Assembly (NCBI GenBank): GCA_902526965.1
Contig: CABZMT010000001.1
Location: 62,001-126,000 of the forward strand
Direction: 5' to 3'
Length of the DNA: 64,000 nt
DNA from: an uncultured Alphaproteobacteria bacterium
GTDB lineage: Bacteria > Pseudomonadota > Alphaproteobacteria > HIMB59
How positions within the stretch are numbered: position 1 is the first letter of the stretch; every line of letters begins with the position of its first letter. Shown here piece by piece: positions 1 through 64,000 of this stretch. Under the pieces are notes generated by a model. It saw nothing but the letters and a program-made list of their open reading frames with translations, was not told the origin of the DNA and searched no databases. The translations under genes and the position numbers were made by a program.

Positions 1-856
1 CTGCACCAAATGTAACATCTTCTCTAATTTTTTTACAATGTTTAACAAATTCAAATACATCTTTTGAGTTATGTCTTCTTTTCATTCTTTTAAGTATCAT
101 GTCATCACCAGATTGAATACTGAGGTGAAGATGAGGCATCACTCTTTGATCCTTCAATACTTCATCAAATTGTTCATCAATCTCTACACAGTCTATTGAA
201 GATAGACGTAGACGTTGTAATTTAGTTTTATCTAAAATATCTAAAATTAAATTGCTCATGCTATATCGGTGCTCAAAATCACTCCCATAGTCAGATATAT
301 CCACTCCTGTCAAAACTATTTCTTTGACTCCGTTCTCGACAACTCTTTCAACTTCGTCAATTAAGTAAAAAGGATCAAAGCTCCTATTATTACCCCTTCC
401 AAAAGGAATAATACAAAACGTACACCTATGATTACAACCTTGTTGAATTACAAGGCTTTCTCTGATGCTAAGATTGTTTGTATCTAAAGATGGGCGAATG
501 TCTTGAGGTGAATCAAAAATGTCCTCTTTGAAATCAATTTGGGACTCTTCATTAGACAAAGATATCCAGGTTTCTGATTTTAGTTTACTGATATTATCAA
601 TAACTTTATCAACTTCAGTCATTGATGAATATTTATCAGGTGATACTTGAGCAGCGCACCCTGTCATTACAATTGTTTTATCAGGATTTTCTTTTTTAAT
701 TCTTCTAATAGTTTGTCTTACTTGTCTTTCAGTTTCATTTGTAACTGCACATGAATTTATAACAATTATATTTTCATTATTATTGGATAGTAATTCCTCA
801 ATTTTCTTTCCTTCAAAATTATTTAGCCGACATCCAAAATTAACTACCCTAGACAT
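1..856 (-). CDS. mtaB: tRNA t6A37 methylthiotransferase MtaB (3' part missing)
   Basis: Radical-SAM enzyme that adds a methylthio group to threonylcarbamoyl-adenosine 37 of ANN-reading tRNAs. Only about 285 N-terminal residues are inside the window; the C-terminal part lies beyond base 1. Reading the minus strand from the ATG at 856 gives an N-terminal UPF0004-type domain with three cysteines (FGCRLN, NSCAVTNE, TGCAAQ), then the SAM-cluster motif CNHRCTFC near residue 140 and the following LTGVDI strand. The VTNE motif and ATP-free layout fit the MtaB branch better than MiaB. Its ATG directly abuts the dapF stop codon, so dapF and mtaB are co-transcribed, as in other alphaproteobacteria. Confidence 0.9.
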   Translation of the reverse strand, partial: MSRVVNFGCRLNNFEGKKIEELLSNNNENIIVINSCAVTNETERQVRQTIRRIKKENPDKTIVMTGCAAQVSPDKYSSMTEVDKVIDNISKLKSETWISLSNEESQIDFKEDIFDSPQDIRPSLDTNNLSIRESLVIQQGCNHRCTFCIIPFGRGNNRSFDPFYLIDEVERVVENGVKEIVLTGVDISDYGSDFEHRYSMSNLILDILDKTKLQRLRLSSIDCVEIDEQFDEVLKDQRVMPHLHLSIQSGDDMILKRMKRRHNSKDVFEFVKHCKKIREDVTFGA

Positions 857-1669
857 TTATATATTAATAGTTGATTTATAAACTAATTCAGCTGGACCTT
901 GAAGATATACCATCTTATCTTGAATTTCCGTTTTTAACTTTGATTGTTCTGTAACTATTTCAATTTTAGAGGACACAATATCGTTATAGTTTAAAACAAA
1001 TGCTGTCGCACACGTCCCTGAACCACAGGCAACCGTATGCCCGCCACCCCTTTCCCAAAATAATACTTTGATTTTAGATTTATTGAGTACCTGAACAAAA
1101 GTAATGTTTGCCTGATCAGGGAAAATTTTATTTTTTACAAGCAAAGGTCCTAGATGATTTAATTTAATTGATACTAAATTTTTAACTAACACCACACAAT
1201 GGGGATTGCCAATATTTGCTGTCATTATTTTTACTAATCCAGGTATTTTAATACCTTTAATATGAATACCTTGGGTGTCCATTTTTTTTGATAAGGGTAT
1301 TTTCTGCCAATCTAAAGTTACTTCTCCAACATTGATTTTGTATTCTTCTTCAGTTTTTTTACCGTGATGGATAAATTTATGACTTTTGATAATTACATTA
1401 TTGATTTTCTTTTCTTCAACTAAATATTTATAGACACAACGCAGCCCATTTCCACAATTTTTTCCAAGTGAGCCATCTGAATTATAAAAAGCAACTTGAT
1501 GGTACGCTCCAACTTTTTTCAATAAAATCAATTGATCACAGCCTATGCCAAATCGTCTGTCACATAATTTTTTAATAATTTTTTTTGATTTTCTAATTAA
1601 ATCAACGTTTTTATCTATTATTACAAAGTCATTTCCTGCCCCATGAGCTTTAATAAAAGGTATTTTCAT
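857..1669 (-). CDS. dapF: Diaminopimelate epimerase
   Basis: Converts LL- to meso-diaminopimelate for lysine and peptidoglycan synthesis in the cytoplasm. With the ATG at 1669 it is 270 residues, normal for the family, and begins MKIPFIKAHGAGNDF. Both catalytic cysteines are present: Cys72 in NCGNGLRC and Cys215 in ACGSGTC. NSDGS and GNPHC substrate loops are also visible. The frame stays open to a GTG at 1699, but the ten extra residues match nothing in the family, so the internal ATG is preferred. First gene of a minus-strand pair with mtaB, divergent from ffh. Confidence 0.93.
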   Translation of the reverse strand: MKIPFIKAHGAGNDFVIIDKNVDLIRKSKKIIKKLCDRRFGIGCDQLILLKKVGAYHQVAFYNSDGSLGKNCGNGLRCVYKYLVEEKKINNVIIKSHKFIHHGKKTEEEYKINVGEVTLDWQKIPLSKKMDTQGIHIKGIKIPGLVKIMTANIGNPHCVVLVKNLVSIKLNHLGPLLVKNKIFPDQANITFVQVLNKSKIKVLFWERGGGHTVACGSGTCATAFVLNYNDIVSSKIEIVTEQSKLKTEIQDKMVYLQGPAELVYKSTINI

Positions 1670-1718
1670 AGACCCGCTATAGTGATATAAAAACTTCACT
1701 TAATAAAGAAAAAATTAG

Positions 1719-1758
1719 TCGGCCGATGAGTATCATTCGCCGATTTTTTTTATTTTTT
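1719..1758. promoter_or_regulatory. Terminator-like hairpin in the dapF/ffh divergent gap
   Basis: An imperfect stem at 1719-1743 pairs TCGG, CGA and TGA with TCA, TCG and CCGA around a GTA loop, with one bulge on each side. On the plus strand it is followed at once by a T-rich run (1744-1758) that ends at the ffh ATG. On the minus strand it is followed by TTTTTT a few bases later. There is no Shine-Dalgarno site between hairpin and ffh. It looks like an intrinsic terminator but lies in the leader of ffh, so a cis-acting attenuator or leader RNA is inferred. Confidence 0.5.
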
Positions 1759-1759
1759 G

Positions 1760-3112
1760 ATGCTAGAAAATATAACAAATAAAATAACTGGAATTTTTCA
1801 AGGCCTCTCAAATAAAGGAGCTATTACTGAAAAAGATTTAGAGTTAACTTTGCGTGAGGTGAGAGTAGCTCTATTAGAAGCAGATGTTTCTCTAAGAGTC
1901 TCTAAAGATTTAATTAAAAAAATTCAAGACAAAGCGCTTGGCCAAAAGGTAATTGAAAATGTTCAGCCAGGACAACAAATTATTAAAATTGTTAGTGATG
2001 AACTTACAGAAATCCTCGGCACACAAAGCAGTGAACTAAATTTTAAAAATAAACCTTCAATCTTTTTAATGTGTGGTTTGCAGGGTGCAGGTAAAACAAC
2101 ATCTATTGCAAAGCTTGCCTATTACTGTCAAAATTCTCTCAATAAATCTGTAGCATTAGTATCAACAGACTTAAGAAGACCCGCAGCGATTGAACAACTA
2201 AGTATTTTATCTCAGAAAAATAATATTCAATTTATTGAACCAATTAACCAAAACATAAAAGATATTGTCAATAATGCAATTGAACAAAGTAACAAACTTT
2301 TATCAGATATTCTTATAATCGATACTTCTGGTCGTATCAGTACAGACGAGGAACTACTTTTAGAACTAAAAACTATTCACGATATAGCAAAACCACAAGA
2401 AAACTTACTTGTATTAGATTCTATGATGGGTCAGCAAGCTTTAAGTGTTGTAGAGTCTTTTAACTCCACAGCACCTCTTACGGGATTTATCTTAACAAGA
2501 CTGGATGCAGACCCAAGAGGAGGAGTTGCGCTCTCAGCAAAATATCAAACAGGTTTGCCTATTCGTTTCTTTGGATCTGGTGAAAACATTGAAGATTTTG
2601 AAGTTTTCCACCCAGAAAGAATTGCTTCAAGAATACTTGGCATGGGAGACGTTGTATCACTAGTTGAAAAGGCACAGAAAGACTTTGATGAAAAAGAAAT
2701 GGAAAGTCTGCAGTCCCAGATGTTGAGTGGGAAATTTAATATGAATGATCTTTTGAAGCAATTTTCACAAATGAAAAAAATGGGAGGTATGTCTGGACTG
2801 ATGTCACATATGCCAGGTGTAAGCAAAATTAAAAATATGATGGAAAGTGGAGATTTTGACGAAAAAGTTATTGATCATCAAATAGCAATTATTTGTTCAA
2901 TGACTAAAAATGAAAGAGTTGACCCCGACTTACTAAAAGCTTCAAGAAAAAGAAGAATAGCAACTGGGTCTGGAAGACAAGTACATGAAGTCAATAGGCT
3001 TCTCAAACAATTTGAGCAAACTAAAAAACTTATGAAACAAGCTCAAAAACCAGGTTTTGCAAATAAAATTAAAAGTTTATTAGGTGGAAACCAAATGCCA
3101 ACGATTGATTAA
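1760..3112 (+). CDS. ffh: Signal recognition particle GTPase Ffh
   Basis: SRP54 homologue that binds 4.5S RNA and signal sequences and delivers ribosomes to FtsY at the inner membrane. About 450 residues. Order: N domain (1-85), G domain with P-loop GLQGAGKTTS near 107, DLRRPAA, DTSGR and TRLDADPRGG, then the Met-rich M domain (QMKKMGGMSGLMSHMPG) and the RNA-binding GSGR region near 400. The ATG at 1760 is preferred over the TTG one codon upstream. First gene of an operon with rpsP 18 bases downstream. Confidence 0.96.
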   Translation: MLENITNKITGIFQGLSNKGAITEKDLELTLREVRVALLEADVSLRVSKDLIKKIQDKALGQKVIENVQPGQQIIKIVSDELTEILGTQSSELNFKNKPSIFLMCGLQGAGKTTSIAKLAYYCQNSLNKSVALVSTDLRRPAAIEQLSILSQKNNIQFIEPINQNIKDIVNNAIEQSNKLLSDILIIDTSGRISTDEELLLELKTIHDIAKPQENLLVLDSMMGQQALSVVESFNSTAPLTGFILTRLDADPRGGVALSAKYQTGLPIRFFGSGENIEDFEVFHPERIASRILGMGDVVSLVEKAQKDFDEKEMESLQSQMLSGKFNMNDLLKQFSQMKKMGGMSGLMSHMPGVSKIKNMMESGDFDEKVIDHQIAIICSMTKNERVDPDLLKASRKRRIATGSGRQVHEVNRLLKQFEQTKKLMKQAQKPGFANKIKSLLGGNQMPTID

Positions 3113-3130
3113 ATACAGAAGGGAGAGATC

Positions 3131-3742
3131 ATGGCGACTAAAATAAGACTAGCAAGAGGAGGTTCGAAGAAAAGACCTTTTTATAGAATAGTGGTGGCTG
3201 ATGAAAGAGCACCCAGAGATGGTAATTTCATTGAAAAAATAGGTAACTTTAATCCAATGGTGCCGAAGGATCACAAAGAAAGAGTTATGCTAAGCAAAGA
3301 AAGAGCTGAGCACTGGTTAAAAGTAGGAGCATTACCAACAGAAAGAGTTCAAAAAATTCTCTTTGAATTAGGAATGATGGAAGCCCCAAAAATAACTGAG
3401 AAGACGAAAAAACATTTACCAAAGGCAAAAGCTCAGGAAAGAATTAAGTCTAAAGAGGAAGCAGCATTAAAAGCAGCTGAGGATGCAAAAGCTGCTGAAG
3501 AAGCGGCAAAAGTAGAAGCAGAAAAACCTGCTGAAGAGACATCCACTTCAGATGAGCAACCTCCTGTTGAAGAAGCTGCAACTGAAAAACCAGTTGAACA
3601 AGAGGTAAAATCAGAAGAAACAACAGAGCCCAAGGAGAAGAAAGAAGAAGCTCCTGTAGTGGAAGAACCTAAAGCAGAGGAGGTTTCAACCGAGGTTGCC
3701 GAAGACAAAACTGACGATAATAAAGAGGAATTTAAAGAATAA
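3131..3742 (+). CDS. rpsP: 30S ribosomal protein S16 with long acidic tail
   Basis: Residues 1-80 are a normal S16 ([47 protein letters not shown]). After about residue 85 comes a roughly 115-residue low-complexity tail of Ala, Glu, Lys, Pro and Thr, probably disordered and net acidic. S16 is usually 80-110 residues, so 203 is long. The start is supported by GGGAGAG at 3121-3127. The L19 gene downstream carries a similar tail. The tail continues in the same frame to the stop with no sign of a frameshift. Confidence 0.95.
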
Positions 3743-3749
3743 TTTTCTT

Positions 3750-4247
3750 GTGACTTCCTTTAACAAAAATTTCATACAAGTTGGCGTAATTGGCAGACCC
3801 AAAGGAACAAAGGGTCTGCTAAGATTTCACAGTTTTTTAAATGATGATCGTGATGTAAATCAGTTTAAAGAATTTTATTTAGACGACGAGAAAATTATTG
3901 AATTAAAACTCGTCTCTTTCGATAAAAAAAGCCCACTTATAACAATCAATGAGATAAACAATAGGACGGATATTGAAAAGTTTGTTAATAAAAAAATTTT
4001 TTTAAAAAAAGAACAATTATCACCTGTAAAAGGTAATGAATATTACTTTCATGATTTAGAGGGATTAGATGTAATGGACAACAAAGACCAGAAAGTAGGT
4101 GAAGTATCTTCAGTCGTGAATTTTGGAGCAGGAGACTTACTGGAAATATATTTTACGAAGAGCATGAAAAGAGAATTTTTTAGATTCACTGAACAAAATT
4201 TTCCTTTGGTAAACATTAAAGAAAAAAAAATAATAATTAAAAATTAA
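3750..4247 (+). CDS. rimM: 16S rRNA processing protein RimM
   Basis: Binds S19 and helps 30S head maturation. The N-terminal RimM domain (IQVGVIGRPKGTKGLLRFHSF) is followed by a PRC-barrel domain (YYFHDLEGLDVMDNKDQKVGEV). The frame is open back to an ATG at 3696 inside rpsP, but family similarity starts just after a GTG at 3750, giving 165 residues, the usual size. The GTG start is therefore preferred with moderate certainty. Its TAA overlaps the trmD ATG by one base (TAATG), implying translational coupling. Confidence 0.9.
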   Translation: MTSFNKNFIQVGVIGRPKGTKGLLRFHSFLNDDRDVNQFKEFYLDDEKIIELKLVSFDKKSPLITINEINNRTDIEKFVNKKIFLKKEQLSPVKGNEYYFHDLEGLDVMDNKDQKVGEVSSVVNFGAGDLLEIYFTKSMKREFFRFTEQNFPLVNIKEKKIIIKN

Positions 4248-4972
4248 TGACCACATTTAATATCCTCACTTTATTCCCAGAGGCTTTCCCTGGTATTTTA
4301 CAACATGGTTTGCTAGGCAAGGCTCTATTAAAAAATCATTTTGAAATCAATACTATCAACATAAGAGACTATAGTGATCTGTCTGCTAACTCTGTAGATG
4401 ATAAACCATTTAGCGGTGGTGCAGGGATGATTTTAAGACCAGATATTATTTCCAAAGCTATTGAGGCAAACTTTAATAAGGATGAGCTAGATACCTTTAC
4501 AAAGATTTGTTTTTCTGCCAAAGGGAAAAATTTTTCTCAAAAAGACTTAATTCAAAATAAGTCAAATCAAAATTTTATTTTATTAAATGGTAGATATGAG
4601 GGAATAGATCAAAGAGTGATTGACTATTATGAATTTCAAGAGATCTCAGTAAGTGATGTCATTTTAAATGGAGGGGAAGTAGCATCTTTATTGTTTATCG
4701 AGGCATTTATGAGATTACAACCTGGTGTCTTAGGTAACGAAGATACTCACTCTAATGAGTCTTTTCAAAATGGACTAGTTGAACACGATCAATTTACAAG
4801 ACCAAACCCATGGGTAACTCCTGACCATACAGACATAGAAGTCCCAGCTGTTCTTTTAAGTGGCAATCATGCTGATGTTGATTTATGGAAACACCAGAAT
4901 TCTTTGGAAAATACTGAAAAAAATAGGCCAGATTTATTTAAAAAGTATTTAAAAAAAAACAAAAATGATTAG
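4247..4972 (+). CDS. trmD: tRNA (guanine37-N1)-methyltransferase TrmD
   Basis: SAM-dependent SPOUT enzyme that makes m1G37 and prevents +1 frameshifting. At 241 residues it has the family's usual length. Motifs seen are DDKPFSGGAGMILRPDI in the N-terminal part, the trefoil-knot SAM site LLNGRYEGIDQRV and SVSDVILNGGEVASL near residues 110-150, and GNEDTHSNESF before the C-terminal domain. Start overlaps the rimM stop. Confidence 0.96.
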   Translation: MTTFNILTLFPEAFPGILQHGLLGKALLKNHFEINTINIRDYSDLSANSVDDKPFSGGAGMILRPDIISKAIEANFNKDELDTFTKICFSAKGKNFSQKDLIQNKSNQNFILLNGRYEGIDQRVIDYYEFQEISVSDVILNGGEVASLLFIEAFMRLQPGVLGNEDTHSNESFQNGLVEHDQFTRPNPWVTPDHTDIEVPAVLLSGNHADVDLWKHQNSLENTEKNRPDLFKKYLKKNKND

Positions 4973-4982
4973 AATATGGCGC

Positions 4983-5022
4983 TCTAATACCACCCACAAA
5001 TTAGTATTGGATGGAGCACACA
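4983..5022 (+). promoter_or_regulatory. Hairpin in the rplS leader covering the ribosome site
   Basis: CTAATAC at about 4984 can pair with GTATTGG at about 5004 (one G-T pair), and the flanking GCT can pair with AGC in the GGAG-containing ribosome site just before the rplS ATG at 5023. Pairing would partly hide the start region. A regulatory role, for example autogenous control of L19, is inference. Confidence 0.3.
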
Positions 5023-5622
5023 ATGAATGAAATAATTAAAAATTACGAACAATCACAAATACAACAAATTTTAAAAAGCTCAAAAGTTTCAGATTTCGCA
5101 CCCGGTGACACAGTAAAAGTTAATGTAAAAATTAAAGAGGGAAACAAAGAAAGAGTCCAGGCATTTCAAGGCGTATGTATCGGAAAAAAAAATAACGGTC
5201 TTAACTCATCTTTCACTGTTAGAAAAATTTCTAGTGGTGAGGGCGTCGAAAGAGTTTTTCCACTTTACAGTAACGTTATTGACTCAATTGAACGTATCAA
5301 AGTTGGAGATGTCAGAAGAGCAAAATTATATTACCTCAGGGGCCTATCTGGTAAAAAAGCAAGAATAGCTGAGAGAACAGACGGTCGAGCATATGATGAT
5401 AAACAATATGTATCTTCAATAGATGACGTCAAAGAAGTTACAGAGGAACAAATTGAAGAAAAAAAAGCTGAAACTCCTGTAACCGAAGAGGCACCTTTAG
5501 AAACTGCTAAAGAAACCAAAACAGAAGTAGCATCTGCTCAAGAAGTCTCTAAACCTAATGAGGCGCCAAAAGAAGAGATACCTGCTGAAAAAAAAGCAGA
5601 AGAGGCTGAAACTAAAAGCTAA
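5023..5622 (+). CDS. rplS: 50S ribosomal protein L19 with long acidic tail
   Basis: L19 sits at the 30S-50S interface. Residues 1-115 match the family ([64 protein letters not shown]). The last roughly 80 residues are a Glu/Ala/Lys/Thr-rich tail like that of S16 in the same operon. The ATG at 5023 is chosen because GGAG lies eight bases upstream; the in-frame ATG at 5011 would put that site inside the gene. Confidence 0.95.
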
Positions 5623-5635
5623 GTTAAGTAGTATC

Positions 5636-7045
5636 TTGAGCAACCAAGGCCCAAAAACACTTTTTGATAAAATTTGGTCTGAGCATCTCGTCGGTCAAAG
5701 AGAAGATGGAACAAGTCTTTTATATATTGATCGTCATTTAGTCCATGAAGTAACCAGTCCCCAAGCCTTTGAAGGATTAAAAATCTCTAATCGTCCTGTA
5801 CATCGACCAGAAGCGACCATAGCTGTTGCAGACCACAATGTTCCTACAATAAATAGACAAAATATTGAGGATCCACAAAGTAAAATACAAGTTGAAACTT
5901 TAGCAAAAAACACAAAAGAACATGGAATTCAATATTTTGATTTAATGGATCAGAGACAGGGCATTGTTCATATTATTGGACCAGAGCAAGGGATTACCCA
6001 ACCTGGAATGACAATAGTCTGTGGGGATAGCCACACCTCTACCCACGGAGCATTTGGGGCACTCGCTTTTGGTATTGGCACAAGTGAAGTAGAACACGTA
6101 TTAGCTACACAAACAATAGTTCAAAACCCTGCAAAAAACATGAGAATATCAGTAAATGGCGACCTTCCTTTTGGAGTCAATTCGAAGGATTTAATCCTAT
6201 ATATAATCGGAAAGATTGGAACAGCTGGTGGAACTGGACATGTAATCGAGTATGCCGGATCCTCTATTATGGGACTCTCTATGGAGGGAAGAATGACCAT
6301 ATGTAATATGAGTATTGAAGCCGGAGCACGTGCTGGTTTAATCAGCCCTGATCAAACAACTTTCAACTATATTCAAGGAAGACCTTATGCACCTGGTGCT
6401 GATCATTGGGATCAAGCAGTGGAATACTGGTCGTCTCTCCCATCAGATAATGATGCTAACTATGATCATGAAATTGTTATTGATAGCTCCGAGATTGATC
6501 CGATGGTGACGTGGGGCACTAGTCCTGAAGATGTTGTATCTGTAAAAGGATTGGTACCAAACCCAAGTAGCGCTCAAACAGAAAATAAAAAGAAAAGTAT
6601 TGAGAGATCCCTTGAATACATGGGTCTTAAACCTGGAACAAAAATAACAGATATAAAATTAGATAAAATATTCATTGGTTCTTGTACCAATGGTCGAATT
6701 GAAGATCTTAGAAAAGTTGCTTCTATAGTTAAGGATAAAAAAATCGCTTCGCATGTTCAAGCTATGATAGTACCAGGATCAGGTTTGGTTAAAAAGCAAG
6801 CAGAAGAAGAGGGAATAGATATAATTTTAAAAGATGCTGGCTTTGAATGGAGAGAGGCTGGTTGCTCTATGTGCCTTGGTATGAATCCTGATCAATTAAA
6901 ACCTGGCGAAAGATGCGCCTCAACTTCAAATAGAAATTTCGAAGGTCGACAAGGTCGAGGTGGAAGAACTCATTTAATGAGCCCAGAACTTGCGGCAGCT
7001 TCTGCTATTACTGGGAACATTTCAGATATAAGAGATTTCACCTAA
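5636..7045 (+). CDS. leuC: 3-isopropylmalate dehydratase large subunit
   Basis: Isomerises 2- to 3-isopropylmalate in leucine synthesis, with LeuD. About 469 residues. The three [4Fe-4S] cysteines are in GSCTNGR and [32 protein letters not shown] is also present. The open frame extends back into rplS, but the extra N-terminus is a basic shadow of the L19 tail. The TTG at 5636 gives the typical start ([13 protein letters not shown]), so a TTG start is assigned. leuA is not in the window. Confidence 0.94.
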
Positions 7046-7046
7046 G

Positions 7047-7655
7047 ATGGATAAGTTTAATTCTTTAAAAGGGATCGCAGCACCTTTACCAATAGTAAAT
7101 ATTGATACAGATATGATCATCCCGAAGCAATTTCTTAAGACTATAAAAAGAACTGGCCTTGGGGTTAGCTTATTTTATGAGATGAGATATGATAGTGATG
7201 GAAATTTAATTAAGGATTTTGTATTAAATACATCGCCTTTTGATCAATCTAAAATATTAGTAGCAGGAGATAATTTTGGATGTGGCTCTAGTCGAGAACA
7301 CGCTCCTTGGTCTCTTAAAGATTTTGGAATTAAGTGTGTAATTTCAACAAGTTTTGCTGATATTTTTTATAATAATTGCTTTCAAAATGGTATTTTACCG
7401 ATTGTTGTCAGTCCTGAACAACTTGATCAATTAATGACAGCAGCTACAAATCAAATTGAGTTTAGCATCGATCTACCAGAGCAAACTGTTAAAGCGGGCA
7501 ACCATTCAATTAATTTTGAAATTGAAGAATTTAGAAAAGATAGACTTTTGCAGGGATTAGATGACATAGGCATTACTCTTGGATATAAAGACAAAATTAG
7601 CGCCTATGAAGAAGAAAAAAAAAATAAAAAACCTTGGTTATTTAAGGACAATTAA
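7047..7655 (+). CDS. leuD: 3-isopropylmalate dehydratase small subunit
   Basis: Swivelling domain subunit of isopropylmalate isomerase. Length of 202 residues is typical. Motifs: [14 protein letters not shown] near residue 19 and [17 protein letters not shown] near residue 75, which hold the substrate-binding loop and the serines and arginine that contact the carboxylate. It begins one base after the leuC stop and is followed without a gap by leuB. Confidence 0.95.
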
Positions 7656-8738
7656 ATGAGCTCTAAAATTTTAGTTTTACCAGGTGACGGAATAGGTGTA
7701 GAAGTTGCAGATCAAACAATCCGAGTTATTGAAAAATTAAACGAACAAGGTCTTGATGCTATTTATGAAAAAGATTTAGTTGGAGGGGCCTCTTTTGATG
7801 TCAATGGTGAGCCATTAACAGAGGCTGTCTTAGAAAAGGCAAAAAACTCTGATGCTATCTTATTGGGAGCAGTTGGTGGATCGAAGTGGGATGATGTAGA
7901 AAGATCAAAGAGACCTGAAGCTGGACTATTAGGTTTGAGGAAAGAGTTAGAACTTTTTGCAAATTTGAGACCTGCCCTCGTTTTTGATGCACTTGTTGAC
8001 GCTTCAACTTTAAAAAATGATGTAGTAAATAATTTAGATATAATGATAGTAAGAGAATTAACGGGGGGTGTATATTTCGGTCAACCACGAGGAATTGAGG
8101 ATACATCAAATGGTAAAAAAGCGATCGACACACAAGTTTACCATGACTATGAAATTGATAGAATTGCCAGAGTCGCCTTTGATTTAGCTAGTAAAAGAAA
8201 TAATAAAGTTACTTCTGTTGAAAAGGCTAATGTTATGGAAACAGGTGTCCTTTGGAGAGAGGTTGTTAAACAGACTCATAAAGATTTTTCTGATATTACC
8301 CTAGACAATATGTTAGCCGATAACTGTGCCATGCAGTTAGTTAGAAATCCAAAACAATTTGATGTTATAGTTACAGATAACCTTTTTGGTGATCTTCTTA
8401 GTGACTGTGCTGCCATGTTAACTGGGTCACTGGGAATGTTACCATCAGCTTCATTAGGCGCAGAAAAAAATGGAAAAAGGCATGGTCTTTTCGAACCTGT
8501 TCATGGAAGTGCTCCAGATATTGCTGGCCAAGATAAAGCAAATCCTATTGCTACTATTTTAAGTTTATCAATGATGTTGAAATATAACCTTAATAAACCT
8601 GAATTATCGAATAAAGTAGAAAATGCTGTTCAACAAATCCTCTCTGAGGGTTATAGAACAGGAGATATTTACACAGATGAAAACCAAACACTTGTTTCTT
8701 GCTCTAAAATGGGTGATTTAATTATAGAAAGAATTTAA
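7656..8738 (+). CDS. leuB: 3-isopropylmalate dehydrogenase
   Basis: NAD-dependent oxidative decarboxylation of 3-isopropylmalate to 2-oxoisocaproate. 360 residues. Motifs: LPGDGIGVEV at the N-terminus, RELTGGVYFGQPRG near 135, DNLFGDLLSDCAAMLTGSLG near 240 and FEPVHGSAPDIAGQDKANP near 280 (NAD site). Its ATG follows the leuD stop directly. Confidence 0.95.
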   Translation: MSSKILVLPGDGIGVEVADQTIRVIEKLNEQGLDAIYEKDLVGGASFDVNGEPLTEAVLEKAKNSDAILLGAVGGSKWDDVERSKRPEAGLLGLRKELELFANLRPALVFDALVDASTLKNDVVNNLDIMIVRELTGGVYFGQPRGIEDTSNGKKAIDTQVYHDYEIDRIARVAFDLASKRNNKVTSVEKANVMETGVLWREVVKQTHKDFSDITLDNMLADNCAMQLVRNPKQFDVIVTDNLFGDLLSDCAAMLTGSLGMLPSASLGAEKNGKRHGLFEPVHGSAPDIAGQDKANPIATILSLSMMLKYNLNKPELSNKVENAVQQILSEGYRTGDIYTDENQTLVSCSKMGDLIIERI

Positions 8739-8739
8739 C

Positions 8740-9771
8740 TTGGCTTCTTCAAAAAAACCTAAAATTGCTGTTGTCGGAGCGACTGGAAATGTTGGAAGAG
8801 AGGTCTTAGATATAATCGATGAAAAAGAAATTCAATACTCTGATTTAATCGCTTTAGCTTCATCCCGCTCTAAAGGGAGTACAATTGATTATGGAGAAAA
8901 CAAGTCGGTAGTAGTTGCTGACTTAGCTGAATATGATTTTTCAGATACTGACATAGCTATTTTTTCTCCTGGAGCAAAAGTATCTAGTGAGTTTGCTCCT
9001 ATGGCAGCTAAACAAGGATGTATAGTCATAGATAATACCTCGCATTTTCGAACAGACCCAGATGTCCCATTAGTAGTTGCTGAAGTCAATCCAGAGGCGT
9101 TAAAAGATTTTAGAAAAAAAAATATTATTGCAAATCCAAACTGCTCAACCATGGGGATGCTAGTTGCAATTAAACCTTTACACGATCAATTTAATGTAAA
9201 AAGAATTGTTGTTTCAACTTACCAATCAGTTTCAGGAGCCGGTAAGGAAGCCGCAGATGAATTATTTAATCAAACAAAATCAATTTATGCTAATGAAGCA
9301 GTCGTTAAAGAGAAATTTACTAAACAAATTGCTTTTAATGTTATCCCACATATTGATGTTTTTTTAGATGATGGACAAACTAAAGAAGAGTGGAAAATGT
9401 TTTATGAAACAAAAAAAATACTTGATCAAGACATTGAATTAACAGCAACCTGTGTTCGTGTTCCAGTTTTTGTTTCTCATTCTTTAGCAGTAAATGTTGA
9501 ATTTAATAAACCGTATGATGAGGACCAAGTTAGGGAAATTTTTAAAAAATCACCAGGTTTGAAAATGATAGATTATCGAGCTGATGAAGGATATGTCACC
9601 CCTATTGAGTCTGCAGGCTTAGATCCAGTGTACATCAGTAGAATTCGAAGAGATACTACTATTCCAAATGGTTTAAACTTCTGGTGTGTCTCTGATAATT
9701 TAAGAAAAGGGGCTGCTTTAAATACTGTACAAATTGCAGAAATACTTATTAAAGATTATTTAAGTTCTTAG
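8740..9771 (+). CDS. asd: Aspartate-semialdehyde dehydrogenase
   Basis: NADPH-dependent reduction of aspartyl phosphate to the semialdehyde, feeding lysine/DAP, threonine and methionine. 343 residues. NADP motif GATGNVGREVL near residue 13, catalytic Cys in NPNCSTMGM near 133, and RVPVFVSHSLAVNVEF near 240. It starts with TTG one base after the leuB stop. Its last 23 bases overlap the 3' end of the convergent pyridoxal kinase gene. Confidence 0.94.
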   Translation: MASSKKPKIAVVGATGNVGREVLDIIDEKEIQYSDLIALASSRSKGSTIDYGENKSVVVADLAEYDFSDTDIAIFSPGAKVSSEFAPMAAKQGCIVIDNTSHFRTDPDVPLVVAEVNPEALKDFRKKNIIANPNCSTMGMLVAIKPLHDQFNVKRIVVSTYQSVSGAGKEAADELFNQTKSIYANEAVVKEKFTKQIAFNVIPHIDVFLDDGQTKEEWKMFYETKKILDQDIELTATCVRVPVFVSHSLAVNVEFNKPYDEDQVREIFKKSPGLKMIDYRADEGYVTPIESAGLDPVYISRIRRDTTIPNGLNFWCVSDNLRKGAALNTVQIAEILIKDYLSS

Positions 9772-10549
9772 CTCTAAATTTTCTTTTCTCTATTTTTGTA
9801 TAAGTTTTGTTTTCAAGTAAGATACCATAGATATCATTTGTAACATTTTCTAAAATCTCTCTAGTTGTATTTTTCTTAAAGATATAGTGTGCATACAAAG
9901 CAGTAGACTGATCGCCCGCCCCATGAAATCGTTCTTTAAAATTTATATAAGGCGTTTCAATTATAAAAATATCTTTTTTGTTACATAATATATTTATTAA
10001 TTTTTTATTTTTTGGCACGCTCCTAATTAATACTTGGCTATTAAATCTTTTAGTGAAAGATTTAAGATCAGCTATAATTTCTCCTAGTTTATAATTATCT
10101 ACATCTTTATTATTTAAGTAAGACCACTCAAAGAAATTTGCTGAGATATATTTGACTTTTGTCATTATTTTTTTAAAAAAATTAGCAACATCTTTTTCTA
10201 CATAAAACCCTATTCCTATATCTCCCATGACAGGATCTAATATAACTCTATTTTGTATTTTAATTATTTTGCTGATTAATTTTGAAACTTTTAAATTGGG
10301 TGTGTAGCCGACAATCGTCAAATCATTTAAACTTAATTCATATGTTTGCTTTATCTTATTAAAAATTATCCATGGATTTAAATTATCATCACTAATTTGA
10401 ATTGTATTTTTAACACCTTTATGAGAGGTTAAAATCACAGTGGGTATTTCATAAAATTTGTAACCTTTATCGCTTAAAATTGAGCGAGCTGCATGATTTC
10501 CAACTTTGTCATTTAAGACTGTCGACTGAACACTGACTATATTCTTCAT
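9749..10549 (-). CDS. pdxY: Pyridoxal kinase, PdxY-like
   Basis: Ribokinase-fold kinase likely to phosphorylate pyridoxal in B6 salvage. 266 residues. Family marks: N-terminal SVQSTVLNDKVGNHAA (compare the SIQSHVVYGHAGN pattern of PdxY), VILDPVMGD near residue 145, SANFFEW in the place of the usual TPNxFE, and the anion-hole/catalytic motif HGAGDQSTALYA near 230. The sequence is diverged and Lys/Asn/Ile-rich, so substrate is less certain than fold. Convergent with asd and divergent from sodB. Confidence 0.78.
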   Translation of the reverse strand: MKNIVSVQSTVLNDKVGNHAARSILSDKGYKFYEIPTVILTSHKGVKNTIQISDDNLNPWIIFNKIKQTYELSLNDLTIVGYTPNLKVSKLISKIIKIQNRVILDPVMGDIGIGFYVEKDVANFFKKIMTKVKYISANFFEWSYLNNKDVDNYKLGEIIADLKSFTKRFNSQVLIRSVPKNKKLINILCNKKDIFIIETPYINFKERFHGAGDQSTALYAHYIFKKNTTREILENVTNDIYGILLENKTYTKIEKRKFRAKNLNNL

Positions 10550-10639
10550 GTTTTATCTTATTATTTCTTCAATGGTTGTCATTAGATCAACAATAATATA
10601 AAAAATACGCATTAAGAATTTTAATTAAAGGAAATAAAT

Positions 10640-11233
10640 ATGACTTTTGAATTACCTAGCTTACCTTATGCAAGTGATGCTTTAGCTCCATATATGTCAT
10701 CAGAAACTCTTGATTTTCATCATGGCAAACATCATCAAACATATGTAACAAATTTAAATAATCTTGTGAAAGATACTGATATGCAAAACTCTTCTCTTGA
10801 AGAAATAGTTGTAAAATCAAGTAAAGATCCATCTATGGCAGGAATTTTTAATAATGCAGGCCAACATTGGAACCACATTTTATTTTGGCAATGCATGAAA
10901 CCTAATGGAGGTGGCTCAATTCCATCAGAATTAGAAAGCAGAATTACATCTGACTTAGGTGGGATTGACCAATTCAAAGAAGCATTTATCCAAGCTGGAG
11001 TCACACAATTTGGTTCTGGATGGGCTTGGCTTGCTATTGATAATGGCAAATTGGTTGTCACCAAATCACCTAATGCTTCTAACCCTTTGGTTGATGGGAT
11101 GAAGCCAATTCTAGGCTGTGATGTATGGGAACACTCTTATTATATAGATTACAGAAACAAACGACCTGATTACTTAAAAGCTTTCTTAGATAGCATGGTA
11201 AACTGGGAATTTGTTGCTTCCCAATTAGATTAA
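10640..11233 (+). CDS. sodB: Superoxide dismutase, Fe type
   Basis: Cytoplasmic iron superoxide dismutase. 197 residues, collinear with E. coli SodB. Metal ligands: His27 in DFHHGKHHQTYV, His near 74 in AGQHWNHILFW, and Asp/His near 157-161 in DVWEHSYYIDYRN. Gln in NNAGQHW and FGSGWAWL favour the iron form over manganese. AAAGGAAA lies just upstream of the ATG. A strong hairpin follows the stop. Confidence 0.95.
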   Translation: MTFELPSLPYASDALAPYMSSETLDFHHGKHHQTYVTNLNNLVKDTDMQNSSLEEIVVKSSKDPSMAGIFNNAGQHWNHILFWQCMKPNGGGSIPSELESRITSDLGGIDQFKEAFIQAGVTQFGSGWAWLAIDNGKLVVTKSPNASNPLVDGMKPILGCDVWEHSYYIDYRNKRPDYLKAFLDSMVNWEFVASQLD

Positions 11234-11239
11234 ATTTAA

Positions 11240-11262
11240 GGGCTGCTTGTAAAAAGCAGCCC
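11240..11262. terminator. Bidirectional intrinsic terminator, sodB / hsp20
   Basis: A perfect 9-bp stem (GGGCTGCTT / AAGCAGCCC) with a 5-base loop lies between the convergent ends of sodB and the Hsp20 gene. It is followed by AAATTTTATTT on the plus strand and by TTAAATTTAAT on the minus strand, so it can serve both genes. The T-runs are short. Confidence 0.85.
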
Positions 11263-11271
11263 AAATTTTAT

Positions 11272-11721
11272 TTAAGCTGATAAAAGTTTAGAATTAGTAT
11301 TAACTTTTATTCTTCTTGGTTTTTGGTGTTCGGGTATCTCTCTTTCGAGATTTATACTTAACAGACCATTTTTTAAATCAGCTTTTATAACTTTTACAGT
11401 ATCAGCTAATTCAAATTTTCTTTCAAAATTTCTGTTGGCAATTCCTCGATAAAGGTATTCTGATTTATTATCAGTTTTATCGTCACCCATTTCTCCTTTA
11501 ACAGTTAATAAATTTCCCTCTTGGGATATATCAATTTGGTCGTCACCAAATCCAGCCACTGCCATAGTTATTTGGTAAATATTTTTGTCATTTTTGACAA
11601 TATTGTATGGTGGATAGGAAGAACCTTTGTTATTTGTAGAAAAAACAGTATCAAAAAGTCTATCAAACTCATCGAAACCAACTGATGATCTCCATAGAGG
11701 AGATAAGTCAAATGTAGTCAT
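11272..11721 (-). CDS. Small heat shock protein, Hsp20/IbpA family
   Basis: ATP-independent holdase. 149 residues with an IbpA-type N-terminus (MTTFDLSPLWRSSVGFDEFDRLF), an alpha-crystallin domain at about 35-130 (YQITMAVAGF, GLLSINLEREIPE) and a short basic tail containing PRRIKV, an IxI/V-like assembly motif. It has one of the few strong Shine-Dalgarno sites here (AAGGAGG, just upstream of the ATG). A sigma32-like promoter and hairpins lie upstream. Confidence 0.92.
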   Translation of the reverse strand: MTTFDLSPLWRSSVGFDEFDRLFDTVFSTNNKGSSYPPYNIVKNDKNIYQITMAVAGFGDDQIDISQEGNLLTVKGEMGDDKTDNKSEYLYRGIANRNFERKFELADTVKVIKADLKNGLLSINLEREIPEHQKPRRIKVNTNSKLLSA

Positions 11722-11812
11722 AATTAACCTCCTTAAGCGTTAATTGTTAATTGCAGTTTTTTAAAACCTGCGTTAATTAAGAAATTCCTAGTGGCAATTT
11801 CTCCTAATATTT
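11722..11812 (-). promoter_or_regulatory. Hsp20 5' leader with hairpins (possible RNA thermometer)
   Basis: Read on the minus strand, the leader holds AGAAATT-N9-AATTTCT, then a GCAG...CTGC hairpin with a T/A-rich inner stem, then the AAGGAGG site before the ATG. Hsp20 genes of alphaproteobacteria often carry thermosensor leaders (ROSE class). No exact ROSE consensus is recognised, so the role is inferred from position and foldability only. Confidence 0.35.
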
Positions 11813-11840
11813 ATTTGGTATTTCAAATTAGAATTTCAAG
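11813..11840 (-). promoter_or_regulatory. Heat-shock (RpoH-like) promoter for hsp20
   Basis: On the minus strand CTTGAAA (11834-11840), a 13-base spacer and TACCAAAT (11813-11820) resemble the sigma32 promoter pattern (CTTGAA and CCCCAT-like). It is about 90 bases upstream of the hsp20 ATG. The -35 match is good and the -10 is partial. Confidence 0.4.
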
Positions 11841-11889
11841 ATATTTAAATAGACTATTTATTCATTTTTTTTGATGATAAGTTCTTTCA

Positions 11890-12861
11890 ATGTATTCAAT
11901 TGTTGCTGAGAAGCCTGGTGATATAAGCGTTCTTCAAAAAAAAAGTATTGATTTCTCTGAGCCTAAGTCAAATGAAGTTTTGATCAAAAATAGAGCAATC
12001 GGGGTCAATTTTATTGACATTTACTTTAGGGCAGGATTATACCCTTGGCCAGTAGACACAGATCTTGTTCTTGGCTCTGAGGGTGCAGGGGAAGTAGAGG
12101 CCGTAGGCCCAGATGTTAATAATTTTAAAATAGGCGATCGTGTAGCATACGCACAGCCAAATAATGCTTACTCAACTCATAGAATAATATCAGAAGACCT
12201 TGTAGTTTCCATACCTGATGGCATATCTTATGATCAAGCTGCTGCTTCAACTCTTAAAGGACTAACAGCTAAATATCTTCTTTGTGACAGTTTTAATTTG
12301 CAAAGCGATCATGAGGTCTTATTTCACGCTGCAGCTGGAGGTGTGGGATTAATTGCAGGACAATGGATAAAAGAAATTGGTGCAAAATCAATAGGTACTG
12401 CAGGTAATTCTGAAAAATGTTTATTGGCAAAGCAAAGAGGATTTGACGATGTAATAAATTATTCTGAAAAAAATTTCTTAGAGGAAGTGATGCAAATTAC
12501 AAACAATAAAGGCCTTGATGTGGTTTATGATAGCGTGGGTAAAGATACTATGTTTAGTTCATTTAAATGTCTAAAAAAGCATGGGATGTTAGTTAGTTTT
12601 GGCCAATCATCAGGCCCCTATAAAGATATACAAATGACTGATTTGGCTTTTGGATCTTTTTATTTGACTAGACCAACACTTTTTCATTTTTATGCAAACA
12701 GAAACTGGCTTGAAAACGCAAGTCAGAAATTATTTGAAATGATAGTTAAGGATAAAATTAAATTAGATAAAATGACAAGATATGATCTTGATAATGTAGC
12801 TGATGCTCACACGGATATGGAAAATAGAAAGACTTCGGGTTCTATTATCCTAAAGATTTAA
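11890..12861 (+). CDS. NADPH:quinone oxidoreductase-like MDR protein
   Basis: Zinc-free medium-chain dehydrogenase/reductase of the quinone oxidoreductase (QorA) type, 323 residues. Motifs: NFIDIYFRAGLYPWP near 40, LGSEGAGEVEAVG near 62, and the NADPH site AAAGGVGLIAGQW near 150. It lacks the zinc-ligand cluster of alcohol dehydrogenases. Likely role is one-electron-safe reduction of quinones or enones. Its 3' end overlaps the convergent aminotransferase gene by 17 bases. Confidence 0.88.
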   Translation: MYSIVAEKPGDISVLQKKSIDFSEPKSNEVLIKNRAIGVNFIDIYFRAGLYPWPVDTDLVLGSEGAGEVEAVGPDVNNFKIGDRVAYAQPNNAYSTHRIISEDLVVSIPDGISYDQAAASTLKGLTAKYLLCDSFNLQSDHEVLFHAAAGGVGLIAGQWIKEIGAKSIGTAGNSEKCLLAKQRGFDDVINYSEKNFLEEVMQITNNKGLDVVYDSVGKDTMFSSFKCLKKHGMLVSFGQSSGPYKDIQMTDLAFGSFYLTRPTLFHFYANRNWLENASQKLFEMIVKDKIKLDKMTRYDLDNVADAHTDMENRKTSGSIILKI

Positions 12862-14191
12862 CCTCACTAAATACCTCTTTTAAAGTTTTCTCTAAAGTTT
12901 CAAAGATTATATCCATTTCTTCTTCAGTTGTAATAAAAGGGGGACATAAAACAATTGAAGGACCCAGGGGTCTACATATTAAACCGTTTTCGATACACTT
13001 ATTAGCAACACGTTCACCAATAGAAATTGCACCATCAAAAGGAATTTTATTTTTTTTGTCTTGAGCCATCTCTAAAGCGCCCATTAAACCTATGCCGCGC
13101 GATTCTCCTATAAATTCTAAATTTTCAAATTTTTTTAAACCACCCATGAATATGGGTTCAAGGTGTCTTACATTTTCAATCATTTTCTCATTAATTATAA
13201 TGTCTATTGCTTCTAAGGCGAGGGCACAACCAACGGGGTGTCCACCAGCAGTGAAGCCATGAAAAAATTCTTCTGCTTTATAGGAAGCCTCCATCATTTC
13301 TTTTGTCATTTTTTCTCCTAAAATGACCGCACCAAGTGGAAAGAACCCTGAAGTTATACATTTTGATGCAATGATAATATCGGGATTAATTTTATATGTT
13401 TCAGATCCCCATAGATTACCTGTTCTACCAAAACCACAAATTACCTCATCAGCGATAAATGGAATATCGTATTTTTTTAAAATCTTTTGAACTATTTCAA
13501 AATACCCTTTTGATGGAGGTATGACACCTCCTGCTCCCATGACTGGTTCAGCAAAAAAACCAGCCACTGTATCAGGCCCTTCCTTTTGAATTAAATTTTC
13601 TAAATCCTCACCCATCCTTTTTGTAAACATTTCCTCATTCTCATTTTCTAAACAATATTTCCAATAATGAGGACAGGCAGAATGAATAAATCCATCTAAA
13701 GGTAAACCAAATTCACTATTATACGGTTTTCCAGTCATTGACGCTGAGACAGCCGTTACACCATGATAAGAATTTATTCTAGTAATTATTTTTCTTCTAT
13801 TAGGATAACCTTTTCTTTTATTTATAAACCACAATAATTTTACAGTGGTATCATTTGCTTCAGAGCCTGAATTTGTAAAAAAAACTTTACCATCTGTAAA
13901 AGGAGAGATTTCAATTAATTTATCTGCAAGCTCTACTGCTGGCTCAGAGATCCTTCCAAAAAAAGCGTGATAACCAGAAAATTTTTCATACTGTTTTTTT
14001 GCAGTCTCTACCATTCTTGGGTGATCAAAACCAACTACCGAGTTCCACAAACCTGAATTGGCATCTAAATATTTTTTTCCATCTTGATCATAAACATAGA
14101 TACCTTTTGCTTGGTTAAGAACAATAGGGCCAAGTGAATTTAAATTCTTAAGATCTGTGAAGCCATGTAAAACTCTATCTGTATTAATCAT
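12845..14191 (-). CDS. Class III aminotransferase (omega-amino acid/polyamine type)
   Basis: Fold-type I PLP enzyme, 448 residues. Motifs: TNSGSEAND near 107 (phosphate site), DEVICGFGRTGNLWG near 248, and PLP Lys277 in IIASKCITSGFFPLGAV. The sequence resembles the taurine/beta-alanine/putrescine:pyruvate group. Substrate cannot be fixed from sequence. A 41-residue ORF ends two bases before its start, so the two may share a transcript. Confidence 0.85.
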   Translation of the reverse strand: MINTDRVLHGFTDLKNLNSLGPIVLNQAKGIYVYDQDGKKYLDANSGLWNSVVGFDHPRMVETAKKQYEKFSGYHAFFGRISEPAVELADKLIEISPFTDGKVFFTNSGSEANDTTVKLLWFINKRKGYPNRRKIITRINSYHGVTAVSASMTGKPYNSEFGLPLDGFIHSACPHYWKYCLENENEEMFTKRMGEDLENLIQKEGPDTVAGFFAEPVMGAGGVIPPSKGYFEIVQKILKKYDIPFIADEVICGFGRTGNLWGSETYKINPDIIIASKCITSGFFPLGAVILGEKMTKEMMEASYKAEEFFHGFTAGGHPVGCALALEAIDIIINEKMIENVRHLEPIFMGGLKKFENLEFIGESRGIGLMGALEMAQDKKNKIPFDGAISIGERVANKCIENGLICRPLGPSIVLCPPFITTEEEMDIIFETLEKTLKEVFSEVKSLG

Positions 14192-14193
14192 TT

Positions 14194-14319
14194 TTAATCT
14201 ACAACCTCATATAAACTTTCTAAATAAGGTATATTTCTAAATGGAATATCTACTAACTCTGTATCAGCTAGAAAGTATCCAATAAAAAAAAAGAGTATCA
14301 TGAAAATTAACTTGAGCAT
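14194..14319 (-). CDS. 41-residue predicted membrane/secreted peptide
   Basis: A minus-strand ATG at 14319 opens 41 codons to TAA at 14194. The peptide starts MLKLIFMILFFFIGYFLA, a hydrophobic segment of transmembrane or signal-anchor type, then a polar tail ending LYEVVD. It stops two bases before the aminotransferase ATG. No strong ribosome site is seen and no family is recognised, so it is a candidate only. Confidence 0.4.
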   Translation of the reverse strand: MLKLIFMILFFFIGYFLADTELVDIPFRNIPYLESLYEVVD

Positions 14320-14346
14320 TCTTAAAAAGGATAATATAGAAATCAA

Positions 14347-14379
14347 AAAAGGGTTAGAACAATTTGTCCTAACCCTTTT
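14347..14379. terminator. Strong hairpin, terminator-like
   Basis: AAAAGGGTTAG pairs perfectly with CTAACCCTTTT (11 bp), with an inner ACA/TGT pairing in the loop. On the minus strand it is followed by TTTTTT, a good intrinsic terminator; on the plus strand only TTTT. No recognised minus-strand gene ends here, so it may terminate a short RNA made from 14380-14551 or act in the leader of the minus-strand operon. Confidence 0.6.
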
Positions 14380-14383
14380 AGAA

Positions 14384-14415
14384 AGAAGTGGCCCACTAAG
14401 AAAAAAGCCGCTTCT
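14384..14415. other. Second hairpin in the 14.2-14.55 kb gap
   Basis: AGAAGTGGC pairs with GCCGCTTCT (9 bp including one G-T pair) around a 14-base loop, four bases from the terminator-like hairpin at 14347-14379. The rest of the gap up to 14551 shows nothing beyond a possible plus-strand promoter. Confidence 0.4.
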
Positions 14416-14484
14416 ATAAGGCTGTAAAAAGAAATTAATCTTTAAATATCATTATAAATAGGACTAAAAATAACATCAAGAAAA

Positions 14485-14514
14485 TTGAAATAACCACAAT
14501 ATATAGAATAAATT
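14485..14514 (+). promoter_or_regulatory. Possible sigma70-type promoter
   Basis: TTGAAA (14485-14490), an 18-base spacer and TAAATT (14509-14514) lie about 40 bases upstream of the membrane-protein start. In DNA this AT-rich such matches occur often, so this is weak support. Confidence 0.3.
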
Positions 14515-14551
14515 AGATCTATATGCTACTAAACTTAGTTAAATCAAAAAA

Positions 14552-16042
14552 ATGAACCTCTTTAGATTCCCAGAAAGTATACCCACTATTTTTTACAGCA
14601 TCATTTGGGTATGCTTGTTAGCAACAATTAGTTTAGGCACACCTTACTATTTTACTGATGATTTAAATTTATTAATTTCGTTAAAAAATAATAATTTAGT
14701 TTCAAATTTTTTAGATTTTATAAATCCGCATTTAATATTATTAAATATTGCTATCATGGTATCTAATGTATTTGCCATAGATAATTACATTTTATTAAGA
14801 CTCCTAAATTTTATTTACTTGGGATTAATAATTTTATTCACCTATAAAATTATTAAATTAAAATTTTATGACCTTCATTATTTAATGCCACTTACTGCAG
14901 TATTATTTAGTGGCACAATTTTGATTTCAATAACAACCATTAATGGCTCTCTTCTTTCTGGATTAATTACTTTATTAATAATTTATTATTTAATAAGAAT
15001 TTTTGATGAAGAAAAGATTTTAAATGTACTTTTTTTTATTTTTTTTAGTTTAATTGCATTAATTTTAAATAATTTCTTTTTTATTATTTTAATCTCATTT
15101 TTAACTATATTAAAATTATTTAATTTAAAGTTAGAAAAGAAAAAACGATTGAGCTTAATTTCTTATCTTTGCTCAATATATATAATAGCTTTAATATTTT
15201 TAATTATTCAGGGTATTGATGAAACAGATAACCTTTCTCCCATAAACTATGATTCATCTATTTTGATGCAAAGAATCATAGAGAGTATTATTTTTTTACT
15301 TCCTTTAATAAGTCTGTTGATTATCGCTATATTTTATAATGTTTTCAAAAGAGTTAATTGGAACAAGGATTTAATAACATTTTTTTCATTAATAATTATT
15401 TCTTGGTTTTTATTTATTTTCTCAAATAAATTAAACTTATCAATATTGGTGTTTATGTTACCAATAATGTCCATTTACATTTTTAGAACATTAGAATTTG
15501 TAGATTTAAAATGGTCAAAAATTTTTTTAATTAGTCTTATTTTCATACCAGCTATCATTATTTATTTTGATACATCTCTTTATCAAAATATGTCAGACAT
15601 ACCCCATATTAATTACCTCTTCTATAGTTCGATAATTTTAGCCTCATTAATTAATCCTATTTTTTCATCGCAGAAAAAATCTATAACTGCCGTATATAAA
15701 ACTATCTCATTTTCCCTAATTTTAAGTTTATTTTTTTCACTGATATTTTTTTATTCTCAATATATGTCAAAAACATTAAGTTTTGTCATACCTGATACTT
15801 TAGTTAATGAGCTTAATTGTGATATACAAAAAACTGAATTTATATTAGAAAAGGATCATCCATTGGATTTAGTGTTATTTTTTAGTGATAAAATCGATCC
15901 AGATTATTTTTCTGATTGTCAAATAGCACTAACATTTAGCTCGATCGATAACACACCAATAGACGATAGGGAGGCTGTAAATAAAACTATATTAGATTTG
16001 ACATCAAAATCTTATATTAATCTTAATTTTAAAAAATTATGA
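14552..16042 (+). CDS. Polytopic membrane protein, possibly GT-C-type transferase
   Basis: 496 residues dominated by about 11-13 hydrophobic helices, with a polar periplasmic-looking C-terminal part after about residue 400. Between the first two helices is PYYFTDDLNLL; paired acidic residues there recall the first loop of GT-C glycosyltransferases such as ArnT/PMT. That resemblance is an inference from topology, not a family match. The gene is very AT-rich, below its neighbours. Its TGA overlaps the ATG of the PAP2 gene (ATGA), so the two are translationally coupled and probably act together on a lipid or lipid-linked glycan. Confidence 0.6.
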   Translation: MNLFRFPESIPTIFYSIIWVCLLATISLGTPYYFTDDLNLLISLKNNNLVSNFLDFINPHLILLNIAIMVSNVFAIDNYILLRLLNFIYLGLIILFTYKIIKLKFYDLHYLMPLTAVLFSGTILISITTINGSLLSGLITLLIIYYLIRIFDEEKILNVLFFIFFSLIALILNNFFFIILISFLTILKLFNLKLEKKKRLSLISYLCSIYIIALIFLIIQGIDETDNLSPINYDSSILMQRIIESIIFLLPLISLLIIAIFYNVFKRVNWNKDLITFFSLIIISWFLFIFSNKLNLSILVFMLPIMSIYIFRTLEFVDLKWSKIFLISLIFIPAIIIYFDTSLYQNMSDIPHINYLFYSSIILASLINPIFSSQKKSITAVYKTISFSLILSLFFSLIFFYSQYMSKTLSFVIPDTLVNELNCDIQKTEFILEKDHPLDLVLFFSDKIDPDYFSDCQIALTFSSIDNTPIDDREAVNKTILDLTSKSYINLNFKKL

Positions 16043-17481
16043 CGTTTTTAAATCAATTAAATGCTAAAGAAAAAAAAGTAAGTATTTATTTATTAATTGG
16101 TGCTCTTTTTTTCTTATTATTCGATTACTCTATAGCTTCATTCTTTCATAGCTTAAACTATCAAACTAAGTCACTTTTCGGAGCTCTTACTCATTTTGGA
16201 GACTCTTTATATTTTTTCGTACCTACTATTTTAACATGGGCACTAGTTAAAGTAATTAAAAGTAAAAATCACATCCTTAATACTATAAGTGAGATTAGTT
16301 TATTTATTTTTTTTAATATTTTATTAAGTGGAATAGTCACACAAATATTAAAACACATAATTGGGAGACCTAGACCAGTTTTGTTTAATGGTTTTGATCA
16401 AAAATCTCTAAGTATTATAAGCTTTGACTCGAAGTGGCATTCATTCCCATCTGGTCATACGGCAACTATCTTTGCATTTATCTTTTGTATGGTACTCTTG
16501 TTTCCTAAAATTAAAAACATTCTGATAACAGTAGCTATTATAATTGCTTCAACTAGAGTTATAGTCGGCGCTCATTTTATAAGTGATATTTTTGGAGGGG
16601 CATTAGTTGCATACCTGTCCTCAATACTTATCTCAAAAAATTTAGCTAGCAAAAAAATATTGTTTACTATAGGAGATGAAAAACTTATTCCTAATTCAAA
16701 TGTAAACATAATTTCAAGTTATATTGCCAAAGTTTATAAAAATATTTTCTCTCTTTATTTGAATTTTAATTTTTACTTTAAAACCCTCACAATAACTCTA
16801 TTGCTTTCTATTGTGTTCTTCTTATTTCCTTCCTTGGACATTACGGTTAGTGGTTTATTCTTCGGACAGGATGGTAAATTTATCGCCACTGAGTCAGATT
16901 GGTTTATTTTCTTTATTCGCAAAATGTTGCTCCCACTTTTGGCATTACTAGTTTTCTTTGTTCCTATAGCTGCAGTTATAAAACAAATTTATTTTAAAGA
17001 AAAAATTTTAAATATTCCTGTAAGGGAATGGGCTTACTTATTTTCTTGTCTTATTGTTGGAACGGGTATTGTTGTTAATTCTATTTTTAAAAATCTATGG
17101 GGGCGAGCACGACCGAATGATACAATCCAGTTTGGTGGTCAAGAGCCCTTTACTATACCATGGCTAAATGTTGATTATTGTAGCACTAATTGTAGTTTTG
17201 TTTCAGGAGACGTATCTTTCTTCACGCTATCATTGGCTTTATTAATTATTTTTAATAAGACCTCATGGAATTCTTTTGCTTATGCCTTTATTCTTTTAAT
17301 TTCATTATTAAGAATTATGGAGGGAGATCATTTTTTGAGCGATACTGTTATGAGTTTCATTATTACATACGTAATTATCATAGGTTTAAAAGACATTTTT
17401 AAAAATTTTCCAGAGGATTTGAATTTAAATCAATTAAAAAAATTTACTTGGCGGTCCCGCAAGGATTCGAACCCTGACTAA
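16039..17481 (+). CDS. Tandem PAP2 (lipid phosphatase) membrane protein
   Basis: 480 residues with two PAP2 domains in one chain. The first (about 20-205) has a full active site: KX6RP in LKHIIGRPRP, PSGH in SFPSGHTA, and RX5HX3D in TRVIVGAHFISD. The second (about 245-460) has KX6RP in FKNLWGRARP and RX5HX3D in LRIMEGDHFLSD, but SGD in SFVSGDVS where the acid/base histidine is expected. The second half may therefore be altered or inactive. Likely substrates are lipid phosphates such as lipid A or undecaprenyl pyrophosphate. The last 11 codons run antisense into tRNA-Arg. Confidence 0.88.
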   Translation: MTFLNQLNAKEKKVSIYLLIGALFFLLFDYSIASFFHSLNYQTKSLFGALTHFGDSLYFFVPTILTWALVKVIKSKNHILNTISEISLFIFFNILLSGIVTQILKHIIGRPRPVLFNGFDQKSLSIISFDSKWHSFPSGHTATIFAFIFCMVLLFPKIKNILITVAIIIASTRVIVGAHFISDIFGGALVAYLSSILISKNLASKKILFTIGDEKLIPNSNVNIISSYIAKVYKNIFSLYLNFNFYFKTLTITLLLSIVFFLFPSLDITVSGLFFGQDGKFIATESDWFIFFIRKMLLPLLALLVFFVPIAAVIKQIYFKEKILNIPVREWAYLFSCLIVGTGIVVNSIFKNLWGRARPNDTIQFGGQEPFTIPWLNVDYCSTNCSFVSGDVSFFTLSLALLIIFNKTSWNSFAYAFILLISLLRIMEGDHFLSDTVMSFIITYVIIIGLKDIFKNFPEDLNLNQLKKFTWRSRKDSNPD

Positions 17482-17523
17482 ATGATCCGAAGTCATTTGT
17501 GCTATCCGTTACACTACGGAACC
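17449..17523 (-). tRNA. tRNA-Arg (anticodon UCG)
   Basis: The minus strand folds as a full cloverleaf: acceptor GGTTCCG/CGGGACC (one G-T pair), a D arm, anticodon stem AATGA/TCATT with loop CTTCGGA, and T arm CAGGG-TTCGAAT-CCTTG. Discriminator G and an encoded CCA follow. Anticodon TCG reads CGA. The PAP2 coding frame overlaps its 3' 33 bases on the opposite strand. Confidence 0.95.
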
Positions 17524-17566
17524 AATTATTGATTTTATTAATTTTTAATTCCTTTAAAATAAAATA

Positions 17567-17806
17567 ATGTCTACTTTATCTAGTTCTATTTTCTACATTC
17601 TAACAGGATGGACCTGTGTAATAAATATATATAAATTCTTCTATCAAAAAAAATTAAAGAATTTTCCCAATAATAAAGATCAGCAAAACGATGGTCAATT
17701 GAATGAAATGAAGTCACATTTCAAAAAAGCAGATAAATTGGGTAAAATTTTTCTCACAATGTGGTGTTTCTCTGCAGTTTGGTTTTTCTATAATTTAAAT
17801 GCATAA
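17567..17806 (+). CDS. Small membrane protein, unknown
   Basis: 79 residues with two likely transmembrane helices, at about 8-25 (FYILTGWTCVINIYKFFY) and 60-76 (IFLTMWCFSAVWFFY), joined by a charged Lys/Asn/Gln-rich loop. No family recognised. The next gene follows after 12 bases on the same strand. Confidence 0.6.
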   Translation: MSTLSSSIFYILTGWTCVINIYKFFYQKKLKNFPNNKDQQNDGQLNEMKSHFKKADKLGKIFLTMWCFSAVWFFYNLNA

Positions 17807-17818
17807 GAGCAAAAAGAA

Positions 17819-18034
17819 ATGATTAACCCAGTATTTGATAAAAAAAAACATTTAAAGTGGGAGTACAGAATTTACACTCAATACTTAGATGATGAAGAAT
17901 TAGAGTCAGAAAATGACTGGCTCAATAAAGGTGGAAAAGAGGGTTGGGAGTTAGTGAACGTTATCAAAGACAAATCAGACGTCTCGTCAAAACACAAAAT
18001 GATTTACTATTTTAAAAGAGAGAAGATATCCTAA
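17819..18034 (+). CDS. DUF4177-like small protein
   Basis: 71 residues. The pattern WEYRIYTQYL...LNKGGKEGWELVNVI...MIYYFKRE matches the DUF4177 layout (N-terminal strand, short helix, GWELV strand, C-terminal FKR strand). Function of the family is unknown to me. It has a charged, soluble composition with no signal peptide. Confidence 0.7.
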   Translation: MINPVFDKKKHLKWEYRIYTQYLDDEELESENDWLNKGGKEGWELVNVIKDKSDVSSKHKMIYYFKREKIS

Positions 18035-18057
18035 TAATTTCCTACAGAGTAAATTAA

Positions 18058-18138
18058 ATGAACGATTATAGATATTTAATCTTTGGCATAGTTATAATTA
18101 TAATTACTTATATATTGTATTTAGGCCTAACATCTTAA
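18058..18138 (+). CDS. 26-residue single-helix membrane peptide
   Basis: ATG at 18058 encodes MNDYRYLIFGIVIIIITYIL then YLGLTS and TAA. One transmembrane helix fills almost the whole peptide. Its TAA shares a base with the ATG of the thioesterase gene (TAATG), the same coupling seen between rimM and trmD. Short length means chance cannot be excluded. Confidence 0.4.
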   Translation: MNDYRYLIFGIVIIIITYILYLGLTS

Positions 18139-18536
18139 TGTTCCAATACACTTTGAAAATATATTACGAAGACACAGACTCCGGTGGAGTAGTGTATTAT
18201 GCAAATTATTTGAAATTTATTGAAAGAGCACGTACTGAAATGATTAATGAATTAGGTTTCACCCTCACCACATTACTCAAAGATTATGATCGACTTTTTT
18301 TAGTTAAAAAAATTGAATGTGACTATATTAAATCTTGTAAACTTGAGGACAGATTAAATGTTCAAAGTAGAGTTTTGGTTCTTAAAAATGCTTCATTTGA
18401 ACTTGAACAAAATCTCTTAAAAGAAAATAAAATTATTTTTAGATCCAAAATTTTGATAGTTTGTGTTAACTCCCAAGGAGCTCCTTGTAAGATACCTAAA
18501 GTGCTTCATAGCTTAATGAAAAATAAAGATGGATAA
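18138..18536 (+). CDS. ybgC: YbgC-family acyl-CoA thioesterase
   Basis: Hotdog-fold 4-hydroxybenzoyl-CoA-thioesterase-type protein, 132 residues. The YYEDTDSGGVVYYANYLKFIERARTE segment near residue 8 carries the catalytic Asp of the DTDxxGxVxxxxY signature. YbgC is usually beside tolQRAB; here it starts an operon with acetoacetyl-CoA synthetase and thiolase. That context suggests a role in acyl-CoA turnover rather than envelope maintenance, which is inference. Confidence 0.88.
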   Translation: MFQYTLKIYYEDTDSGGVVYYANYLKFIERARTEMINELGFTLTTLLKDYDRLFLVKKIECDYIKSCKLEDRLNVQSRVLVLKNASFELEQNLLKENKIIFRSKILIVCVNSQGAPCKIPKVLHSLMKNKDG

Positions 18537-20448
18537 ATTATTTGAACCAACTAATAAATTTATAAAATCAACAAATCTTTTTAAATTTCAATTATATTTA
18601 GAGAAAAAATTTCTTAAAAAATTTTCAAGTTATAATAAACTTTGGAGGTGGAGCAATGATAATCCACAAAACTTCTGGGAGTCTATAGTTGAATATTTTA
18701 ATATTAATTTGGAGAAAAAAAAATCATTCAAAGCTTATAATAAAAAAAATTATTTTTGGAATTCTACTTTTTTTAATGACTGTAATCTTAATTACTATGA
18801 TTTAATTTATAAAAATAATTCTTTAGATACAGCAATTGAATTTATTGGAGAAAATAAATACAAAGAAATAATTACCTACGGTGATTTAAACAAAAGAGTC
18901 AATGCTTTAAGCAACTTCCTTCAAGGCTTAGGTATTAAAAAAGGTGATGTAGTAGTTGGATATCTTCCCAATATACCCGACACAATAATTAGTTTTTTAT
19001 CAGCCTCTAAAATAGGTGCGGTTTGGTCTTCTTGTTCCGCTGATTTTGGAACACAAGCTGTAATCGATAGGTTTTCGCAATTAAAACCTAAACTGCTAAT
19101 TATCGCTGATCATTATTTTTACAATGGCAAAAAATTTGTTTATTCAAAAAACTTAAGATTACTTAAACAAAACTTAAATAATCCAAGAATTTTAAAAACT
19201 AGTTACCCTTCCAATAAGAATACATCTCAATTTAAAAAAATCCTCTCTCAAAAAAAATATAATAGAATTAATAAAAATGTCTTATTAGATTTTAACCACC
19301 CTCTTTATGTTTTATTTTCAAGTGGAACTACGGGGCTTCCCAAATGTATTACACATGGTCACGGTGGCTCACTTCTACAGCACTTAAAAGAACTAGCATT
19401 ACATACAAATGTTAAATCAAAAGATAAGATGCTTTTTTTAACAACTTGTGGTTGGATGATGTGGAACTGGACTGTTTCAAACTTATTATTAGGATCTACA
19501 ATTGTTCTTTATGATGGATCTCCATTTTACCCAAATACTAATCGAGTTATTAGTATGACAAAAGATACTAAATCAACAATGTTAGGTGCTGGTGCAAAGA
19601 TTTATGAAACTATCCAGAACAATTACAAATCTAATAAAAAAAACGTTTTAAAAAAAATTAGCTGTTTTATATCTACTGGCTCTCCTCTAAGTCCAGACAC
19701 TTTTAAATTTATAAATAAAAATTTAAATTCTCAATCATTCATACACTCAGTGAGCGGAGGTACTGATATTGTCTCATGTTTCATGTTAGGTATACCAACC
19801 CTACCTGTGTATTCCGGTGAAATTCAAGGACCAGGTCTTGGTATGAACATTGATGTTTACAATGAAAATGGCAAACCGACAAAAAAAACGGGTGAGTTAG
19901 TATGTAAGACCCCCTTTCCATCTAAGCCCATTTACTTTTGGAATGATAAACTTAATAAAAAATATAAATCTGCTTATTTTGAAAAATTTCCAAATATATG
20001 GGCTCACGGAGATTATGTAAAAAAAACAAATAATGGAGGTTATATAATATTTGGAAGGTCAGATGCTACATTAAACCCAGGAGGTGTAAGAATAGGGACG
20101 GGAGAAATCTATAATAGTTTGCAAAAATTTCATTGGATTGAGGATTGTTTGGCGACAGGATATATGACTGAAAATGATGAAAAAATTGTTCTTTTTTTGA
20201 AATTATCTAACTCAAAAATCAACATTGATTTTAGATCGGTATTAAAAAAACACCTCAAAACATCTCTTAGTCCAAGACATGTTCCCTGGAAGGTATTAGT
20301 GGTGAATGACATTCCAAGAACAAAAAGTGGAAAAAATTCTGAAATACTTGTCAAAAAAATCATCAATAATGATAAAGTGCAAAATCTAGGATCATTGGCA
20401 AATCCTGAGTCAGTAAGTGAATATAGGGCGATTAATATAAATGAATGA
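18529..20448 (+). CDS. aacS: Acetoacetyl-CoA synthetase
   Basis: ANL-superfamily ligase that makes acetoacetyl-CoA from acetoacetate, ATP and CoA. 639 residues, full length. N-terminal NPQNFWESIVEYF block, AMP-binding P-loop LFSSGTTGLPKCITHGHGG near 265, then GDYVKKTNNGGYIIFGRSD near 490, and catalytic-lysine region RTKSGKNSEI near 600. The HGHGG and GGTDI motifs favour AacS over acetyl-CoA synthetase. Overlaps ybgC by 8 bases and the thiolase gene by 8 bases. Confidence 0.9.
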   Translation: MDKLFEPTNKFIKSTNLFKFQLYLEKKFLKKFSSYNKLWRWSNDNPQNFWESIVEYFNINLEKKKSFKAYNKKNYFWNSTFFNDCNLNYYDLIYKNNSLDTAIEFIGENKYKEIITYGDLNKRVNALSNFLQGLGIKKGDVVVGYLPNIPDTIISFLSASKIGAVWSSCSADFGTQAVIDRFSQLKPKLLIIADHYFYNGKKFVYSKNLRLLKQNLNNPRILKTSYPSNKNTSQFKKILSQKKYNRINKNVLLDFNHPLYVLFSSGTTGLPKCITHGHGGSLLQHLKELALHTNVKSKDKMLFLTTCGWMMWNWTVSNLLLGSTIVLYDGSPFYPNTNRVISMTKDTKSTMLGAGAKIYETIQNNYKSNKKNVLKKISCFISTGSPLSPDTFKFINKNLNSQSFIHSVSGGTDIVSCFMLGIPTLPVYSGEIQGPGLGMNIDVYNENGKPTKKTGELVCKTPFPSKPIYFWNDKLNKKYKSAYFEKFPNIWAHGDYVKKTNNGGYIIFGRSDATLNPGGVRIGTGEIYNSLQKFHWIEDCLATGYMTENDEKIVLFLKLSNSKINIDFRSVLKKHLKTSLSPRHVPWKVLVVNDIPRTKSGKNSEILVKKIINNDKVQNLGSLANPESVSEYRAININE

Positions 20449-21589
20449 TGTTTTTATAATTGATGCAGTTAGAACACCCATAGGAGCCTATCTTGGAAAC
20501 TACAAAAAAACAGAGTCAGTGGATTTAGGAGTTTCTTGCCTTAAGGATTTATTTGAAAGAAATAAAAAAATCAATACTAAAGAAATAGAAGGGCTTGTTT
20601 TAGGACAGGTCTTAACAAGTGGTCTTGGTATGAATACAGCCAGGCAAGTTGCTTTAAATTCAGCAATGCAACAGTCTTCATTCGCTTATGTTGTAAATCA
20701 AGTTTGTGGCAGTGGCATGAGAGCTATCATTGACGGTTCATCTAAAATTTATTCAGGCGAGTCTGAACTATTAATTGTAGGTGGGCAGGAGAGTATGTCT
20801 AGAGCACGTCATACTTATTTAAGTAGGACAGGTGAAAAAAAATTAGGGAACAATGTTTTTATTGACACTCTTGTAAACGATGGATTGACGGATGCCTTTT
20901 CAAAAGAGCATATGGGCATAACTGCAGAAAATGTCTCAAGAAGATACACTGTCACTAGACAAGACCAAGATCAATTTGCCTATCAGTCATATCTAAAAAC
21001 TTATAAGGCTATAAAAAATAATTATTATAAAAATGAATTGATAAAATCACCTAACAAAGATGAGGTTCGCAAAGACACTACTCTTGTTAAACTTGGAAAC
21101 CTTAAAGCTGTCTTTAAAAAGTCTGGGACAGTTACAGCTGGTAATGCCTCTTCTTTAAATGATGGAGCTAGTTTTTTAGCCTTAGCTTCTGAGAATTACA
21201 TAAATTCTAATAAAATTAAACCTATAGCAAAAATTTTATCTTGGGCATCATCTGCCGGCAACCCCGATTATATGGGAGTCACTCCTATAACGGCTGTACA
21301 GAAATTAATGAAGAAAATGGGTGTTAATATTGGTTATTTTGATCTCGTTGAGATTAATGAGGCATTTGCTGCAACCTCGGTTGCAGTTCAAAGATCATTA
21401 AAAATAGATCCAAATAAATTAAATATTGCTGGGGGAGCTATCGCATTAGGTCACCCAATTGGTTGTTCTGGTGCGAGAATTGTCACAACCTTGGCTCATC
21501 AATTAAGACGAACAAAACAAAAAATTGGTGTCGCGAGTATGTGTATTGGCGGTGGACAAGGTCTAGCAATTGCTATTGAAAAAATTTAA
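20441..21589 (+). CDS. atoB: Acetyl-CoA acetyltransferase (thiolase)
   Basis: 382 residues. Acyl-accepting Cys89 in NQVCGSGMRAI, catalytic His in GGAIALGHPIGCSGAR near 340, and second Cys in SMCIGGGQG near 370. The operon with AacS implies the degradative direction: acetoacetate to acetoacetyl-CoA to two acetyl-CoA. It could also work in reverse for PHB or isoprenoid routes, but no phaB or phaC is nearby. Confidence 0.92.
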   Translation: MNDVFIIDAVRTPIGAYLGNYKKTESVDLGVSCLKDLFERNKKINTKEIEGLVLGQVLTSGLGMNTARQVALNSAMQQSSFAYVVNQVCGSGMRAIIDGSSKIYSGESELLIVGGQESMSRARHTYLSRTGEKKLGNNVFIDTLVNDGLTDAFSKEHMGITAENVSRRYTVTRQDQDQFAYQSYLKTYKAIKNNYYKNELIKSPNKDEVRKDTTLVKLGNLKAVFKKSGTVTAGNASSLNDGASFLALASENYINSNKIKPIAKILSWASSAGNPDYMGVTPITAVQKLMKKMGVNIGYFDLVEINEAFAATSVAVQRSLKIDPNKLNIAGGAIALGHPIGCSGARIVTTLAHQLRRTKQKIGVASMCIGGGQGLAIAIEKI

Positions 21590-21601
21590 AACTTATTTCT
21601 T

Positions 21602-22492
21602 GTGAGTACATCTTTAAAAGCAGCAATATTTTTGTGCTTTGCATCACTCTTTTGGTCTGGAAACTTTGTAATAGGGAGGTTCTCTTCACTTGAAAATATT
21701 GTGTCACCTTTATCTCTAGCATTTTATCGTTGGGTTATTGCTTTTATAATCCTTACTCCATTTTGTCTTCAAAAAGCCGTTAAAGAATTACCTCTCCTAA
21801 AAAAACAACCTATGATGATTTTTTTAATTATTTTAACAGGCCCTACTCTTTTTAATACACTAGTATACCTAGGATTAACAGCGACCACTGTAATAAATTC
21901 TCTTCTTATTATTTCTACAACTCCAATGCTTATAATTTTATTAAATAAATTACTTTATAAAGCTCAAACAAATATTTTTCAGATGATAGGTATTTTCATT
22001 TCTTTAATTGGAGTTTGCTATGTTATTGCAAAAGGTAGCTTTCATAATATTTTTGAATCCGAATTTTATTTTGGAGATTTATTTATATTATTAGCTGTAA
22101 CATCTTGGGCGCTCTATTCGATATTTTTAAAAAAAAATGAGACAGGAGTATCTGGCTTTAGTTTTTTGTATTTATCGTTTGTTTTTACAGTGATACTTTT
22201 GTTTCCCGTCTACATATACGATATATTTATTCAAGATAACTTTATAAATATTGATCAAAAAACATTATTAGTGATTGGGTACACGGGTATTTTTCCAAGC
22301 ATTATTTCATATATGTGTTGGAATACTGGTGTTGCTCTGATTGGTCCAAATAAATCAGGTCCCTTTTTACATTTAATGCCAATATTTGGCGGTATTCTTG
22401 CATTTTTAGTCTTTCGCGAAACTTTGGAAATCTATCATTACGCTGGTATTTTATCGGTCATTATTGGTATAATAATTACAAACAAAAAATAA
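21602..22492 (+). CDS. EamA/DMT-family transporter
   Basis: 296 residues, ten predicted helices in two EamA repeats. N-terminal FWSGNFVIGRFSSLENI and internal GYTGIFPSIISYMCWNTGVALIGPNKSG are typical of the drug/metabolite transporter superfamily. GTG start (21602). Substrate unknown. Twelve bases after the thiolase stop. Confidence 0.85.
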   Translation: MSTSLKAAIFLCFASLFWSGNFVIGRFSSLENIVSPLSLAFYRWVIAFIILTPFCLQKAVKELPLLKKQPMMIFLIILTGPTLFNTLVYLGLTATTVINSLLIISTTPMLIILLNKLLYKAQTNIFQMIGIFISLIGVCYVIAKGSFHNIFESEFYFGDLFILLAVTSWALYSIFLKKNETGVSGFSFLYLSFVFTVILLFPVYIYDIFIQDNFINIDQKTLLVIGYTGIFPSIISYMCWNTGVALIGPNKSGPFLHLMPIFGGILAFLVFRETLEIYHYAGILSVIIGIIITNKK

Positions 22493-22523
22493 TTATTATT
22501 TTTATCTAGGAGGAATAATTAGA

Positions 22524-23654
22524 ATGGCAAAAAAAATAACAAAAAATAAGTCCATTAAGAGAAGAAATTTCCTTAAAGGCGCCGGTGCTGTTGCACTTGG
22601 TGCTGCCGCAGTTTCTTCTTTGCCAGCACCTGCGATATCAGGAGGGCATAAAGAATGGATTGTTTGCTGTGCATTTGGTAAGGCTGGTCTTTTAGGGCAA
22701 GCCATTGCTGCATACGCAGATAATATAAATAAATACTCTGATAAACTAAAAATGAAAGTTTACTACCCTGGTGAACTTGTTCCTGGTCTGCAGTCTTTCG
22801 ATGCTGTAAGAGAAGGTACTGCACAAATGGCTTATGGTGCACCTTATTATTGGACCAATGTATCAGATGCAATTGAATTTGTTGCTACTGGACCTTTTGG
22901 TATGAATGCGATGGAACAAAATGCTTGGTGTTATTATGGTGGTGGAATTGAGGCTGCTGATAAAATTTATAATGAGCTCGGTGTAAAATTTTTACCAATG
23001 GGTAATACTGGTAACCAAATGGGGGGCTGGTTCAATAAAGAGATGAACACAGCTGATGATTATAAAGGTTTAAAAATGCGTATGCCTGGTCTTGGTGGAA
23101 GAACAATTGGAAAATTAGGAGCAACAGCTGTTTTGATGGGAGGTCCTGATATCCTTACTTCACTAGCCTCTGGTGCGATTGATGCAGCAGAATGGATTTG
23201 TCCTGTTGCAGACTTAGGTCTTGGTATGCATCAAGCAGCTAAGTTCTACTATGGACCTGGTTGGCACGAGCCTTCAACTCTTCTAGATCTTTCTATTGAT
23301 TTAAAGGAGTGGGAGGGACTTGATGCAGATACTCAAGCACTCATGATGGAAATGGCCAAAGCTTTCAACGTTGATGTATTTAGTCGTTTTCAAGCTTTAA
23401 ATGGTCCAGCTTTAGGTAAGTTACTTAATGAACATGGAGTTCAACTTAAGACTTTCCCAGATGAATTACTTATCGCTCTTGGGAACGCAGCTGGTGAGGT
23501 AATGGAAGAGAGAGGATCAATTGACTCTCAAACTAAAGCTATCTGTAATCATATTTTATCATTTAGAAAAAATATTATGGATTGGTCTACAAAAGGTGAA
23601 TCTGAATTCGCTAGAATTAGAAATTTACCTTTCAAATTTCCAGATTCTGTATAA
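22524..23654 (+). CDS. TRAP substrate-binding protein, 2-oxoacid (TakP-like) type
   Basis: 376 residues. N-terminal Tat signal KRRNFLKGAGAVALGAAAVSS, so export as a folded protein. The mature DctP-type domain has GWFNKEMNTADDYKGLKMRM, PGLGGRTIGKLGA, GAIDAAEWICP and YYGPGWHEP. The last pattern resembles TakP-type proteins that bind 2-oxoacids or lactate; the ligand is an inference. Strong AGGAGG before the start. Its permease genes are on the opposite strand and converge on it. Confidence 0.88.
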   Translation: MAKKITKNKSIKRRNFLKGAGAVALGAAAVSSLPAPAISGGHKEWIVCCAFGKAGLLGQAIAAYADNINKYSDKLKMKVYYPGELVPGLQSFDAVREGTAQMAYGAPYYWTNVSDAIEFVATGPFGMNAMEQNAWCYYGGGIEAADKIYNELGVKFLPMGNTGNQMGGWFNKEMNTADDYKGLKMRMPGLGGRTIGKLGATAVLMGGPDILTSLASGAIDAAEWICPVADLGLGMHQAAKFYYGPGWHEPSTLLDLSIDLKEWEGLDADTQALMMEMAKAFNVDVFSRFQALNGPALGKLLNEHGVQLKTFPDELLIALGNAAGEVMEERGSIDSQTKAICNHILSFRKNIMDWSTKGESEFARIRNLPFKFPDSV

Positions 23655-23666
23655 GCAATTCAATTT

Positions 23667-23688
23667 GGAGGGGCGACAAAGCCCCTCC
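23667..23688. terminator. Shared hairpin between TRAP binding-protein and permease genes
   Basis: A perfect 8-bp GC-rich stem (GGAGGGGC / GCCCCTCC) with a 6-base loop lies between the convergent stop codons. Only short T-runs follow on either side, but it is the only GC-rich patch in the gap and can serve both strands. Confidence 0.75.
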
Positions 23689-23696
23689 GTCAATTA

Positions 23697-25070
23697 TTAA
23701 AATAATTTATCTGGTAACCAGGTAGCTATTTCTGGAAAAAAACCAACTATAAATAAAGCAACTATTTGAACTGCTATAAAAGGCATAACACCCTTATACA
23801 TATTTTGGGTTTCTATTTCTTTTGGAGCCACTCCCCTTAGAAAGAAAAGTGAAAAACCAAATGGTGGAGTCATAAAACTAGTTTGTAAATTTAAGGATAT
23901 TAAAATTCCTAGCCATAAAGGATCAGCACCATTGGCAATTAAAACAGGACCAACTAAGGGCACTATTACAAAAATAATCTCAATATAATCTAAAAAAAAA
24001 CCCAGGATAAAGATTGCTGCCATAACAATAAATAATGCACCATATAACCCTCCTGGAAGCGTTCCTAAGAAATGCTCTATCATTTCATCACCATTGAAGC
24101 CTCTAAAGACGAGAGAGAACATTGAGGCACCAATTAATATCACAAATACAAAAGAACTTAATTTAACAGTGCTCAGAGATACATCTCTAACATTTTTGTA
24201 ATTTAATTGACCTTTTAAAGCTGCTATTACAGCTGCACCCACTGCGCCCACTGATGCGGACTCAGTTGGAGTCGCTATACCCATTAATATAGAACCTAAA
24301 ACAAGAAGTATTAATATTAATGGAGGGAGAATTGAAGTAATAGCATTGGTATAAATTTCAACTCTAGTTCTTTCCGTCTTAACAGGTGGACAACTATTAG
24401 GGTTAATTCTTGCATAAAAATATATCAATAAAATAAACATACCTACCAACATTAAGCCAGGCATCAGTGCGCCAGCAAATAAATCAATTGCTGTGACTGG
24501 TTCGGGAACTAAGCTACCGGTCATCATAGCTGCCTCTTCATTTGCACCTTGTAGTATGGAGGCAAGCAAAATTAAAACTATTGAAGGTGGAATTATTTGG
24601 CCCAAGGTTCCAGCAGCACAGATAGTGCCTGTAGCTATTTTTTGATCGTACCCAGCTTTAATCATTGCAGGTAATGAAAGCGTACCCATAGTGACTACAG
24701 TTGCTCCAACAATACCGGTAGATGCTGCAAGCATCATACCAACTAGCACTACCCCAACACCTAAACCACCCTTAATAGATCCAAATAACTCACCGATTGA
24801 TTGTAATAATTCTCCTGCTATTTTTGTTTTCTCCAACATTATTCCCATAAAAATAAACAATGGAACTGCAACTAAAGCCTCATTTGTCATTGTTCCAAAA
24901 ATTCTTTGAGGGAAAAAACCAAGCATTCTGAAATTAAATATTTCTAGAGCATCTCCAATAAATGCGAATATTAGTGCGGAGCCAGCTAGAGTGAAGGCAA
25001 CAGGAAAGCCAAAGAGAAGCAACACCAAGGTGCTTAGAAACATTATAATAGCTAAAACCTCAGGTGTCAT
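23697..25070 (-). CDS. dctM: TRAP transporter large permease (DctM)
   Basis: 457 residues, about 12-13 helices. Family features: MFLSTLVLLLFGFPVAFTLAG at the N-terminus, RIFGTMTNEALVAVPLFIFMG near 55, TGIVGATVVTMGTLSLPAM near 115, GTLGQIIPPSIVLILLA near 155, and NLQTSFMTPPFGFSLFFLRG near 400. Sodium-driven translocation subunit. The dctQ gene precedes it and overlaps by 11 bases. Confidence 0.93.
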   Translation of the reverse strand: MTPEVLAIIMFLSTLVLLLFGFPVAFTLAGSALIFAFIGDALEIFNFRMLGFFPQRIFGTMTNEALVAVPLFIFMGIMLEKTKIAGELLQSIGELFGSIKGGLGVGVVLVGMMLAASTGIVGATVVTMGTLSLPAMIKAGYDQKIATGTICAAGTLGQIIPPSIVLILLASILQGANEEAAMMTGSLVPEPVTAIDLFAGALMPGLMLVGMFILLIYFYARINPNSCPPVKTERTRVEIYTNAITSILPPLILILLVLGSILMGIATPTESASVGAVGAAVIAALKGQLNYKNVRDVSLSTVKLSSFVFVILIGASMFSLVFRGFNGDEMIEHFLGTLPGGLYGALFIVMAAIFILGFFLDYIEIIFVIVPLVGPVLIANGADPLWLGILISLNLQTSFMTPPFGFSLFFLRGVAPKEIETQNMYKGVMPFIAVQIVALFIVGFFPEIATWLPDKLF

Positions 25071-25575
25071 TACGCTCTGAAAAATTATTTATTGACTTGA
25101 TAATATTTGAAATGGATTGAATAAATAAAAATATACAGAAAAATAAAATTGTACTTTTAAGTATGTATAATGCAGGCAACCCTCCCACTTCTCTTGATAT
25201 CTCGTTTATTTGAATAGATCTTGTTACAAAAGTGAAACTGTATTTCCAAATTATATATAAAAATGGGAAAACAAGAATTATGTTTCCCAAAATGTCTACA
25301 ATACTTTTATACTTCTTTGAGGCATCCCTGTAAAAGACATCTATTCTTACATGTTCGTTTGAGAGGTAAGTAAAACCAGCCCCCAACATAAATATAAATG
25401 CATGTAACCACACATAGCTCTCTTGCATCCATATAAAGCTTATACCAAAGCCGTATCTAAGAACTACTACCGTAAAAACAACCAAAACCATAAGGACTGC
25501 AAATAATCCACATAGATACCCCACAGCTTTATTAACGGTATCCATGATCTTTGCTAATTTGATCAAAAGGGGCAT
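25060..25575 (-). CDS. dctQ: TRAP transporter small permease (DctQ)
   Basis: 171 residues with four predicted helices. WMQESYVWLHAFIFMLGAGFTY with downstream HVRIDVFYR is the DctQ signature (helix 2-3, Q-E-S-x-x-W-L). The gene pair dctQ-dctM is transcribed away from the structured element at 25626-25717. Confidence 0.9.
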   Translation of the reverse strand: MPLLIKLAKIMDTVNKAVGYLCGLFAVLMVLVVFTVVVLRYGFGISFIWMQESYVWLHAFIFMLGAGFTYLSNEHVRIDVFYRDASKKYKSIVDILGNIILVFPFLYIIWKYSFTFVTRSIQINEISREVGGLPALYILKSTILFFCIFLFIQSISNIIKSINNFSERNDT

Positions 25576-25625
25576 AGCCGAGAATTATATATAGAGAAAT
25601 AACTTATTAAAGTAACTTAATTATA

Positions 25626-25717
25626 GGTCGAGGTGCCAACTTTATATAAAAATAAAGCTTTTTCTCATGCGGGGTGAGGTTCGGCACCTACAAAACATGA
25701 TGTTTTCTCGATCGACC
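25626..25717. ncRNA. Candidate structured RNA with nested multi-branch fold
   Basis: A 92-base block folds into five helices: P1 GGTCGA (25626-25631) with TCGACC (25712-25717); P2 GGTGCC (25632-25637) with GGCACC (25683-25688), extendable by AAC/GTT past a bulge; P3 CTTTAT/ATAAAG (25640-25657); P4 CTCA/TGAG (25664-25678, GC-rich loop); P5 AAAACA/TGTTTT (25692-25706). It is the most GC-rich part of a 304-base gap that is otherwise very AT-rich. Strand is not settled: a T-G pair extends P4 only on the plus strand, while a TATTAT box upstream on the minus strand would make it the dctQM leader. It matches no riboswitch class I know. Confidence 0.55.
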
Positions 25718-25812
25718 AAACCTAATAATACTCAATTTATTTAGTTTTGCAGGCTTGAAATTTATCAAACCAAGAAATTGATCAACATTTTTTCCACAAT
25801 TTGATTAATTTA

Positions 25813-25818
25813 TATAAT
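25813..25818 (+). promoter_or_regulatory. -10 box for the sdh operon (tentative)
   Basis: TATAAT at 25813-25818 lies about 60 bases before the sdhC ATG. No good -35 hexamer sits at the proper spacing. Transcription from here would start downstream of the structured element. Confidence 0.3.
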
Positions 25819-25879
25819 GCATGAATTAATAAAATAATAGCTTTTTACTATAAGATTTTTTTGAATATATTGCCTTTCT

Positions 25880-26245
25880 ATGGCTCCGTTATCACCACAT
25901 TTACAAATTTATAGGCCTTTTCTAACTATGATATTTTCTATTTCTAGCAGAATAGGTGTCATAGCATTTGCATTTTCAATTCCTTTTTTTGCAATTTGGT
26001 TAGGAAGCGCAAATACACTTCCTCAGCTCAATGTTCTATTAACAATATTCTTCAACTTTTTACCAGTAAAGTTAATATTCGTTTTTTGGTTTTTTATTTT
26101 TAATCATCATTTATTAAATGGTTTTAAGTATTTTTTATGGTCGTTTGCAATTGGAATGGAAATTAAAAATGTTTATTTAACTACATACATTATATTAGTA
26201 ATGAATATTGTGATGACATTAACTTTCACTTGGATGTTATTCTGA
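25880..26245 (+). CDS. sdhC: Succinate dehydrogenase cytochrome b556 subunit
   Basis: 121 residues, three helices. The N-terminal SPHLQIYRPFLTMIFSISSR fits SdhC; quinone-site Ser20 and Arg24 are kept but the usual His in SIxHR is Ser here. The haem ligand is His77 in NHHLLNG, whereas the following GIRH of other SdhC is GFKY. Length and place before sdhD make the call secure despite this drift. Overlaps sdhD by 16 bases. Confidence 0.88.
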   Translation: MAPLSPHLQIYRPFLTMIFSISSRIGVIAFAFSIPFFAIWLGSANTLPQLNVLLTIFFNFLPVKLIFVFWFFIFNHHLLNGFKYFLWSFAIGMEIKNVYLTTYIILVMNIVMTLTFTWMLF

Positions 26246-26556
26246 TGAAAGCCTCGCAAAAATGGAAAATTGAAAGAATTTTATATCTTGTATTAATTCC
26301 AATTAGTTATTGGTTCATATTATTTTTTATAAATTCTCAATCTGATACAAATTCTTTAAATATATTATTATCAAATACTTCCAATAAGATTTTGTTGTCA
26401 ATTTTTTTTATTATATCAATGTTCCATATCAGAATTCAATTGGGTAAAGTTTATGAGGATTATTTTAAGTTTAAACAAATGAAATTTTATTCTCTTTTGA
26501 CAGACTGTGCTATAGGTTTTTCATTTTTAATTTTTTTACCGGTATTATTTTTTTAA
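26230..26556 (+). CDS. sdhD: Succinate dehydrogenase membrane anchor subunit
   Basis: 108 residues, three helices. [16 protein letters not shown] near residue 65 carries the haem-ligand His and the conserved Asp-Tyr of SdhD. The rest is poorly conserved hydrophobic sequence, as usual for this subunit. One base separates its stop from the sdhA ATG. Confidence 0.86.
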
Positions 26557-26557
26557 C

Positions 26558-28336
26558 ATGAATTTCACTGATCATAAATTAGATGTAGTTGTTTTAGGTG
26601 CCGGAGGTGCGGGCTTAAGAGCAGCTTTGGGATGTTCCGAGCAAGGTCTTAAGACTGCATGTGTTTCAAAAGTTTATCCTACAAGAAGCCACACTGTGGC
26701 AGCTCAAGGAGGTATAGGTGCCGCGCTAGCTAACATGGGTGAAGATAGTTGGCAATGGCATATGTTTGACACTGTAAAAGGCTCCGACTGGCTTGGTGAC
26801 CAAGACAGTATTGAATATCTATGCGCAAATGCAGTTGACTCTATCGTTGAGTTAGAGCACTACGGCATGCCATTTTCTAGAACTGAGGATGGTAAGATAT
26901 ATCAAAGACCTTTTGGCGGGCATATGACAAAAAATGGTGAAGGCGAACCTGCAAGCCGAGCTTGCGCTGCAGCTGATAGAACAGGACATGCATTACTTCA
27001 TACGTTATATCAGCAAAGCCTTAAAAATAACGTTGATTTTTATAATGAATACTTTGCCATAGATTTATTAAAAGATGATAATGATGCAATTTGTGGTCTC
27101 TTAGCAATAAATATTGAAGATGGGTCATTGCACCGTTTTATTGCAAAAATGACAATTTTAGCTACTGGCGGTTACGGAAGAATATTTCAATCCTCTACAA
27201 GTGCTCATATTTGTACTGGTGATGGTGCAGGAATTGCCCTAAGGGCAGGACTTCCTCTGTCTGATATGGAGTTTATCCAGTTTCACCCTACCGGAATTTA
27301 CGGCGTTGGTGTTTTAATATCAGAGGCAGCTAGAGGTGAGGGGGGAATTTTAAAAAATAATGAGGGCACTAGGTTTATGCTTGAGTACGCTCCAAATGCC
27401 AAAGACCTTGCAGCTAGAGATGTTATTTCAAGGTTTATAAGCAAAGAGATTAGTGCTGGTAGAGGATGTGGACCTAATAAAGACTATATAAATCTTCATT
27501 TAGAGCACCTTGATGCTGATATGCTTGCTAAAAGATTACCTGGTATCTCTGAGTCAGTTAAAGCATTTTGTGGAAGAGATATTTCCAAAGAACCAATTCC
27601 AGTTATTCCAACTGTTCATTATTGCATGGGAGGAATCCCAACAAATTTCAAAGCAGAAGTTTTGAAACCAAACGACACGAATACAGAAGAAGTATGTGAG
27701 GGATTAATGGCAATAGGTGAAGCAGCATGTGCATCAGTTCATGGAGCAAATAGACTTGGAACTAATGCTCTTGCAGAACTTGTTGTTTTTGGAAGAGGTG
27801 CAGCCATCCAAGCAGGACAAGTAATTGATAGTAACGAGTCATTAAGGATGCCATCCCATTCACAAACAAATTTAATAATAGAAAGACTTGAGTCAATCAA
27901 AAATAATAAAGGCGATGTATCTGTTGGAGAGTTAAGAGAAAAGATGCAAAAAACTGTCCAGAAAAGATTTGGTGTTTACAGAGAGAGTGAAACTTTAAAA
28001 CTGGGCAACGACGAATTGTATTCAATGTCCCAAGATCTTAAACATATAAAAGTTAAAGATCAGTCAGATGTTTTTAATACAGACTTGGTTGAAGCTTTAG
28101 AGCTTCATAACTTAATGCAGGTTGCTGGCAGTGTTGGTGTTTCAGCTGAACAAAGAACTGAAAGTAGAGGTGCACACGCCAGAGAGGATTTTCCAGAGAG
28201 AGATGATGAAAATTGGCTTAAACACACACTTTTTTGGGGAGATGTTACAGATTATAAGGTCACTCACAGGCCTGTAAGATTGACGACATTAAGTAATCAA
28301 ATTTCTGTCATACCCCCACAAGTAAGGGTTTACTAA
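26558..28336 (+). CDS. sdhA: Succinate dehydrogenase flavoprotein subunit
   Basis: 592 residues. FAD dinucleotide motif [14 protein letters not shown] near 14; covalent-FAD His in [15 protein letters not shown] near 45; active-site blocks [11 protein letters not shown] and [10 protein letters not shown] near 240-260; [22 protein letters not shown]-terminal [18 protein letters not shown]. Oxidises succinate and passes electrons to SdhB. Confidence 0.97.
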
Positions 28337-29137
28337 ATGGTACAACTCACTCTTCCTAAAAACTCAATTCCAGTCAAAGGAAAATCATATTCCAATGTAG
28401 ATCTCATTGATGAACGGTCCCAACAAAACCATGACATCAGGATTGTAAATGTTTACCGATGGTCAGGTATAGAAGATACGCCCCCTCAAATAGATCGATT
28501 TGAAATTGATGTAGCTAAAGCAGGAACAATGGTTTTGGACATATTAAATAAAATTAAAGCTGAGGTTGATCCAAGTCTAACTTTTAGAAAATCATGTAGA
28601 GAAGGTGTTTGTGGATCATGTGCAATGAATATAGATGGTGTCAATACACTTGCATGTCAGAAACATATAGAGGAATGTTCTGATGAAATTAATATATACC
28701 CTCTTCCTCATATGAGAGTTTTAAAAGATTTAGTTGTAGATTTGAAAAAAGCTTTCGAACAATTTAAATCTATAAAGCCATGGTTAAATAAAAAATCTCC
28801 AAATAATGAAAGAGAAAATATACAGTCAGTCGAAGATAGAGATAAGCTAGATGGCAAATGGGAATGTGTAATGTGCTTTTCTTGTAGTACCTCTTGCCCA
28901 AGTTATTGGTGGAATGAAGATGAATATTTAGGACCTGCTGTTTTACTTCAAGCGAACCGCTGGATAAAAGATAGTAGAGATGAAGAGAAAAAAGAAAGGT
29001 TGAATGAGTTAGACGATAGTCTTAAACTATACAGATGTCACTCAATCATGAATTGTACCAACTCCTGTCCGAAAGGATTAAATCCAGCTAAAGCTATAGC
29101 TGAAATAAAGCATGAAATATCCAAAATGGATAAATAG
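28337..29137 (+). CDS. sdhB: Succinate dehydrogenase iron-sulfur subunit
   Basis: 266 residues. [2Fe-2S] ligands in [16 protein letters not shown] near 90, and the [4Fe-4S]/[3Fe-4S] ligands in [16 protein letters not shown] near 178 and [17 protein letters not shown] near 237. Its start follows the sdhA stop directly and its TAG overlaps the mdh GTG by one base. Confidence 0.97.
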
Positions 29138-30081
29138 TGAATAAAATTTCACTAATTGGCGCTGGAAACATTGGCGGTACCCTCGCACATTTAGCCGCTT
29201 TAAAAAAACTCGGAAATGTAACACTAATAGATGTTGTAAAAGGAATACCCCAAGGAAAAGCTTTAGATCTCAGCCAATCCTCTGCTGTTGAAGATTTTAC
29301 AGGATCGATAGAGGGCACAAATGATTTTTCCAAAATGAAGGGATCTGACGTCATTATCATAACTGCTGGTTTACCTCGTCAACCTGGAATGAGCAGGGAT
29401 GATCTTTTAGAGATTAATGGGAAAATAATTAAAAAAATAGCTCTAGATATAAAAAAATATGCCCCAAAAGCATTTGTTATTTGTATCACAAACCCCTTAG
29501 ACGCAATGGTATACGTACTTCAAAAATATTCAAAACTTCCAAAAAATATGTGTGTCGGAATGGCAGGAGTATTAGACTCTTCTCGAATGAAATACTTCTT
29601 ATCAGATGCTTTGAACGTCTCTGTGAATGATGTTGAAACATTTGTATTAGGAGGACATGGAGATGACATGGTTCCTCTTATCAACTATACAACAATTGGA
29701 GGAGTGCATTTAATGGACTTCTTAAAGCTTAAAAAATTTCCTTACTCAAAAATTGAGAAAATAGTCAATCGAACAAGAATGGGTGGAGGAGAGATAGTGA
29801 AATTACTTAAAAGAGGATCTGCTTTTTATGCACCCGCAAGTTCAGCCATTCTGATGGCAGAGGCATTTTTATTTGATCAAAAAAAACTATTACCTTGCGC
29901 AGCTTTTATTAATGGTCAATATGGTCTTAGCAATATGTATATGGGTGTTCCGACAATTATTGGAAAAAAAGGAATTGAAAAAATTATTGAGGTAAAACTC
30001 ACCTCTAAAGAAAAGTTAATGCTAAAAAAATCTATTAAATCTGTTCAGGGATTAGTATCAGCAGTCGATAAGCTTTTATAA
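29137..30081 (+). CDS. mdh: Malate dehydrogenase (LDH-like)
   Basis: 314 residues, GTG start. NAD motif [14 protein letters not shown], substrate Arg in [12 protein letters not shown] near 80, [12 protein letters not shown] near 115, and catalytic His in [12 protein letters not shown] near 172. The tetrameric LDH-like MDH found in alphaproteobacteria. It is followed by sucA rather than sucCD. Confidence 0.95.
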
Positions 30082-30132
30082 TTAAAAATAAAATGACTTT
30101 CTTATGAGATAAGCGTATACATTATCTTATTA

Positions 30133-32982
30133 ATGAGATCTTATAATTCATTTCTCACAACTAATAATGCTTCCCAAGTTATTTCTATTTATAAGGACTA
30201 TATAAAAGACCCAAGTCTAGTTGATAAAAGTTGGCATGATTTTTTTAATACTCTTGCACCAGAAGAGATTTCCATCTTAGCTGATTATCAAAAAATTGAT
30301 TGGTCACAAACTTCAAGAGGTAAAGACTTCAATCAGACTTCGCTTGACCAAGCAATTACTGACTCTTTAAGACTAGTGATGATGATTAGAGCTTACAGAG
30401 AAATAGGCCACCTAATTGCTGACTTAGACCCTCTAGGTTTAATGATAAAAAATAGTCCATCAGGTTTAGATCCTGAGTATTATGGTTTTCAAGAAAAAGA
30501 TTACGGCCGTAAGATTTTCTTATTTGGTTATTTAGGTTTCGAAAAGGCAACTGTTAAAGAAGTTTTTGAAAAGTTACAATCTATATACTCTGGAACACTA
30601 GCAGTTGAATACAAGCACATACAATCAGCTGAAGAATATAAATGGCTTAAAGATAGAATTGAAGAGAAAAAAGATATGCAACTTACCCCAAGGGGTAAAA
30701 GAACTATATTAGAAAGATTGGTTTCAGCAGAATATTTCGAAAAATTTTTAGATACCAAATACAGAGGAACAAAAAGATTTGGTCTTGAAGGTGCTGAGTC
30801 CACGATACCTGCCTTAGAACAAATTTTAAAAAGATCATCGGAGTACGGCGTCGAAGATTTTTCATTTGCTTGCGCTCATCGTGGCAGACTGAACATTTTA
30901 GCAAATATAGTTAAAAAACCTCATGTACAAATATTTGGTGAATTTATCCACGGTGGGGAAAATGCTTTAAGTGACCAAGGGTCTGGTGATGTAAAATATC
31001 ATTTAGGTGCAAGTTCAGACAGAAGTTTTGGGGGTAATTTAATTCATGTTAGTATGGCAGCAAATCCCTCACATTTGGAAGCAGTAAACCCAGTAGTTGC
31101 TGGTAAAATAAGAGCAAAACAAAGACTTATTAGAGATAATAATAATACAAGAGTTTCTGGTCTCTTAATTCACGGAGATGCTGCTATTGCTGGTCAAGGA
31201 GTTGTAGCTGAAACTTTTACAATGTCACAACTTAATGGTTATAGAATTGGTGGATTAATACATTTCATAATTAACAACCAAATTGGTTTTACCACAAGTC
31301 CTCAATATAGTCGTTCGGCACCCTACTCCTCAGAAATTGGAAAAATTGTTCAGTCACCAATCTTTCATGTAAATGGTGATGACCCTGAGGCTGTAGTATT
31401 GGCCTCAAGAGCTGCAACAGAATTTAGAAATACTTTTAAAAAAGACACAATGGTTGACATGTTTTGTTATAGGAAACACGGTCATAACGAAGGAGATGAG
31501 CCTTCATTTACGCAACCTTTGATGTATGAGATTATTAAAAAGAAAAAATCAGTTGCAAGTATTTATGCAAATAAACTTTTAGAGCAGGAGGTTGTAAATC
31601 AAAAACAAATTGACTATTTAAAAGATCAGATTTGGTCTGATCTTGAAAAAAAATTTGAGAAGGCAAAAAATTATAAATTGAAAACAAAATTATGGATGGG
31701 CGGTCAATGGAGTGGTTTAAGTCGTGCTCCGAAAGACCCCTTAAGAAGAGGAAAAACCTCTGAGTCTGAAAAGTCTTTAAAAGATATAGGCATAAAAATT
31801 ACAGATATTCCAGATAAATTTAACTTGCACCCAAAATTGCAAAAATTTAATAATGCTCGAATCAAAGCTATAAAAACTGGAAAAGGAATTGATTGGTCCT
31901 TCGCAGAAGCTTTAGCCATAGGAAGTTTACTTAAAGAGGGATATCAAGTTAGACTCGCAGGTCAAGACTCTGGGAGAGGTACTTTTAGCCAAAGACACTC
32001 TGTTTTTTATGATCAAAGAACTGAAGAAAGGTATGTTCCTTTAAACAATATTTCAAAAAAACAAAAAGAATTTGAAATAGTAGATAGTTTTTTGTCTGAA
32101 TTAGGAGTACTTGGTTTTGAATATGGATATTCATTGGCTGATCCCAACACACTTGTTATGTGGGAGGCTCAGTTTGGAGATTTTGCTAACGGTGCACAAA
32201 TTATTATCGATCAATTTATAACTTCAAGTGAGAGAAAATGGATGCAGATGAGTGGTTTGGTCATGCTTTTACCCCATGGTCACGAAGGCATGGGCCCTGA
32301 ACATTCAAGTGCAAGAGTAGAAAGGTTTCTGCAAATGGCTGCTGAAGACAACATTCAAATCGTTAATTGTACTACTCCAGCTAGCTATTTCCATGCTCTA
32401 AGAAGACAGATACATAGAAATTTTAGAAAACCATTAATAATATTTACACCAAAATCTACATTACGCCATCCAAATAATATTTCTCATATTGAGGAATTTA
32501 CAGGTAAAACATCTTTTCATAGAGTAATTGATGATGATATTAAAAACCCAAAAAGAGTTGTTTTCTGCTCTGGAAAAATATTCTATGAGTTAGACGATTA
32601 TAGATCTGAGCATAAAATCAAAGATGTTAAAATTATAAGAATTGAACAGATATACCCTTTCCCTTTTGACAGATTATCAGAAATACTTATGAAATATAAA
32701 AACTGTGAAATGATTTGGGCCCAAGAGGAACCAAAAAATATGGGCACTTGGGGATTTGTAAAAAGTAGAATAAGACATGTATTTGTTCAAAATAATTACG
32801 AGAAAAAAATACATTATGTTGGTAGGCGTCCCGCAGCAGCTCCAGCAACTGGTATTTCAAAAAGACATATTACTAACCAAATGCTAATTAAAGAATTAGC
32901 TCTTAAATCATCATTAAAACGTGTTATAAAGGAAAGAAGTGGTGTGAGCTTTATGAAATTTAAAAACCTTCCAAAAGAATAA
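30133..32982 (+). CDS. sucA: 2-oxoglutarate dehydrogenase E1 component
   Basis: 949 residues, thiamine diphosphate dependent. N-terminal [18 protein letters not shown] start segment; [14 protein letters not shown] near 240; [15 protein letters not shown] near 350 and [15 protein letters not shown] near 450 in the ThDP/Mg region; [20 protein letters not shown] near 715; C-terminal [13 protein letters not shown]. Its stop overlaps the sucB ATG by one base. Confidence 0.97.
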
Positions 32983-34067
32983 TGAAAAATATAACTGTAC
33001 CTGAGCTTGGTGAGTCTATAATTGAGGGGACAATTACATCATGGTTAGTTAAAGAGGGTGAAAATTTTAAATCTGGAGATAATTTAGCTGAAATAGAGAC
33101 TGAAAAAATTACTATTGAAATACCTGCTCAATCCTCAGGAAAGTTAACTAAGATCATTGCCCCAGTTGGTGCTACGGTAAATGTTGGTCAATCTATTGCT
33201 GAGATTACTGATGAGGTATTAATTGATGAAAGCTCTGAAAGCAAAATTAATCAGATTAAAGAGAAGAAAGAAACTGCAAAGGAAGTAAAACTACCTAATA
33301 TGCCTGATATTATTGAGAAAATTGAGAACTCTCCGAGCTCTGAAAATAATCTTCAAAATTTCGATATTGAAACAGAAAATCAAAATGAAAAAACCATTCC
33401 AATGTCAAAGCTTAGACAAACCATTGCTAGAAGATTAAAAGATGCTCAAAATACTGCTGCAATTCTTACAACATTTAATGAAGTTGACATGTCGGCTATT
33501 ATGTCTCTAAGAAAAAAAGAGCAAACATCTTTCAAAAAAAAATATGGTGTCAAACTAGGCATTATGTCTTTTTTTGTAAAAGCCTGTACAAACGTCTTAA
33601 AAGAAATACCAGAGATAAATTCAGAAATTTATGAAAATAAAATAATTTACAAAAATTATTTTGATATAGGAATTGCAATTGGATCAGAAAAGGGATTGGT
33701 TGTTCCAATAATTAGAGATGTTGGAAATCTATCAAATGGTGATATTGAAAAAGGTATCATCGATTTAGCTCAAAAGGCAAATTCAAATAAACTTACAATG
33801 AAAGACTTATCAGGTGGAACTTTTTCAATTACAAATGGAGGAATATATGGCTCAATGATGAGCACACCTATTATTAACCCTCCTCAAAGTGCTATATTAG
33901 GTATGCATTCCATTATAGATAGACCTATTGTAGTAAAAAAGAAAATTGTCATAAAGCCAATGATGTACATAGCTTTAAGTTATGATCACAGGCTTATTGA
34001 CGGAAAGCAAGCAGTTACTTTTTTAGTAAGACTTAAAGAGCTTTTAGAAAATCCAGTTATAATTTAA
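32982..34067 (+). CDS. sucB: 2-oxoglutarate dehydrogenase E2 component, short form
   Basis: 361 residues against about 400 in the family. One lipoyl domain (1-80) with lipoyl Lys42 in [11 protein letters not shown]; an acidic Glu/Asn/Lys linker (about 80-135); and the catalytic acyltransferase domain from [15 protein letters not shown] to [11 protein letters not shown] with the active-site His and Asp. No peripheral E3/E1-binding domain (the ASPAxRxxA...GTGxxGRI pattern) is visible in the linker. Last bases overlap the convergent acnA stop. Confidence 0.92.
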
Positions 34068-36694
34068 TTTTTTAAAATATTTTTCAAAACAAAATTCAAT
34101 ATACCATCAGCTTTGTAGTATTGAAGTTCATTGATGGTATCAATCCTTAAAGTGCATTTTAAGACTTTAACATCCTCGTCACTTTTAATGAACACTTCCA
34201 AATCTTGTAGAGGTTTAATTTCATTATCTAGTCTTATATCTACAAGGTCAGAAGATTTTATATTTAGATCACCGAGTTTGTGGCTATTAATTTGTATTGG
34301 AAGCACCCCCATTCCAACTAAATTTGATCGATGTATTCTTTCAAAGCTTTCTGCTATAACGGCCTTGATGCCTAACAGTTTTGTTCCTTTTGCTGCCCAA
34401 TCCCTAGAGGAGCCAGTTCCATATTCTTGTCCTGCAAAAACAACAACGTTTTCAGATCTTTTTGCGTACTCCATGGCAACTTCATAGACAGTCATTTTCT
34501 TTTTTTCAGGTTCTAGAATTGAGTACCCACCCTCTACATTTGACAATAACTGATTTTTAATTCTAATATTAGCAAATGTGCCTCTAACCATTACCTCATG
34601 ATTACCCCTTCTGGCGCCATAAGAATTAAAATCATTTTGTCGTATTTGTCTCTCCATAAAATAGCTTCCCGCAGGACTTTCTGCTTTAATAGCACCTGCA
34701 GGCGAGATGTGGTCTGTAGTAACACTATTCCCCAAAAGTAATAAGGGTCTCGCATTTTCAATTGGTATAATTTTTTTATCATCAGATTGACCAGTAAAAA
34801 AAGGGGGTTGCTGCACATAGGTTGAAGAAGAGTCCCATTTAAACAAGTCTCCTGTAGATGTATCAATCCCTTGCCATTCTTTTGTTCCATCTAAAGCGTT
34901 AGAGTATTGTTTTTTGAACATTTCAGGTGAGACGTTTTTTTCAACTGCATCTCGAATTTCATTATTACTTGGCCATATATCTTTCAAGAAAACTTCATTA
35001 CCCTTTGTATCAATACCTAAGGGGTCCTTTGTTAAATTTGAATAAACAGATCCAGCTAATGCGTATGCGACAACTAGAGGGGGTGAAGCAAGATAGTTTG
35101 CTTTAACATGTGGATTAACTCTTCCCTCAAAATTTCTATTCCCTGAAAGTACAGAAGCTACTGTTAAATCATTTTTTGCAATACACTCCGCAATATCTTC
35201 ATCAAGAGGTCCTGAATTTCCAATACATGTAGTGCATCCATAACCTACTAAATGAAAACCCAATTGATCTAAATATTTATTTAAGCCAGATTTATCCAAG
35301 TAATCAGTAACAACTTTTGAACCAGGTGCCAATGAGGTTTTAACCCAAGGCTTTACTTGTAATCCTAGTTCACAAGCTTTTTTTGCAACCAGTCCTGCTG
35401 CAACCAAAACATCTGGGTTTGAGGTATTTGTGCATGAAGTAATAGCAGCAATAACTACATTTCCATCTTGCATTTTGTAATTATGATTTTTTACTCCATT
35501 TTCAACAGGTTTGTTTTTTGAAAATTCTTTAAAATTTAAATTTACACTCTCTAAATTAATTCTATCTTGAGGTCTTTTAGGTCCAGCTAGAGAAGCTTGA
35601 ACTTTTTCAAGACTCAAACGAATTGTGTCGTTGTAATCACAAGTATCATCAGCCCATAAACCTTGAATTTTATGATATTTTTCTACAATGTCTATCAGAT
35701 CTGAGCTTCTAGAGGTTAACTTTAAATATTTAATGGTCTCATCATCAACTGAAAAAAACCCGCAGGTTGCACCGTACTCAGGAGCCATGTTGGCAATAGT
35801 AGCTCTATCAGCAAGTGATAAATTTCTTAATCCATCACCGTAAAATTCAACAAATTTTCCAACCACACCCTTTTCTCGAAGGATTTGAACAATTGTAAGA
35901 ACCAGATCTGTTGCTGTAACACCTTCATTCATCTGTCCAGTTATCTCAAATCCAACCACTTCTGGTAAAAGCATAGATACAGATTGACCAAGCATAGCGG
36001 CTTCAGCTTCAATTCCACCCACTCCCCAACCAAGTACTCCTAGTGCGTTTACCATAGTCGTATGACTATCAGTTCCAACTAATGTATCAGGATACAAATA
36101 ATTTTTTTCATTTTGCTTTGAACTCCATACAACTTCTGCTAAATACTCTAAATTAACTTGATGACATATTCCTGTACCAGGAGGGATAACCCGAAAGTTT
36201 TTAAAAGCTTGCTGTCCCCATTTTAAAAATTCATATCTCTCTATATTCCTTCCAAATTCCATATCAACATTTTTTTGAAACGCCTTTGGACTAGCAAAAT
36301 AGTCAACCATTACTGAATGATCTATTACTAAATCTACCTGTGACGTGGGATTTACTTTGGAGGGATCCTTTCCTCTTTCTGAAACAGCATCTCGCATTGC
36401 TGCTAAGTCAGCAACTGCGGGTACCCCAGTGAAATCTTGCATTAAAACTCTAGATGGAAGAAAAAAAACCTCATGTTTTCTTTCAGGGTTTTCTAAAACG
36501 TTTCTAATTAGATTTACATTAACATCTTTGCCATCCTCTAATCTTAATAAATTTTCAATAAGTATTTTTTTTGATTTAGGGAGAGTTTTTAGTTTTGGAA
36601 ATTCATTTTCTAACAAGGATAAATTATAGAAGTTATATTCCTTCCCATTTAAAGAGAACTTATCCAAAGTCTGAAAACTATTAACTGACAACAT
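34064..36694 (-). CDS. acnA: Aconitate hydratase
   Basis: 876 residues, AcnA/IRP1 type. [4Fe-4S] ligands in [16 protein letters not shown] near 420 and [11 protein letters not shown] near 480; [20 protein letters not shown] near 200; swivel-domain [14 protein letters not shown] near 765. Interconverts citrate and isocitrate, so it completes the local TCA set. It is the last gene of a minus-strand series and converges on sucB with a 4-base overlap and no terminator. Confidence 0.96.
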
Positions 36695-36746
36695 GATTAT
36701 TTGATATCATTAATTAGTATATTTTTTTATGCATAATACTGATTAA

Positions 36747-37637
36747 TTATCTTTTAAATTTATCTTTTAGTAAGTCATATAATTTTTGTGAGTCATAACT
36801 AAGGTCTCTTCCTGATCTTTTTATTAAACCAACTGTTCTTGTTACGGATGGATCTATCAGTGGTCTGAAAGATAAAGATGTATAGTCCTTAGAAATTGCT
36901 AATTTAGGGGCCAATGTTATGCCCAATCCCTGTTCAACCATATTTAAAGCAGTAGGAATATGTCTCACTTCGTAGGCCCAATCCATATCTTCTTTCTGAA
37001 GTGCAAGAGCATTTTCAATATAAATTCTACTCCCTGAACCTTTCCATATAGATATAAAATTTCTATCTTTAATTTCAGATAATTTTACCTTTCTTTTTCT
37101 TTCTAATTTATCTCCCTTTGGGAATGCCACTACATAATCCTCTACGAATAATTTTTCAAAATTAATTCCCGGTTCTTGAATACCTGTAAAATTTATACCA
37201 AAATCACACTCACCTCCCAAAACACTATCTACAACATTATTTGATGATCTCTCTATGATTTGAACCTTACATCTTGGTTCAATTTCTTTGAAAGATTTTA
37301 AGGCAGAAAATAAAATATTTCTTAGAGCAGAATGGACTACCCCAATTTTTATTATTGATGGAAAACTATATTTTTCATTAAGAGTTTTTGTAGCTGTTTT
37401 GACTGCCTCTATTATTCCTCTAGCTCGATCGTAAAAATTCCTACCAGAGTAAGAGAGTTGAACTTTTCTTGTGGTCCTATCAAACAATGTCGTACCCAAT
37501 TCATGTTCAAGTTTTTGAATTCTCCTTGAAAGTGCAGGCTGAGACAAATTTAAATTATTTGCTGCTTTTGCAAATGAATTAGTTTCTGTTAATTCAATAA
37601 ATGCTTCAATATCACCAATTTCAATATTTATGCGCAT
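36747..37637 (-). CDS. LysR-family transcriptional regulator
   Basis: 296 residues. N-terminal winged helix with FAKAANNLNLSQPALSRRIQ (about 19-38) followed by LEHELGTTLFDRTTRKVQLS, then a LysR substrate-binding domain. It lies 24 bases after glpK on the same strand, so it is likely co-transcribed with glpD-glpK and may control them, in place of the usual DeoR-type GlpR. Target and effector are inferred from position only. Confidence 0.9.
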   Translation of the reverse strand: MRINIEIGDIEAFIELTETNSFAKAANNLNLSQPALSRRIQKLEHELGTTLFDRTTRKVQLSYSGRNFYDRARGIIEAVKTATKTLNEKYSFPSIIKIGVVHSALRNILFSALKSFKEIEPRCKVQIIERSSNNVVDSVLGGECDFGINFTGIQEPGINFEKLFVEDYVVAFPKGDKLERKRKVKLSEIKDRNFISIWKGSGSRIYIENALALQKEDMDWAYEVRHIPTALNMVEQGLGITLAPKLAISKDYTSLSFRPLIDPSVTRTVGLIKRSGRDLSYDSQKLYDLLKDKFKR

Positions 37638-37661
37638 ATAACATAAATATCAAAATTTATT

Positions 37662-39152
37662 TTATTTTCTATTCTTTTTTACAATTATTTTACTAACTGC
37701 TTTTAACCACCCTTGATATAGATATTTAACCTCTTTTTTATGAAGTTTTGGTCTAAATAATTTTTGACTTTGCCATTTTTTTGAAATTTCTTTTGTATTT
37801 TTAAGCATCCCTACAGATAGTCCAGCTAAATATGCTGCACCTAATGATGTAGTCTCTGTTATTTTGGGACGATCACACTCTGATAATAATATATTTGAAA
37901 GGAACTGAAGGAACTGCTCGTTCTTTACCATTCCCCCATCAACTTTAATTTTATTAATTTTAATACCACTATCCTTTTCCATGGAAATGATTAAATCTTT
38001 AGTCTGATAAGCAACACTATCTATTGCTGATTTAACTAGTTCCGAAACACCTGTATTTCTTGTCATTCCAAAGATTGCTCCTCTAGCCTCTCCGTCCCAG
38101 TAAGGAGCACCAAGACCAACGAAAGCGGGCACTAGATATACTTGTTGGGATTTGTCATTTTTTTTATATAAATCTTCAGTTTCTTCGGCGCTATTAATTA
38201 TTTTTAACGAGTCTCTCAACCACTGAACTGCTGCCCCAGCTATAAAAATTGATCCCTCGAGTGCATAAGTGGTTTCCCCATTTATTCGGTAAGCTATAGT
38301 CGTCAACAAATTATTTTTAGATATTCTTATATCCTTCCCTATATTCATAATCATAAAACAGCCGGTGCCATATGTTGATTTTATAGAACCTGGTTCAAAG
38401 CATGCTTGTCCTATAGTTGCAGCTTGTTGATCGCCTGCAATTCCTCCAATTTTTATATTTGAACCAAAAAGTGTCGTGTACCCAAATTCATCTACGCTAT
38501 CTTTAACTTTAGGTAAAATTGTCAAAGGTATATTAAATATTTTTAAAAGACTTTTAGACCAAGAATTTTTATTTATATCATACAACATAGTTCTGGACGC
38601 ATTGGTTGCTTCAGTAAAATGAGATCTTCCCTCAGTTAATTTCCAAAGTATCCAAGTATCTATCGTTCCAAATAAAAGTTTATTTTCTTTTAAAAGTTTT
38701 TTAGAGGACTCTATGTTATCAATAATCCATTTTATCTTGGTCGCAGAAAAATATGAATCAATGACTAAGCCAGTAATTTTTTGAATCTTATTTGTAAAAC
38801 CTTTTTCTTGTAAATCTTTACAATAATTTCCTGTCCTGCGATCTTGCCAAACTATGGCTCTGTAAACAGGCTCACCTGTATCTTTGCTCCAAAGAACGGT
38901 TGTTTCTCTCTGATTAGTAATACCAATCCCAGATATATCATCCGGGCTGATGTTAGCTTTTTTTATAGCATTTTTTGCAGTGCTTATGACCGACTCGAAG
39001 ATTTCATTAGGATCATGTTCAACACATCCATCTTTGGGAAAGTATTGTTGTAACTCCAATTGATCATAGGTAACTATTTCAAATTTATTATTAAATATTA
39101 TGGACCTTGTCGAAGTAGTGCCCTGATCTATTGAAAGAATATATTTAGTCAT
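37662..39152 (-). CDS. glpK: Glycerol kinase
   Basis: FGGY kinase, 496 residues. ILSIDQGTTSTRSIIF at the N-terminus, GCVEHDPNEIF near 42, ISGIGITNQRETTVLW near 73, GGIAGDQQAATIGQACFEPG near 240, YGTGCFMIMN near 262, and LVPAFVGLGAPYWDGEARG near 335. These are the GlpK-specific forms of the FGGY motifs. Feeds sn-glycerol-3-phosphate to GlpD, encoded just upstream on the same strand. Confidence 0.94.
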   Translation of the reverse strand: MTKYILSIDQGTTSTRSIIFNNKFEIVTYDQLELQQYFPKDGCVEHDPNEIFESVISTAKNAIKKANISPDDISGIGITNQRETTVLWSKDTGEPVYRAIVWQDRRTGNYCKDLQEKGFTNKIQKITGLVIDSYFSATKIKWIIDNIESSKKLLKENKLLFGTIDTWILWKLTEGRSHFTEATNASRTMLYDINKNSWSKSLLKIFNIPLTILPKVKDSVDEFGYTTLFGSNIKIGGIAGDQQAATIGQACFEPGSIKSTYGTGCFMIMNIGKDIRISKNNLLTTIAYRINGETTYALEGSIFIAGAAVQWLRDSLKIINSAEETEDLYKKNDKSQQVYLVPAFVGLGAPYWDGEARGAIFGMTRNTGVSELVKSAIDSVAYQTKDLIISMEKDSGIKINKIKVDGGMVKNEQFLQFLSNILLSECDRPKITETTSLGAAYLAGLSVGMLKNTKEISKKWQSQKLFRPKLHKKEVKYLYQGWLKAVSKIIVKKNRK

Positions 39153-39180
39153 TTAATTCAAATATTACATAAAAATTGAG

Positions 39181-40611
39181 CTATAAATATTTTTTTAAAA
39201 TATTTTCTAAATTTTGCAATTTTTCCTTTGGAAAATTTATACCCAACTTAGTTCTTCTTAAGAGAATGTCCTCTGAGCTCTTAACCATCTCTTCGAGAAC
39301 TAGATATTTAATCTCAAACTCATAAAGATCATTGAAAATATGTTCTCCACCATCGTTAAAACCTTGATAATATTGGTTTAATTTTGTTATTTTATGACCA
39401 TAAGTTTTTATTAGTCTTGGTAATATTCCCTCAGGTATTAATAAATTTAAATCCGTTGTTTTTTCGCCACCTGGTAAAATTTCATTTCCAGTCCATGATT
39501 CATTGGAAATTTTAATATATTTTGAAATTTTATCTAATGCGTGCTCTGATAATTTTCGGAATGTTGTGAGCTTTCCACCAAAAACTGTCAATATTGGTGC
39601 ATCTTTATCATCTATCTCAAAAGTGTAGTCTCTTGTAATCTTTGAGACATTTTCACTTAAATCCTCTACTAATGGCCGTACACCGGAATAAGTCCAAATA
39701 ATATTATCTTCAGTAATTTTATTTTTCACAAATTTATTAACTGATGAAATAAGATATTTTTTTTCAATATCAGTTATTTTGGGATTTTCATATGATTTAA
39801 CTTCATGATCTGTTGTTCCGATGAGGGTATATTTATCTAAATAGGGTATTAAAAATATTATTCGTTTATCATCTAGTTGAAGAATATAGGCTTGCTCACC
39901 TTTATAAAGTTTTTCTGTAATTATATGACTACCTTGAACATGTCGAATTTTTTTTCTAGACTGAATACCAATAAGATTATTTAAAACATCTATGACATAT
40001 GGACCTGATGCATTTATGATGACTTTTGAATATAAAATTTCACCATTATTTAAAAAAACTTTCCAGTAATCTTTTTTCCTAATTACTTTTTGTATATTCG
40101 CATTTGTATAAATTTTAGCTCCTTTGCTTATAGCATCTTGCGCATTTAAGAGAACCAACCTAGCATCATCAACGAATAAATCTGAATATTCATATCCTTT
40201 AGTGTAAATTGACTTTATAGGATTATCATCATAATCTTTTTCTAAATTTATTACCTTAGATTTTGGGAAGGTAATTACACCACCCATCCAATCATAAAGA
40301 ATTAAACCCAAACGTATTAACCATGTAGGACGCAAACTCGGGACATGGGGTAAAACAAATCTTATTGGCTTTGTAATATGAGGTGCTATTTTTCTAATCA
40401 CCTCTCGCTCTCTTAAAGATTCTCTTACTAATCTAAATTCGTAATTTTCTAAGTACCTTATTCCACCATGTATTAATTTTGTTGACCAAGATGAAGTTTT
40501 TGATGCCAGATCACCTTTTTCAATTAATGTAACTTTTAAACCTCTCCCGGATGCATCTCTTGCGATTCCTACCCCATTAATCCCACCACCAATAATTAAT
40601 AAATCTTGCAA
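39181..40611 (-). CDS. glpD: Aerobic glycerol-3-phosphate dehydrogenase
   Basis: FAD-linked, membrane-peripheral enzyme that oxidises glycerol-3-phosphate to DHAP and reduces quinone. 476 residues. FAD site LIIGGGINGVGIARDASGRG at the N-terminus; SSWSTKLIHGGIRYLENYEF near 42; VTFGGKLTTFRKLSE-type motif (VFGGKLTTFRKLSE) near 350. A related possibility is erythritol-phosphate dehydrogenase EryB, but the pairing with glpK favours GlpD. Confidence 0.92.
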   Translation of the reverse strand: MQDLLIIGGGINGVGIARDASGRGLKVTLIEKGDLASKTSSWSTKLIHGGIRYLENYEFRLVRESLREREVIRKIAPHITKPIRFVLPHVPSLRPTWLIRLGLILYDWMGGVITFPKSKVINLEKDYDDNPIKSIYTKGYEYSDLFVDDARLVLLNAQDAISKGAKIYTNANIQKVIRKKDYWKVFLNNGEILYSKVIINASGPYVIDVLNNLIGIQSRKKIRHVQGSHIITEKLYKGEQAYILQLDDKRIIFLIPYLDKYTLIGTTDHEVKSYENPKITDIEKKYLISSVNKFVKNKITEDNIIWTYSGVRPLVEDLSENVSKITRDYTFEIDDKDAPILTVFGGKLTTFRKLSEHALDKISKYIKISNESWTGNEILPGGEKTTDLNLLIPEGILPRLIKTYGHKITKLNQYYQGFNDGGEHIFNDLYEFEIKYLVLEEMVKSSEDILLRRTKLGINFPKEKLQNLENILKKYL

Positions 40612-40665
40612 ATCGTTTTAATTTTAAAGAAAAAAAAATAATTTTTTCAAATTATCTATTTTTTT

Positions 40666-40691
40666 TGGTCAATTTTAATCAAAATAGACCA
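40666..40691. promoter_or_regulatory. Near-perfect palindrome in the glpD/aldolase divergent gap
   Basis: Half-sites TGGTCAATTTT and AAAATAGACCA are inverted repeats with one mismatch across a 4-base AATC centre. The symmetry and place between divergent operons suggest a repressor or activator site. A second, shorter palindrome (ATTGA-N8-TCAAT) lies at 40699-40716. Confidence 0.5.
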
Positions 40692-40698
40692 TAAACTT

Positions 40699-40716
40699 AT
40701 TGACAAATCGATCAAT
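40699..40716. promoter_or_regulatory. Second small palindrome, overlapping a TTGACA
   Basis: ATTGA and TCAAT are inverted across 8 bases (about 40699-40716). The left arm contains TTGACA, a perfect -35 hexamer, but no -10 box sits at proper distance on the plus strand. It may be a second operator. Confidence 0.3.
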
Positions 40717-40753
40717 ATTTCAACGTTTATTAAGTAGTCATTTAAGGTCCTTG

Positions 40754-40759
40754 TATAAT
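40754..40759 (+). promoter_or_regulatory. -10 box of the aldolase operon
   Basis: TATAAT lies 27 bases before the aldolase ATG at 40787, placing a start near 40766. The -35 position (about TAAGTA) is poor, which suits an activator-dependent promoter next to the palindromes. Confidence 0.4.
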
Positions 40760-40786
40760 CAGCAACATGTGAATAGGATCTGTTAA

Positions 40787-41428
40787 ATGACGAAAAATGA
40801 AATAAAAATTAGAAAACAGATAATAGAAGCTTGCCTTTTAATGGAAAAAAAAGGCTTGAATCAAGGTAAAGCGGGCAATATTAGCGTTCGATGGAAAGAT
40901 GGGATGCTTATAACCCCATCTGGTATCTCCTATCAAGGCATGAAAGCAAAAGATATTGTTTTTGTTGATTCTAAAACTAAACCTCATGGAATATGGAAGC
41001 CTTCAAGTGAGTGGAGATTTCATTTTGACATATTAAAAGTAAGAAAAGAATTTGATGCTGTAGTGCACAATCACCCTGCTTATGGTACAGGCATGTCGGT
41101 ACTAAGAAAGGATATAAAAGCCCATCACTATATGATTGCCTTTTTAGGAGGTGACACAATTAAATGTTCTACTTTTGCAGTTCCAGGATCACAGGAATTA
41201 TCAGACGCAGCAATAAAGGCTCTCAAAGGAAGGAAAGCATGTTTATTAGCAAATCATGGTACAATTACGTGTGGTAAAAATTTAGACGAAGCAATGTTTT
41301 TGACTGAAGAATTTGAAATTTTATGTAAGCAAATTACTATTGCAAAAATAAACGGTAAGCCCCAATTGGTCGAAAAAAAATATATGAAAAAAATAATTGA
41401 GGCTATAAAAATGTATGGTAAATACTAA
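40787..41428 (+). CDS. Class II aldolase, FucA/AraD type
   Basis: 213 residues, zinc-dependent aldolase/adducin family. Zinc ligands His94 and His96 in VHNHPAYG and His157 in LANHGTI; general acid Glu75 in PSSEWRFH; GNISVRW near residue 30 for phosphate binding. Like L-fuculose-phosphate aldolase it probably splits a ketose 1-phosphate into DHAP and an aldehyde. First gene of a seven-gene plus-strand operon; its end overlaps the next aldolase by 14 bases. Confidence 0.88.
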   Translation: MTKNEIKIRKQIIEACLLMEKKGLNQGKAGNISVRWKDGMLITPSGISYQGMKAKDIVFVDSKTKPHGIWKPSSEWRFHFDILKVRKEFDAVVHNHPAYGTGMSVLRKDIKAHHYMIAFLGGDTIKCSTFAVPGSQELSDAAIKALKGRKACLLANHGTITCGKNLDEAMFLTEEFEILCKQITIAKINGKPQLVEKKYMKKIIEAIKMYGKY

Positions 41429-42443
41429 TCCTTCATTTTCTCAGGAAGAATTAAAATCTTTTAAAGATATTTCTTTTAAACTTGGCTCAAATAGTCATTT
41501 AGTACAAGCCGCAGGAGGAAATACTTCAATTAAGTCTGATGAAAGAATGCTCATTAAAGCATCTGGAACTTGGTTAATTAATTCTTTAGATAAAGATATT
41601 TTTGTTGAAGTTGATTTAAATTCCATTACTGAAAAAATAAATAATGGAAAAGAAGATAATTTTATAGATGATATAATATCTAAAAATAATTTACATCCTT
41701 CGTCTGAAACTTCATTTCATGCATTAATAAAGCATAAATATGTTTTACATGTTCATTCTACTGCAACAATTGCAAACGCAATTTCACAAAGTAGTGAGTC
41801 TGATTTGAAAAAATACCTCGATGAAGATTTCATCTTTATTCCATACTGTCGACCTGGTTTTACTTTAACAATGGAAATAAAAAAATTAATTTTACCCTCA
41901 ACTAACATATTAATTCTCGAAAATCATGGATTGATAGTTGCGGGGGATGATATTGAGGATACCTATAAATTGCTTTTAAAAATTCATAAAAAATTAGATT
42001 TAATCAGAAATGAAAAATTAGCCTTCGACTATTTAGAGGAGATTACAAATATCGATGGTTATAATCATAAAAATACTGATAAATATAAATTATTTTCAAC
42101 ACATAATGAAAAATTATTCTCACTTTTCCCTAAATCATTTTATCCAGATCACGTAATTTTCTTAGGTCCTGGCATACCTACATTTTTAGAGGAGAAAGAA
42201 GCAAATGAATTTATTCAAAATTTAAAAAGAAAGAATATTAATCTTCCTCCCTATTTAATTTTAAAATATAAAGGTCTTTTTGAAAACACTCTGGCTATTC
42301 CAGCTGCAAAAGAAATGATCGACTGTTTTTTGGAAGTGCTACTAAGAGTTGATTTATCAAAGTCTTTAAAATTTTTGTCAAGTTTCCAAGAGAGTGAATT
42401 ATTGAATTGGGATATTGAGATATATCGCCAATCATTAAACTAA
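41415..42443 (+). CDS. Class II aldolase, RhaD-like stand-alone domain
   Basis: 342 residues. QAAGGNTSIK near 32, Lys in IKASGTWL near 48, acid Glu98 in HPSSETSFHALI, zinc ligands His112 and His114 in LHVHSTAT, and His171 in ENHGLIV. It resembles the N-terminal half of the aldolase-dehydrogenase fusions (compare 55892-57922) rather than short FucA. The C-terminal 120 residues are shared with those fusions (FPDHVIFLGPG-like PDHVIFLGPG). Substrate unknown. Confidence 0.82.
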   Translation: MVNTNPSFSQEELKSFKDISFKLGSNSHLVQAAGGNTSIKSDERMLIKASGTWLINSLDKDIFVEVDLNSITEKINNGKEDNFIDDIISKNNLHPSSETSFHALIKHKYVLHVHSTATIANAISQSSESDLKKYLDEDFIFIPYCRPGFTLTMEIKKLILPSTNILILENHGLIVAGDDIEDTYKLLLKIHKKLDLIRNEKLAFDYLEEITNIDGYNHKNTDKYKLFSTHNEKLFSLFPKSFYPDHVIFLGPGIPTFLEEKEANEFIQNLKRKNINLPPYLILKYKGLFENTLAIPAAKEMIDCFLEVLLRVDLSKSLKFLSSFQESELLNWDIEIYRQSLN

Positions 42444-43711
42444 TGTCACTTTTTCTGGGAATTGACTTTGGAACGACTGGTGTCAGAACTTCTATTATTG
42501 ATAAAAATAAAAAAGAATTAATTAATTTTTCAGTTTCTATTGACAGCCCGATAAGTAAGGGGCCATTGGTTTATCAAAATCCAAGTTTATGGTGGAGTGC
42601 ATTAATTAAAAATCTTACATTTTTAAAAACTAAAATAGAATTAAATAAAATTGATAGATTATCAATCGATGGAACATCCGGTACAGTACTTATAACCGAT
42701 TATTTTGGTAACCCTTTAGATAATGCATTAATGTACAATGATGCTTCGGCTGTAAAAGAGTCTAAGTTAGTTGAGAGATTATCTGATAACCATGCAATTG
42801 TATCCACTTCTACTAATGCATTAGTAAGAGCATTATCATTAATCAATAAACTAAAAGAAGAAAAATATAGGATTCTTCATCAAGCAGATTGGATAGCTTG
42901 TAAAATAATTAATGATTATCTGTATTCAGATGAAAATAATGCTCTTAAACTTGGTTATGATTGTGTCGAAAGATCTTGGCCAAAATGGTTTGATCAGCTA
43001 CCTCTTGAAATGAATAGCTTACCAAATATAAAAATACCAGGACAGTCTATAGGCGAATTAAGAAACCCTGAACTTCTAGATTTAGGTTTTAATAACAAAA
43101 CCAAGGTTACAGCAGGCACTACTGATAGCATTGCAGCATTTTTAGCTACTGGAGCCAAAAATATAGGAGAGGCAGTTTCATCAATTGGCACAACTCTGGT
43201 AGTAAAAGCTATCTCAAATAAGCCAATTTATAATAAGGAATTTGGGATTTACAGTCATCGTTTGGGGAAAAATTGGTTAGCTGGGGGAGCTTCCAACGTT
43301 GGAGGAAAAATTCTAAAAGAACTATTTTCAGATAGAATAGAGGAATTATCAAAAGACATAGATGCAAATAATTTATTGAATTTAAATTACTATCCTCTGG
43401 CACAAAAAGGTGAAAGATTTCCTTTTAACGACCCCAACAAATTACCAATTTTAGAACCTCGTCCTAATTCTGAGATAAAATTTTTTCAGGCTGTACTTGA
43501 GGGTATAACTAATGTTGAAAAATTGAGCTACGAAAAGATATCAGAGATAGGTGGTAAATATCCTAAAACTATTTTCACAATAGGGGGCGGAGGAAAAAAT
43601 TTGAAGTGGAATGAAATTAGAAAAAAAATTCTAGGTGTGAAATTAAATAAGCCTTTATCAAATGAAGCTTCTTTTGGATCAGCTCTTTTAGCATTGGGTA
43701 ATATTTTTTAA
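42443..43711 (+). CDS. FGGY carbohydrate kinase
   Basis: 422 residues, shorter than GlpK or XylB. ATP-binding GIDFGTTGVRTSIID at the N-terminus, SIDGTSGTVLITD near 74, GTTDSIAAFLATGA near 225, SIGTTLVVKAIS near 246, and FTIGGGGKNLKWNEI near 372. The form recalls ribulokinase/xylulokinase-like proteins of plants and cyanobacteria. It likely phosphorylates a ketose for the aldolases encoded upstream. Start shares a base with the aldolase stop. Confidence 0.85.
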   Translation: MSLFLGIDFGTTGVRTSIIDKNKKELINFSVSIDSPISKGPLVYQNPSLWWSALIKNLTFLKTKIELNKIDRLSIDGTSGTVLITDYFGNPLDNALMYNDASAVKESKLVERLSDNHAIVSTSTNALVRALSLINKLKEEKYRILHQADWIACKIINDYLYSDENNALKLGYDCVERSWPKWFDQLPLEMNSLPNIKIPGQSIGELRNPELLDLGFNNKTKVTAGTTDSIAAFLATGAKNIGEAVSSIGTTLVVKAISNKPIYNKEFGIYSHRLGKNWLAGGASNVGGKILKELFSDRIEELSKDIDANNLLNLNYYPLAQKGERFPFNDPNKLPILEPRPNSEIKFFQAVLEGITNVEKLSYEKISEIGGKYPKTIFTIGGGGKNLKWNEIRKKILGVKLNKPLSNEASFGSALLALGNIF

Positions 43712-44560
43712 ATGGTAAAAAAATTATTATCTCTTAAAGAAATTTCAGAATATTATGATACCTATTATTTTGATCAATGGGGAGTTGTTCATGATGGAAT
43801 AAACATTTTTAATGAAGCAGAACAAGTTTTTTCATATTTACAGCTACAAAATAAAAAAATTTATATAATTAGTAACTCAGGAAAAAAATCTTCAGATAAT
43901 ACTGACCGTTTGATAAAAATGGGTGCAAATAATATTTTAAAATCTCATTTAATTACATCAGGAGATGTATGCTTAGAATATTTAAAATCTAATAAGAGCC
44001 CCTTTGAAAATATTGGAAATAAATATTTTGTGGTTGCAACAGATTACCCCTTATTGCAAAATACAACATTTGAAAAGACGAGTTCTTTAGAAAATGCTAA
44101 TTTCCTTCTACTAACCTCTACTACTGGTCTAAAAAAAACTGATTTAATTGACGAAATTTATATGAAAGCTTTAGAAATGAAGTTACCCTTAGTTTGCTCA
44201 AATCCTGATATTCTTGGTATCTCTGGAAAAAATATTCAACCCTCAACAGGAGACCTTGCAGTTAAGTACAAAAAAATGGGAGGACAAGCTTTTATTATTG
44301 GTAAACCAAATATTGAAATTTTTCATTACGTTCAAGAGTTATCTAATAGTAATAAATCGAAAACTTTGATGATAGGAGACTCTTTATTTAATGATATTGC
44401 AGGCGCCAATAGTTTTGGTATAGACTCATTATTGATTACCTCTGGAATTCATAAAGAAGAATTCATGCAAAATATACCGACGAACGATATAATTGATAAT
44501 ATAAAATCGGAATTCCAAATCACTGGAAAGCCAGATTATATTATGGATAGACTTCAATGA
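43712..44560 (+). CDS. HAD-superfamily class IIA phosphatase
   Basis: 282 residues, NagD-like. Motif I YYFDQWGVVHDG near 18 (nucleophile Asp), motif II IISNSGKK near 53, motif III with Lys in FIIGKPNIEIF near 192, motif IV MIGDSLFNDIAGAN near 220, and a class IIA cap between motifs II and III. Possible substrates are small sugar or glycerol phosphates. In this operon it may remove toxic phosphorylated intermediates or dephosphorylate a product. Confidence 0.85.
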   Translation: MVKKLLSLKEISEYYDTYYFDQWGVVHDGINIFNEAEQVFSYLQLQNKKIYIISNSGKKSSDNTDRLIKMGANNILKSHLITSGDVCLEYLKSNKSPFENIGNKYFVVATDYPLLQNTTFEKTSSLENANFLLLTSTTGLKKTDLIDEIYMKALEMKLPLVCSNPDILGISGKNIQPSTGDLAVKYKKMGGQAFIIGKPNIEIFHYVQELSNSNKSKTLMIGDSLFNDIAGANSFGIDSLLITSGIHKEEFMQNIPTNDIIDNIKSEFQITGKPDYIMDRLQ

Positions 44561-45327
44561 CATTTAATTTAGGTGAATTCAAAAACAAAAAGATTATTGT
44601 TACTGGTTCAAGCACAGGTATCGGTTTTGAGACAGGTGTAGAATTTTTAAACTTAGGAGCTAATGTAATTTTTCATGGCAACGAATCAACTAATGATCTT
44701 GAAGCTAGGATAAAAACTAAATCTCAAAGTCAAAATTTTAAATTATTCAAATCTGATTTTACAGATTTATCTCAAGTAGATAACTTTATGAACGATGCTA
44801 TAAATTATTTAGATGGTCTAGATATATTAGTCAATAATGCTGGAACAATGGTAGGAAGATATAAATTAGATATAATCAGTGAAAAAGATTTTATAAAAAT
44901 TTTTGATCTCAATGCCAAATCAGCATATTTTGCTACAAAAAGTGCGTGCACAATTTTCAAAAAACAGAATTACGGAAATATTATTAATGTATCAACTATC
45001 AGTGCTAGAACAGGAGGCAGTGCGGGGTCGAGTGTATACGCTGCGTCTAAAGCTTTTGTTTCAGCAATTACTAGATCGCTTGTTTCAGAATTATCACCCT
45101 ACAATATAAGAATAAACGCTATCTCACCTGGGACAATTACTACAAAGTTTCATGAACAATACTCCTCCCCAGAAAAATTAGAAGCTACAAGATTAAAAAT
45201 ACCAATGAAAAGACTTGGCACGGCAGAGGATTGTGTAGGGCCTATAATTTTTTTATCCTCAGAGAAAATGAGCGGTTATATTACAGGACAAATTTTAGAG
45301 GTAAATGGAGGCCAATTTATTTCTTAA
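44557..45327 (+). CDS. Short-chain dehydrogenase/reductase
   Basis: 256 residues, classical SDR. Cofactor motif VTGSSTGIG near 16, NNAGTMVG near 92, catalytic Ser/Tyr/Lys in NVSTISARTGGSAGSSVYAASK (Tyr near 159, Lys near 163), and C-terminal YITGQILEVNGGQ. Probably a polyol or sugar dehydrogenase by context. Overlaps the HAD gene by 4 bases and shares one base with the next gene. Confidence 0.88.
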   Translation: MTFNLGEFKNKKIIVTGSSTGIGFETGVEFLNLGANVIFHGNESTNDLEARIKTKSQSQNFKLFKSDFTDLSQVDNFMNDAINYLDGLDILVNNAGTMVGRYKLDIISEKDFIKIFDLNAKSAYFATKSACTIFKKQNYGNIINVSTISARTGGSAGSSVYAASKAFVSAITRSLVSELSPYNIRINAISPGTITTKFHEQYSSPEKLEATRLKIPMKRLGTAEDCVGPIIFLSSEKMSGYITGQILEVNGGQFIS

Positions 45328-46334
45328 TGTCAAAGATATTATCTATAGGTGCGGGCGTTATGGGTACAGCTATCACTATTCCAGCAATTTCAAATGGTCA
45401 CGAAGCAAAACTCGTTGGCACTAGTCTTGATGAGGACACAATTAACTCAATTAATAAAAATTCTTCTCACCCGAAACTAGCTATTAAATTAACTAATACT
45501 TCAGCAATACGATTTAATGAAATGTCTCAAGAGGACATTAATACATCTGATGTTATTATCATTGGAATTAGTTCATCAGGTGTCGACTGGTTTATTGACT
45601 TCATTAAAAATTTTAATGTTACGAATAAACACTTCCTTATCGTTACCAAAGGTCTGTATATTAATGAAAAAGATGAGCTAGATATATTTCCAAATAAAAT
45701 TAAAAAACAAATTAATCAAGATTTTACTTTAACTGCTGTGACTGGCCCCTGTAAAGCAGTTGAGTTAGCAAAAAAAAATTTAACAAACATATGTTTTGTA
45801 AATCCTGATCTAGAAATTGCTAAGAATTTATCCAATATATTCAAAAATGAATACTATGTAGTAAATTTACAGACTGACTTATTGGGCTCAGAACTTTGTG
45901 CAGCTCTTAAGAACATATATGCAATAGCTGTTGGCTATTCACAAACGTATTTCTCCAATGAAGAAAAAATTTTTAATCCTGAGTCAGCATTATTTTCACA
46001 CTGCGTTAATGAGATGAGCCACTTTGTAAAATCAATAGGCGGTCTTCAAGAAACAGTATTTGGGCTATCTGGCATTGGAGACTTACATGTTACCTCCGGG
46101 ACTGGAAGAAACGGTCTATTAGGTAATTTATTAGCAAAGAACAGAACATATGAAGATATCATCTCTAAAGAATTAAAAGACGAAACTGTCGAAGGAGCAC
46201 AAACCATTAGTGAATTAGGTAATTTATTAAACAAACTGGTAAAACAAAACAATCTTCCAATTTTGGGTAGTTTAGTGAGATGTATCTGTCAAAACGAAAA
46301 ACTGCATATACCTTGGAATGAATTAAATATATAA
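45327..46334 (+). CDS. GpsA-like glycerol-3-phosphate dehydrogenase
   Basis: 335 residues from the ATG at 45327 (an upstream extension to 45231 lies wholly inside the SDR gene and is rejected). NAD(P) motif SIGAGVMGTAI, GPCKAVELA in place of the usual GPSFAKE, ELCAALKNIYAIAVGY with the catalytic Lys, and GLSGIGDLHVTSGTGRNGLLG. The changes at substrate-contact motifs and the catabolic context suggest a paralogue acting on a related polyol phosphate, not necessarily the lipid-synthesis GpsA. Confidence 0.78.
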   Translation: MSKILSIGAGVMGTAITIPAISNGHEAKLVGTSLDEDTINSINKNSSHPKLAIKLTNTSAIRFNEMSQEDINTSDVIIIGISSSGVDWFIDFIKNFNVTNKHFLIVTKGLYINEKDELDIFPNKIKKQINQDFTLTAVTGPCKAVELAKKNLTNICFVNPDLEIAKNLSNIFKNEYYVVNLQTDLLGSELCAALKNIYAIAVGYSQTYFSNEEKIFNPESALFSHCVNEMSHFVKSIGGLQETVFGLSGIGDLHVTSGTGRNGLLGNLLAKNRTYEDIISKELKDETVEGAQTISELGNLLNKLVKQNNLPILGSLVRCICQNEKLHIPWNELNI

Positions 46335-46340
46335 TTATTT

Positions 46341-46784
46341 ATGCTCAAAAAAATTGTTATTGGTGCAGACCATTTAGGGAAAAATCTTAAAGATAAAATT
46401 AAAGAGCATCTAGAGTCTAAGGGTATTGAAGTCTTGGATGTGGGAGTCAATGATGACTCACAAGTAGATTATCCAGATGTTGGTAAAATATTAGCTAAAA
46501 AGGTACAAGATAGTGAATTTGAGAGGGGAATTCTAGTTTGCGGAACTGGTGCTGGAATGGCTATTGTCGCTAATAAGATTTCAGGTGTGAGGGCGGTTTG
46601 TGTGAACGATGCTTACACCGCAGAGAGATCTATTGCGAGTAACAATGCTCAAATTATTACATTTGGCGCTTTAATTACAGGTACCCCCAATGCAATTATG
46701 TATACAGATATTTGGTTGAAAAATAATTTTCAGTCTGAGAGATCTGGAAAAAAAGTTGATAAAATTAATCAGTTAGATAGCTAG
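46341..46784 (+). CDS. rpiB: RpiB/LacAB-family sugar-phosphate isomerase
   Basis: 147 residues. IGADHLGKNLKDKI at the N-terminus, catalytic Cys67 in VCGTGAGMAIVANK, and GVRAVCVNDAYTAERS with the phosphate-loop residues. RpiB proper has HxG at CGTGIG; the family also includes tetrulose-phosphate isomerases of erythritol and threitol pathways. Last gene of the plus-strand operon, so a catabolic pentose or tetrose phosphate is the likely substrate. Confidence 0.86.
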   Translation: MLKKIVIGADHLGKNLKDKIKEHLESKGIEVLDVGVNDDSQVDYPDVGKILAKKVQDSEFERGILVCGTGAGMAIVANKISGVRAVCVNDAYTAERSIASNNAQIITFGALITGTPNAIMYTDIWLKNNFQSERSGKKVDKINQLDS

Positions 46785-46880
46785 TTTTTAGATTTATAAT
46801 AGTAAAAGTTTTTTTTAATAAAATTTTTAAATCTTTTCAAGTTAAGGATAAAGAATAAAACTTTTTCATTTCTTTGAAAT

Positions 46881-47732
46881 TCATAAAGAAGTATGAGTCT
46901 GCTCTTTAACAGTTCCTAAAGTCAGCCCCCTTACAAAATGTTTTTTAACCATTAAAATCAATATAAATACTGGAATTATTGAAATAGTTGTGAAAGCAGC
47001 CATCATATCCCAACTAGGAATAGTTTTTAGTATAGATGCCTGTACGGGAATGGTTTTTACGTTCATTTGTCCAATCATTAATGCACATATAAATTCTGTC
47101 CAACTAAATATTAGAGATAAAATAAATGTAACTGCTATTCCACTTTTTGCACAAGGTACGACTAACTTATGCAAGATTTTCATTTTACTAGCTCCATCTA
47201 TAAACGCATTTTCATCAATTTGTTTTGGTACCTCATCAAAAAAACTTTTTAATAAAAGAACAGCTAAAGGTAAATTTATAAAAGTATGAACAAATATAAT
47301 TCCAATGTAAGTATCAAGTAGATTGATTTTTTCATAAACAAAATATACGGGAATAGCTATAGATACCAATGGCATCATTCGAGCACTTAATATCGAAATT
47401 ATTAAATATCTTTTAAATTTAAAATTAACTCTTGATATATGATATCCAGCATAAACACCAATTATTAAAGTCAAAGATGATGATCCTAGACCTATTATTA
47501 AACTATCAATTATCCTAGATGTTAAAAATAACTCACTATAAGATGAATCAAATTTTAAGAATTTTGAAAATCCAAAAACTCTTTCGTAAGCTGAAAAATC
47601 TAAATCAAAGAAAAATAATTTAGGGGGCAGTGAAAAAAGATCTATATTATTTTTGAATGAAGATGTAATTAAAAAAAATATTGGGAAAATAAAAATTAAA
47701 ACAATAATAGAAGCTAGAACTTTTCTCAACAA
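46881..47732 (-). CDS. ABC sugar permease, MalG-like (copy 2)
   Basis: 283 residues, six helices. The EAA loop is KSFFDEVPKQIDENAFIDGA near 165, followed by FSWTEFICALMIG. Clearly similar to the adjacent copy (both end with VRGLTLG-type VRGLTLGTVKE / VRGLTLGSVKQ), so the pair arose by tandem duplication. Copy 2 is more AT-rich and more diverged. Begins six bases after copy 1 ends. Confidence 0.88.
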   Translation of the reverse strand: MLRKVLASIIVLIFIFPIFFLITSSFKNNIDLFSLPPKLFFFDLDFSAYERVFGFSKFLKFDSSYSELFLTSRIIDSLIIGLGSSSLTLIIGVYAGYHISRVNFKFKRYLIISILSARMMPLVSIAIPVYFVYEKINLLDTYIGIIFVHTFINLPLAVLLLKSFFDEVPKQIDENAFIDGASKMKILHKLVVPCAKSGIAVTFILSLIFSWTEFICALMIGQMNVKTIPVQASILKTIPSWDMMAAFTTISIIPVFILILMVKKHFVRGLTLGTVKEQTHTSL

Positions 47733-47738
47733 ATTATC

Positions 47739-48650
47739 TTATTGTTTTACTGAACCTAATGTCAGTCCTCTGACCAAGTGTCTTTGAACTAATAGTATGA
47801 AAATAAAAGCAGGAATAATTGCAGCAGTACCTAACGCAGCCATATTATCCCAAGCTGTTCCAGTCGAGGTGACAAAGGATGTCGAAACAACAGGAATTGT
47901 TTTAAGTCCTGTTTGTGTAAGCATTAAGACAAAGATAAATTCTGTCCAACTAAAAATAAAACAAAGAACTGCAGTTGCAGCTATGCCTCCTATAGCAAGA
48001 GGAACTATTAATCGCCAAAATACAAAAAATCTTGTTGCTCCATCTAATAAAGCAGCCTCATCAATATCTTTTGGAATATCATCAAAAAAACTTTTCATAA
48101 GTAGAACAGCTAGGGGCAAATTCATTAATGCATGAATAATAATGATACCCAAGTGCGTATCCATTAAACCGATATTTTTGTAAATAAAAAACATTGGAAT
48201 TGCTACAGCAACAGGGGGCATCATTCTTGTGGATAAAATCCAGCCCATAAAATGTTGCTGACCCCTAATTGGTATTCTTGAAAGGGAATACGCTGCTAAA
48301 ATTGAAATTAACATTGCCAAACCTGTTGAGCCTAGTGCAATAATTATACTGTCTACAAGGTTAGGCATCATATAAAAATCACCACCACCTGGTCTAACTG
48401 CTCCCATATCCTCCACATAAAGAAAACGGGATATCCCAAATACTTCCTCATAAGCAGAAAAGGAAACTTCAAAGTCAAATAATTTTGGAGGTAAGGCAAA
48501 AATATCTTTGTCTTTTTTTATTGAAACAGTAATCCAGAAGTAAATTGGGAAAAAGAAAATCGCTGCAATTAACCAGCCTAAAACCTGTTTAAAAACTTTA
48601 TTCAATTCCTTACCATTTAACCTTTGCAAAATGAATAAATGCATTTCCAA
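47739..48650 (-). CDS. ABC sugar permease, MalG-like (copy 1)
   Basis: About 300 residues, six helices, EAA loop KSFFDDIPKDIDEAALLDGA near 185 and FSWTEFIFVLMLTQ near 240. Carbohydrate uptake CUT1 family. The start is uncertain: the frame begins at TTG 48650, with ATG 48644 and TTG 48605 as alternatives; helix 1 begins only at about residue 20, so all are possible. The 41-base overlap with the MalF gene shrinks or vanishes with a later start. Confidence 0.9.
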   Translation of the reverse strand: MEMHLFILQRLNGKELNKVFKQVLGWLIAAIFFFPIYFWITVSIKKDKDIFALPPKLFDFEVSFSAYEEVFGISRFLYVEDMGAVRPGGGDFYMMPNLVDSIIIALGSTGLAMLISILAAYSLSRIPIRGQQHFMGWILSTRMMPPVAVAIPMFFIYKNIGLMDTHLGIIIIHALMNLPLAVLLMKSFFDDIPKDIDEAALLDGATRFFVFWRLIVPLAIGGIAATAVLCFIFSWTEFIFVLMLTQTGLKTIPVVSTSFVTSTGTAWDNMAALGTAAIIPAFIFILLVQRHLVRGLTLGSVKQ

Positions 48651-49503
48651 CTATTAAAATTATTATTAGAGAAAATAAACTAATAGTTGCACCGTAACCC
48701 CATTGTACAAAGGTAAATCTTTGCCATGAGTATAAGCTTAGTGTGTAAGTGGCAGTACCAGGACCTCCAGACGTTAGCACAAATACATAATCTACCATTC
48801 TCCATAAATCTATTCCTCTTATTAAAACTGCTACAGCAATTACTTTGTGAAGCATTGGTAATGTTAATCTTCTAAAAACTTGAAAAGGCCTTGCTCCGTC
48901 TATAACTGCTGACTCAAATGGTTCACTCGGTAACGACCTTAAACCAGCGACCAGTATTAAAACCATAAAAGGTGTCCATTGCCAAATATCAACTATCATC
49001 ACACCCCAAAGTGCGAGAGTTGGATCAGCAAGAATTGTATCTTCTGGACCTATAAGTCCAATTGATTTCAAAAGCCAAGGTATTAAACCATAGTTGGCAT
49101 CTTCCATAATTAAAAATATCATTCCAGCAATGGCAGGAGGTATGACTAGAGTAAGAGTTAATATGGATCTTATAATTCCAAATCCTGGATCGTCTGAGTC
49201 AATCAGTAGAGCAATTCCCATTCCTAAAACAAGTTGAATTAATAAACACATAAAAGTGTAATATAAGGATACCTTTAATGAGCCCCAAAAAACTCCATCA
49301 GTAAATAACCTAATCCAATTATCCCAACCAACAAAAAGTAGTGCTCTTTTGGCAGGAACGAACTCATGAAAGCTGAGATATATATTGTAAAAAAAGGGTA
49401 TAATGGCAAAGACGATTAACATTGTGATCAATGGCAAAAGCCAAGGTAGAGAACTGTCAGAATTCATAAAACTTGGCAAAGAATAAGACTTTTGAGGAGT
49501 CAT
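48610..49503 (-). CDS. ABC sugar permease, MalF-like
   Basis: 297 residues from the ATG at 49503 (the frame is open to GTG at 49518). Six helices; LPWLLPLITMLIVFAIIPFFYNIYLSF at the N-terminus; EAA-type loop SLPSEPFESAVIDGARPFQVFRRL near 195. Pairs with the MalG-like permeases that follow it. Divergent from the binding-protein gene. Confidence 0.9.
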   Translation of the reverse strand: MTPQKSYSLPSFMNSDSSLPWLLPLITMLIVFAIIPFFYNIYLSFHEFVPAKRALLFVGWDNWIRLFTDGVFWGSLKVSLYYTFMCLLIQLVLGMGIALLIDSDDPGFGIIRSILTLTLVIPPAIAGMIFLIMEDANYGLIPWLLKSIGLIGPEDTILADPTLALWGVMIVDIWQWTPFMVLILVAGLRSLPSEPFESAVIDGARPFQVFRRLTLPMLHKVIAVAVLIRGIDLWRMVDYVFVLTSGGPGTATYTLSLYSWQRFTFVQWGYGATISLFSLIIILIVGNAFIHFAKVKW

Positions 49504-49694
49504 TATGAGACTATACACTTAAATTTATAAGATTTTATTTAAAATGTATTTATATTAGCTAAAAAAAATTCAGTCAGTCCTTATATAAATAGAAGATGTC
49601 AACATAATAAATTAATAATTTGTTAGTAACTTTTGAATGCACCTTGATATGGCAGTCGTATTATGAAAAAATTTTTACACGGAGGGATATTCAT

Positions 49695-51215
49695 ATGCGC
49701 GATATGTATAGAAAAATGCACCTTGCAAACATTGTAGGCAAGTATGTTAACGGTAATATGAAGAGAAGAGATTTTCTTAAAAATGCCGGTATGCTTGGTC
49801 TAGGAGCTGGTTGCTTGGGCACAATGGGAACTATGAGTAGGAAATTTATTCCTCAAGCTCATGCGGGTTCTCATGGAATTGAATGGAGAGGGGACATGAT
49901 GGATTGGTTAAAAGATGTATCATCTCCTTTCAGAGGCCAAACAGTATCTTTGGCAACTGAGTCAACTCCTCCATCTAATGCGATTAACACAACTTTAAAA
50001 CCTTTTTTTGAAGAAGTAACAGGTATTAAAGTAAACATTGAGGTTTTACCTTTAGAGCAAGTTTTACAAAAACTAACTTTAGATGTTGCTTCAGGATTAG
50101 GAACTTACGACACCTACTACCTAGACCAGAGTTGGATGGCAGCTTTTAGAGGTGATGCAGAAGATCCTCGTGAACTTTATGCAGCAAATCCTACTTTAGC
50201 TATGCCTAATTATAACTTTGACGATTTCTTAGGCCCACTCGTAGATGGTATTTCCATGTACGATGGTACTATGGTCGGTGTGCCGTATGACATTCCTGTC
50301 TTTATCATGATGTACAGAGACGATGTTTACAAAGAGCTTGGTTTAAGCGTCCCAAAAACATTTGATCAGTACATGAGCAATGCTCAAAAAATCCAAGTAG
50401 CAAAACTTGGACACTTAAATCCGGATGGAAGGCCTATATATGGAACAAACGGTCAAATGAAATCTGGTCACTACAGTTTAGAATGTGACTGGACCATGTT
50501 TGCTTGGGCTTTCGGTGGTTCAATAACCAACCCTGATGGAAGTTTTGCAGGTAATGATGCAAACGGTCTTGCAGGTATGGATTATTGGACAAAGCTCAAA
50601 GAGTATATGCCTTCAGGTGTAACAAGTTGGACTTGGGACGGACAAGGCCAAGACATTCTCCAAGGAGGATCTGCTCAAACCATATCTTGGGGTGAGTTTT
50701 TCCCTTGGTGGGACTCAGATGAGTCTAATGTTCAAGGAAAAATGATGGCAGCTGCGTGTCCAGCACCAGCTAGTCCTTTAAGGGCAACTGGAGACTGCGG
50801 ATATGGTGAAATACCTGGTGTTGCACACCAAGGTGGATCATCACTGGCTGTTTCAAAATACTCTAAGAACAAAGATGCTGCATGGTTATTTGCTCAGTGG
50901 GCAACAAGCTATGAGACACAAGTCTACATCACCGCACTTGGTGGTGGAACAGGACCAACAAGATCTGCTGTCTACGATGATGAGAGAGTTAAAGCTAATA
51001 ATAGAAGCGGTAACGGTACAACTCGTCACCTAGATGTTGTTAGAGATGCAATCTTTAATGATATGGGTTCAGAGCCAGATCTTCCAGAATGGGCTGACAT
51101 GTCAAGTAACATGATTCCTATAGAGCTCGGAAGATATTTTGCTGGTGAATACGGATCTGCAAAAGATTGTCTCGACACTATTGCAAAGAACTTCAACAAA
51201 ACTGTAGGAGTCTAG
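49695..51215 (+). CDS. ABC sugar-binding protein, Tat-exported
   Basis: 506 residues, family 1 solute-binding protein. Start at ATG 49695 because GGAGGG lies at 49681-49686. A twin-arginine signal follows at about 22-58 (MKRRDFLKNAGMLGLGAGCL), so export as a folded protein; an ATG at 49758 would begin right at the signal. Mature domain features include PLEQVLQKLTLDVASG, SWGEFFPWWDSD and GVAHQGGSSLAVSKYSKNKD. Long for a CUT1 binding protein. Ligand unknown; a sugar or polyol is inferred from neighbours. Confidence 0.9.
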   Translation: MRDMYRKMHLANIVGKYVNGNMKRRDFLKNAGMLGLGAGCLGTMGTMSRKFIPQAHAGSHGIEWRGDMMDWLKDVSSPFRGQTVSLATESTPPSNAINTTLKPFFEEVTGIKVNIEVLPLEQVLQKLTLDVASGLGTYDTYYLDQSWMAAFRGDAEDPRELYAANPTLAMPNYNFDDFLGPLVDGISMYDGTMVGVPYDIPVFIMMYRDDVYKELGLSVPKTFDQYMSNAQKIQVAKLGHLNPDGRPIYGTNGQMKSGHYSLECDWTMFAWAFGGSITNPDGSFAGNDANGLAGMDYWTKLKEYMPSGVTSWTWDGQGQDILQGGSAQTISWGEFFPWWDSDESNVQGKMMAAACPAPASPLRATGDCGYGEIPGVAHQGGSSLAVSKYSKNKDAAWLFAQWATSYETQVYITALGGGTGPTRSAVYDDERVKANNRSGNGTTRHLDVVRDAIFNDMGSEPDLPEWADMSSNMIPIELGRYFAGEYGSAKDCLDTIAKNFNKTVGV

Positions 51216-51230
51216 TAAATAACTAAATTT

Positions 51231-51254
51231 CTAGGGCGATATAAATCGCCCTAG
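51231..51254 (+). terminator. Hairpin after the binding-protein gene
   Basis: A perfect 10-bp stem (CTAGGGCGAT / ATCGCCCTAG) with a 4-base loop lies 15 bases after the stop. It lacks a T-run on the plus strand, so it more likely stabilises the binding-protein mRNA end or partly terminates than fully stops transcription into the SDR gene. Confidence 0.6.
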
Positions 51255-51280
51255 TAAAAAATAAACTAATAGATTTATAA

Positions 51281-52003
51281 ATGACAAAACCTCTTGCTGT
51301 AATTACTGGTGCTAGTTCTGGAATAGGTGAAGCTACTGCAAAAGCATTTTCTAATGCTGGTTACCCAACTTTATTATTAGCTAGACGCATAGAATTAATG
51401 GAGTCTTTTAATTTAAAAAATTCTATTTGCAAAAAGATTGATGTTCGTGACAGAGATGCTTTAGTTTCTGCAATCAGAGAAGCAGAAAAACAATATGGTC
51501 CGACAGATATGATGTTTAATAATGCTGGTGTAGCAAGACTTGCTGATATCAGTACCCAAGACCCGTCAGAGTGGGACGAGATGATTGATGTTAACACCAA
51601 AGGCGTGATGAATGGAATATATGCGGTCATGAAAGATATGAAGGCCCGTAAATCTGGCACCATAGTTAATATGAGTTCGATTGCAGGACGTAAAGTTTAT
51701 GAAGACCACACAGTTTATTGTGGAACTAAATATTTTGTTCATGCTGTTTCCGAGAGTATTCGAGGATATCTATCTCCTCACAATGTAAGGGTAATTGTCT
51801 TATCTCCTGGAAACATTGAGGCGGAGGTTTTAAACGGCATTACAGACCCAAATACACTAGCCGCATATAAAGAAAATATTGAGAGAATAGGTGGAAGAAT
51901 TAGCCCTGATTATGTTGCAAAAATGATACTCTTTGCATATGAAATGCCACAAAAAGTGATTATGCAAGAGATAGTAGTAACTCCAACAAAACAAGACTAT
52001 TAA
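51281..52003 (+). CDS. Short-chain dehydrogenase/reductase
   Basis: 240 residues, classical SDR. AVITGASSGIGEATA near 6, NNAGVARL near 80, NMSSIAGRKVYEDHTVYCGTK with catalytic Ser, Tyr (near 147) and Lys (near 151). Related to YdfG-type SDRs acting on small hydroxy compounds. The gene sits between the binding protein and an FGGY kinase, so oxidation of an imported polyol to a ketose is a reasonable inference. Confidence 0.88.
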   Translation: MTKPLAVITGASSGIGEATAKAFSNAGYPTLLLARRIELMESFNLKNSICKKIDVRDRDALVSAIREAEKQYGPTDMMFNNAGVARLADISTQDPSEWDEMIDVNTKGVMNGIYAVMKDMKARKSGTIVNMSSIAGRKVYEDHTVYCGTKYFVHAVSESIRGYLSPHNVRVIVLSPGNIEAEVLNGITDPNTLAAYKENIERIGGRISPDYVAKMILFAYEMPQKVIMQEIVVTPTKQDY

Positions 52004-52005
52004 GT

Positions 52006-53526
52006 ATGGGCAACCTTGTCATAGGTGTAGATAGCTCTACACAATCAACTAAAGCTATAGCCTGGGATAAAGATGGATCAAACATTGCAGAAGGAAGATG
52101 TGATATTCCACTTAATAATCCTAGCTTAGAAAAATTTGAACAAAATGTTGAAGATTGGTGGAACGCATTTTGTGTTTCGTGCAATGAGTTAAGTAAAAAA
52201 ATCAATATGAATGAGGTTGACGCTTTAGCAATTTCAAATCAAAGAGAAACTCTTGCAAAATTAGATAGTAAAGGTAAAGAAGTTTACCCGGCAACAGTTT
52301 GGATGGATAAAAGATCAGTTGATGAGGTAGAGGAATTAAATGAAATTATGGGAGGTAATCGAATTCATGAGATTACAGGAAGGCCAAAAGATCCATGCCC
52401 TTGTTTATATAGAATATTTTGGCTAAAAAAAAATGAGAGAAAAATATTTGACCAAGTAAATTATTTTGCAGATGTTCAATCTTTTTTGGTTCATCGTTTA
52501 TCAGGTGAATTTAATACAAGTTGGATAAGCTCAGATCCTCATGGAATGTTTGATGTTGTGAAAAAATGTTGGTCAGATGAAATTCTAAAAAATTTAGAAA
52601 TTGATGAAACAAAGTTACCTAAATCCTATAAACCTGGATCTTTGATTGGCAAAGTTTCATTAAAAGCATCAAAAGAAACAGGACTAAAGGAGGGTTTGCC
52701 TATATACGCTGCTGGAGGTGATGGTCAATTAGCTGGTTTAGGAACAAATTGTACAAAATCTGATCGTGCATATATTAATCTTGGCACAGCTGTTGTATCA
52801 GGGGTGTGGTCTGAGAATTATAAGATCTCTAAGTATTGGAGAACAGAAATAGCTGCACACGCAGAGGGATATATTTTTGAAAATGTTCTACTTTCAGGTG
52901 CTATCCTTGTAAACTGGTTTGTAGATCAGTTCATACAGGGGGACAGGAAAGATAAAAACTTTTTTAATAACCTCGAAAAAGAACTTAACAAAATACCTAT
53001 AGGAAGCGAGGGTCTAATATTACAACCCTATACTGGAGGAGTAATGGATCCATATTGGGACTCATATGCAAGAGGGATTATAGCTGGATTAAGTATAAGT
53101 CACACACCCTTTCACATGTATAGAGCTATTTTAGAGGGATTAACATTAGACTCTGTTTTTAGAACTCAAAATATTGAAAAAGAGACAGGTATACATGTAA
53201 AAGAATATTTAGCGATTGGTGGTGGCGCTAATAGCCCTGCATGGGTTCAAATGCTTGCTGATGCGTCAGGAAAAAATGTATTAATAGCAGATACTGTTGA
53301 AGCCTCTTCTTTAGGTGCAGCTATGATCGCTGCTTATGGGGCTGGGTGGTATGGAAGTATAAAAGAGTCTGCAAATAATATGAGCGGAAAAACAAGATTA
53401 ATTCAACCAAACCTTGATAATAGGTCAAGATATGAAGACCTAATAAGTATTTATCAAAATGTATATGAGTCTAATAAATCAATTAACAAAGCTCTTGTTG
53501 AATTTACAGAGAAGTATAAATCATGA
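52006..53526 (+). CDS. FGGY carbohydrate kinase, xylulokinase-like
   Basis: 506 residues. VIGVDSSTQSTKAIAWD near 5, AISNQRETLAKLDSKG near 75, YAAGGDGQLAGLGT near 236, INLGTAVVSGVW near 256, GGVMDPYWDSYARG near 343 and IGGGANSPAWVQML near 405. Third FGGY kinase in the window. Its ATG is two bases after the SDR stop; its end overlaps the next gene by 4 bases (ATGA). Confidence 0.9.
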   Translation: MGNLVIGVDSSTQSTKAIAWDKDGSNIAEGRCDIPLNNPSLEKFEQNVEDWWNAFCVSCNELSKKINMNEVDALAISNQRETLAKLDSKGKEVYPATVWMDKRSVDEVEELNEIMGGNRIHEITGRPKDPCPCLYRIFWLKKNERKIFDQVNYFADVQSFLVHRLSGEFNTSWISSDPHGMFDVVKKCWSDEILKNLEIDETKLPKSYKPGSLIGKVSLKASKETGLKEGLPIYAAGGDGQLAGLGTNCTKSDRAYINLGTAVVSGVWSENYKISKYWRTEIAAHAEGYIFENVLLSGAILVNWFVDQFIQGDRKDKNFFNNLEKELNKIPIGSEGLILQPYTGGVMDPYWDSYARGIIAGLSISHTPFHMYRAILEGLTLDSVFRTQNIEKETGIHVKEYLAIGGGANSPAWVQMLADASGKNVLIADTVEASSLGAAMIAAYGAGWYGSIKESANNMSGKTRLIQPNLDNRSRYEDLISIYQNVYESNKSINKALVEFTEKYKS

Positions 53527-54824
53527 GTAATTATAATGGCGTAATCAACGAGCTTATTAAAGGGGAGTGGACTAATCCCGAAGACCAAAAAAAATATGGT
53601 ATACCCATAAAAAAAATTGAGATTGGAAAAACTTTAGATGGCCTTGAAAAAGATTTAATTAAATCACTCCATTTAGATCAGAAGCTTTTAATTGTAAGTG
53701 ATCCTTTTACTCACAATGCTATGGGTTCAAGAATATTTAAAAATATCAAAGGAAAAGTAAATGTTGATGAATATATATGGGAAAACCCTTCCTCTAGTAT
53801 TGAAGGCGTAGAGCACCTAAGAGAAAAAATAAATGATTATGATGCAATGATTGCGGTAGGCTCTGGTACTGTAAGTGATAGTATCAAGTACGCAACTTTT
53901 TTAGAAAAAAAAACATACTCTGTTTTTGCAACAACTCCAATGAATGCTTATACAACTGGTACAGCTTCAATCTCATTTAATGGAGTTAAGAAATCTTTAG
54001 TGGCCCATTATGCACAAGGAGTTTTTTTTGATTTGGAAGTATTAAGTAATTGTCCAAAAAGATTAACTGCAGCTGCTTTTGCAGATGTCATTTGTAGAAC
54101 TACGGCACAAGTGGACTGGTTGATGTCTCATAAACTTTTAGAAACAAATTACCAATCAACACCATATTCTTTACTATCCTTGTATGAGGGTGATATGATC
54201 CAAAGCGCTTCTTCAATTGCTGAGGGCGATATTAACTCTTTAGCTTTACTTACAAGAATATCTGCGATCATGGGTTTGGGAACTTCATTTACCCAAACAA
54301 CACATGTTGGAAGTATGGGAGAGCACGGCATTTCTCACTATATTGACATGTTTGCTAAAGATTTACACCCTGGCACTTCTCATGGTGAACAAGTCGGAAT
54401 TGCTACAATTAGTATTTCTAAATTTCAAAATGCTATTTTAAATAAAGATACACCACCGATAATAGCTCCTACAAAAATTCCCAAGGATGAAATAGCTCGT
54501 AAACTTGGTGAACAAATGCTGGAAAATATAATACAAAATATGAAACCAAAATTATTTGATCAAAAGAAATCAGATCTCGTGAATAATTTCTTTAAAAAGA
54601 ATTGGATTGAGTTTGTTCAACCACTAAGAGAAAAAATGCTAGACTACGACACAATATGGAATGCAATGGGTAAATGTGGTGCCTTGCGAACTCCAGAAGA
54701 CGCTAAACTTGATGGTATTTTTTATAAAGATGCACTAAAATATGCAAGATTCATTAGAGATCGCTACACCATTCTTGACTTAGCCGGGGATAGTAATCAA
54801 TTAGATGAGCTAATAAATGTCTGA
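53523..54824 (+). CDS. Glycerol-1-phosphate dehydrogenase-like enzyme (AraM/EgsA type)
   Basis: 433 residues, iron-containing alcohol dehydrogenase superfamily. NAD-binding AVGSGTVSDSIKYAT near 115, TTPMNAYTTGTASIS near 138, then metal ligands in FADVICRTTAQVDW, HVGSMGEHGISHYIDMF and HPGTSHGEQVG. This pattern is that of sn-glycerol-1-phosphate dehydrogenases rather than FucO/YqhD. In a sugar operon it may reduce or oxidise DHAP or a related phosphorylated ketone. Overlaps the ABC ATPase gene by 8 bases. Confidence 0.84.
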   Translation: MSNYNGVINELIKGEWTNPEDQKKYGIPIKKIEIGKTLDGLEKDLIKSLHLDQKLLIVSDPFTHNAMGSRIFKNIKGKVNVDEYIWENPSSSIEGVEHLREKINDYDAMIAVGSGTVSDSIKYATFLEKKTYSVFATTPMNAYTTGTASISFNGVKKSLVAHYAQGVFFDLEVLSNCPKRLTAAAFADVICRTTAQVDWLMSHKLLETNYQSTPYSLLSLYEGDMIQSASSIAEGDINSLALLTRISAIMGLGTSFTQTTHVGSMGEHGISHYIDMFAKDLHPGTSHGEQVGIATISISKFQNAILNKDTPPIIAPTKIPKDEIARKLGEQMLENIIQNMKPKLFDQKKSDLVNNFFKKNWIEFVQPLREKMLDYDTIWNAMGKCGALRTPEDAKLDGIFYKDALKYARFIRDRYTILDLAGDSNQLDELINV

Positions 54825-55875
54825 AGTAGAATATAAAAATATTAAAAAAAATTTTGGATCTGTAGAGGTTCTTAAAGATATAAACCTAAATATAGGAAAT
54901 CAAAAATTTGTAGTTCTCTTAGGCCCTTCTGGATGTGGTAAAACTACTCTTTTGAGAATGACAGCCGGACTTGAGTCTATATCTAGTGGAGAAATTTTAA
55001 TAGAGGGAGGTGTTATTAATAACATACACCCAAGAGACCGTGATATTGCTATGGTTTTTCAAAACTACGCTCTTTACCCTCAAATGAATGTATTTGATAA
55101 TATAGCATTTAGTCTTCAAATAAGAAAAATGGAAATCCAAGAAATAAAAGATAAAGTGGAATGGGCTGCATCAGTTTTAAATTTAACCGAATACTTGAAA
55201 AGAACTCCAAAGGAGCTGTCTGGAGGTCAACGGCAAAGAGTTGCGATGGGAAGAGCTTTAGTTAGAGATCCTAAAGTGTTTTTATTCGACGAGCCTTTGT
55301 CAAATCTCGACGCTAAATTACGTGCGCATATGAGATTAGAAATTAGAAAATTACACAATCAGCAAAATGCTACCACAATTTATGTTACCCATGATCAAAT
55401 TGAGGCTATGACAATGGCAGATGAAATTGTCATTATGAATAACGGAATTATTGAACAAATAGCTACACCAAATGAAATATATGAGAAACCAAATAATTTA
55501 TTTGTTGCTGATTTTATAGGTTCCCCAGCTATTAATTTATTAAAAGGAACAGCAACAGAGCAAAAAACAATTAAACTTAAAGACCAAGAACTCTCACACT
55601 CTAAGCAAAATATTACAAACAATCAGAATGTAGTTTATGGAATTCGACCAACAGACATTACTATTGATCCTAGCTCAAATTTAAAAGCAGAAGTAGTATT
55701 AGTAGAAACAACAGGTTCCGAGACCCATATAATTGCAATGCTTGATGATAATGAATTTAGAGTTGTTCAATCAGGAGGGCGTTCTTCAATTAAAAATGGT
55801 GATACCATCCCACTTTCTATAGATATAGAAAAAGCTCATATCTTTGATCAATCATCATCAAAAAGAATAGATTAA
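54817..55875 (+). CDS. ABC sugar transporter ATPase (MalK/UgpC type)
   Basis: 352 residues. Walker A GPSGCGKTTLLRM near 36, Q-loop VFQNYALYPQMNVFDNI near 82, signature LSGGQRQRVAMGRALVRDP near 132, Walker B VFLFDEPLSNLDAKLR near 154, His in VTHDQIEAMTMAD near 189, and a C-terminal TOBE region. Only ATPase in the window able to energise the MalF/MalG permeases at 46.9-49.5 kb. Encoded far from the permeases and on the other strand. Confidence 0.93.
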   Translation: MSEVEYKNIKKNFGSVEVLKDINLNIGNQKFVVLLGPSGCGKTTLLRMTAGLESISSGEILIEGGVINNIHPRDRDIAMVFQNYALYPQMNVFDNIAFSLQIRKMEIQEIKDKVEWAASVLNLTEYLKRTPKELSGGQRQRVAMGRALVRDPKVFLFDEPLSNLDAKLRAHMRLEIRKLHNQQNATTIYVTHDQIEAMTMADEIVIMNNGIIEQIATPNEIYEKPNNLFVADFIGSPAINLLKGTATEQKTIKLKDQELSHSKQNITNNQNVVYGIRPTDITIDPSSNLKAEVVLVETTGSETHIIAMLDDNEFRVVQSGGRSSIKNGDTIPLSIDIEKAHIFDQSSSKRID

Positions 55876-55891
55876 AACTAAGAGATTTCGG

Positions 55892-57922
55892 ATGAAAAGC
55901 AAATACAGTGATAGAGATGCAAAAATTTATATAAATCAATTTGCGAAAAAGGGGGTACCCCAAGACCTTGCATTAAGGATATACACGACTCAACTTTTGG
56001 GTAATGACCCAACTGTAGTCCTTCATGGTGGAGGAAATACTTCTGTGAAATCTTCTATCAAAACACTTTTAGGAAAAGTAGAAAAAGTAATCTATGTCAA
56101 AGGAAGTGGAAAAGATATGGGTGATATTGAGGAAGACGGATTTCCTGCTCTAGAAATGGAAAATCTTTTAAAGATGAGAACATTAAAAAACTTAGATGAC
56201 TTTCAAATGGTAAATTATCAACGTAAATATATGCTTGATACCTCTTTTCCTAATGCCTCAGTAGAAACTCTATTACATGCTTTTTTACCTCATAAATTCG
56301 TCGACCACTCTCATTCAAATGCAATCCTTTCCTTGATTGATCAACCAAATCCAGAAAAGTTTTGTAAAAAAGTTTTTGGAGACGAGATGGGTATTGTGCC
56401 TTACATAATGCCAGGTTTTGAATTAGCAAAAAAAGCCTCTGAAGTTTTTGAACAAAACACAAGTGTTAAGGGATTGATATTACTAAATCACGGTATTTTT
56501 ACTTTCGCTGATGACGCGAAAGAAAGTTACCTTAGAATGATACGATATATAACAAAAGCAGAAAAGGAAATTTCAAAAAATTCAAAAACATTATTCGTTA
56601 AAAAATATTCTGAAAAAAAAATTAGTATAAGCAGCGCAGCTAATATAATAAGGCAACAGATTTCAAATCAAGTCAACGATGATTTTGAAAGGAAGATTGT
56701 GCACTTCTATAAACCTCAATTCTTTGAAGAAATTTTCTCTCAAAAAAACTATAAAATATTTACTCAACAAGGCCCTGTAACACCTGACCATGTCATTAGA
56801 ATAAAATCAAAACCACTAGTTATAGATTTAACTAAAGAAAAAATAATAAATATTGAAAAAATAATTATTAAAGCAATTCAAAAATATAAAGCAGATTACA
56901 AAAAATACTTTAATAGAAATTCCAAATATAACCCTTCGGCTACTATGTTAGATCCTTATCCAAGATTAATTCTCATTAAGGGTTTGGGAATTTTTTCAAC
57001 AGGTCCTTCATTTAAAGATGCGAAAATAGCTATGGATGTGGGTTTAAATTCTCTCTCAGTAATACTTGATGCTTCTAAATATGGAACATTTAAATCAATA
57101 ACTGAAAAAGAAATTTTTAGAATGGAATACTGGCCACTAGAGCTAGCTAAAATTAAGATATCCTCTCAAAAACTTAAAGGACAAGTTGCTGTTATTACAG
57201 GAGGTTTGGGCGGCATCGGTTATGTGACAGCAAAAAAATTTCAAAAAGAAGGCGCTGAAATCGTCCTTATAGATATCATAGACCCAATAAAAATTAAATT
57301 AGATCTTAAAGGTATGAAATATATAAAGTGCGATATCACAAAAGAAAACAATGTAAGACAAGTCTTTGATGAAATATCAACGATATATGGCGGTGTTGAT
57401 ATATTAATATCAAATGCAGGATTTGCTACAGTGGAGTCTCTAGAAAAATTATCCAAGCAACAATTTGATAAAAGTTTTGATTTAAATCTCTTTGCTCACC
57501 ATTACTTTGTAAAACACGGCGTAGAGATTATGAAAAAACAAAAAACACGAGGCGTCGCCCTATTTAATATTTCGAAACAGGCAGTTAACCCAGGAAAAAA
57601 TTATGCTGCTTATGGGTTAACGAAAGCAGCCCTGATGTTTCTCATGAAACAATATGTAATAGAATATAGTCAATACGGAATTCGATTTAATGGTGTCAAC
57701 GCAGATAGAATCCGAAGTGGTTTAATGACCCCAGAAATGATAACAAAAAGATCAAAAGCAAGAGGTCTTACTACCGAACAGTATATGTCAGGTAACTTAT
57801 TAAAACAGGAGGTAAAGGCAATTGATGTCGCTGATGCCTTTTATCATTTAGTACTATCTCAAAAATCGACTGCGGCAATAATTACAGTTGATGGTGGGAA
57901 TATAGAGTCATCTTTTAGATAA
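55892..57922 (+). CDS. Aldolase / short-chain dehydrogenase fusion (RhaD-type)
   Basis: 676 residues. N-terminal class II aldolase domain (1-400): LHGGGNTSVKS near 45, Glu125 in NASVETLLHAFLPH, zinc ligands His139 and His141 in VDHSHSNA and His200 in LLNHGIF. C-terminal SDR domain from about 430: VITGGLGGIGYVTAKK, SNAGFA, and catalytic Tyr/Lys in YAAYGLTKAAL near 574-578. Such fusions (rhamnulose-1-phosphate aldolase with a dehydrogenase) cleave a ketose-1-phosphate and can oxidise the aldehyde. No rhamnose isomerase is present here, so the sugar may differ. Confidence 0.9.
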   Translation: MKSKYSDRDAKIYINQFAKKGVPQDLALRIYTTQLLGNDPTVVLHGGGNTSVKSSIKTLLGKVEKVIYVKGSGKDMGDIEEDGFPALEMENLLKMRTLKNLDDFQMVNYQRKYMLDTSFPNASVETLLHAFLPHKFVDHSHSNAILSLIDQPNPEKFCKKVFGDEMGIVPYIMPGFELAKKASEVFEQNTSVKGLILLNHGIFTFADDAKESYLRMIRYITKAEKEISKNSKTLFVKKYSEKKISISSAANIIRQQISNQVNDDFERKIVHFYKPQFFEEIFSQKNYKIFTQQGPVTPDHVIRIKSKPLVIDLTKEKIINIEKIIIKAIQKYKADYKKYFNRNSKYNPSATMLDPYPRLILIKGLGIFSTGPSFKDAKIAMDVGLNSLSVILDASKYGTFKSITEKEIFRMEYWPLELAKIKISSQKLKGQVAVITGGLGGIGYVTAKKFQKEGAEIVLIDIIDPIKIKLDLKGMKYIKCDITKENNVRQVFDEISTIYGGVDILISNAGFATVESLEKLSKQQFDKSFDLNLFAHHYFVKHGVEIMKKQKTRGVALFNISKQAVNPGKNYAAYGLTKAALMFLMKQYVIEYSQYGIRFNGVNADRIRSGLMTPEMITKRSKARGLTTEQYMSGNLLKQEVKAIDVADAFYHLVLSQKSTAAIITVDGGNIESSFR

Positions 57923-57935
57923 AATAATTTATCTA
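57916..57935. terminator. Weak AT-only hairpin between convergent genes
   Basis: TAGATAAA pairs with TTTATCTA around ATAA, spanning the stop codons of the aldolase fusion and the SprT-like gene. It has only one G-C pair per arm, so stability is low. Confidence 0.25.
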
Positions 57936-58327
57936 TAAATTCTCTTTAAGTTTAAACCAAGTTTTTTAAATTTTTTTCTAAAACTATAGAATTGTTTATT
58001 ATGTTTAGCTGAATTTTGTTTAAGGACTAATTTTTGGTAATAATGTACCATTTCGTGCCCTAATATTTCTACAAATTCTTGGAAATTTTTAAACTTATTA
58101 TGAATAGTTATTCTGTAACAATACTTTGTAGCATAAGGATTAAATTCAAAAAGGCCTAACGCTCCATGTATCCTCCTAATAGTTATTTTAGGATTTTTTA
58201 ATCGATTATTAAATATCTCTCTATTAAGTATTTTATATACTGATGGAATTTTAATAGCTCTAGGCTTAAAAACCCTTTCATCACCATAATGTTCAATGAG
58301 TGTTGCTAAACTTTTTGTTCTAGGCAT
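57929..58327 (-). CDS. SprT-like zinc metalloprotease
   Basis: 132 residues. HEXXH motif in LGHEMVHYYQ (His91, Glu92, His95) and a third ligand His109 in SAKHNKQFY, as in SprT/Spartan catalytic domains. No C-terminal zinc ribbon, so this is a minimal domain as often carried by phages. Possible role in cleaving DNA-bound or crosslinked protein. Strongly basic tail. Confidence 0.82.
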   Translation of the reverse strand: MPRTKSLATLIEHYGDERVFKPRAIKIPSVYKILNREIFNNRLKNPKITIRRIHGALGLFEFNPYATKYCYRITIHNKFKNFQEFVEILGHEMVHYYQKLVLKQNSAKHNKQFYSFRKKFKKLGLNLKRIYR

Positions 58328-58373
58328 AAATCTAGATTACAAATAAAGTTTATGTATAAAAATTCAAGTTATT

Positions 58374-58601
58374 TTAATTAGGATTTTTGTATAAATATTC
58401 TAAAAATAAAATAACTTCCTCATACTTTTCATCTGGTATATCTTTGTAGCTACAACCATATTTTTCTTTAATGCTCAAAGCAAGATGAGCATATGCATTC
58501 CTGCCTTTTGGATGAAAATAAGATGGTTTTAAAAGAGGTTGAAGTTTGTCTCCTGTTGATTGAATCTTATGCCATATTTTTTTTCTATTATCTTCATTCA
58601 A
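58374..58601 (-). CDS. Unknown 75-residue protein, phage-flavoured
   Basis: Starts at a TTG. Residues 28-75 (FHPKGRNAYAHLALSIKEKY, then YKDIPDEKYEEVILFLEYL) recall the C-terminal segment of phage antirepressor-like proteins (SYKDIP, then a helix). That is a resemblance only. It precedes the SprT-like gene on the same strand. Confidence 0.5.
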   Translation of the reverse strand: MNEDNRKKIWHKIQSTGDKLQPLLKPSYFHPKGRNAYAHLALSIKEKYGCSYKDIPDEKYEEVILFLEYLYKNPN

Positions 58602-58702
58602 AGAGATATTCCACCGGGAAAAAATATATCTATCAAGATTCTAACTATGGCAAAGCCTATTCCACAAAAAATGATAATAGTAATTAATTGTTTATTCATC
58701 AT
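58598..58702 (-). CDS. 34-residue single-helix membrane peptide
   Basis: Minus-strand ATGATG at 58702 encodes MMNKQLITIIIFCGIGFAIV, RILIDIFFPGGISL and TGA. One transmembrane helix. Its TGA overlaps the TTG start of the 75-residue gene (TTGA). No ribosome site, so support is the coupling and the hydrophobic pattern only. Confidence 0.33.
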   Translation of the reverse strand: MMNKQLITIIIFCGIGFAIVRILIDIFFPGGISL

Positions 58703-58722
58703 GATATATATAAATACTTATT

Positions 58723-59112
58723 ATGAAGAAGTTTATCATTATTTTCTCTTTAATAATGCCAAATATGAGTTTTGCAGAAATTTTAGATAAATTTTCACTT
58801 GCTTGTATTTGTGATAAGAACATTAATGCACTTAAGTATTTTGACTGTAAACAAAAAGTATCTGGAACACGATTAGACTTATTAGAAGACGAAAGCAATA
58901 AAGATAAAATTTTAATATACAGTAGTTTTGATCAAAAAAAATATAAGCTAACTAAAAAGGATCCTGAATACATTTTTAATTATGAAACAGAAAATTATAT
59001 TTCTCTTCTATCAATTAATAATAAATTAGATTTGGTTTTTTCGATTTCTTACAAAGAGTTTGATAAAAATTGGTCTTATGATTTAAAGTGTGTTTCTTTA
59101 AAAAAAGAATAA
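58723..59112 (+). CDS. Secreted protein of unknown function
   Basis: 129 residues with an N-terminal signal peptide (MKKFIIIFSLIMPNMSFA, cleavage near 18). The mature part has four cysteines (CICDKN, DCKQK and KCVS near the end) and ends with paired Lys. Probably periplasmic. No family recognised. Confidence 0.65.
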   Translation: MKKFIIIFSLIMPNMSFAEILDKFSLACICDKNINALKYFDCKQKVSGTRLDLLEDESNKDKILIYSSFDQKKYKLTKKDPEYIFNYETENYISLLSINNKLDLVFSISYKEFDKNWSYDLKCVSLKKE

Positions 59113-59129
59113 TATCACAAATCCCATAG

Positions 59130-60002
59130 ATGATTGCCAAAAATTTTATAATTCCATTTTTTGTATCTTTAATTGGATTTGTTTTACTTGTTTCAATGGA
59201 CTCAGTGATCAAAATACTAGGAGATAGTTATTCTGTTTTACAATTGTTATTTTTAAATGCACTCTTTTCTTTAATACCTTTATCTTATTTTGTTATCAAA
59301 AATCATGGTTTTAAATTTTATAAAAATCAAAACTACACCTTTCAAATTACTAGAGGAATAGCCCATACAGTTGGTTTCCTTTTTGTTTTAAAAGGAGTTT
59401 TGCTTCTTCCTCTTTCAATCGTATATCCTGTTTTGTTTACATCGCCTTTAATGCTTTTAGTTATGTCGCATTTTTTCTTGAGCGATAACATAAATTTAGT
59501 AAGAGTGATGGCAATATTAATTGGTTTCTTAGGCGTAGTAATATCAGCAGAGCCTTTTGGTTCGAGTGGTTTATCGTTTCAAGGAGTTTTATTTGTATTT
59601 ATTGGTGCATTTTGCATTGCAATTACCCACTTAATAACTCGAAAATATAACCATTTAACATCTTCGTATTCTGCAGCCTTCTTTAGTATGGCTGTAAGTG
59701 TAATCATTTTCTATTTTTCAACAAAATTTCATTTTGAAATAATGACTCTTCAAGATTTATTATTATCATTTTTAGGAGGAGTTTTTGCAGGTCTAGGTGT
59801 CAGCGCAATTATTTATGGATCAAGAACACTGCCATCGTCTGTATTTGGCCTTACAAGTTATTTTCAAATAATTTATGGAGTGTTTTTAGGCTGGATTATT
59901 TTTAGTCAGTTACCTTCAATATATAATTATATTGGAATAATAATTGTTATTTTTGCAGGTCTGCTACTTTTTTATTTTGATAAAAGTAAAAATGAAAGTT
60001 AG
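59130..60002 (+). CDS. EamA/DMT-family transporter
   Basis: 290 residues, ten helices in two EamA repeats (SMDSVIKILGDSYSVLQLLF near 22; GLGVSAIIYGSRTLPSSVFG near 225). Similar to the S-adenosylmethionine- or riboflavin-type members in general form, but the substrate cannot be read. Its end overlaps the next gene by 11 bases. Confidence 0.86.
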   Translation: MIAKNFIIPFFVSLIGFVLLVSMDSVIKILGDSYSVLQLLFLNALFSLIPLSYFVIKNHGFKFYKNQNYTFQITRGIAHTVGFLFVLKGVLLLPLSIVYPVLFTSPLMLLVMSHFFLSDNINLVRVMAILIGFLGVVISAEPFGSSGLSFQGVLFVFIGAFCIAITHLITRKYNHLTSSYSAAFFSMAVSVIIFYFSTKFHFEIMTLQDLLLSFLGGVFAGLGVSAIIYGSRTLPSSVFGLTSYFQIIYGVFLGWIIFSQLPSIYNYIGIIIVIFAGLLLFYFDKSKNES

Positions 60003-61035
60003 AGAGTTGATATCAATAATTATTTTATATTTTATATCGTATCTTATTTTTATATTTCCATTTGATGTCTTATCTTCTTGGTTGGGCAAGCCTACTTCGA
60101 TATTTGAAGCTATAATAAGCACCACAATAGTTTTCTCCCTTTGTCTTTATTACTTTAGATCTAAAAGTACTAATAAAATTATCAAATTTTTTGTTTATGA
60201 GGGTTTTGGTATTGGGACAGTATCATTTTTCCTAATATTACCTTTCATAGCGGTAGAATATTTAAATATTATAAATAATTATAAATTGGCATTTATTTTT
60301 TTTGCTATACAGATACCATGTATCATCTATGGATATATAAATTCAAGAAAAATTAAAATAAAAAATATTTCTATAAAGTCAGATTTAATTAATAAAAGCA
60401 TTAAATTTGTTTTCATTAGTGATGTACATATAGGCTCAAATCATTCATCCTACTTAATAAAAATTGTATCTGAAATAATTAAGCTCGATCCAAAATTTTT
60501 AATTATAGGGGGTGACTTAATTGATAGTAGCTCATTTAAAATCGACGATCTGAAAGAGTTAAAGAAATTAAATAAACCTATCTATTTTGTTACAGGAAAC
60601 CATGAATACTATATTCAAAATTCACAAAAACATCTTGATGACTTACACACTGTAGGAATACATACTTTAAATAATGAATCTTTACAGATACACGGACTAA
60701 ATTTAATTGGTATTTCTGACAACATAACTAACAATTTAAAAATTAACTATTTTGATAAACTATTTCAAAAAGAATTATTTAATATTTTAGTGGTTCACAA
60801 ACCTTCCATCTGGAAAAAAGTTTCAACAAAAGCTAATTTAATGCTCTCAGGCCACACACATAATGGGCAAATTTTTCCTTTTAACTTTGTTGTAAAATTA
60901 CAATTTCCCGAAAATTATGGAATTTATAATAGAAATAATAAATATTTATATGTAAGTTCTGGATCAGCAACTTGGGGTCCAAAAATAAGGATAGGATCTA
61001 ACAATGAGATTATTAGAATAGAATTAAAAAATTAA
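59992..61035 (+). CDS. Membrane-anchored metallophosphoesterase
   Basis: 347 residues from the ATG at 59992; the frame opens at 59944 inside the transporter gene but the internal ATG starts a good hydrophobic segment. Four helices in the first 125 residues, then a calcineurin-like domain: FISDVHIGSNHSS near 140, IGGDLIDSS near 170, TGNHEYYI near 200, VVHKP near 265 and LSGHTHNGQIFP near 285. YaeI-like; could be a UDP-diacylglucosamine hydrolase or a general phosphodiesterase. Confidence 0.85.
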   Translation: MKVRELISIIILYFISYLIFIFPFDVLSSWLGKPTSIFEAIISTTIVFSLCLYYFRSKSTNKIIKFFVYEGFGIGTVSFFLILPFIAVEYLNIINNYKLAFIFFAIQIPCIIYGYINSRKIKIKNISIKSDLINKSIKFVFISDVHIGSNHSSYLIKIVSEIIKLDPKFLIIGGDLIDSSSFKIDDLKELKKLNKPIYFVTGNHEYYIQNSQKHLDDLHTVGIHTLNNESLQIHGLNLIGISDNITNNLKINYFDKLFQKELFNILVVHKPSIWKKVSTKANLMLSGHTHNGQIFPFNFVVKLQFPENYGIYNRNNKYLYVSSGSATWGPKIRIGSNNEIIRIELKN

Positions 61036-61065
61036 TAATTTCTCTGTTGGATATCGTTTAACATT

Positions 61066-61569
61066 ATGTATTCTTTTTTGATGAGAGTTATCCTCTTTTC
61101 TTTTTTGTTTATTAGCACACTCTTCGCTGATAATCATATTTTAGAGCAAGAAAACTTCGAAGCTTGGCAATTTACATGTGTTTCTGAACAAAACCAAAAA
61201 ATTTGTGATTTGAGGGAACTTGTATTTGACTCTAATACAAATGAAGTTGTCAGTTACCTTTCTATAACTATTAATCCTGAAAATTTAACACAAATGCAAA
61301 TAGCATTTCCTCATGCAGTAAATTTGAAAAGTCCTGTTAAATTACAAATAGATGATAATGATCCACTTGATCTCAATTACGCCTATTGCAATCAAAGCGC
61401 ATGTTTTGTAGCAGAAATAGTTGGAGAAAATTTTGTAAACTTTTTCAAAGCAGGAAATCAAATATCACTAAAAGTCTTATTTCTTGATAACCGAGAGGCC
61501 ACAATAACTTATTCTTTGAGCGGCTTTACAGCAGGTTATAGCAAACTATCTTCTTCGAGAGTTAATTAA
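61066..61569 (+). CDS. IalB-family periplasmic protein
   Basis: 167 residues. Signal peptide (MRVILFSFLFISTLFADNH from the second Met at 61081, which is an alternative start), then the invasion-associated locus B layout: AWQFTCVSEQNQKICDLREL, the paired cysteines in YCNQSACFVAEI, and the C-terminal LSGFTAGYSKL. Common in free-living alphaproteobacteria, so not a sign of pathogenicity. Exact role unknown. Confidence 0.8.
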   Translation: MYSFLMRVILFSFLFISTLFADNHILEQENFEAWQFTCVSEQNQKICDLRELVFDSNTNEVVSYLSITINPENLTQMQIAFPHAVNLKSPVKLQIDDNDPLDLNYAYCNQSACFVAEIVGENFVNFFKAGNQISLKVLFLDNREATITYSLSGFTAGYSKLSSSRVN

Positions 61570-61573
61570 AATT

Positions 61574-63109
61574 TTAATTTTTATTAAAGTTAATTTTATT
61601 TCTAATTATTAGTAAACATATGAGAGATGGTATTACCATAATTGCGGTTATCATAAAGAACAAACCCCAATCTCCTCCTAGCCCATCAACCATTGCACCA
61701 GATGAGGAGGCTAACAATGTCCTCCCCGCAGTTCCAACAGAAGCTAGTAAAGCGTATTGCGTAGCAGTAAAACTGCGATCAACAAGAAGTGATATGAATG
61801 TAACAAAAGCTACAGTTGCAAAAGCGGCAGCAAGATCATCAATGATAACTGCAAATGCAAAAAGAACTTTAGAGGGACCCACCCATGCTAATATTGAAAA
61901 TAGAATATTGGTAGCCGACATTGCAATTCCTGCAATAATGAGAGTTTTAATTATCCCAGATCTCATAGCAATAGCTCCTCCAATAAGTGTAAAAACAATA
62001 GTGGTTATCCATCCAAGAGCCTTTGAATAGATGGCTATATCTCCCTTTGAAAAACCAATTTCTTTATAAAAAACTAAGCTCATTCTCCCCAAAAAAGCCT
62101 CACCGATCTTAAATAGAAAAACAAACACTAAAATAGCAATTCCAATTCTTACTCCATTGTTATTAAAAAAGCTACTAAGTGGGTTTGCTACAACATTGTT
62201 TAGGTAATAAAATGTTTGTGATATTGGATTTTGATCACCCAAGTTTTTGATAAAAAGTGAAAAAATATAAAATATCGCACCAATTACAATAAAAGTAAGA
62301 CCACCATTGATAAACCATATTTTTTCAAAGAATTGACCAACTAAAAAACATAAGGCCCCAATTGCTAAAAATAGATAACTAGCTTTGATGATACTTATAA
62401 CATTTGTATTAGAAGCATCTGTATTCAAAATATTTTGAAATCTTTCTTTATTAGACTCTGGAATAAAAGACAGTCCAACATTGCATAGAACTATTATTGC
62501 CATCAAAAAAATAAAAGTTACTTGCCAATATTGATCAACTCCAGAATTCTCTAATTTCTCAGCAATCTCTAAACATATAAACCCACCTAATTTAAATCCA
62601 GTCCACCATCCAACGACTGCCATAGCAGCTCCAGCTGCCATACTCGCTGACTCTTCCTTTTTTATTTGTTCAATTCTTAATGCATCTATTGTTATATCTT
62701 GTGTAGCAGACGAAATAGCTATAGCTAAACCTACACCAATTATTAGTGCTAAATTTTGTGTTGGCTCAAGGACACTCCATATTATTAAGCAAATTAATAT
62801 TATGGTTTGCATTAAAATGATTATTGATTTTCGATGGCCTATTTTATTTGTTAAAAAAGGCAATCTCATTCGATCAATAATTGGTGCCCATAAAAAATTA
62901 AATGCGTAAACACCAAATATTAGTCCTGCCCACCCTATAGTACTTCTACTTAGACCCTCTTCTTTTAACCAAAGAGATAAAGCGCTAGCAATAAGAACCC
63001 AAGGAAATCCACTTATGATTCCTAACAACAGAATACGTATCATCCTTCTGTCGTAATAAGCGCCAATCAAGGCTTTTAATTTATTCGAATCTAATGAAAT
63101 TGAACTCAT
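61574..63109 (-). CDS. ampG: AmpG-like MFS permease
   Basis: 511 residues, 12 or more helices. GISGFPWVLIASALSLWLKEE near 35 and IGWAGLIFGVYAFNFLWAPI near 58 are the AmpG N-terminal signatures; TDITIDALRIEQ-type motif (TQDITIDALRIEQIKKEE) near 140. AmpG imports anhydro-muropeptides for recycling. Long central loop explains the above-average length. Convergent with the IalB-like gene, four bases between the stops. Confidence 0.86.
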   Translation of the reverse strand: MSSISLDSNKLKALIGAYYDRRMIRILLLGIISGFPWVLIASALSLWLKEEGLSRSTIGWAGLIFGVYAFNFLWAPIIDRMRLPFLTNKIGHRKSIIILMQTIILICLIIWSVLEPTQNLALIIGVGLAIAISSATQDITIDALRIEQIKKEESASMAAGAAMAVVGWWTGFKLGGFICLEIAEKLENSGVDQYWQVTFIFLMAIIVLCNVGLSFIPESNKERFQNILNTDASNTNVISIIKASYLFLAIGALCFLVGQFFEKIWFINGGLTFIVIGAIFYIFSLFIKNLGDQNPISQTFYYLNNVVANPLSSFFNNNGVRIGIAILVFVFLFKIGEAFLGRMSLVFYKEIGFSKGDIAIYSKALGWITTIVFTLIGGAIAMRSGIIKTLIIAGIAMSATNILFSILAWVGPSKVLFAFAVIIDDLAAAFATVAFVTFISLLVDRSFTATQYALLASVGTAGRTLLASSSGAMVDGLGGDWGLFFMITAIMVIPSLICLLIIRNKINFNKN

Positions 63110-63147
63110 TAATTGGGATACTATTCAAAAAAAATATAAATTAAACT

Positions 63148-63666
63148 TTAATCGCTCAGAGAACTAAGCCACTTAATTAAATCAGCCCTATCTTGATCTT
63201 TTTTGATACCGTTATAATTCATTTTAGTACCGGCGATGTATTTTTTTGGCTTTAATAAAAATTTGTTAAGTTCTTCAACGTTCCAATCACCACCGAACGC
63301 AACAAGGGCACCTGAATATGCAAATCCTTCCATTGACCCTTTAGATCTGTTTACTATTCCCCACATAGCAGGACCTACTTTATTTTCTCCACCCTTAACT
63401 TGCGTATGACACGAAGCACACTTTTTAAAAATCTTTTCACCGTTATCTAAGTTTGCTGAAGCAAGCATAGGTGTTATATTGGGTAGAACTTCAAAAATAT
63501 CTACCTCTTCTTTTGTCTCCAAAGAGATACCACCTTCAGGAACTTCAATTTTATATGCTAATTCATCCGGAAACTCTGGATGAATGGCCATATCAGCAAC
63601 TTTTGAGAATACAGCGGCAAGTAAGAGGGCAAGAATTATTGCCCCTAGAATTTTATTGGTTTCCAT
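63148..63666 (-). CDS. cycM: Membrane-anchored cytochrome c (CycM-like)
   Basis: 172 residues. Uncleaved N-terminal anchor (about 6-22), linker, then a class I cytochrome c domain with CASCH at 83-87, conserved GPAMWGIVNR, and axial Met149 in GTKMNY. In alphaproteobacteria this protein passes electrons from bc1 to an aa3 oxidase. Divergent from kdsB, a usual neighbour. Confidence 0.9.
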   Translation of the reverse strand: METNKILGAIILALLLAAVFSKVADMAIHPEFPDELAYKIEVPEGGISLETKEEVDIFEVLPNITPMLASANLDNGEKIFKKCASCHTQVKGGENKVGPAMWGIVNRSKGSMEGFAYSGALVAFGGDWNVEELNKFLLKPKKYIAGTKMNYNGIKKDQDRADLIKWLSSLSD

Positions 63667-63726
63667 ATTAAAAAGAGAAGTCTATGTTTAAAAATATACC
63701 ACTTAAAACGGATATTTGTCGCATTA

Positions 63727-64000
63727 ATGAATGATATTTTAGTTATTATACCTATAAGACTAAAGGCATCTAGATTCCCAAATAAGCCTTTTGCTAAAAT
63801 TGGAGACGTGCCAATGCTTCATTATGTATATAATCGTGTATCAACTTTCACTGAAAATTTATATTTAGCTATATGTGACCAAGAGGTAAAAAATTACTGC
63901 GAAAAAATGGACCTTCAATATGTTATGACCGATCCTGATCATCAATCTGGGAGTGACCGCATTGGAGAGGCTGCAAAAAAAATAGAGGAAGACATCAAAT
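63727..64000 (+). CDS. kdsB: CMP-KDO synthetase (3' part missing)
   Basis: First 91 codons only; the rest is beyond the window. MNDILVIIPIRLKASRFPNK matches the CTP-binding IPARxxSxRLPxKP motif of KdsB, then GDVPMLHYVYNRV and MTDPDHQSGSDRIGEA. It activates KDO for lipopolysaccharide core synthesis. Confidence 0.93.
   Translation, partial: MNDILVIIPIRLKASRFPNKPFAKIGDVPMLHYVYNRVSTFTENLYLAICDQEVKNYCEKMDLQYVMTDPDHQSGSDRIGEAAKKIEEDIK

Follow-up and report, generated by a model that had tools for sequence, protein, structure and literature searches.

In a member of the marine HIMB59 order, two coupled genes for membrane proteins appear to preserve the reduced form of a lipid A modification pathway. 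On balance, the second gene (ORF2) probably encodes a bifunctional lipid A phosphatase composed of an LpxE-like and an LpxF-like half, while the first (ORF1) would be a remnant of an RgtF/ArnT-type transferase, most likely no longer transferring sugar. The best reading of the locus is that a lipid A kit which originally took off phosphate and put on sugar has shrunk to a double phosphatase with a pseudo-glycosyltransferase. A lipid A modification unit had already been proposed in an earlier interpretation of the bare DNA (the sequence-only reading), and it is supported here as likely.

Gene layout and base composition

The window, i.e. the whole stretch of DNA analysed, spans 64,000 nucleotides, and the features of the locus are collected in Table 1. 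ORF1 and ORF2 overlap by 4 bp. Their coordinates, this overlap and two PF01569 matches agree with the description of two overlapping membrane genes, the second of which fuses two PAP2 domains in frame. The 3' end of a tRNA-Arg gene covers the final 10 codons of ORF2 together with its stop codon.

Table 1. Position of the two genes, their domains and motifs, and the overlapping tRNA gene within the window
Feature	Coordinates	Strand	Description
ORF1	14552..16042	+	496 aa; predicted GT-C-fold membrane protein, degenerate RgtF/ArnT-type (PMT_2) homologue, proposed pseudo-glycosyltransferase
D36-D37 codons	14657..14662	+	aligned to Asp55-Glu56 of ArnT
K-P-P stretch absence site (N58/P59)	14723..14728	+	12-residue stretch of intact relatives gapped in 38/38 window-type sequences
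ORF2	16039..17481	+	480 aa; putative fused double PAP2 lipid phosphatase
N-terminal PAP2 domain, LpxE-like	16303..16635	+	residues 89-199; K105-P113, PSGH 137-140, R173-D183
C-terminal PAP2 domain, LpxF-like	16792..17376	+	residues 252-446; K351-P359, SGD 389-391, R425-D435
SGD motif replacing SGH	17203..17211	+	invariant in 14/14 and 37/37 aligned family members
tRNA-Arg (tcg)	17449..17523	-	3' end over last 33 bases of ORF2, opposite strand

Comparisons were extended to 60 related genomes, 37 of family f1 and 23 of its sister family f2, the genome of the window itself being counted as G000. The pair had been described as lower in GC than its neighbours, which holds for ORF1 (22.2%, the lowest among the 52 window ORFs of at least 150 aa) but not for ORF2, unremarkable at 29.4% (rank 12/52, z -0.9). 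The low GC of ORF1 derives from codon positions 1 and 2, with F/I/L/M/N/K/Y amounting to 63%, and its GC3 is near-normal (z -1.1). Since, in addition, the neighbourhood of the pair is alike in most f1 loci examined (L106 differs upstream) and the fusion is also common to f2, a recent horizontal acquisition, one of the two explanations offered by the sequence-only reading, is not supported. The other, fast evolution, fits ORF1, as its dN/dS indicates (see below).

The fused double PAP2 protein

PF01569 matches ORF2 in two separate places (7.5e-27 and 1.1e-18; whole protein E 1.2e-40), above the cut-off in both halves, and these are the only PAP2 domains found in G000, which is 79% complete. The superfamily motifs K-X6-R-P, PSGH and (S)R-X5-H-X3-D occur as KHIIGRPRP / PSGH / RVIVGAHFISD in the first half and as KNLWGRARP / VSGD / RIMEGDHFLSD in the second, where Asp replaces the His of motif 2. 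All catalytic columns of the two halves are invariant (14/14 and 37/37 alignment rows), and so are Cys381 and Cys385 in the C-terminal domain. Judged from their residues, both halves possess all catalytic elements, namely a Lys/Arg pocket and a His nucleophile with its Asp partner.

The motifs had been correctly read beforehand, all three in the first domain and SGD in the second, but the view of SGD as an anomaly is not supported. It is invariant in 37/37 rows, and the available excerpts of PMC6581854 describe an active LpxE, that of Aquifex aeolicus (6ebu), with the same Asp for the His of PSGH as in the C half. The idea that SGD marks an inactive site was therefore rejected. The Aquifex enzyme shares the PAP2 fold as well as K-X6-R-P and R-X5-H-X3-D; unlike ORF2, it is a single-domain protein, and it is most similar to the N half, which has the ordinary PSGH.

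A relative of the fusion is present in 53 of the 60 genomes (G000 included), and the fused protein was recovered from 20/23 f2 genomes. In 52 of these 53 genomes the two halves share a single open frame, and in G025 a contig end cuts the gene. This conservation rules out a chance fusion or an assembly error, and the pairs of separate PAP2 genes which would have pointed to the latter did not emerge among the relatives.

Kinship and possible substrates of the two halves

A tree of 50 domains separates N and C sides at 100/100, with Rhizobium LpxE on the N side, and thus rules out an internal tandem duplication of a single PAP2 domain. By sequence, the N half groups with LpxE: its best PDB match is 6ebu (2.8e-7), and it shares 34% identity (2.8e-25) with a Rhizobium LpxE named by annotation and not by test. 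None of the LpxE models reached its own cut-off. The best family for the C half is NCBIfam NF045633, LpxF (2.7e-29), and this half is termed only "LpxF-like" because the score of ORF2, 102.6 bits, is below the curated cut-off of 400 bits. A separate LpxF-like gene in another alphaproteobacterial locus (L219) scores 147.2 bits, and three plasmid-borne C-type proteins (L238-L240), examined as potential LpxF references above the NCBI cut-off, reached 60.5 to 77.7 of the 400 bits. Based on these relationships, the N half would act on the 1-phosphate of lipid A and the C half on the 4'-phosphate.

A different substrate is suggested by the structural neighbours of the N half, among which YodM (5jki), a PGP phosphatase, is first (Z 17.5) and 6ebu second (Z 15.8, 156 aligned), in a list whose rows are filled by the N half and which is neutral as to the C half. 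ORF2 might act mainly on phosphates of phospholipids or carrier lipids (PGP, perhaps C55-PP), in which case the N half would supply the PGP phosphatase activity of this HIMB59 family, and lipid A would be a side substrate at most. In line with this, PgpA is missing from all 37 f1 genomes, one of them a single-contig, 99% complete genome, versus its presence in 21/23 f2 genomes, so that the PAP2 protein could be the PGP phosphatase; moreover, phosphatidylglycerophosphate phosphatase activity is attributed to Aquifex LpxE in the excerpts of PMC6581854. However, PgpA and the fusion are found together in f2, so replacing PgpA was not what gave rise to the fusion. That role could instead belong to a small HAD-family protein detected, by weak matches, in 26/37 f1 and 0/23 f2 genomes, and both the link with a GT-C gene and the LpxF-like half suit lipid A better. 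We thus consider a main role on phospholipids or carrier lipids unlikely, though PGP deserves to be taken seriously as an alternative substrate. As for C55-PP, the phosphatase BacA is encoded in 49/60 genomes, G000 included, and so this function is otherwise covered, which weakens the case for ORF2 as an essential or sole UppP. LpxK, which installs the 4'-phosphate of lipid A, was identified in 48/60 genomes and was not found in the incomplete G000.

The GT-C relationship of ORF1

By sequence, ORF1 has no match in Pfam or NCBIfam up to E 1 and none in the PDB, and the PMT_2 model (PF13231) does not recognise it above cut-off. Its homologues with intact motifs (L102-L104) share 26-28% identity with it, and one of them (L102:6156-7718) matches PF13231 at 3.9e-9, with 37.4 bits against a cut-off of 26.1. 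The AlphaFold model of ORF1, built from 27 alignment rows including the three intact relatives, is of middling quality (pLDDT 75.7, five models ranging from 54.9 to 75.7, first 30 residues poor), and its best matches are structures 5f15 and 5ezm of ArnT from Cupriavidus metallidurans (Foldseek 2.5e-4 for 5f15; VIA top match with Z 20.9, rmsd 5.5 over 381 residues and ~9% identity in the structural alignment). Judging by their titles, the first 40 rows of the VIA comparison are GT-C enzymes, oligosaccharyltransferase or translocon complexes, or GPI transamidase. A GT-C fold is thus predicted, and its absence, which would have spoken against the relationship, did not occur. The likeness to GT-C enzymes seen in the sequence-only reading is retained, but not its restriction to topology, since homology and the predicted fold also support it.

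While the fold of ArnT appears to be shared, its K-P loop and His loop are not: both are deleted in 38/38 window-type sequences, also under three other alignments, and none of these sequences has a KP dipeptide in residues 30-90. The K-P Lys is present in 3/3 close relatives and 7/7 outgroup members, the His of the His loop in 3/3 and 6/7, respectively. In ArnT, the lysine on the K-P loop contacts the donor phosphate. The Asp55 column, numbered after the accessible part of PMC7801869 and the alignment made here, contains E in 22 window-type sequences, D in 10 (that of the window among them), S in 3, G in 2 and Q in 1, with no change under the three other alignments. ORF1 consequently does not display the combination of catalytic Asp and K-P lysine of the ArnT/RgtF type. 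No window-type sequence has an intact K-L-P motif; the fate of its lysine is alignment-dependent, being lost in one alignment while elsewhere most sequences keep K-L and lose only Pro (a pattern count gives K in 26 of the 37 sequences placed). The motif-3 Asp is equally dependent on the method, which returns a gap or other residues, with an Asp nearby in 7/38. As all of these losses fall in one clade, they may count as one event. Given the deleted loops, the unconserved Asp55 position and the broken K-L-P, ORF1 most likely does not transfer sugar, and its earlier designation as a working transferase finds no support, both loops being missing from every window-type sequence.

Selection and gene content

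ORF1 has remained an intact gene and is subject to purifying selection, with a dN/dS of about 0.2. Medians were 0.18-0.25 for ORF1, 0.06-0.13 for ORF2 and 0.03-0.05 for an aminotransferase control, as obtained by simple pairwise Nei-Gojobori estimates on non-independent pairs (32 sequences, 471/496 pairs in the bins reported, with only 8/37 ORF2 pairs usable in the widest bin). That ORF1 has the highest ratio of the three genes compared, together with an AT-driven drift of its amino acids, could indicate a decaying gene, a short-lived leftover after loss of the pathway. Such a gene would hardly be represented by 37 full-length copies with open frames (492-496 aa) diverging down to 40% identity, nor is a ratio near 0.2 the value of 1 which decay implies; we regard this possibility as highly improbable.

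The same constraint could also reflect a glycosyltransferase still at work with a rebuilt active site, accommodating a new donor or acceptor via the conserved D37. This residue, in the column after Asp55, is Asp in 38/38 window-type sequences, which makes residual catalysis possible, and a DD motif occupies the corresponding loop of some GT-C enzymes according to the available excerpts of PMC7801869. D37 and 91 further residues are invariant in 24 window-type ORF1 rows, the GT-C fold is apparently kept, and the K-L of K-L-P is maybe retained in most sequences. Against this stand the two deleted loops, the lack of K-P and of any complete K-L-P, and the gene content of these genomes. PMT_2 was detected in 3/37 f1 genomes, those with the intact relatives, and in 22/23 f2; LAB_N in the same 3/37 and in 11/23 f2; RgtE-like GT2 above 140 bits in exactly the 14 genomes with LAB_N. 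In the f1 genomes with degenerate ORF1, neither a PMT_2 transferase nor the GT2-LAB_N donor genes were found. About half of f2 have the F2 transferase without LAB_N/GT2, from which it follows that transferase and donor genes are separable. A transferase with a rebuilt site is, in our judgement, quite unlikely.

Comparison with known systems

Among the GPI transamidase subunits, PIG-U has a GT-C fold and no known transferase role, and chains U of this complex are among the structural matches of ORF1. Although eukaryotic and part of another complex, PIG-U is a possible precedent for a GT-C fold acting as a non-catalytic partner.

In rhizobia, the pairs LpxE/RgtF and LpxF/RgtD swap phosphate for galacturonic acid, as reported in excerpts of PMC7663294 and PMC7795004. 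They resemble the HIMB59 locus in joining 1-type and 4'-type PAP2 phosphatases with ArnT-like GT-C partners; here, however, both putative phosphatases are one protein, the RgtF-like gene has lost catalytic loops, and a second PMT_2 gene did not turn up next to ORF2. Arrangements with separate genes exist in other Alphaproteobacteria, where L219 and L220 feature GT-C(F3), PAP2-N, GT-C(F2) and PAP2-C as neighbours, and an F3 relative in Azospirillum lipoferum adjoins GT2 and LAB_N genes. Elsewhere in the class there are at least 11 PAP2 fusions, in both orders (8 C-N, 3 N-C), these being examples from 20 regions picked by eye among the matches listed rather than a census, with L212-L214 from one genus and L206 and L207 from one family. 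Ten of the 11 are near a GT-C gene, two of them (L206, L207) by weak matches. The occurrence of the domains in either order is a sign that the halves act together. Among the matches listed in the open-licence literature, there was no description of natural LpxE-LpxF fusions or of HIMB59 lipid A.

Conclusions

In the reduced kit favoured here, ORF2 would act on the periplasmic side of the inner membrane, where its LpxE-like N half and its LpxF-like C half, the latter using Asp instead of the motif-2 His, would take the 1- and the 4'-phosphate off lipid A. The catalysis, the substrate and the assignment of each half to one phosphate are inferred. The ancestor of ORF1 would have been an RgtF/ArnT-type GT-C transferase placing a sugar on the freed 1-position; having lost the Lys-bearing loop and the periplasmic His loop, along with the conservation of the Asp55 position and an intact K-L-P, its descendant probably persists in a supporting role, lending structure to the phosphatase or presenting substrate to it, in putative contact with ORF2. 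The predicted product is lipid A that carries no phosphates and no sugars in their place.

A more speculative, and somewhat unlikely, extension is that ORF1 is an obligate non-catalytic subunit holding lipid A across both sites, and that the phosphate- and sugar-free lipid A of the lineage spares phosphorus in the oligotrophic ocean. Adaptation of the HIMB59 clade to phosphate-poor water is reported in the available part of PMC10734472.

If the proposed reading is correct, the locus would provide a complete phosphate-removal device on one polypeptide and an example of a GT-C pseudo-enzyme conserved in bacteria, and it would predict that a marine clade of cosmopolitan distribution makes lipid A free of both phosphate and sugar.

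Genome setting and conservation of the fused gene

The source genome of the window (G000) is a draft of 1.09 Mb, 79% complete. The available text of PMC10734472 describes HIMB59 as an order that comprises two families (HIMB59 and GCA-002718135) and has genomic islands linked to phosphate supply; the two groups of relatives compared here, f1 (37 genomes) and f2 (23 genomes), would fit these families. ORF1 and ORF2 share 4 bp. A sequence-only reading had described both genes as AT-rich, which holds for ORF1, the lowest in GC of the 52 window ORFs of at least 150 aa, and fails for ORF2, which is ordinary in this respect; the AT-richness of ORF1 originates from amino-acid composition, not from third codon positions.

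Coordinates of the features discussed (in the window, unless a compared locus is named)
Feature	Position	Strand	Remark
ORF1	14552-16042	+	496 aa
ORF2	16039-17481	+	480 aa
tRNA-Arg(tcg)	17449-17523		overlaps the 3' end of ORF2
Variable site at tRNA-Arg	L105 4170-6120		
Variable site at tRNA-Arg	L106 5340-6122		
Variable site at tRNA-Arg	L107 9955-11025		
Variable site at tRNA-Arg	L120 7470-8348		
DUF3108 gene	L094 4163-4837		
C-N fusion	L208 4122-5606		SGH in C-type half
C-N fusion	L209 4768-6165		SGH in C-type half
C-N fusion	L211 3993-5471		SGH in C-type half

The fusion of two PAP2 domains in ORF2, with motifs as previously read, is real and old. Relatives are present in 53 of the 60 genomes (f1 33/37, f2 20/23), the seven without a match being drafts of 65 to 92% completeness. 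Exactly two PAP2 matches were found in 51 of these 53 genomes; G015 has three, and G025, where a contig end truncates the gene, has one. In 14/14 and 37/37 aligned proteins the catalytic residues of both halves do not vary, SGD 389-391 and the preceding Cys381 and Cys385 of the C half included. The Asp of this SGD, where the sequence-only reading expected SGH, is no anomaly: according to the accessible part of PMC6581854, the active LpxE of Aquifex has Asp in place of the His of PSGH, as is also visible in the alignment made here.

In a tree of 50 domains the N and C halves were separated with a support of 100/100. A Rhizobium protein annotated as lpxE groups with the N halves; its match is 2.8e-25 to the N half vs only 0.02 to the C half, whose best family is NF045633 (LpxF; 2.7e-29, far under the curated cut-off). 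In the ORF2 model (pLDDT 83.4), the N half matches the PAP2 protein YodM (5jki, Z 17.5) and LpxE (6ebu, Z 15.8).

The last 10 codons and the stop of ORF2 are the complement of the tRNA-Arg(tcg) 3' end. In nine relatives (among loci L114-L156), about 0.9 kb lies between the ORF2-type gene and tRNA-Arg, and the ORF2 tail resembles a decayed tRNA end, with 12-16 mismatches in 33 (shuffled mean ~19); 0-6 of 300 shuffles were as low, and the register is the same in five of the nine. The tail in the nine is likely the scar of a tRNA-targeted insertion. The genes around tRNA-Arg differ among relatives, forming a small variable site which contains an epimerase-like pair (by eye), Pfam matches below threshold to DUF553 and TatD, and a protein of 292 aa whose start is signal-like and which has D-x-D-x-D stretches.

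ORF1, a GT-C protein with deleted loops

ORF1 alone has no match in Pfam, NCBIfam or PDB sequences. Its relatives are found in 34/60 genomes, exclusively in f1 (34/37; f2 0/23), and directly adjoin the fused PAP2 gene in 32 of the 34, the contig ending there in the other two (G008, G025). Homologues in G013, G015 and G023, hereafter the intact three, have 26-28% identity over the alignment (30-31% over the matched part) and retain D-R-D-E, K-K-P-P, H-G-G and T-K-L-P-H-Y-x-L-P. Since the G013 homologue (L102) scores with PMT_2, the outgroup member L219 matches solved ArnT at 8.1e-11, and the ORF1 model (pLDDT 75.7) has ArnT as top structure (Foldseek 2.5e-4; VIA Z 20.9, rmsd 5.5, 381 residues), ORF1 is, by homology and predicted fold, a GT-C protein, bearing out the likeness first suspected from topology.

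The K-P loop, whose lysine contacts the donor phosphate in ArnT (Lys85), and the periplasmic-His loop are deleted in all 38 window-type ORF1 sequences (37 full-length and the partial L112) under four alignment methods; these sequences have neither a KP dipeptide in residues 30-90 nor KLP anywhere. At the Asp55-like column, 22 sequences have E, 10 have D (including the window), 3 have S, 2 have G and 1 has Q; the column after it is D in 38/38. The intact relatives (3/3) and the outgroup members (7/7) retain the two Asp residues of D-R-D and the lysine of K-P, and the periplasmic His is kept in 3/3 and 6/7, respectively. In GT-C enzymes the DD/DE position is critical for catalysis, as stated in the available portion of PMC7801869. 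Apparent losses of the K-L-P lysine and the motif-3 Asp are alignment-dependent and were not leaned on: the lysine is lost in 38 by one alignment, K-L is kept in the window by another, and a pattern count gives K in 26/37 placed sequences; the Asp is replaced by other residues or falls in a gap, and 7/38 sequences have an Asp nearby.

All 37 full-length copies measure 492-496 aa, and 92 positions are invariant among 24 window-type rows. Median pairwise dN/dS, binned by control dS, was 0.18, 0.21 and 0.25 for ORF1, 0.09, 0.06 and 0.09 for ORF2 (the last from 8/37 pairs) and 0.05, 0.03 and 0.04 for the neighbouring aminotransferase used as control; a fourth bin of one pair only gave 0.23, 0.13 and 0.04, respectively. 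With medians of 0.18-0.25, above those of ORF2 and the aminotransferase, ORF1 is fast-evolving but constrained.

Related arrangements in other Alphaproteobacteria

A class-wide search matched the fused protein in some part in at least 166/385 genomes, and 20 regions were chosen by eye among the matches listed. L219 and L220 carry GT-C(F3), PAP2-N, GT-C(F2) and PAP2-C in this order on a single strand. Both halves share one frame in 11 of the 20 regions, eight C-N (L204-L211; that of L210 near the contig start) and three N-C (L212-L214, all from one genus), and the two domain orders imply at least two origins of the fusion. A GT-C-type gene lies near 10 of the 11 fusions. Its match is weak in L206 and L207, and in L205, L208 and L211 it is either on the other strand or at some distance. 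Motif 2 of the LpxF-like domain is thus not uniform across the wider group, as the C-type half of some C-N fusions carries SGH, not SGD/SGE.

In rhizobia, lpxE and rgtF act at the 1-position, lpxF and rgtD at the 4'-position, and rgtE makes the donor (available text of PMC7663294 and PMC7795004). Family F3, taken with the N half, would match RgtF/LpxE, and family F2, taken with the C half, RgtD/LpxF.

Proposed function

We propose that ORF2 would remove both phosphates from lipid A, with ORF1 as a non-catalytic partner, the leftover of a sugar-capping arm. PMT_2 proteins occur in 3/37 f1 genomes (the intact three) and 22/23 f2 genomes, and LAB_N in the same three and in 11/23. A GT2 protein adjoins LAB_N in 5/6 loci examined, as in Azospirillum lipoferum, and exceeds 140 bits in exactly the 14 LAB_N genomes, all other matches listed being below 66 bits. 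PMT_2, LAB_N and GT2 were not found in the f1 genome G029 (one contig, 99%); many other f1 genomes are incomplete. A second PMT_2 gene (F2) lies beside the fused PAP2 gene in 37/37 f2 loci (a short frame in L168, three cut by contig ends) and in 3/3 intact f1 loci, vs 0/40 window-type loci, some of them short. In 33/37 f2 loci (L157-L193), the PMT_2 gene downstream of the fused PAP2 gene is followed by a DUF3108 gene. PMT_2 without a LAB_N/GT2 match is seen in about half of the f2 genomes, which counts against a simple sugar-arm account; therefore, incompleteness or a different source of the donor has to be considered.

LpxK was found in 48/60 relatives and not in the draft G000, where BacA is present and covers C55-PP. 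The main rival to lipid A as ORF2 substrate is PGP: PgpA is found in 21/23 f2 genomes vs 0/37 in f1, and the Aquifex LpxE is also a PGP phosphatase, as reported in the accessible part of PMC6581854. A small HAD protein has the reverse pattern (f1 26/37, f2 0/23; weak matches) and may or may not replace PgpA in f1. The two distributions suggest a possible swap of phosphatidylglycerophosphate phosphatases. The lipid A and PGP roles could both be true of one enzyme.

The enzyme classes are known and their arrangement is new: throughout an order, a natural fusion of an LpxE-like and an LpxF-like half is conserved, and the conserved GT-C protein coupled to it lacks the loops on which its active relatives depend.

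Follow-up and report, generated by a model that had tools for sequence, protein, structure and literature searches.

We identified a conserved structured RNA in the intergenic region between dctQ and sdhC in an AEGEAN-169/HIMB59-type marine alphaproteobacterium. The element occupies positions 25625–25717 of the window, the 64,000-nucleotide stretch of DNA that was analyzed, and it is very probably a real, conserved RNA encoded on the minus strand. The flanking genes encode the small permease of a TRAP transporter (dctQ, 25060–25575, minus strand; PF04290, E 4e-19), followed by its large permease (dctM, 23697–25070, minus strand; PF06808, E 5e-82), and on the other side the cytochrome b subunit of succinate dehydrogenase (sdhC, 25880–26245, plus strand; PF01127, E 9e-15). 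A preliminary description of this DNA had assigned a structured RNA to the interval 25576–25879. A structured element does lie within it, but the conserved part covers only about one third; the remainder on the sdhC side (25718–25879) consists largely of sequence that resembles promoters, one for the RNA and one for sdhC.

The motif is a putative small RNA with a predicted 5' end at G25717. The P1 stem (GGTCG/CGACC, 25626–25630 and 25713–25717) closes the structure, from which the P5 hairpin (AAAACATGATGTTTT, 25692–25706) branches off. The second arm begins with P2 (GGTGCC/GGCACC, 25632–25637 and 25683–25688) and carries both P3 (CTTTA/TAAAG, 25640–25644 and 25653–25657) and the P4 hairpin (CTCA/TGAG, 25664–25678), which reads CUCA-CCCCGCA-UGAG in the RNA. 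The most conserved part of the element is a single hairpin loop, the seven nucleotides of P4 (ACCCCGCA, 25668–25674). This loop is invariant among the homologues, is predicted to be unpaired in nearly all of them (the main exception is L124) and is a candidate seed. The P5 hairpin is variable, and in three homologues (L029, L030 and L040) it has grown into a longer arm with branches. Elements in relatives are approximately 80–130 nt long and share the branched fold.

The fold is more stable than expected from dinucleotide shuffles, with z = -2.8 for the plus strand and -3.4 for the minus strand; 2 of 200 and 1 of 200 shuffles, respectively, are as stable as the element. Across 16 divergent homologues, standard pairs are found in 96.4% of the cells of P1–P4, and six of the 21 pairs are changed on both sides. 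The observed double changes, the pairing percentage and the covariation score were each reached by none of 500 shuffles, and the slid controls all gave far lower values. Further pair types occur in unremarkable number (97 of 500 shuffles). Examples of compensatory change include P1, which becomes GGTTA/TAACC in L058, and P2, which is found as GGCAC/GTGCC and as GGCGCC/GGCGCC. A conserved structured RNA is therefore well supported by compensatory changes. The five helices of the preliminary description, including the closing and the nested helix, were correctly placed, and no shuffled or slid control matched the double changes in the pairs. The covariation check that it proposed came out in its favor for P1–P4.

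Several observations indicate the strand. Read as a minus-strand RNA, the paired positions comprise 310 Watson-Crick, 14 G-U and 12 unpaired cells; the same pairs read on the plus strand comprise 310, 5 and 21. The excess of G-U pairs corresponds to roughly 11 versus 3 independent events, so the wobble test taken alone is of moderate weight. The second observation is a -10 box, TATTAT (25725–25730, minus strand), of the RNA's own predicted promoter, 7 nt before G25717. Of 17 divergent homologues, 14 have a minus-strand TAnnnT hexamer at exactly this 7-nt offset from the first G of P1, with a mean of 4.24 of six matches to TATAAT, and the three homologues that lack it have TAAATC/T slightly further upstream. 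The next best offset on the minus strand reaches 5 of 17, and the plus strand never exceeds that figure. Further upstream, at about -35, is a conserved and partly palindromic box (25747–25761, minus strand; TTTTGAnTCAAAA in L024, L025 and L032) that may be a regulator site. In addition, P3 is capped by a GNRA tetraloop when L030 (GCAA) and L040 (GAAA) are read on the minus strand. Taken together, the wobble counts, the offset of the -10 box and the GNRA loops make a minus-strand RNA starting at G25717 the most likely reading, in agreement with the earlier suggestion that the element shares the strand of dctQM.

These data also bear on two other readings of the element. It could be a plus-strand leader or RNA of sdhC, from which it lies at a nearly constant distance (162–176 nt in the homologues). 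However, only 5 G-U pairs are formed on the plus strand compared with 14 on the minus, no -10 box is conserved on the plus strand (5 of 17 at best), sdhC has a leaderless-type promoter of its own, and the sdhC genes of the sister family in the same order lack the element. We rejected the plus-strand reading on the wobble and promoter tests and regard it as very improbable. Similarly, the position between divergent promoters and the inverted repeats within the element would suit an operator or cruciform acting as DNA. A DNA element of this kind is highly unlikely considering that the changes are strand-asymmetric, with G-U pairs favored on one strand, that the P3 loop takes the GNRA form on the minus strand and that the -10 box keeps a fixed offset from P1.

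The element is widespread within one genus. When 60 relatives were searched with the sequence of the gap, most genomes belonging to this genus yielded a homologue, and covariance model R1 identified the element in 42 of 52 genus genomes, with one copy in each. A second model, R2, found one strong copy in a 1.41 Mb single-contig genome (G029). In the homologous loci that were read, the element lies between dctQ on the minus strand and sdhC on the plus strand. These loci fit the AEGEAN-169/HIMB59 clade (PMC10308909). No assembled dctQ-sdhC junction was found in the ten genus genomes without the element: in G007 dctQ begins at base 34 of a contig end, in G008 sdhC is cut, and the others have no match to one or both genes. 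Outside the genus, R1 detected no element in the sister family or in other Alphaproteobacteria among the 385 genomes sampled, and R2 gave nothing convincing in 30 sister-family genomes; the one weak match from these searches had an E-value of 0.03 (G038). In the sister family, sdhC is preceded by a different, codirectional gene and the TRAP-sdh junction is absent. Exact matches to a 17-mer core beyond genus-type loci, in genome and viral collections, lack the helices around them and were set aside as chance-like; the viral matches share one unrelated sequence that also occurs in Burkholderia (L043).

The motif does not correspond to any Rfam family. A search of the window with Rfam 15 at gathering thresholds returned only tRNA elsewhere and no match on the element. 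At permissive thresholds, the element and four homologous loci gave only chance matches, with scores far below the gathering thresholds of the families concerned (16.8 versus 115 bits and 13.8 versus 150 bits). We found no record of this motif in the open-access papers searched. By the Rfam test the element is a new RNA family, although its kind, the bacterial structured small RNA, is already known, and the preliminary description of it as an unrecognized structured RNA is borne out by the covariation as well. A diverged housekeeping RNA such as 6S RNA was considered, since 6S RNA (RF00013) was found nowhere in four near-complete genomes of the genus. However, homologues of the element are 81–132 nt long with a branched fold, in contrast to the long rod with a central bubble of 6S RNA; SRP RNA is detected elsewhere in the genome; and, even with E-values relaxed, Rfam yields nothing on the element beyond chance matches. 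The 6S identity was rejected on length, fold and the missing RF00013 match, and a housekeeping RNA of any such kind is extremely unlikely.

Both neighboring genes are predicted to have promoters of a leaderless type. TTTAAT-N16-TATAAT (25584–25611, minus strand) ends 8 nt before the dctQ ATG, and TTTACT-N16-TATATT (25844–25871, plus strand) ends 8 nt before that of sdhC. Among the homologues compared, 15 of 18 have TATAAT or TATACT 8–9 nt before the dctQ ATG. The sdhC start could be read in 17 homologues, and 16 of these have TATATT or TATACT 6–10 nt ahead of it; no Shine-Dalgarno sequence was seen at either start. Over 400 kb of G029, Shine-Dalgarno motifs occur at many genes and -10-like hexamers 5–9 nt before starts show only a modest excess, so leaderless starts look real but not general. 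The -35 region of sdhC (25836–25852) contains a conserved inverted repeat around TTTTTACTATAA, with the form ATAGT..ACTAT in relatives, which is possibly a regulator site. Between the promoters of the RNA and of sdhC, a DnaA-box-like sequence, TTTTTTCCACA (25787–25799), is conserved in genus homologues; the idea of a replication origin was dropped for want of supporting evidence. The TRAP genes (22524–25575) are themselves split, with dctP (22524–23654, plus strand) convergent with dctQM on the minus strand, so the binding protein and the permeases must have separate promoters.

With a promoter so close to each start codon, the structured element lies upstream of both predicted mRNAs. It therefore looks like an independent small RNA and not like an sdh riboswitch or a simple dctQM riboswitch. 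Nonetheless, the minus-strand promoter could yield a longer dctQM mRNA in which the structure controls the TRAP transporter as a riboswitch or attenuator. The element shares the strand of dctQM and always lies approximately 43–58 nt upstream of dctQ, its closed multibranch fold resembles that of an aptamer, and the TRAP-sdh junction and the RNA are missing together from the sister family. We found no terminator-like site after the element, so read-through into dctQM is possible, yet a cis-acting leader is then left with no obvious expression platform. Furthermore, dctQ has its own -10 box, and conservation is highest in one hairpin loop instead of in a junction core. A dctQM leader is accordingly a minority possibility in our estimation, and we consider it somewhat more probable that the RNA acts in trans as an independent small RNA. 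The preliminary interpretation is thus partly supported: its riboswitch sensing a TCA metabolite is not supported, given the position upstream of both predicted mRNAs, the neighbors' own -10 boxes without Shine-Dalgarno sequences and the failure to find a terminator, and its alternative of an RNA standing alone is favored.

If the RNA acts in trans, the leading candidate target is ftsZ. The loop CCCCGCA is complementary over seven bases to TGCGGGG at the ftsZ Shine-Dalgarno sequence, which is located in the short non-coding gap between ftsA and ftsZ. In the two genomes scanned (G029 and part of G018), ftsZ is the only true gene that has TGCGGGG in its ribosome-binding window in both. The ftsZ start could be read at 21 genus loci, that of the window's own genome among them, and every one retains GCGGGG in the Shine-Dalgarno window. 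In the window's own genome, the C-terminal part of ftsZ matches in another reading frame that contains two TGA codons (L182; G000 contig C4, near 61516–61827), perhaps owing to an assembly frameshift. The predicted seed hybrid has an energy of about -15 kcal/mol, and cofolding, compared with folding the two partners separately, changes the energy by -2 to -12 kcal/mol. The RNA is thus predicted to present an accessible, conserved seed complementary to the ftsZ ribosome-binding site. Two other matches were discarded by eye: that in parA (GCGGGGTG) encodes the Walker-A motif, and in G029 the strongest duplex resembles part of a tRNA rather than a gene.

The statistical support for this target is moderate. 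In a control with 42 permutations of the 7-mer, the true word alone matched a primary-start window in each of the two genomes. If internal ATGs also count as starts, five of the 42 permuted words match both, so the evidence depends on the starts chosen (p ~0.02–0.1). Across 434 orthologous pairs, two of the 64 6-mers composed only of G and C showed any conserved occurrence in a Shine-Dalgarno window. In the sister family, whose genomes yielded no such RNA, the ftsZ Shine-Dalgarno sequence is CGGCGGAG and is unusually constant (8 of 8 genomes; L187–L194), and we found no conserved RNA partner for it; conservation of the site alone therefore proves nothing. The loop and the ftsZ site do not co-vary, as both cores are invariant. 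Overall, ftsZ is a good hypothesis, not a proven target, and is possible without yet being probable. We found neither Hfq nor ProQ in six genus genomes (G029, G028, G018, G004, G017 and G020), so trans action by an RNA with so short a seed would have to be independent of these chaperones.

We propose the following explanation. A dedicated promoter would drive transcription of the RNA on the minus strand, beginning at the P1 helix, and the rigid fold of the RNA would display the invariant C-rich hairpin loop as a seed. This seed may pair in trans with G-rich ribosome-binding sites and block translation, with ftsZ as the leading target through its TGCGGGG Shine-Dalgarno sequence. The RNA could in this way tune cell division to conditions sensed at its promoter, in the gap that separates the TRAP operon from that for succinate dehydrogenase. 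Our tests support the RNA fold, strand, promoter-like box, single copy and novelty with respect to Rfam, as well as the complementarity to ftsZ and its conservation; we infer that the RNA is transcribed separately, where it ends, that it pairs and represses in the cell, and the signal to which it responds. The joint reading, an independent minus-strand RNA whose loop pairs with G-rich ribosome-binding sites, foremost that of ftsZ, falls a little short of an even chance in our view. Its most specific form, a lineage-specific RNA that needs neither Hfq nor ProQ and whose seven-nucleotide loop places division under the promoter between TRAP and sdh, is tentative and rather unlikely. If true, it would mean that small-genome cells without detected Hfq or ProQ keep RNA-based control, and it would point to a way in which carbon supply is coupled to growth, with an RNA that may link nutrition to cell division. 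AEGEAN-169 (HIMB59, formerly SAR11 subclade V) is a ubiquitous clade of ocean bacterioplankton with small genomes.

Use of a C-rich apical loop as a seed has a precedent. In Staphylococcus, RNAIII and the Rsa RNAs direct such loops against Shine-Dalgarno sequences largely without Hfq. The candidate seed described here is of the same type, but the organism, fold and sequence are unrelated, and the effect on translation is only proposed. Intergenic candidate structured RNAs have also been identified by comparative analysis in Candidatus Pelagibacter (PMC2704228), likewise a streamlined marine alphaproteobacterium, although the text of that study gives no dct, sdh, TRAP or succinate context. EcpR1 of Sinorhizobium meliloti, also an alphaproteobacterium, is a conserved RNA that acts in trans to modulate regulation of the cell cycle (PMC4414408), as is proposed for the present element; the host group is different and no homology is claimed. 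The proposed mechanism has parallels in the enterobacterial small RNAs DicF, DinR and StfZ, which pair with ftsZ mRNA (PMC10907235). DicF and DinR occupy the ftsZ ribosome-binding site; DicF derives from a prophage message, and DinR is processed from an mRNA and requires Hfq (PMC10907235), which was not found in the six genus genomes searched. In contrast to DicF and DinR, the RNA described here would start from a promoter of its own, fold into a rigid closed structure and use a seven-nucleotide hairpin loop as its seed. We claim no sequence relationship or common origin with the three enterobacterial RNAs; the likeness lies in the proposed antisense pairing over the ftsZ ribosome-binding site, which would limit FtsZ synthesis.
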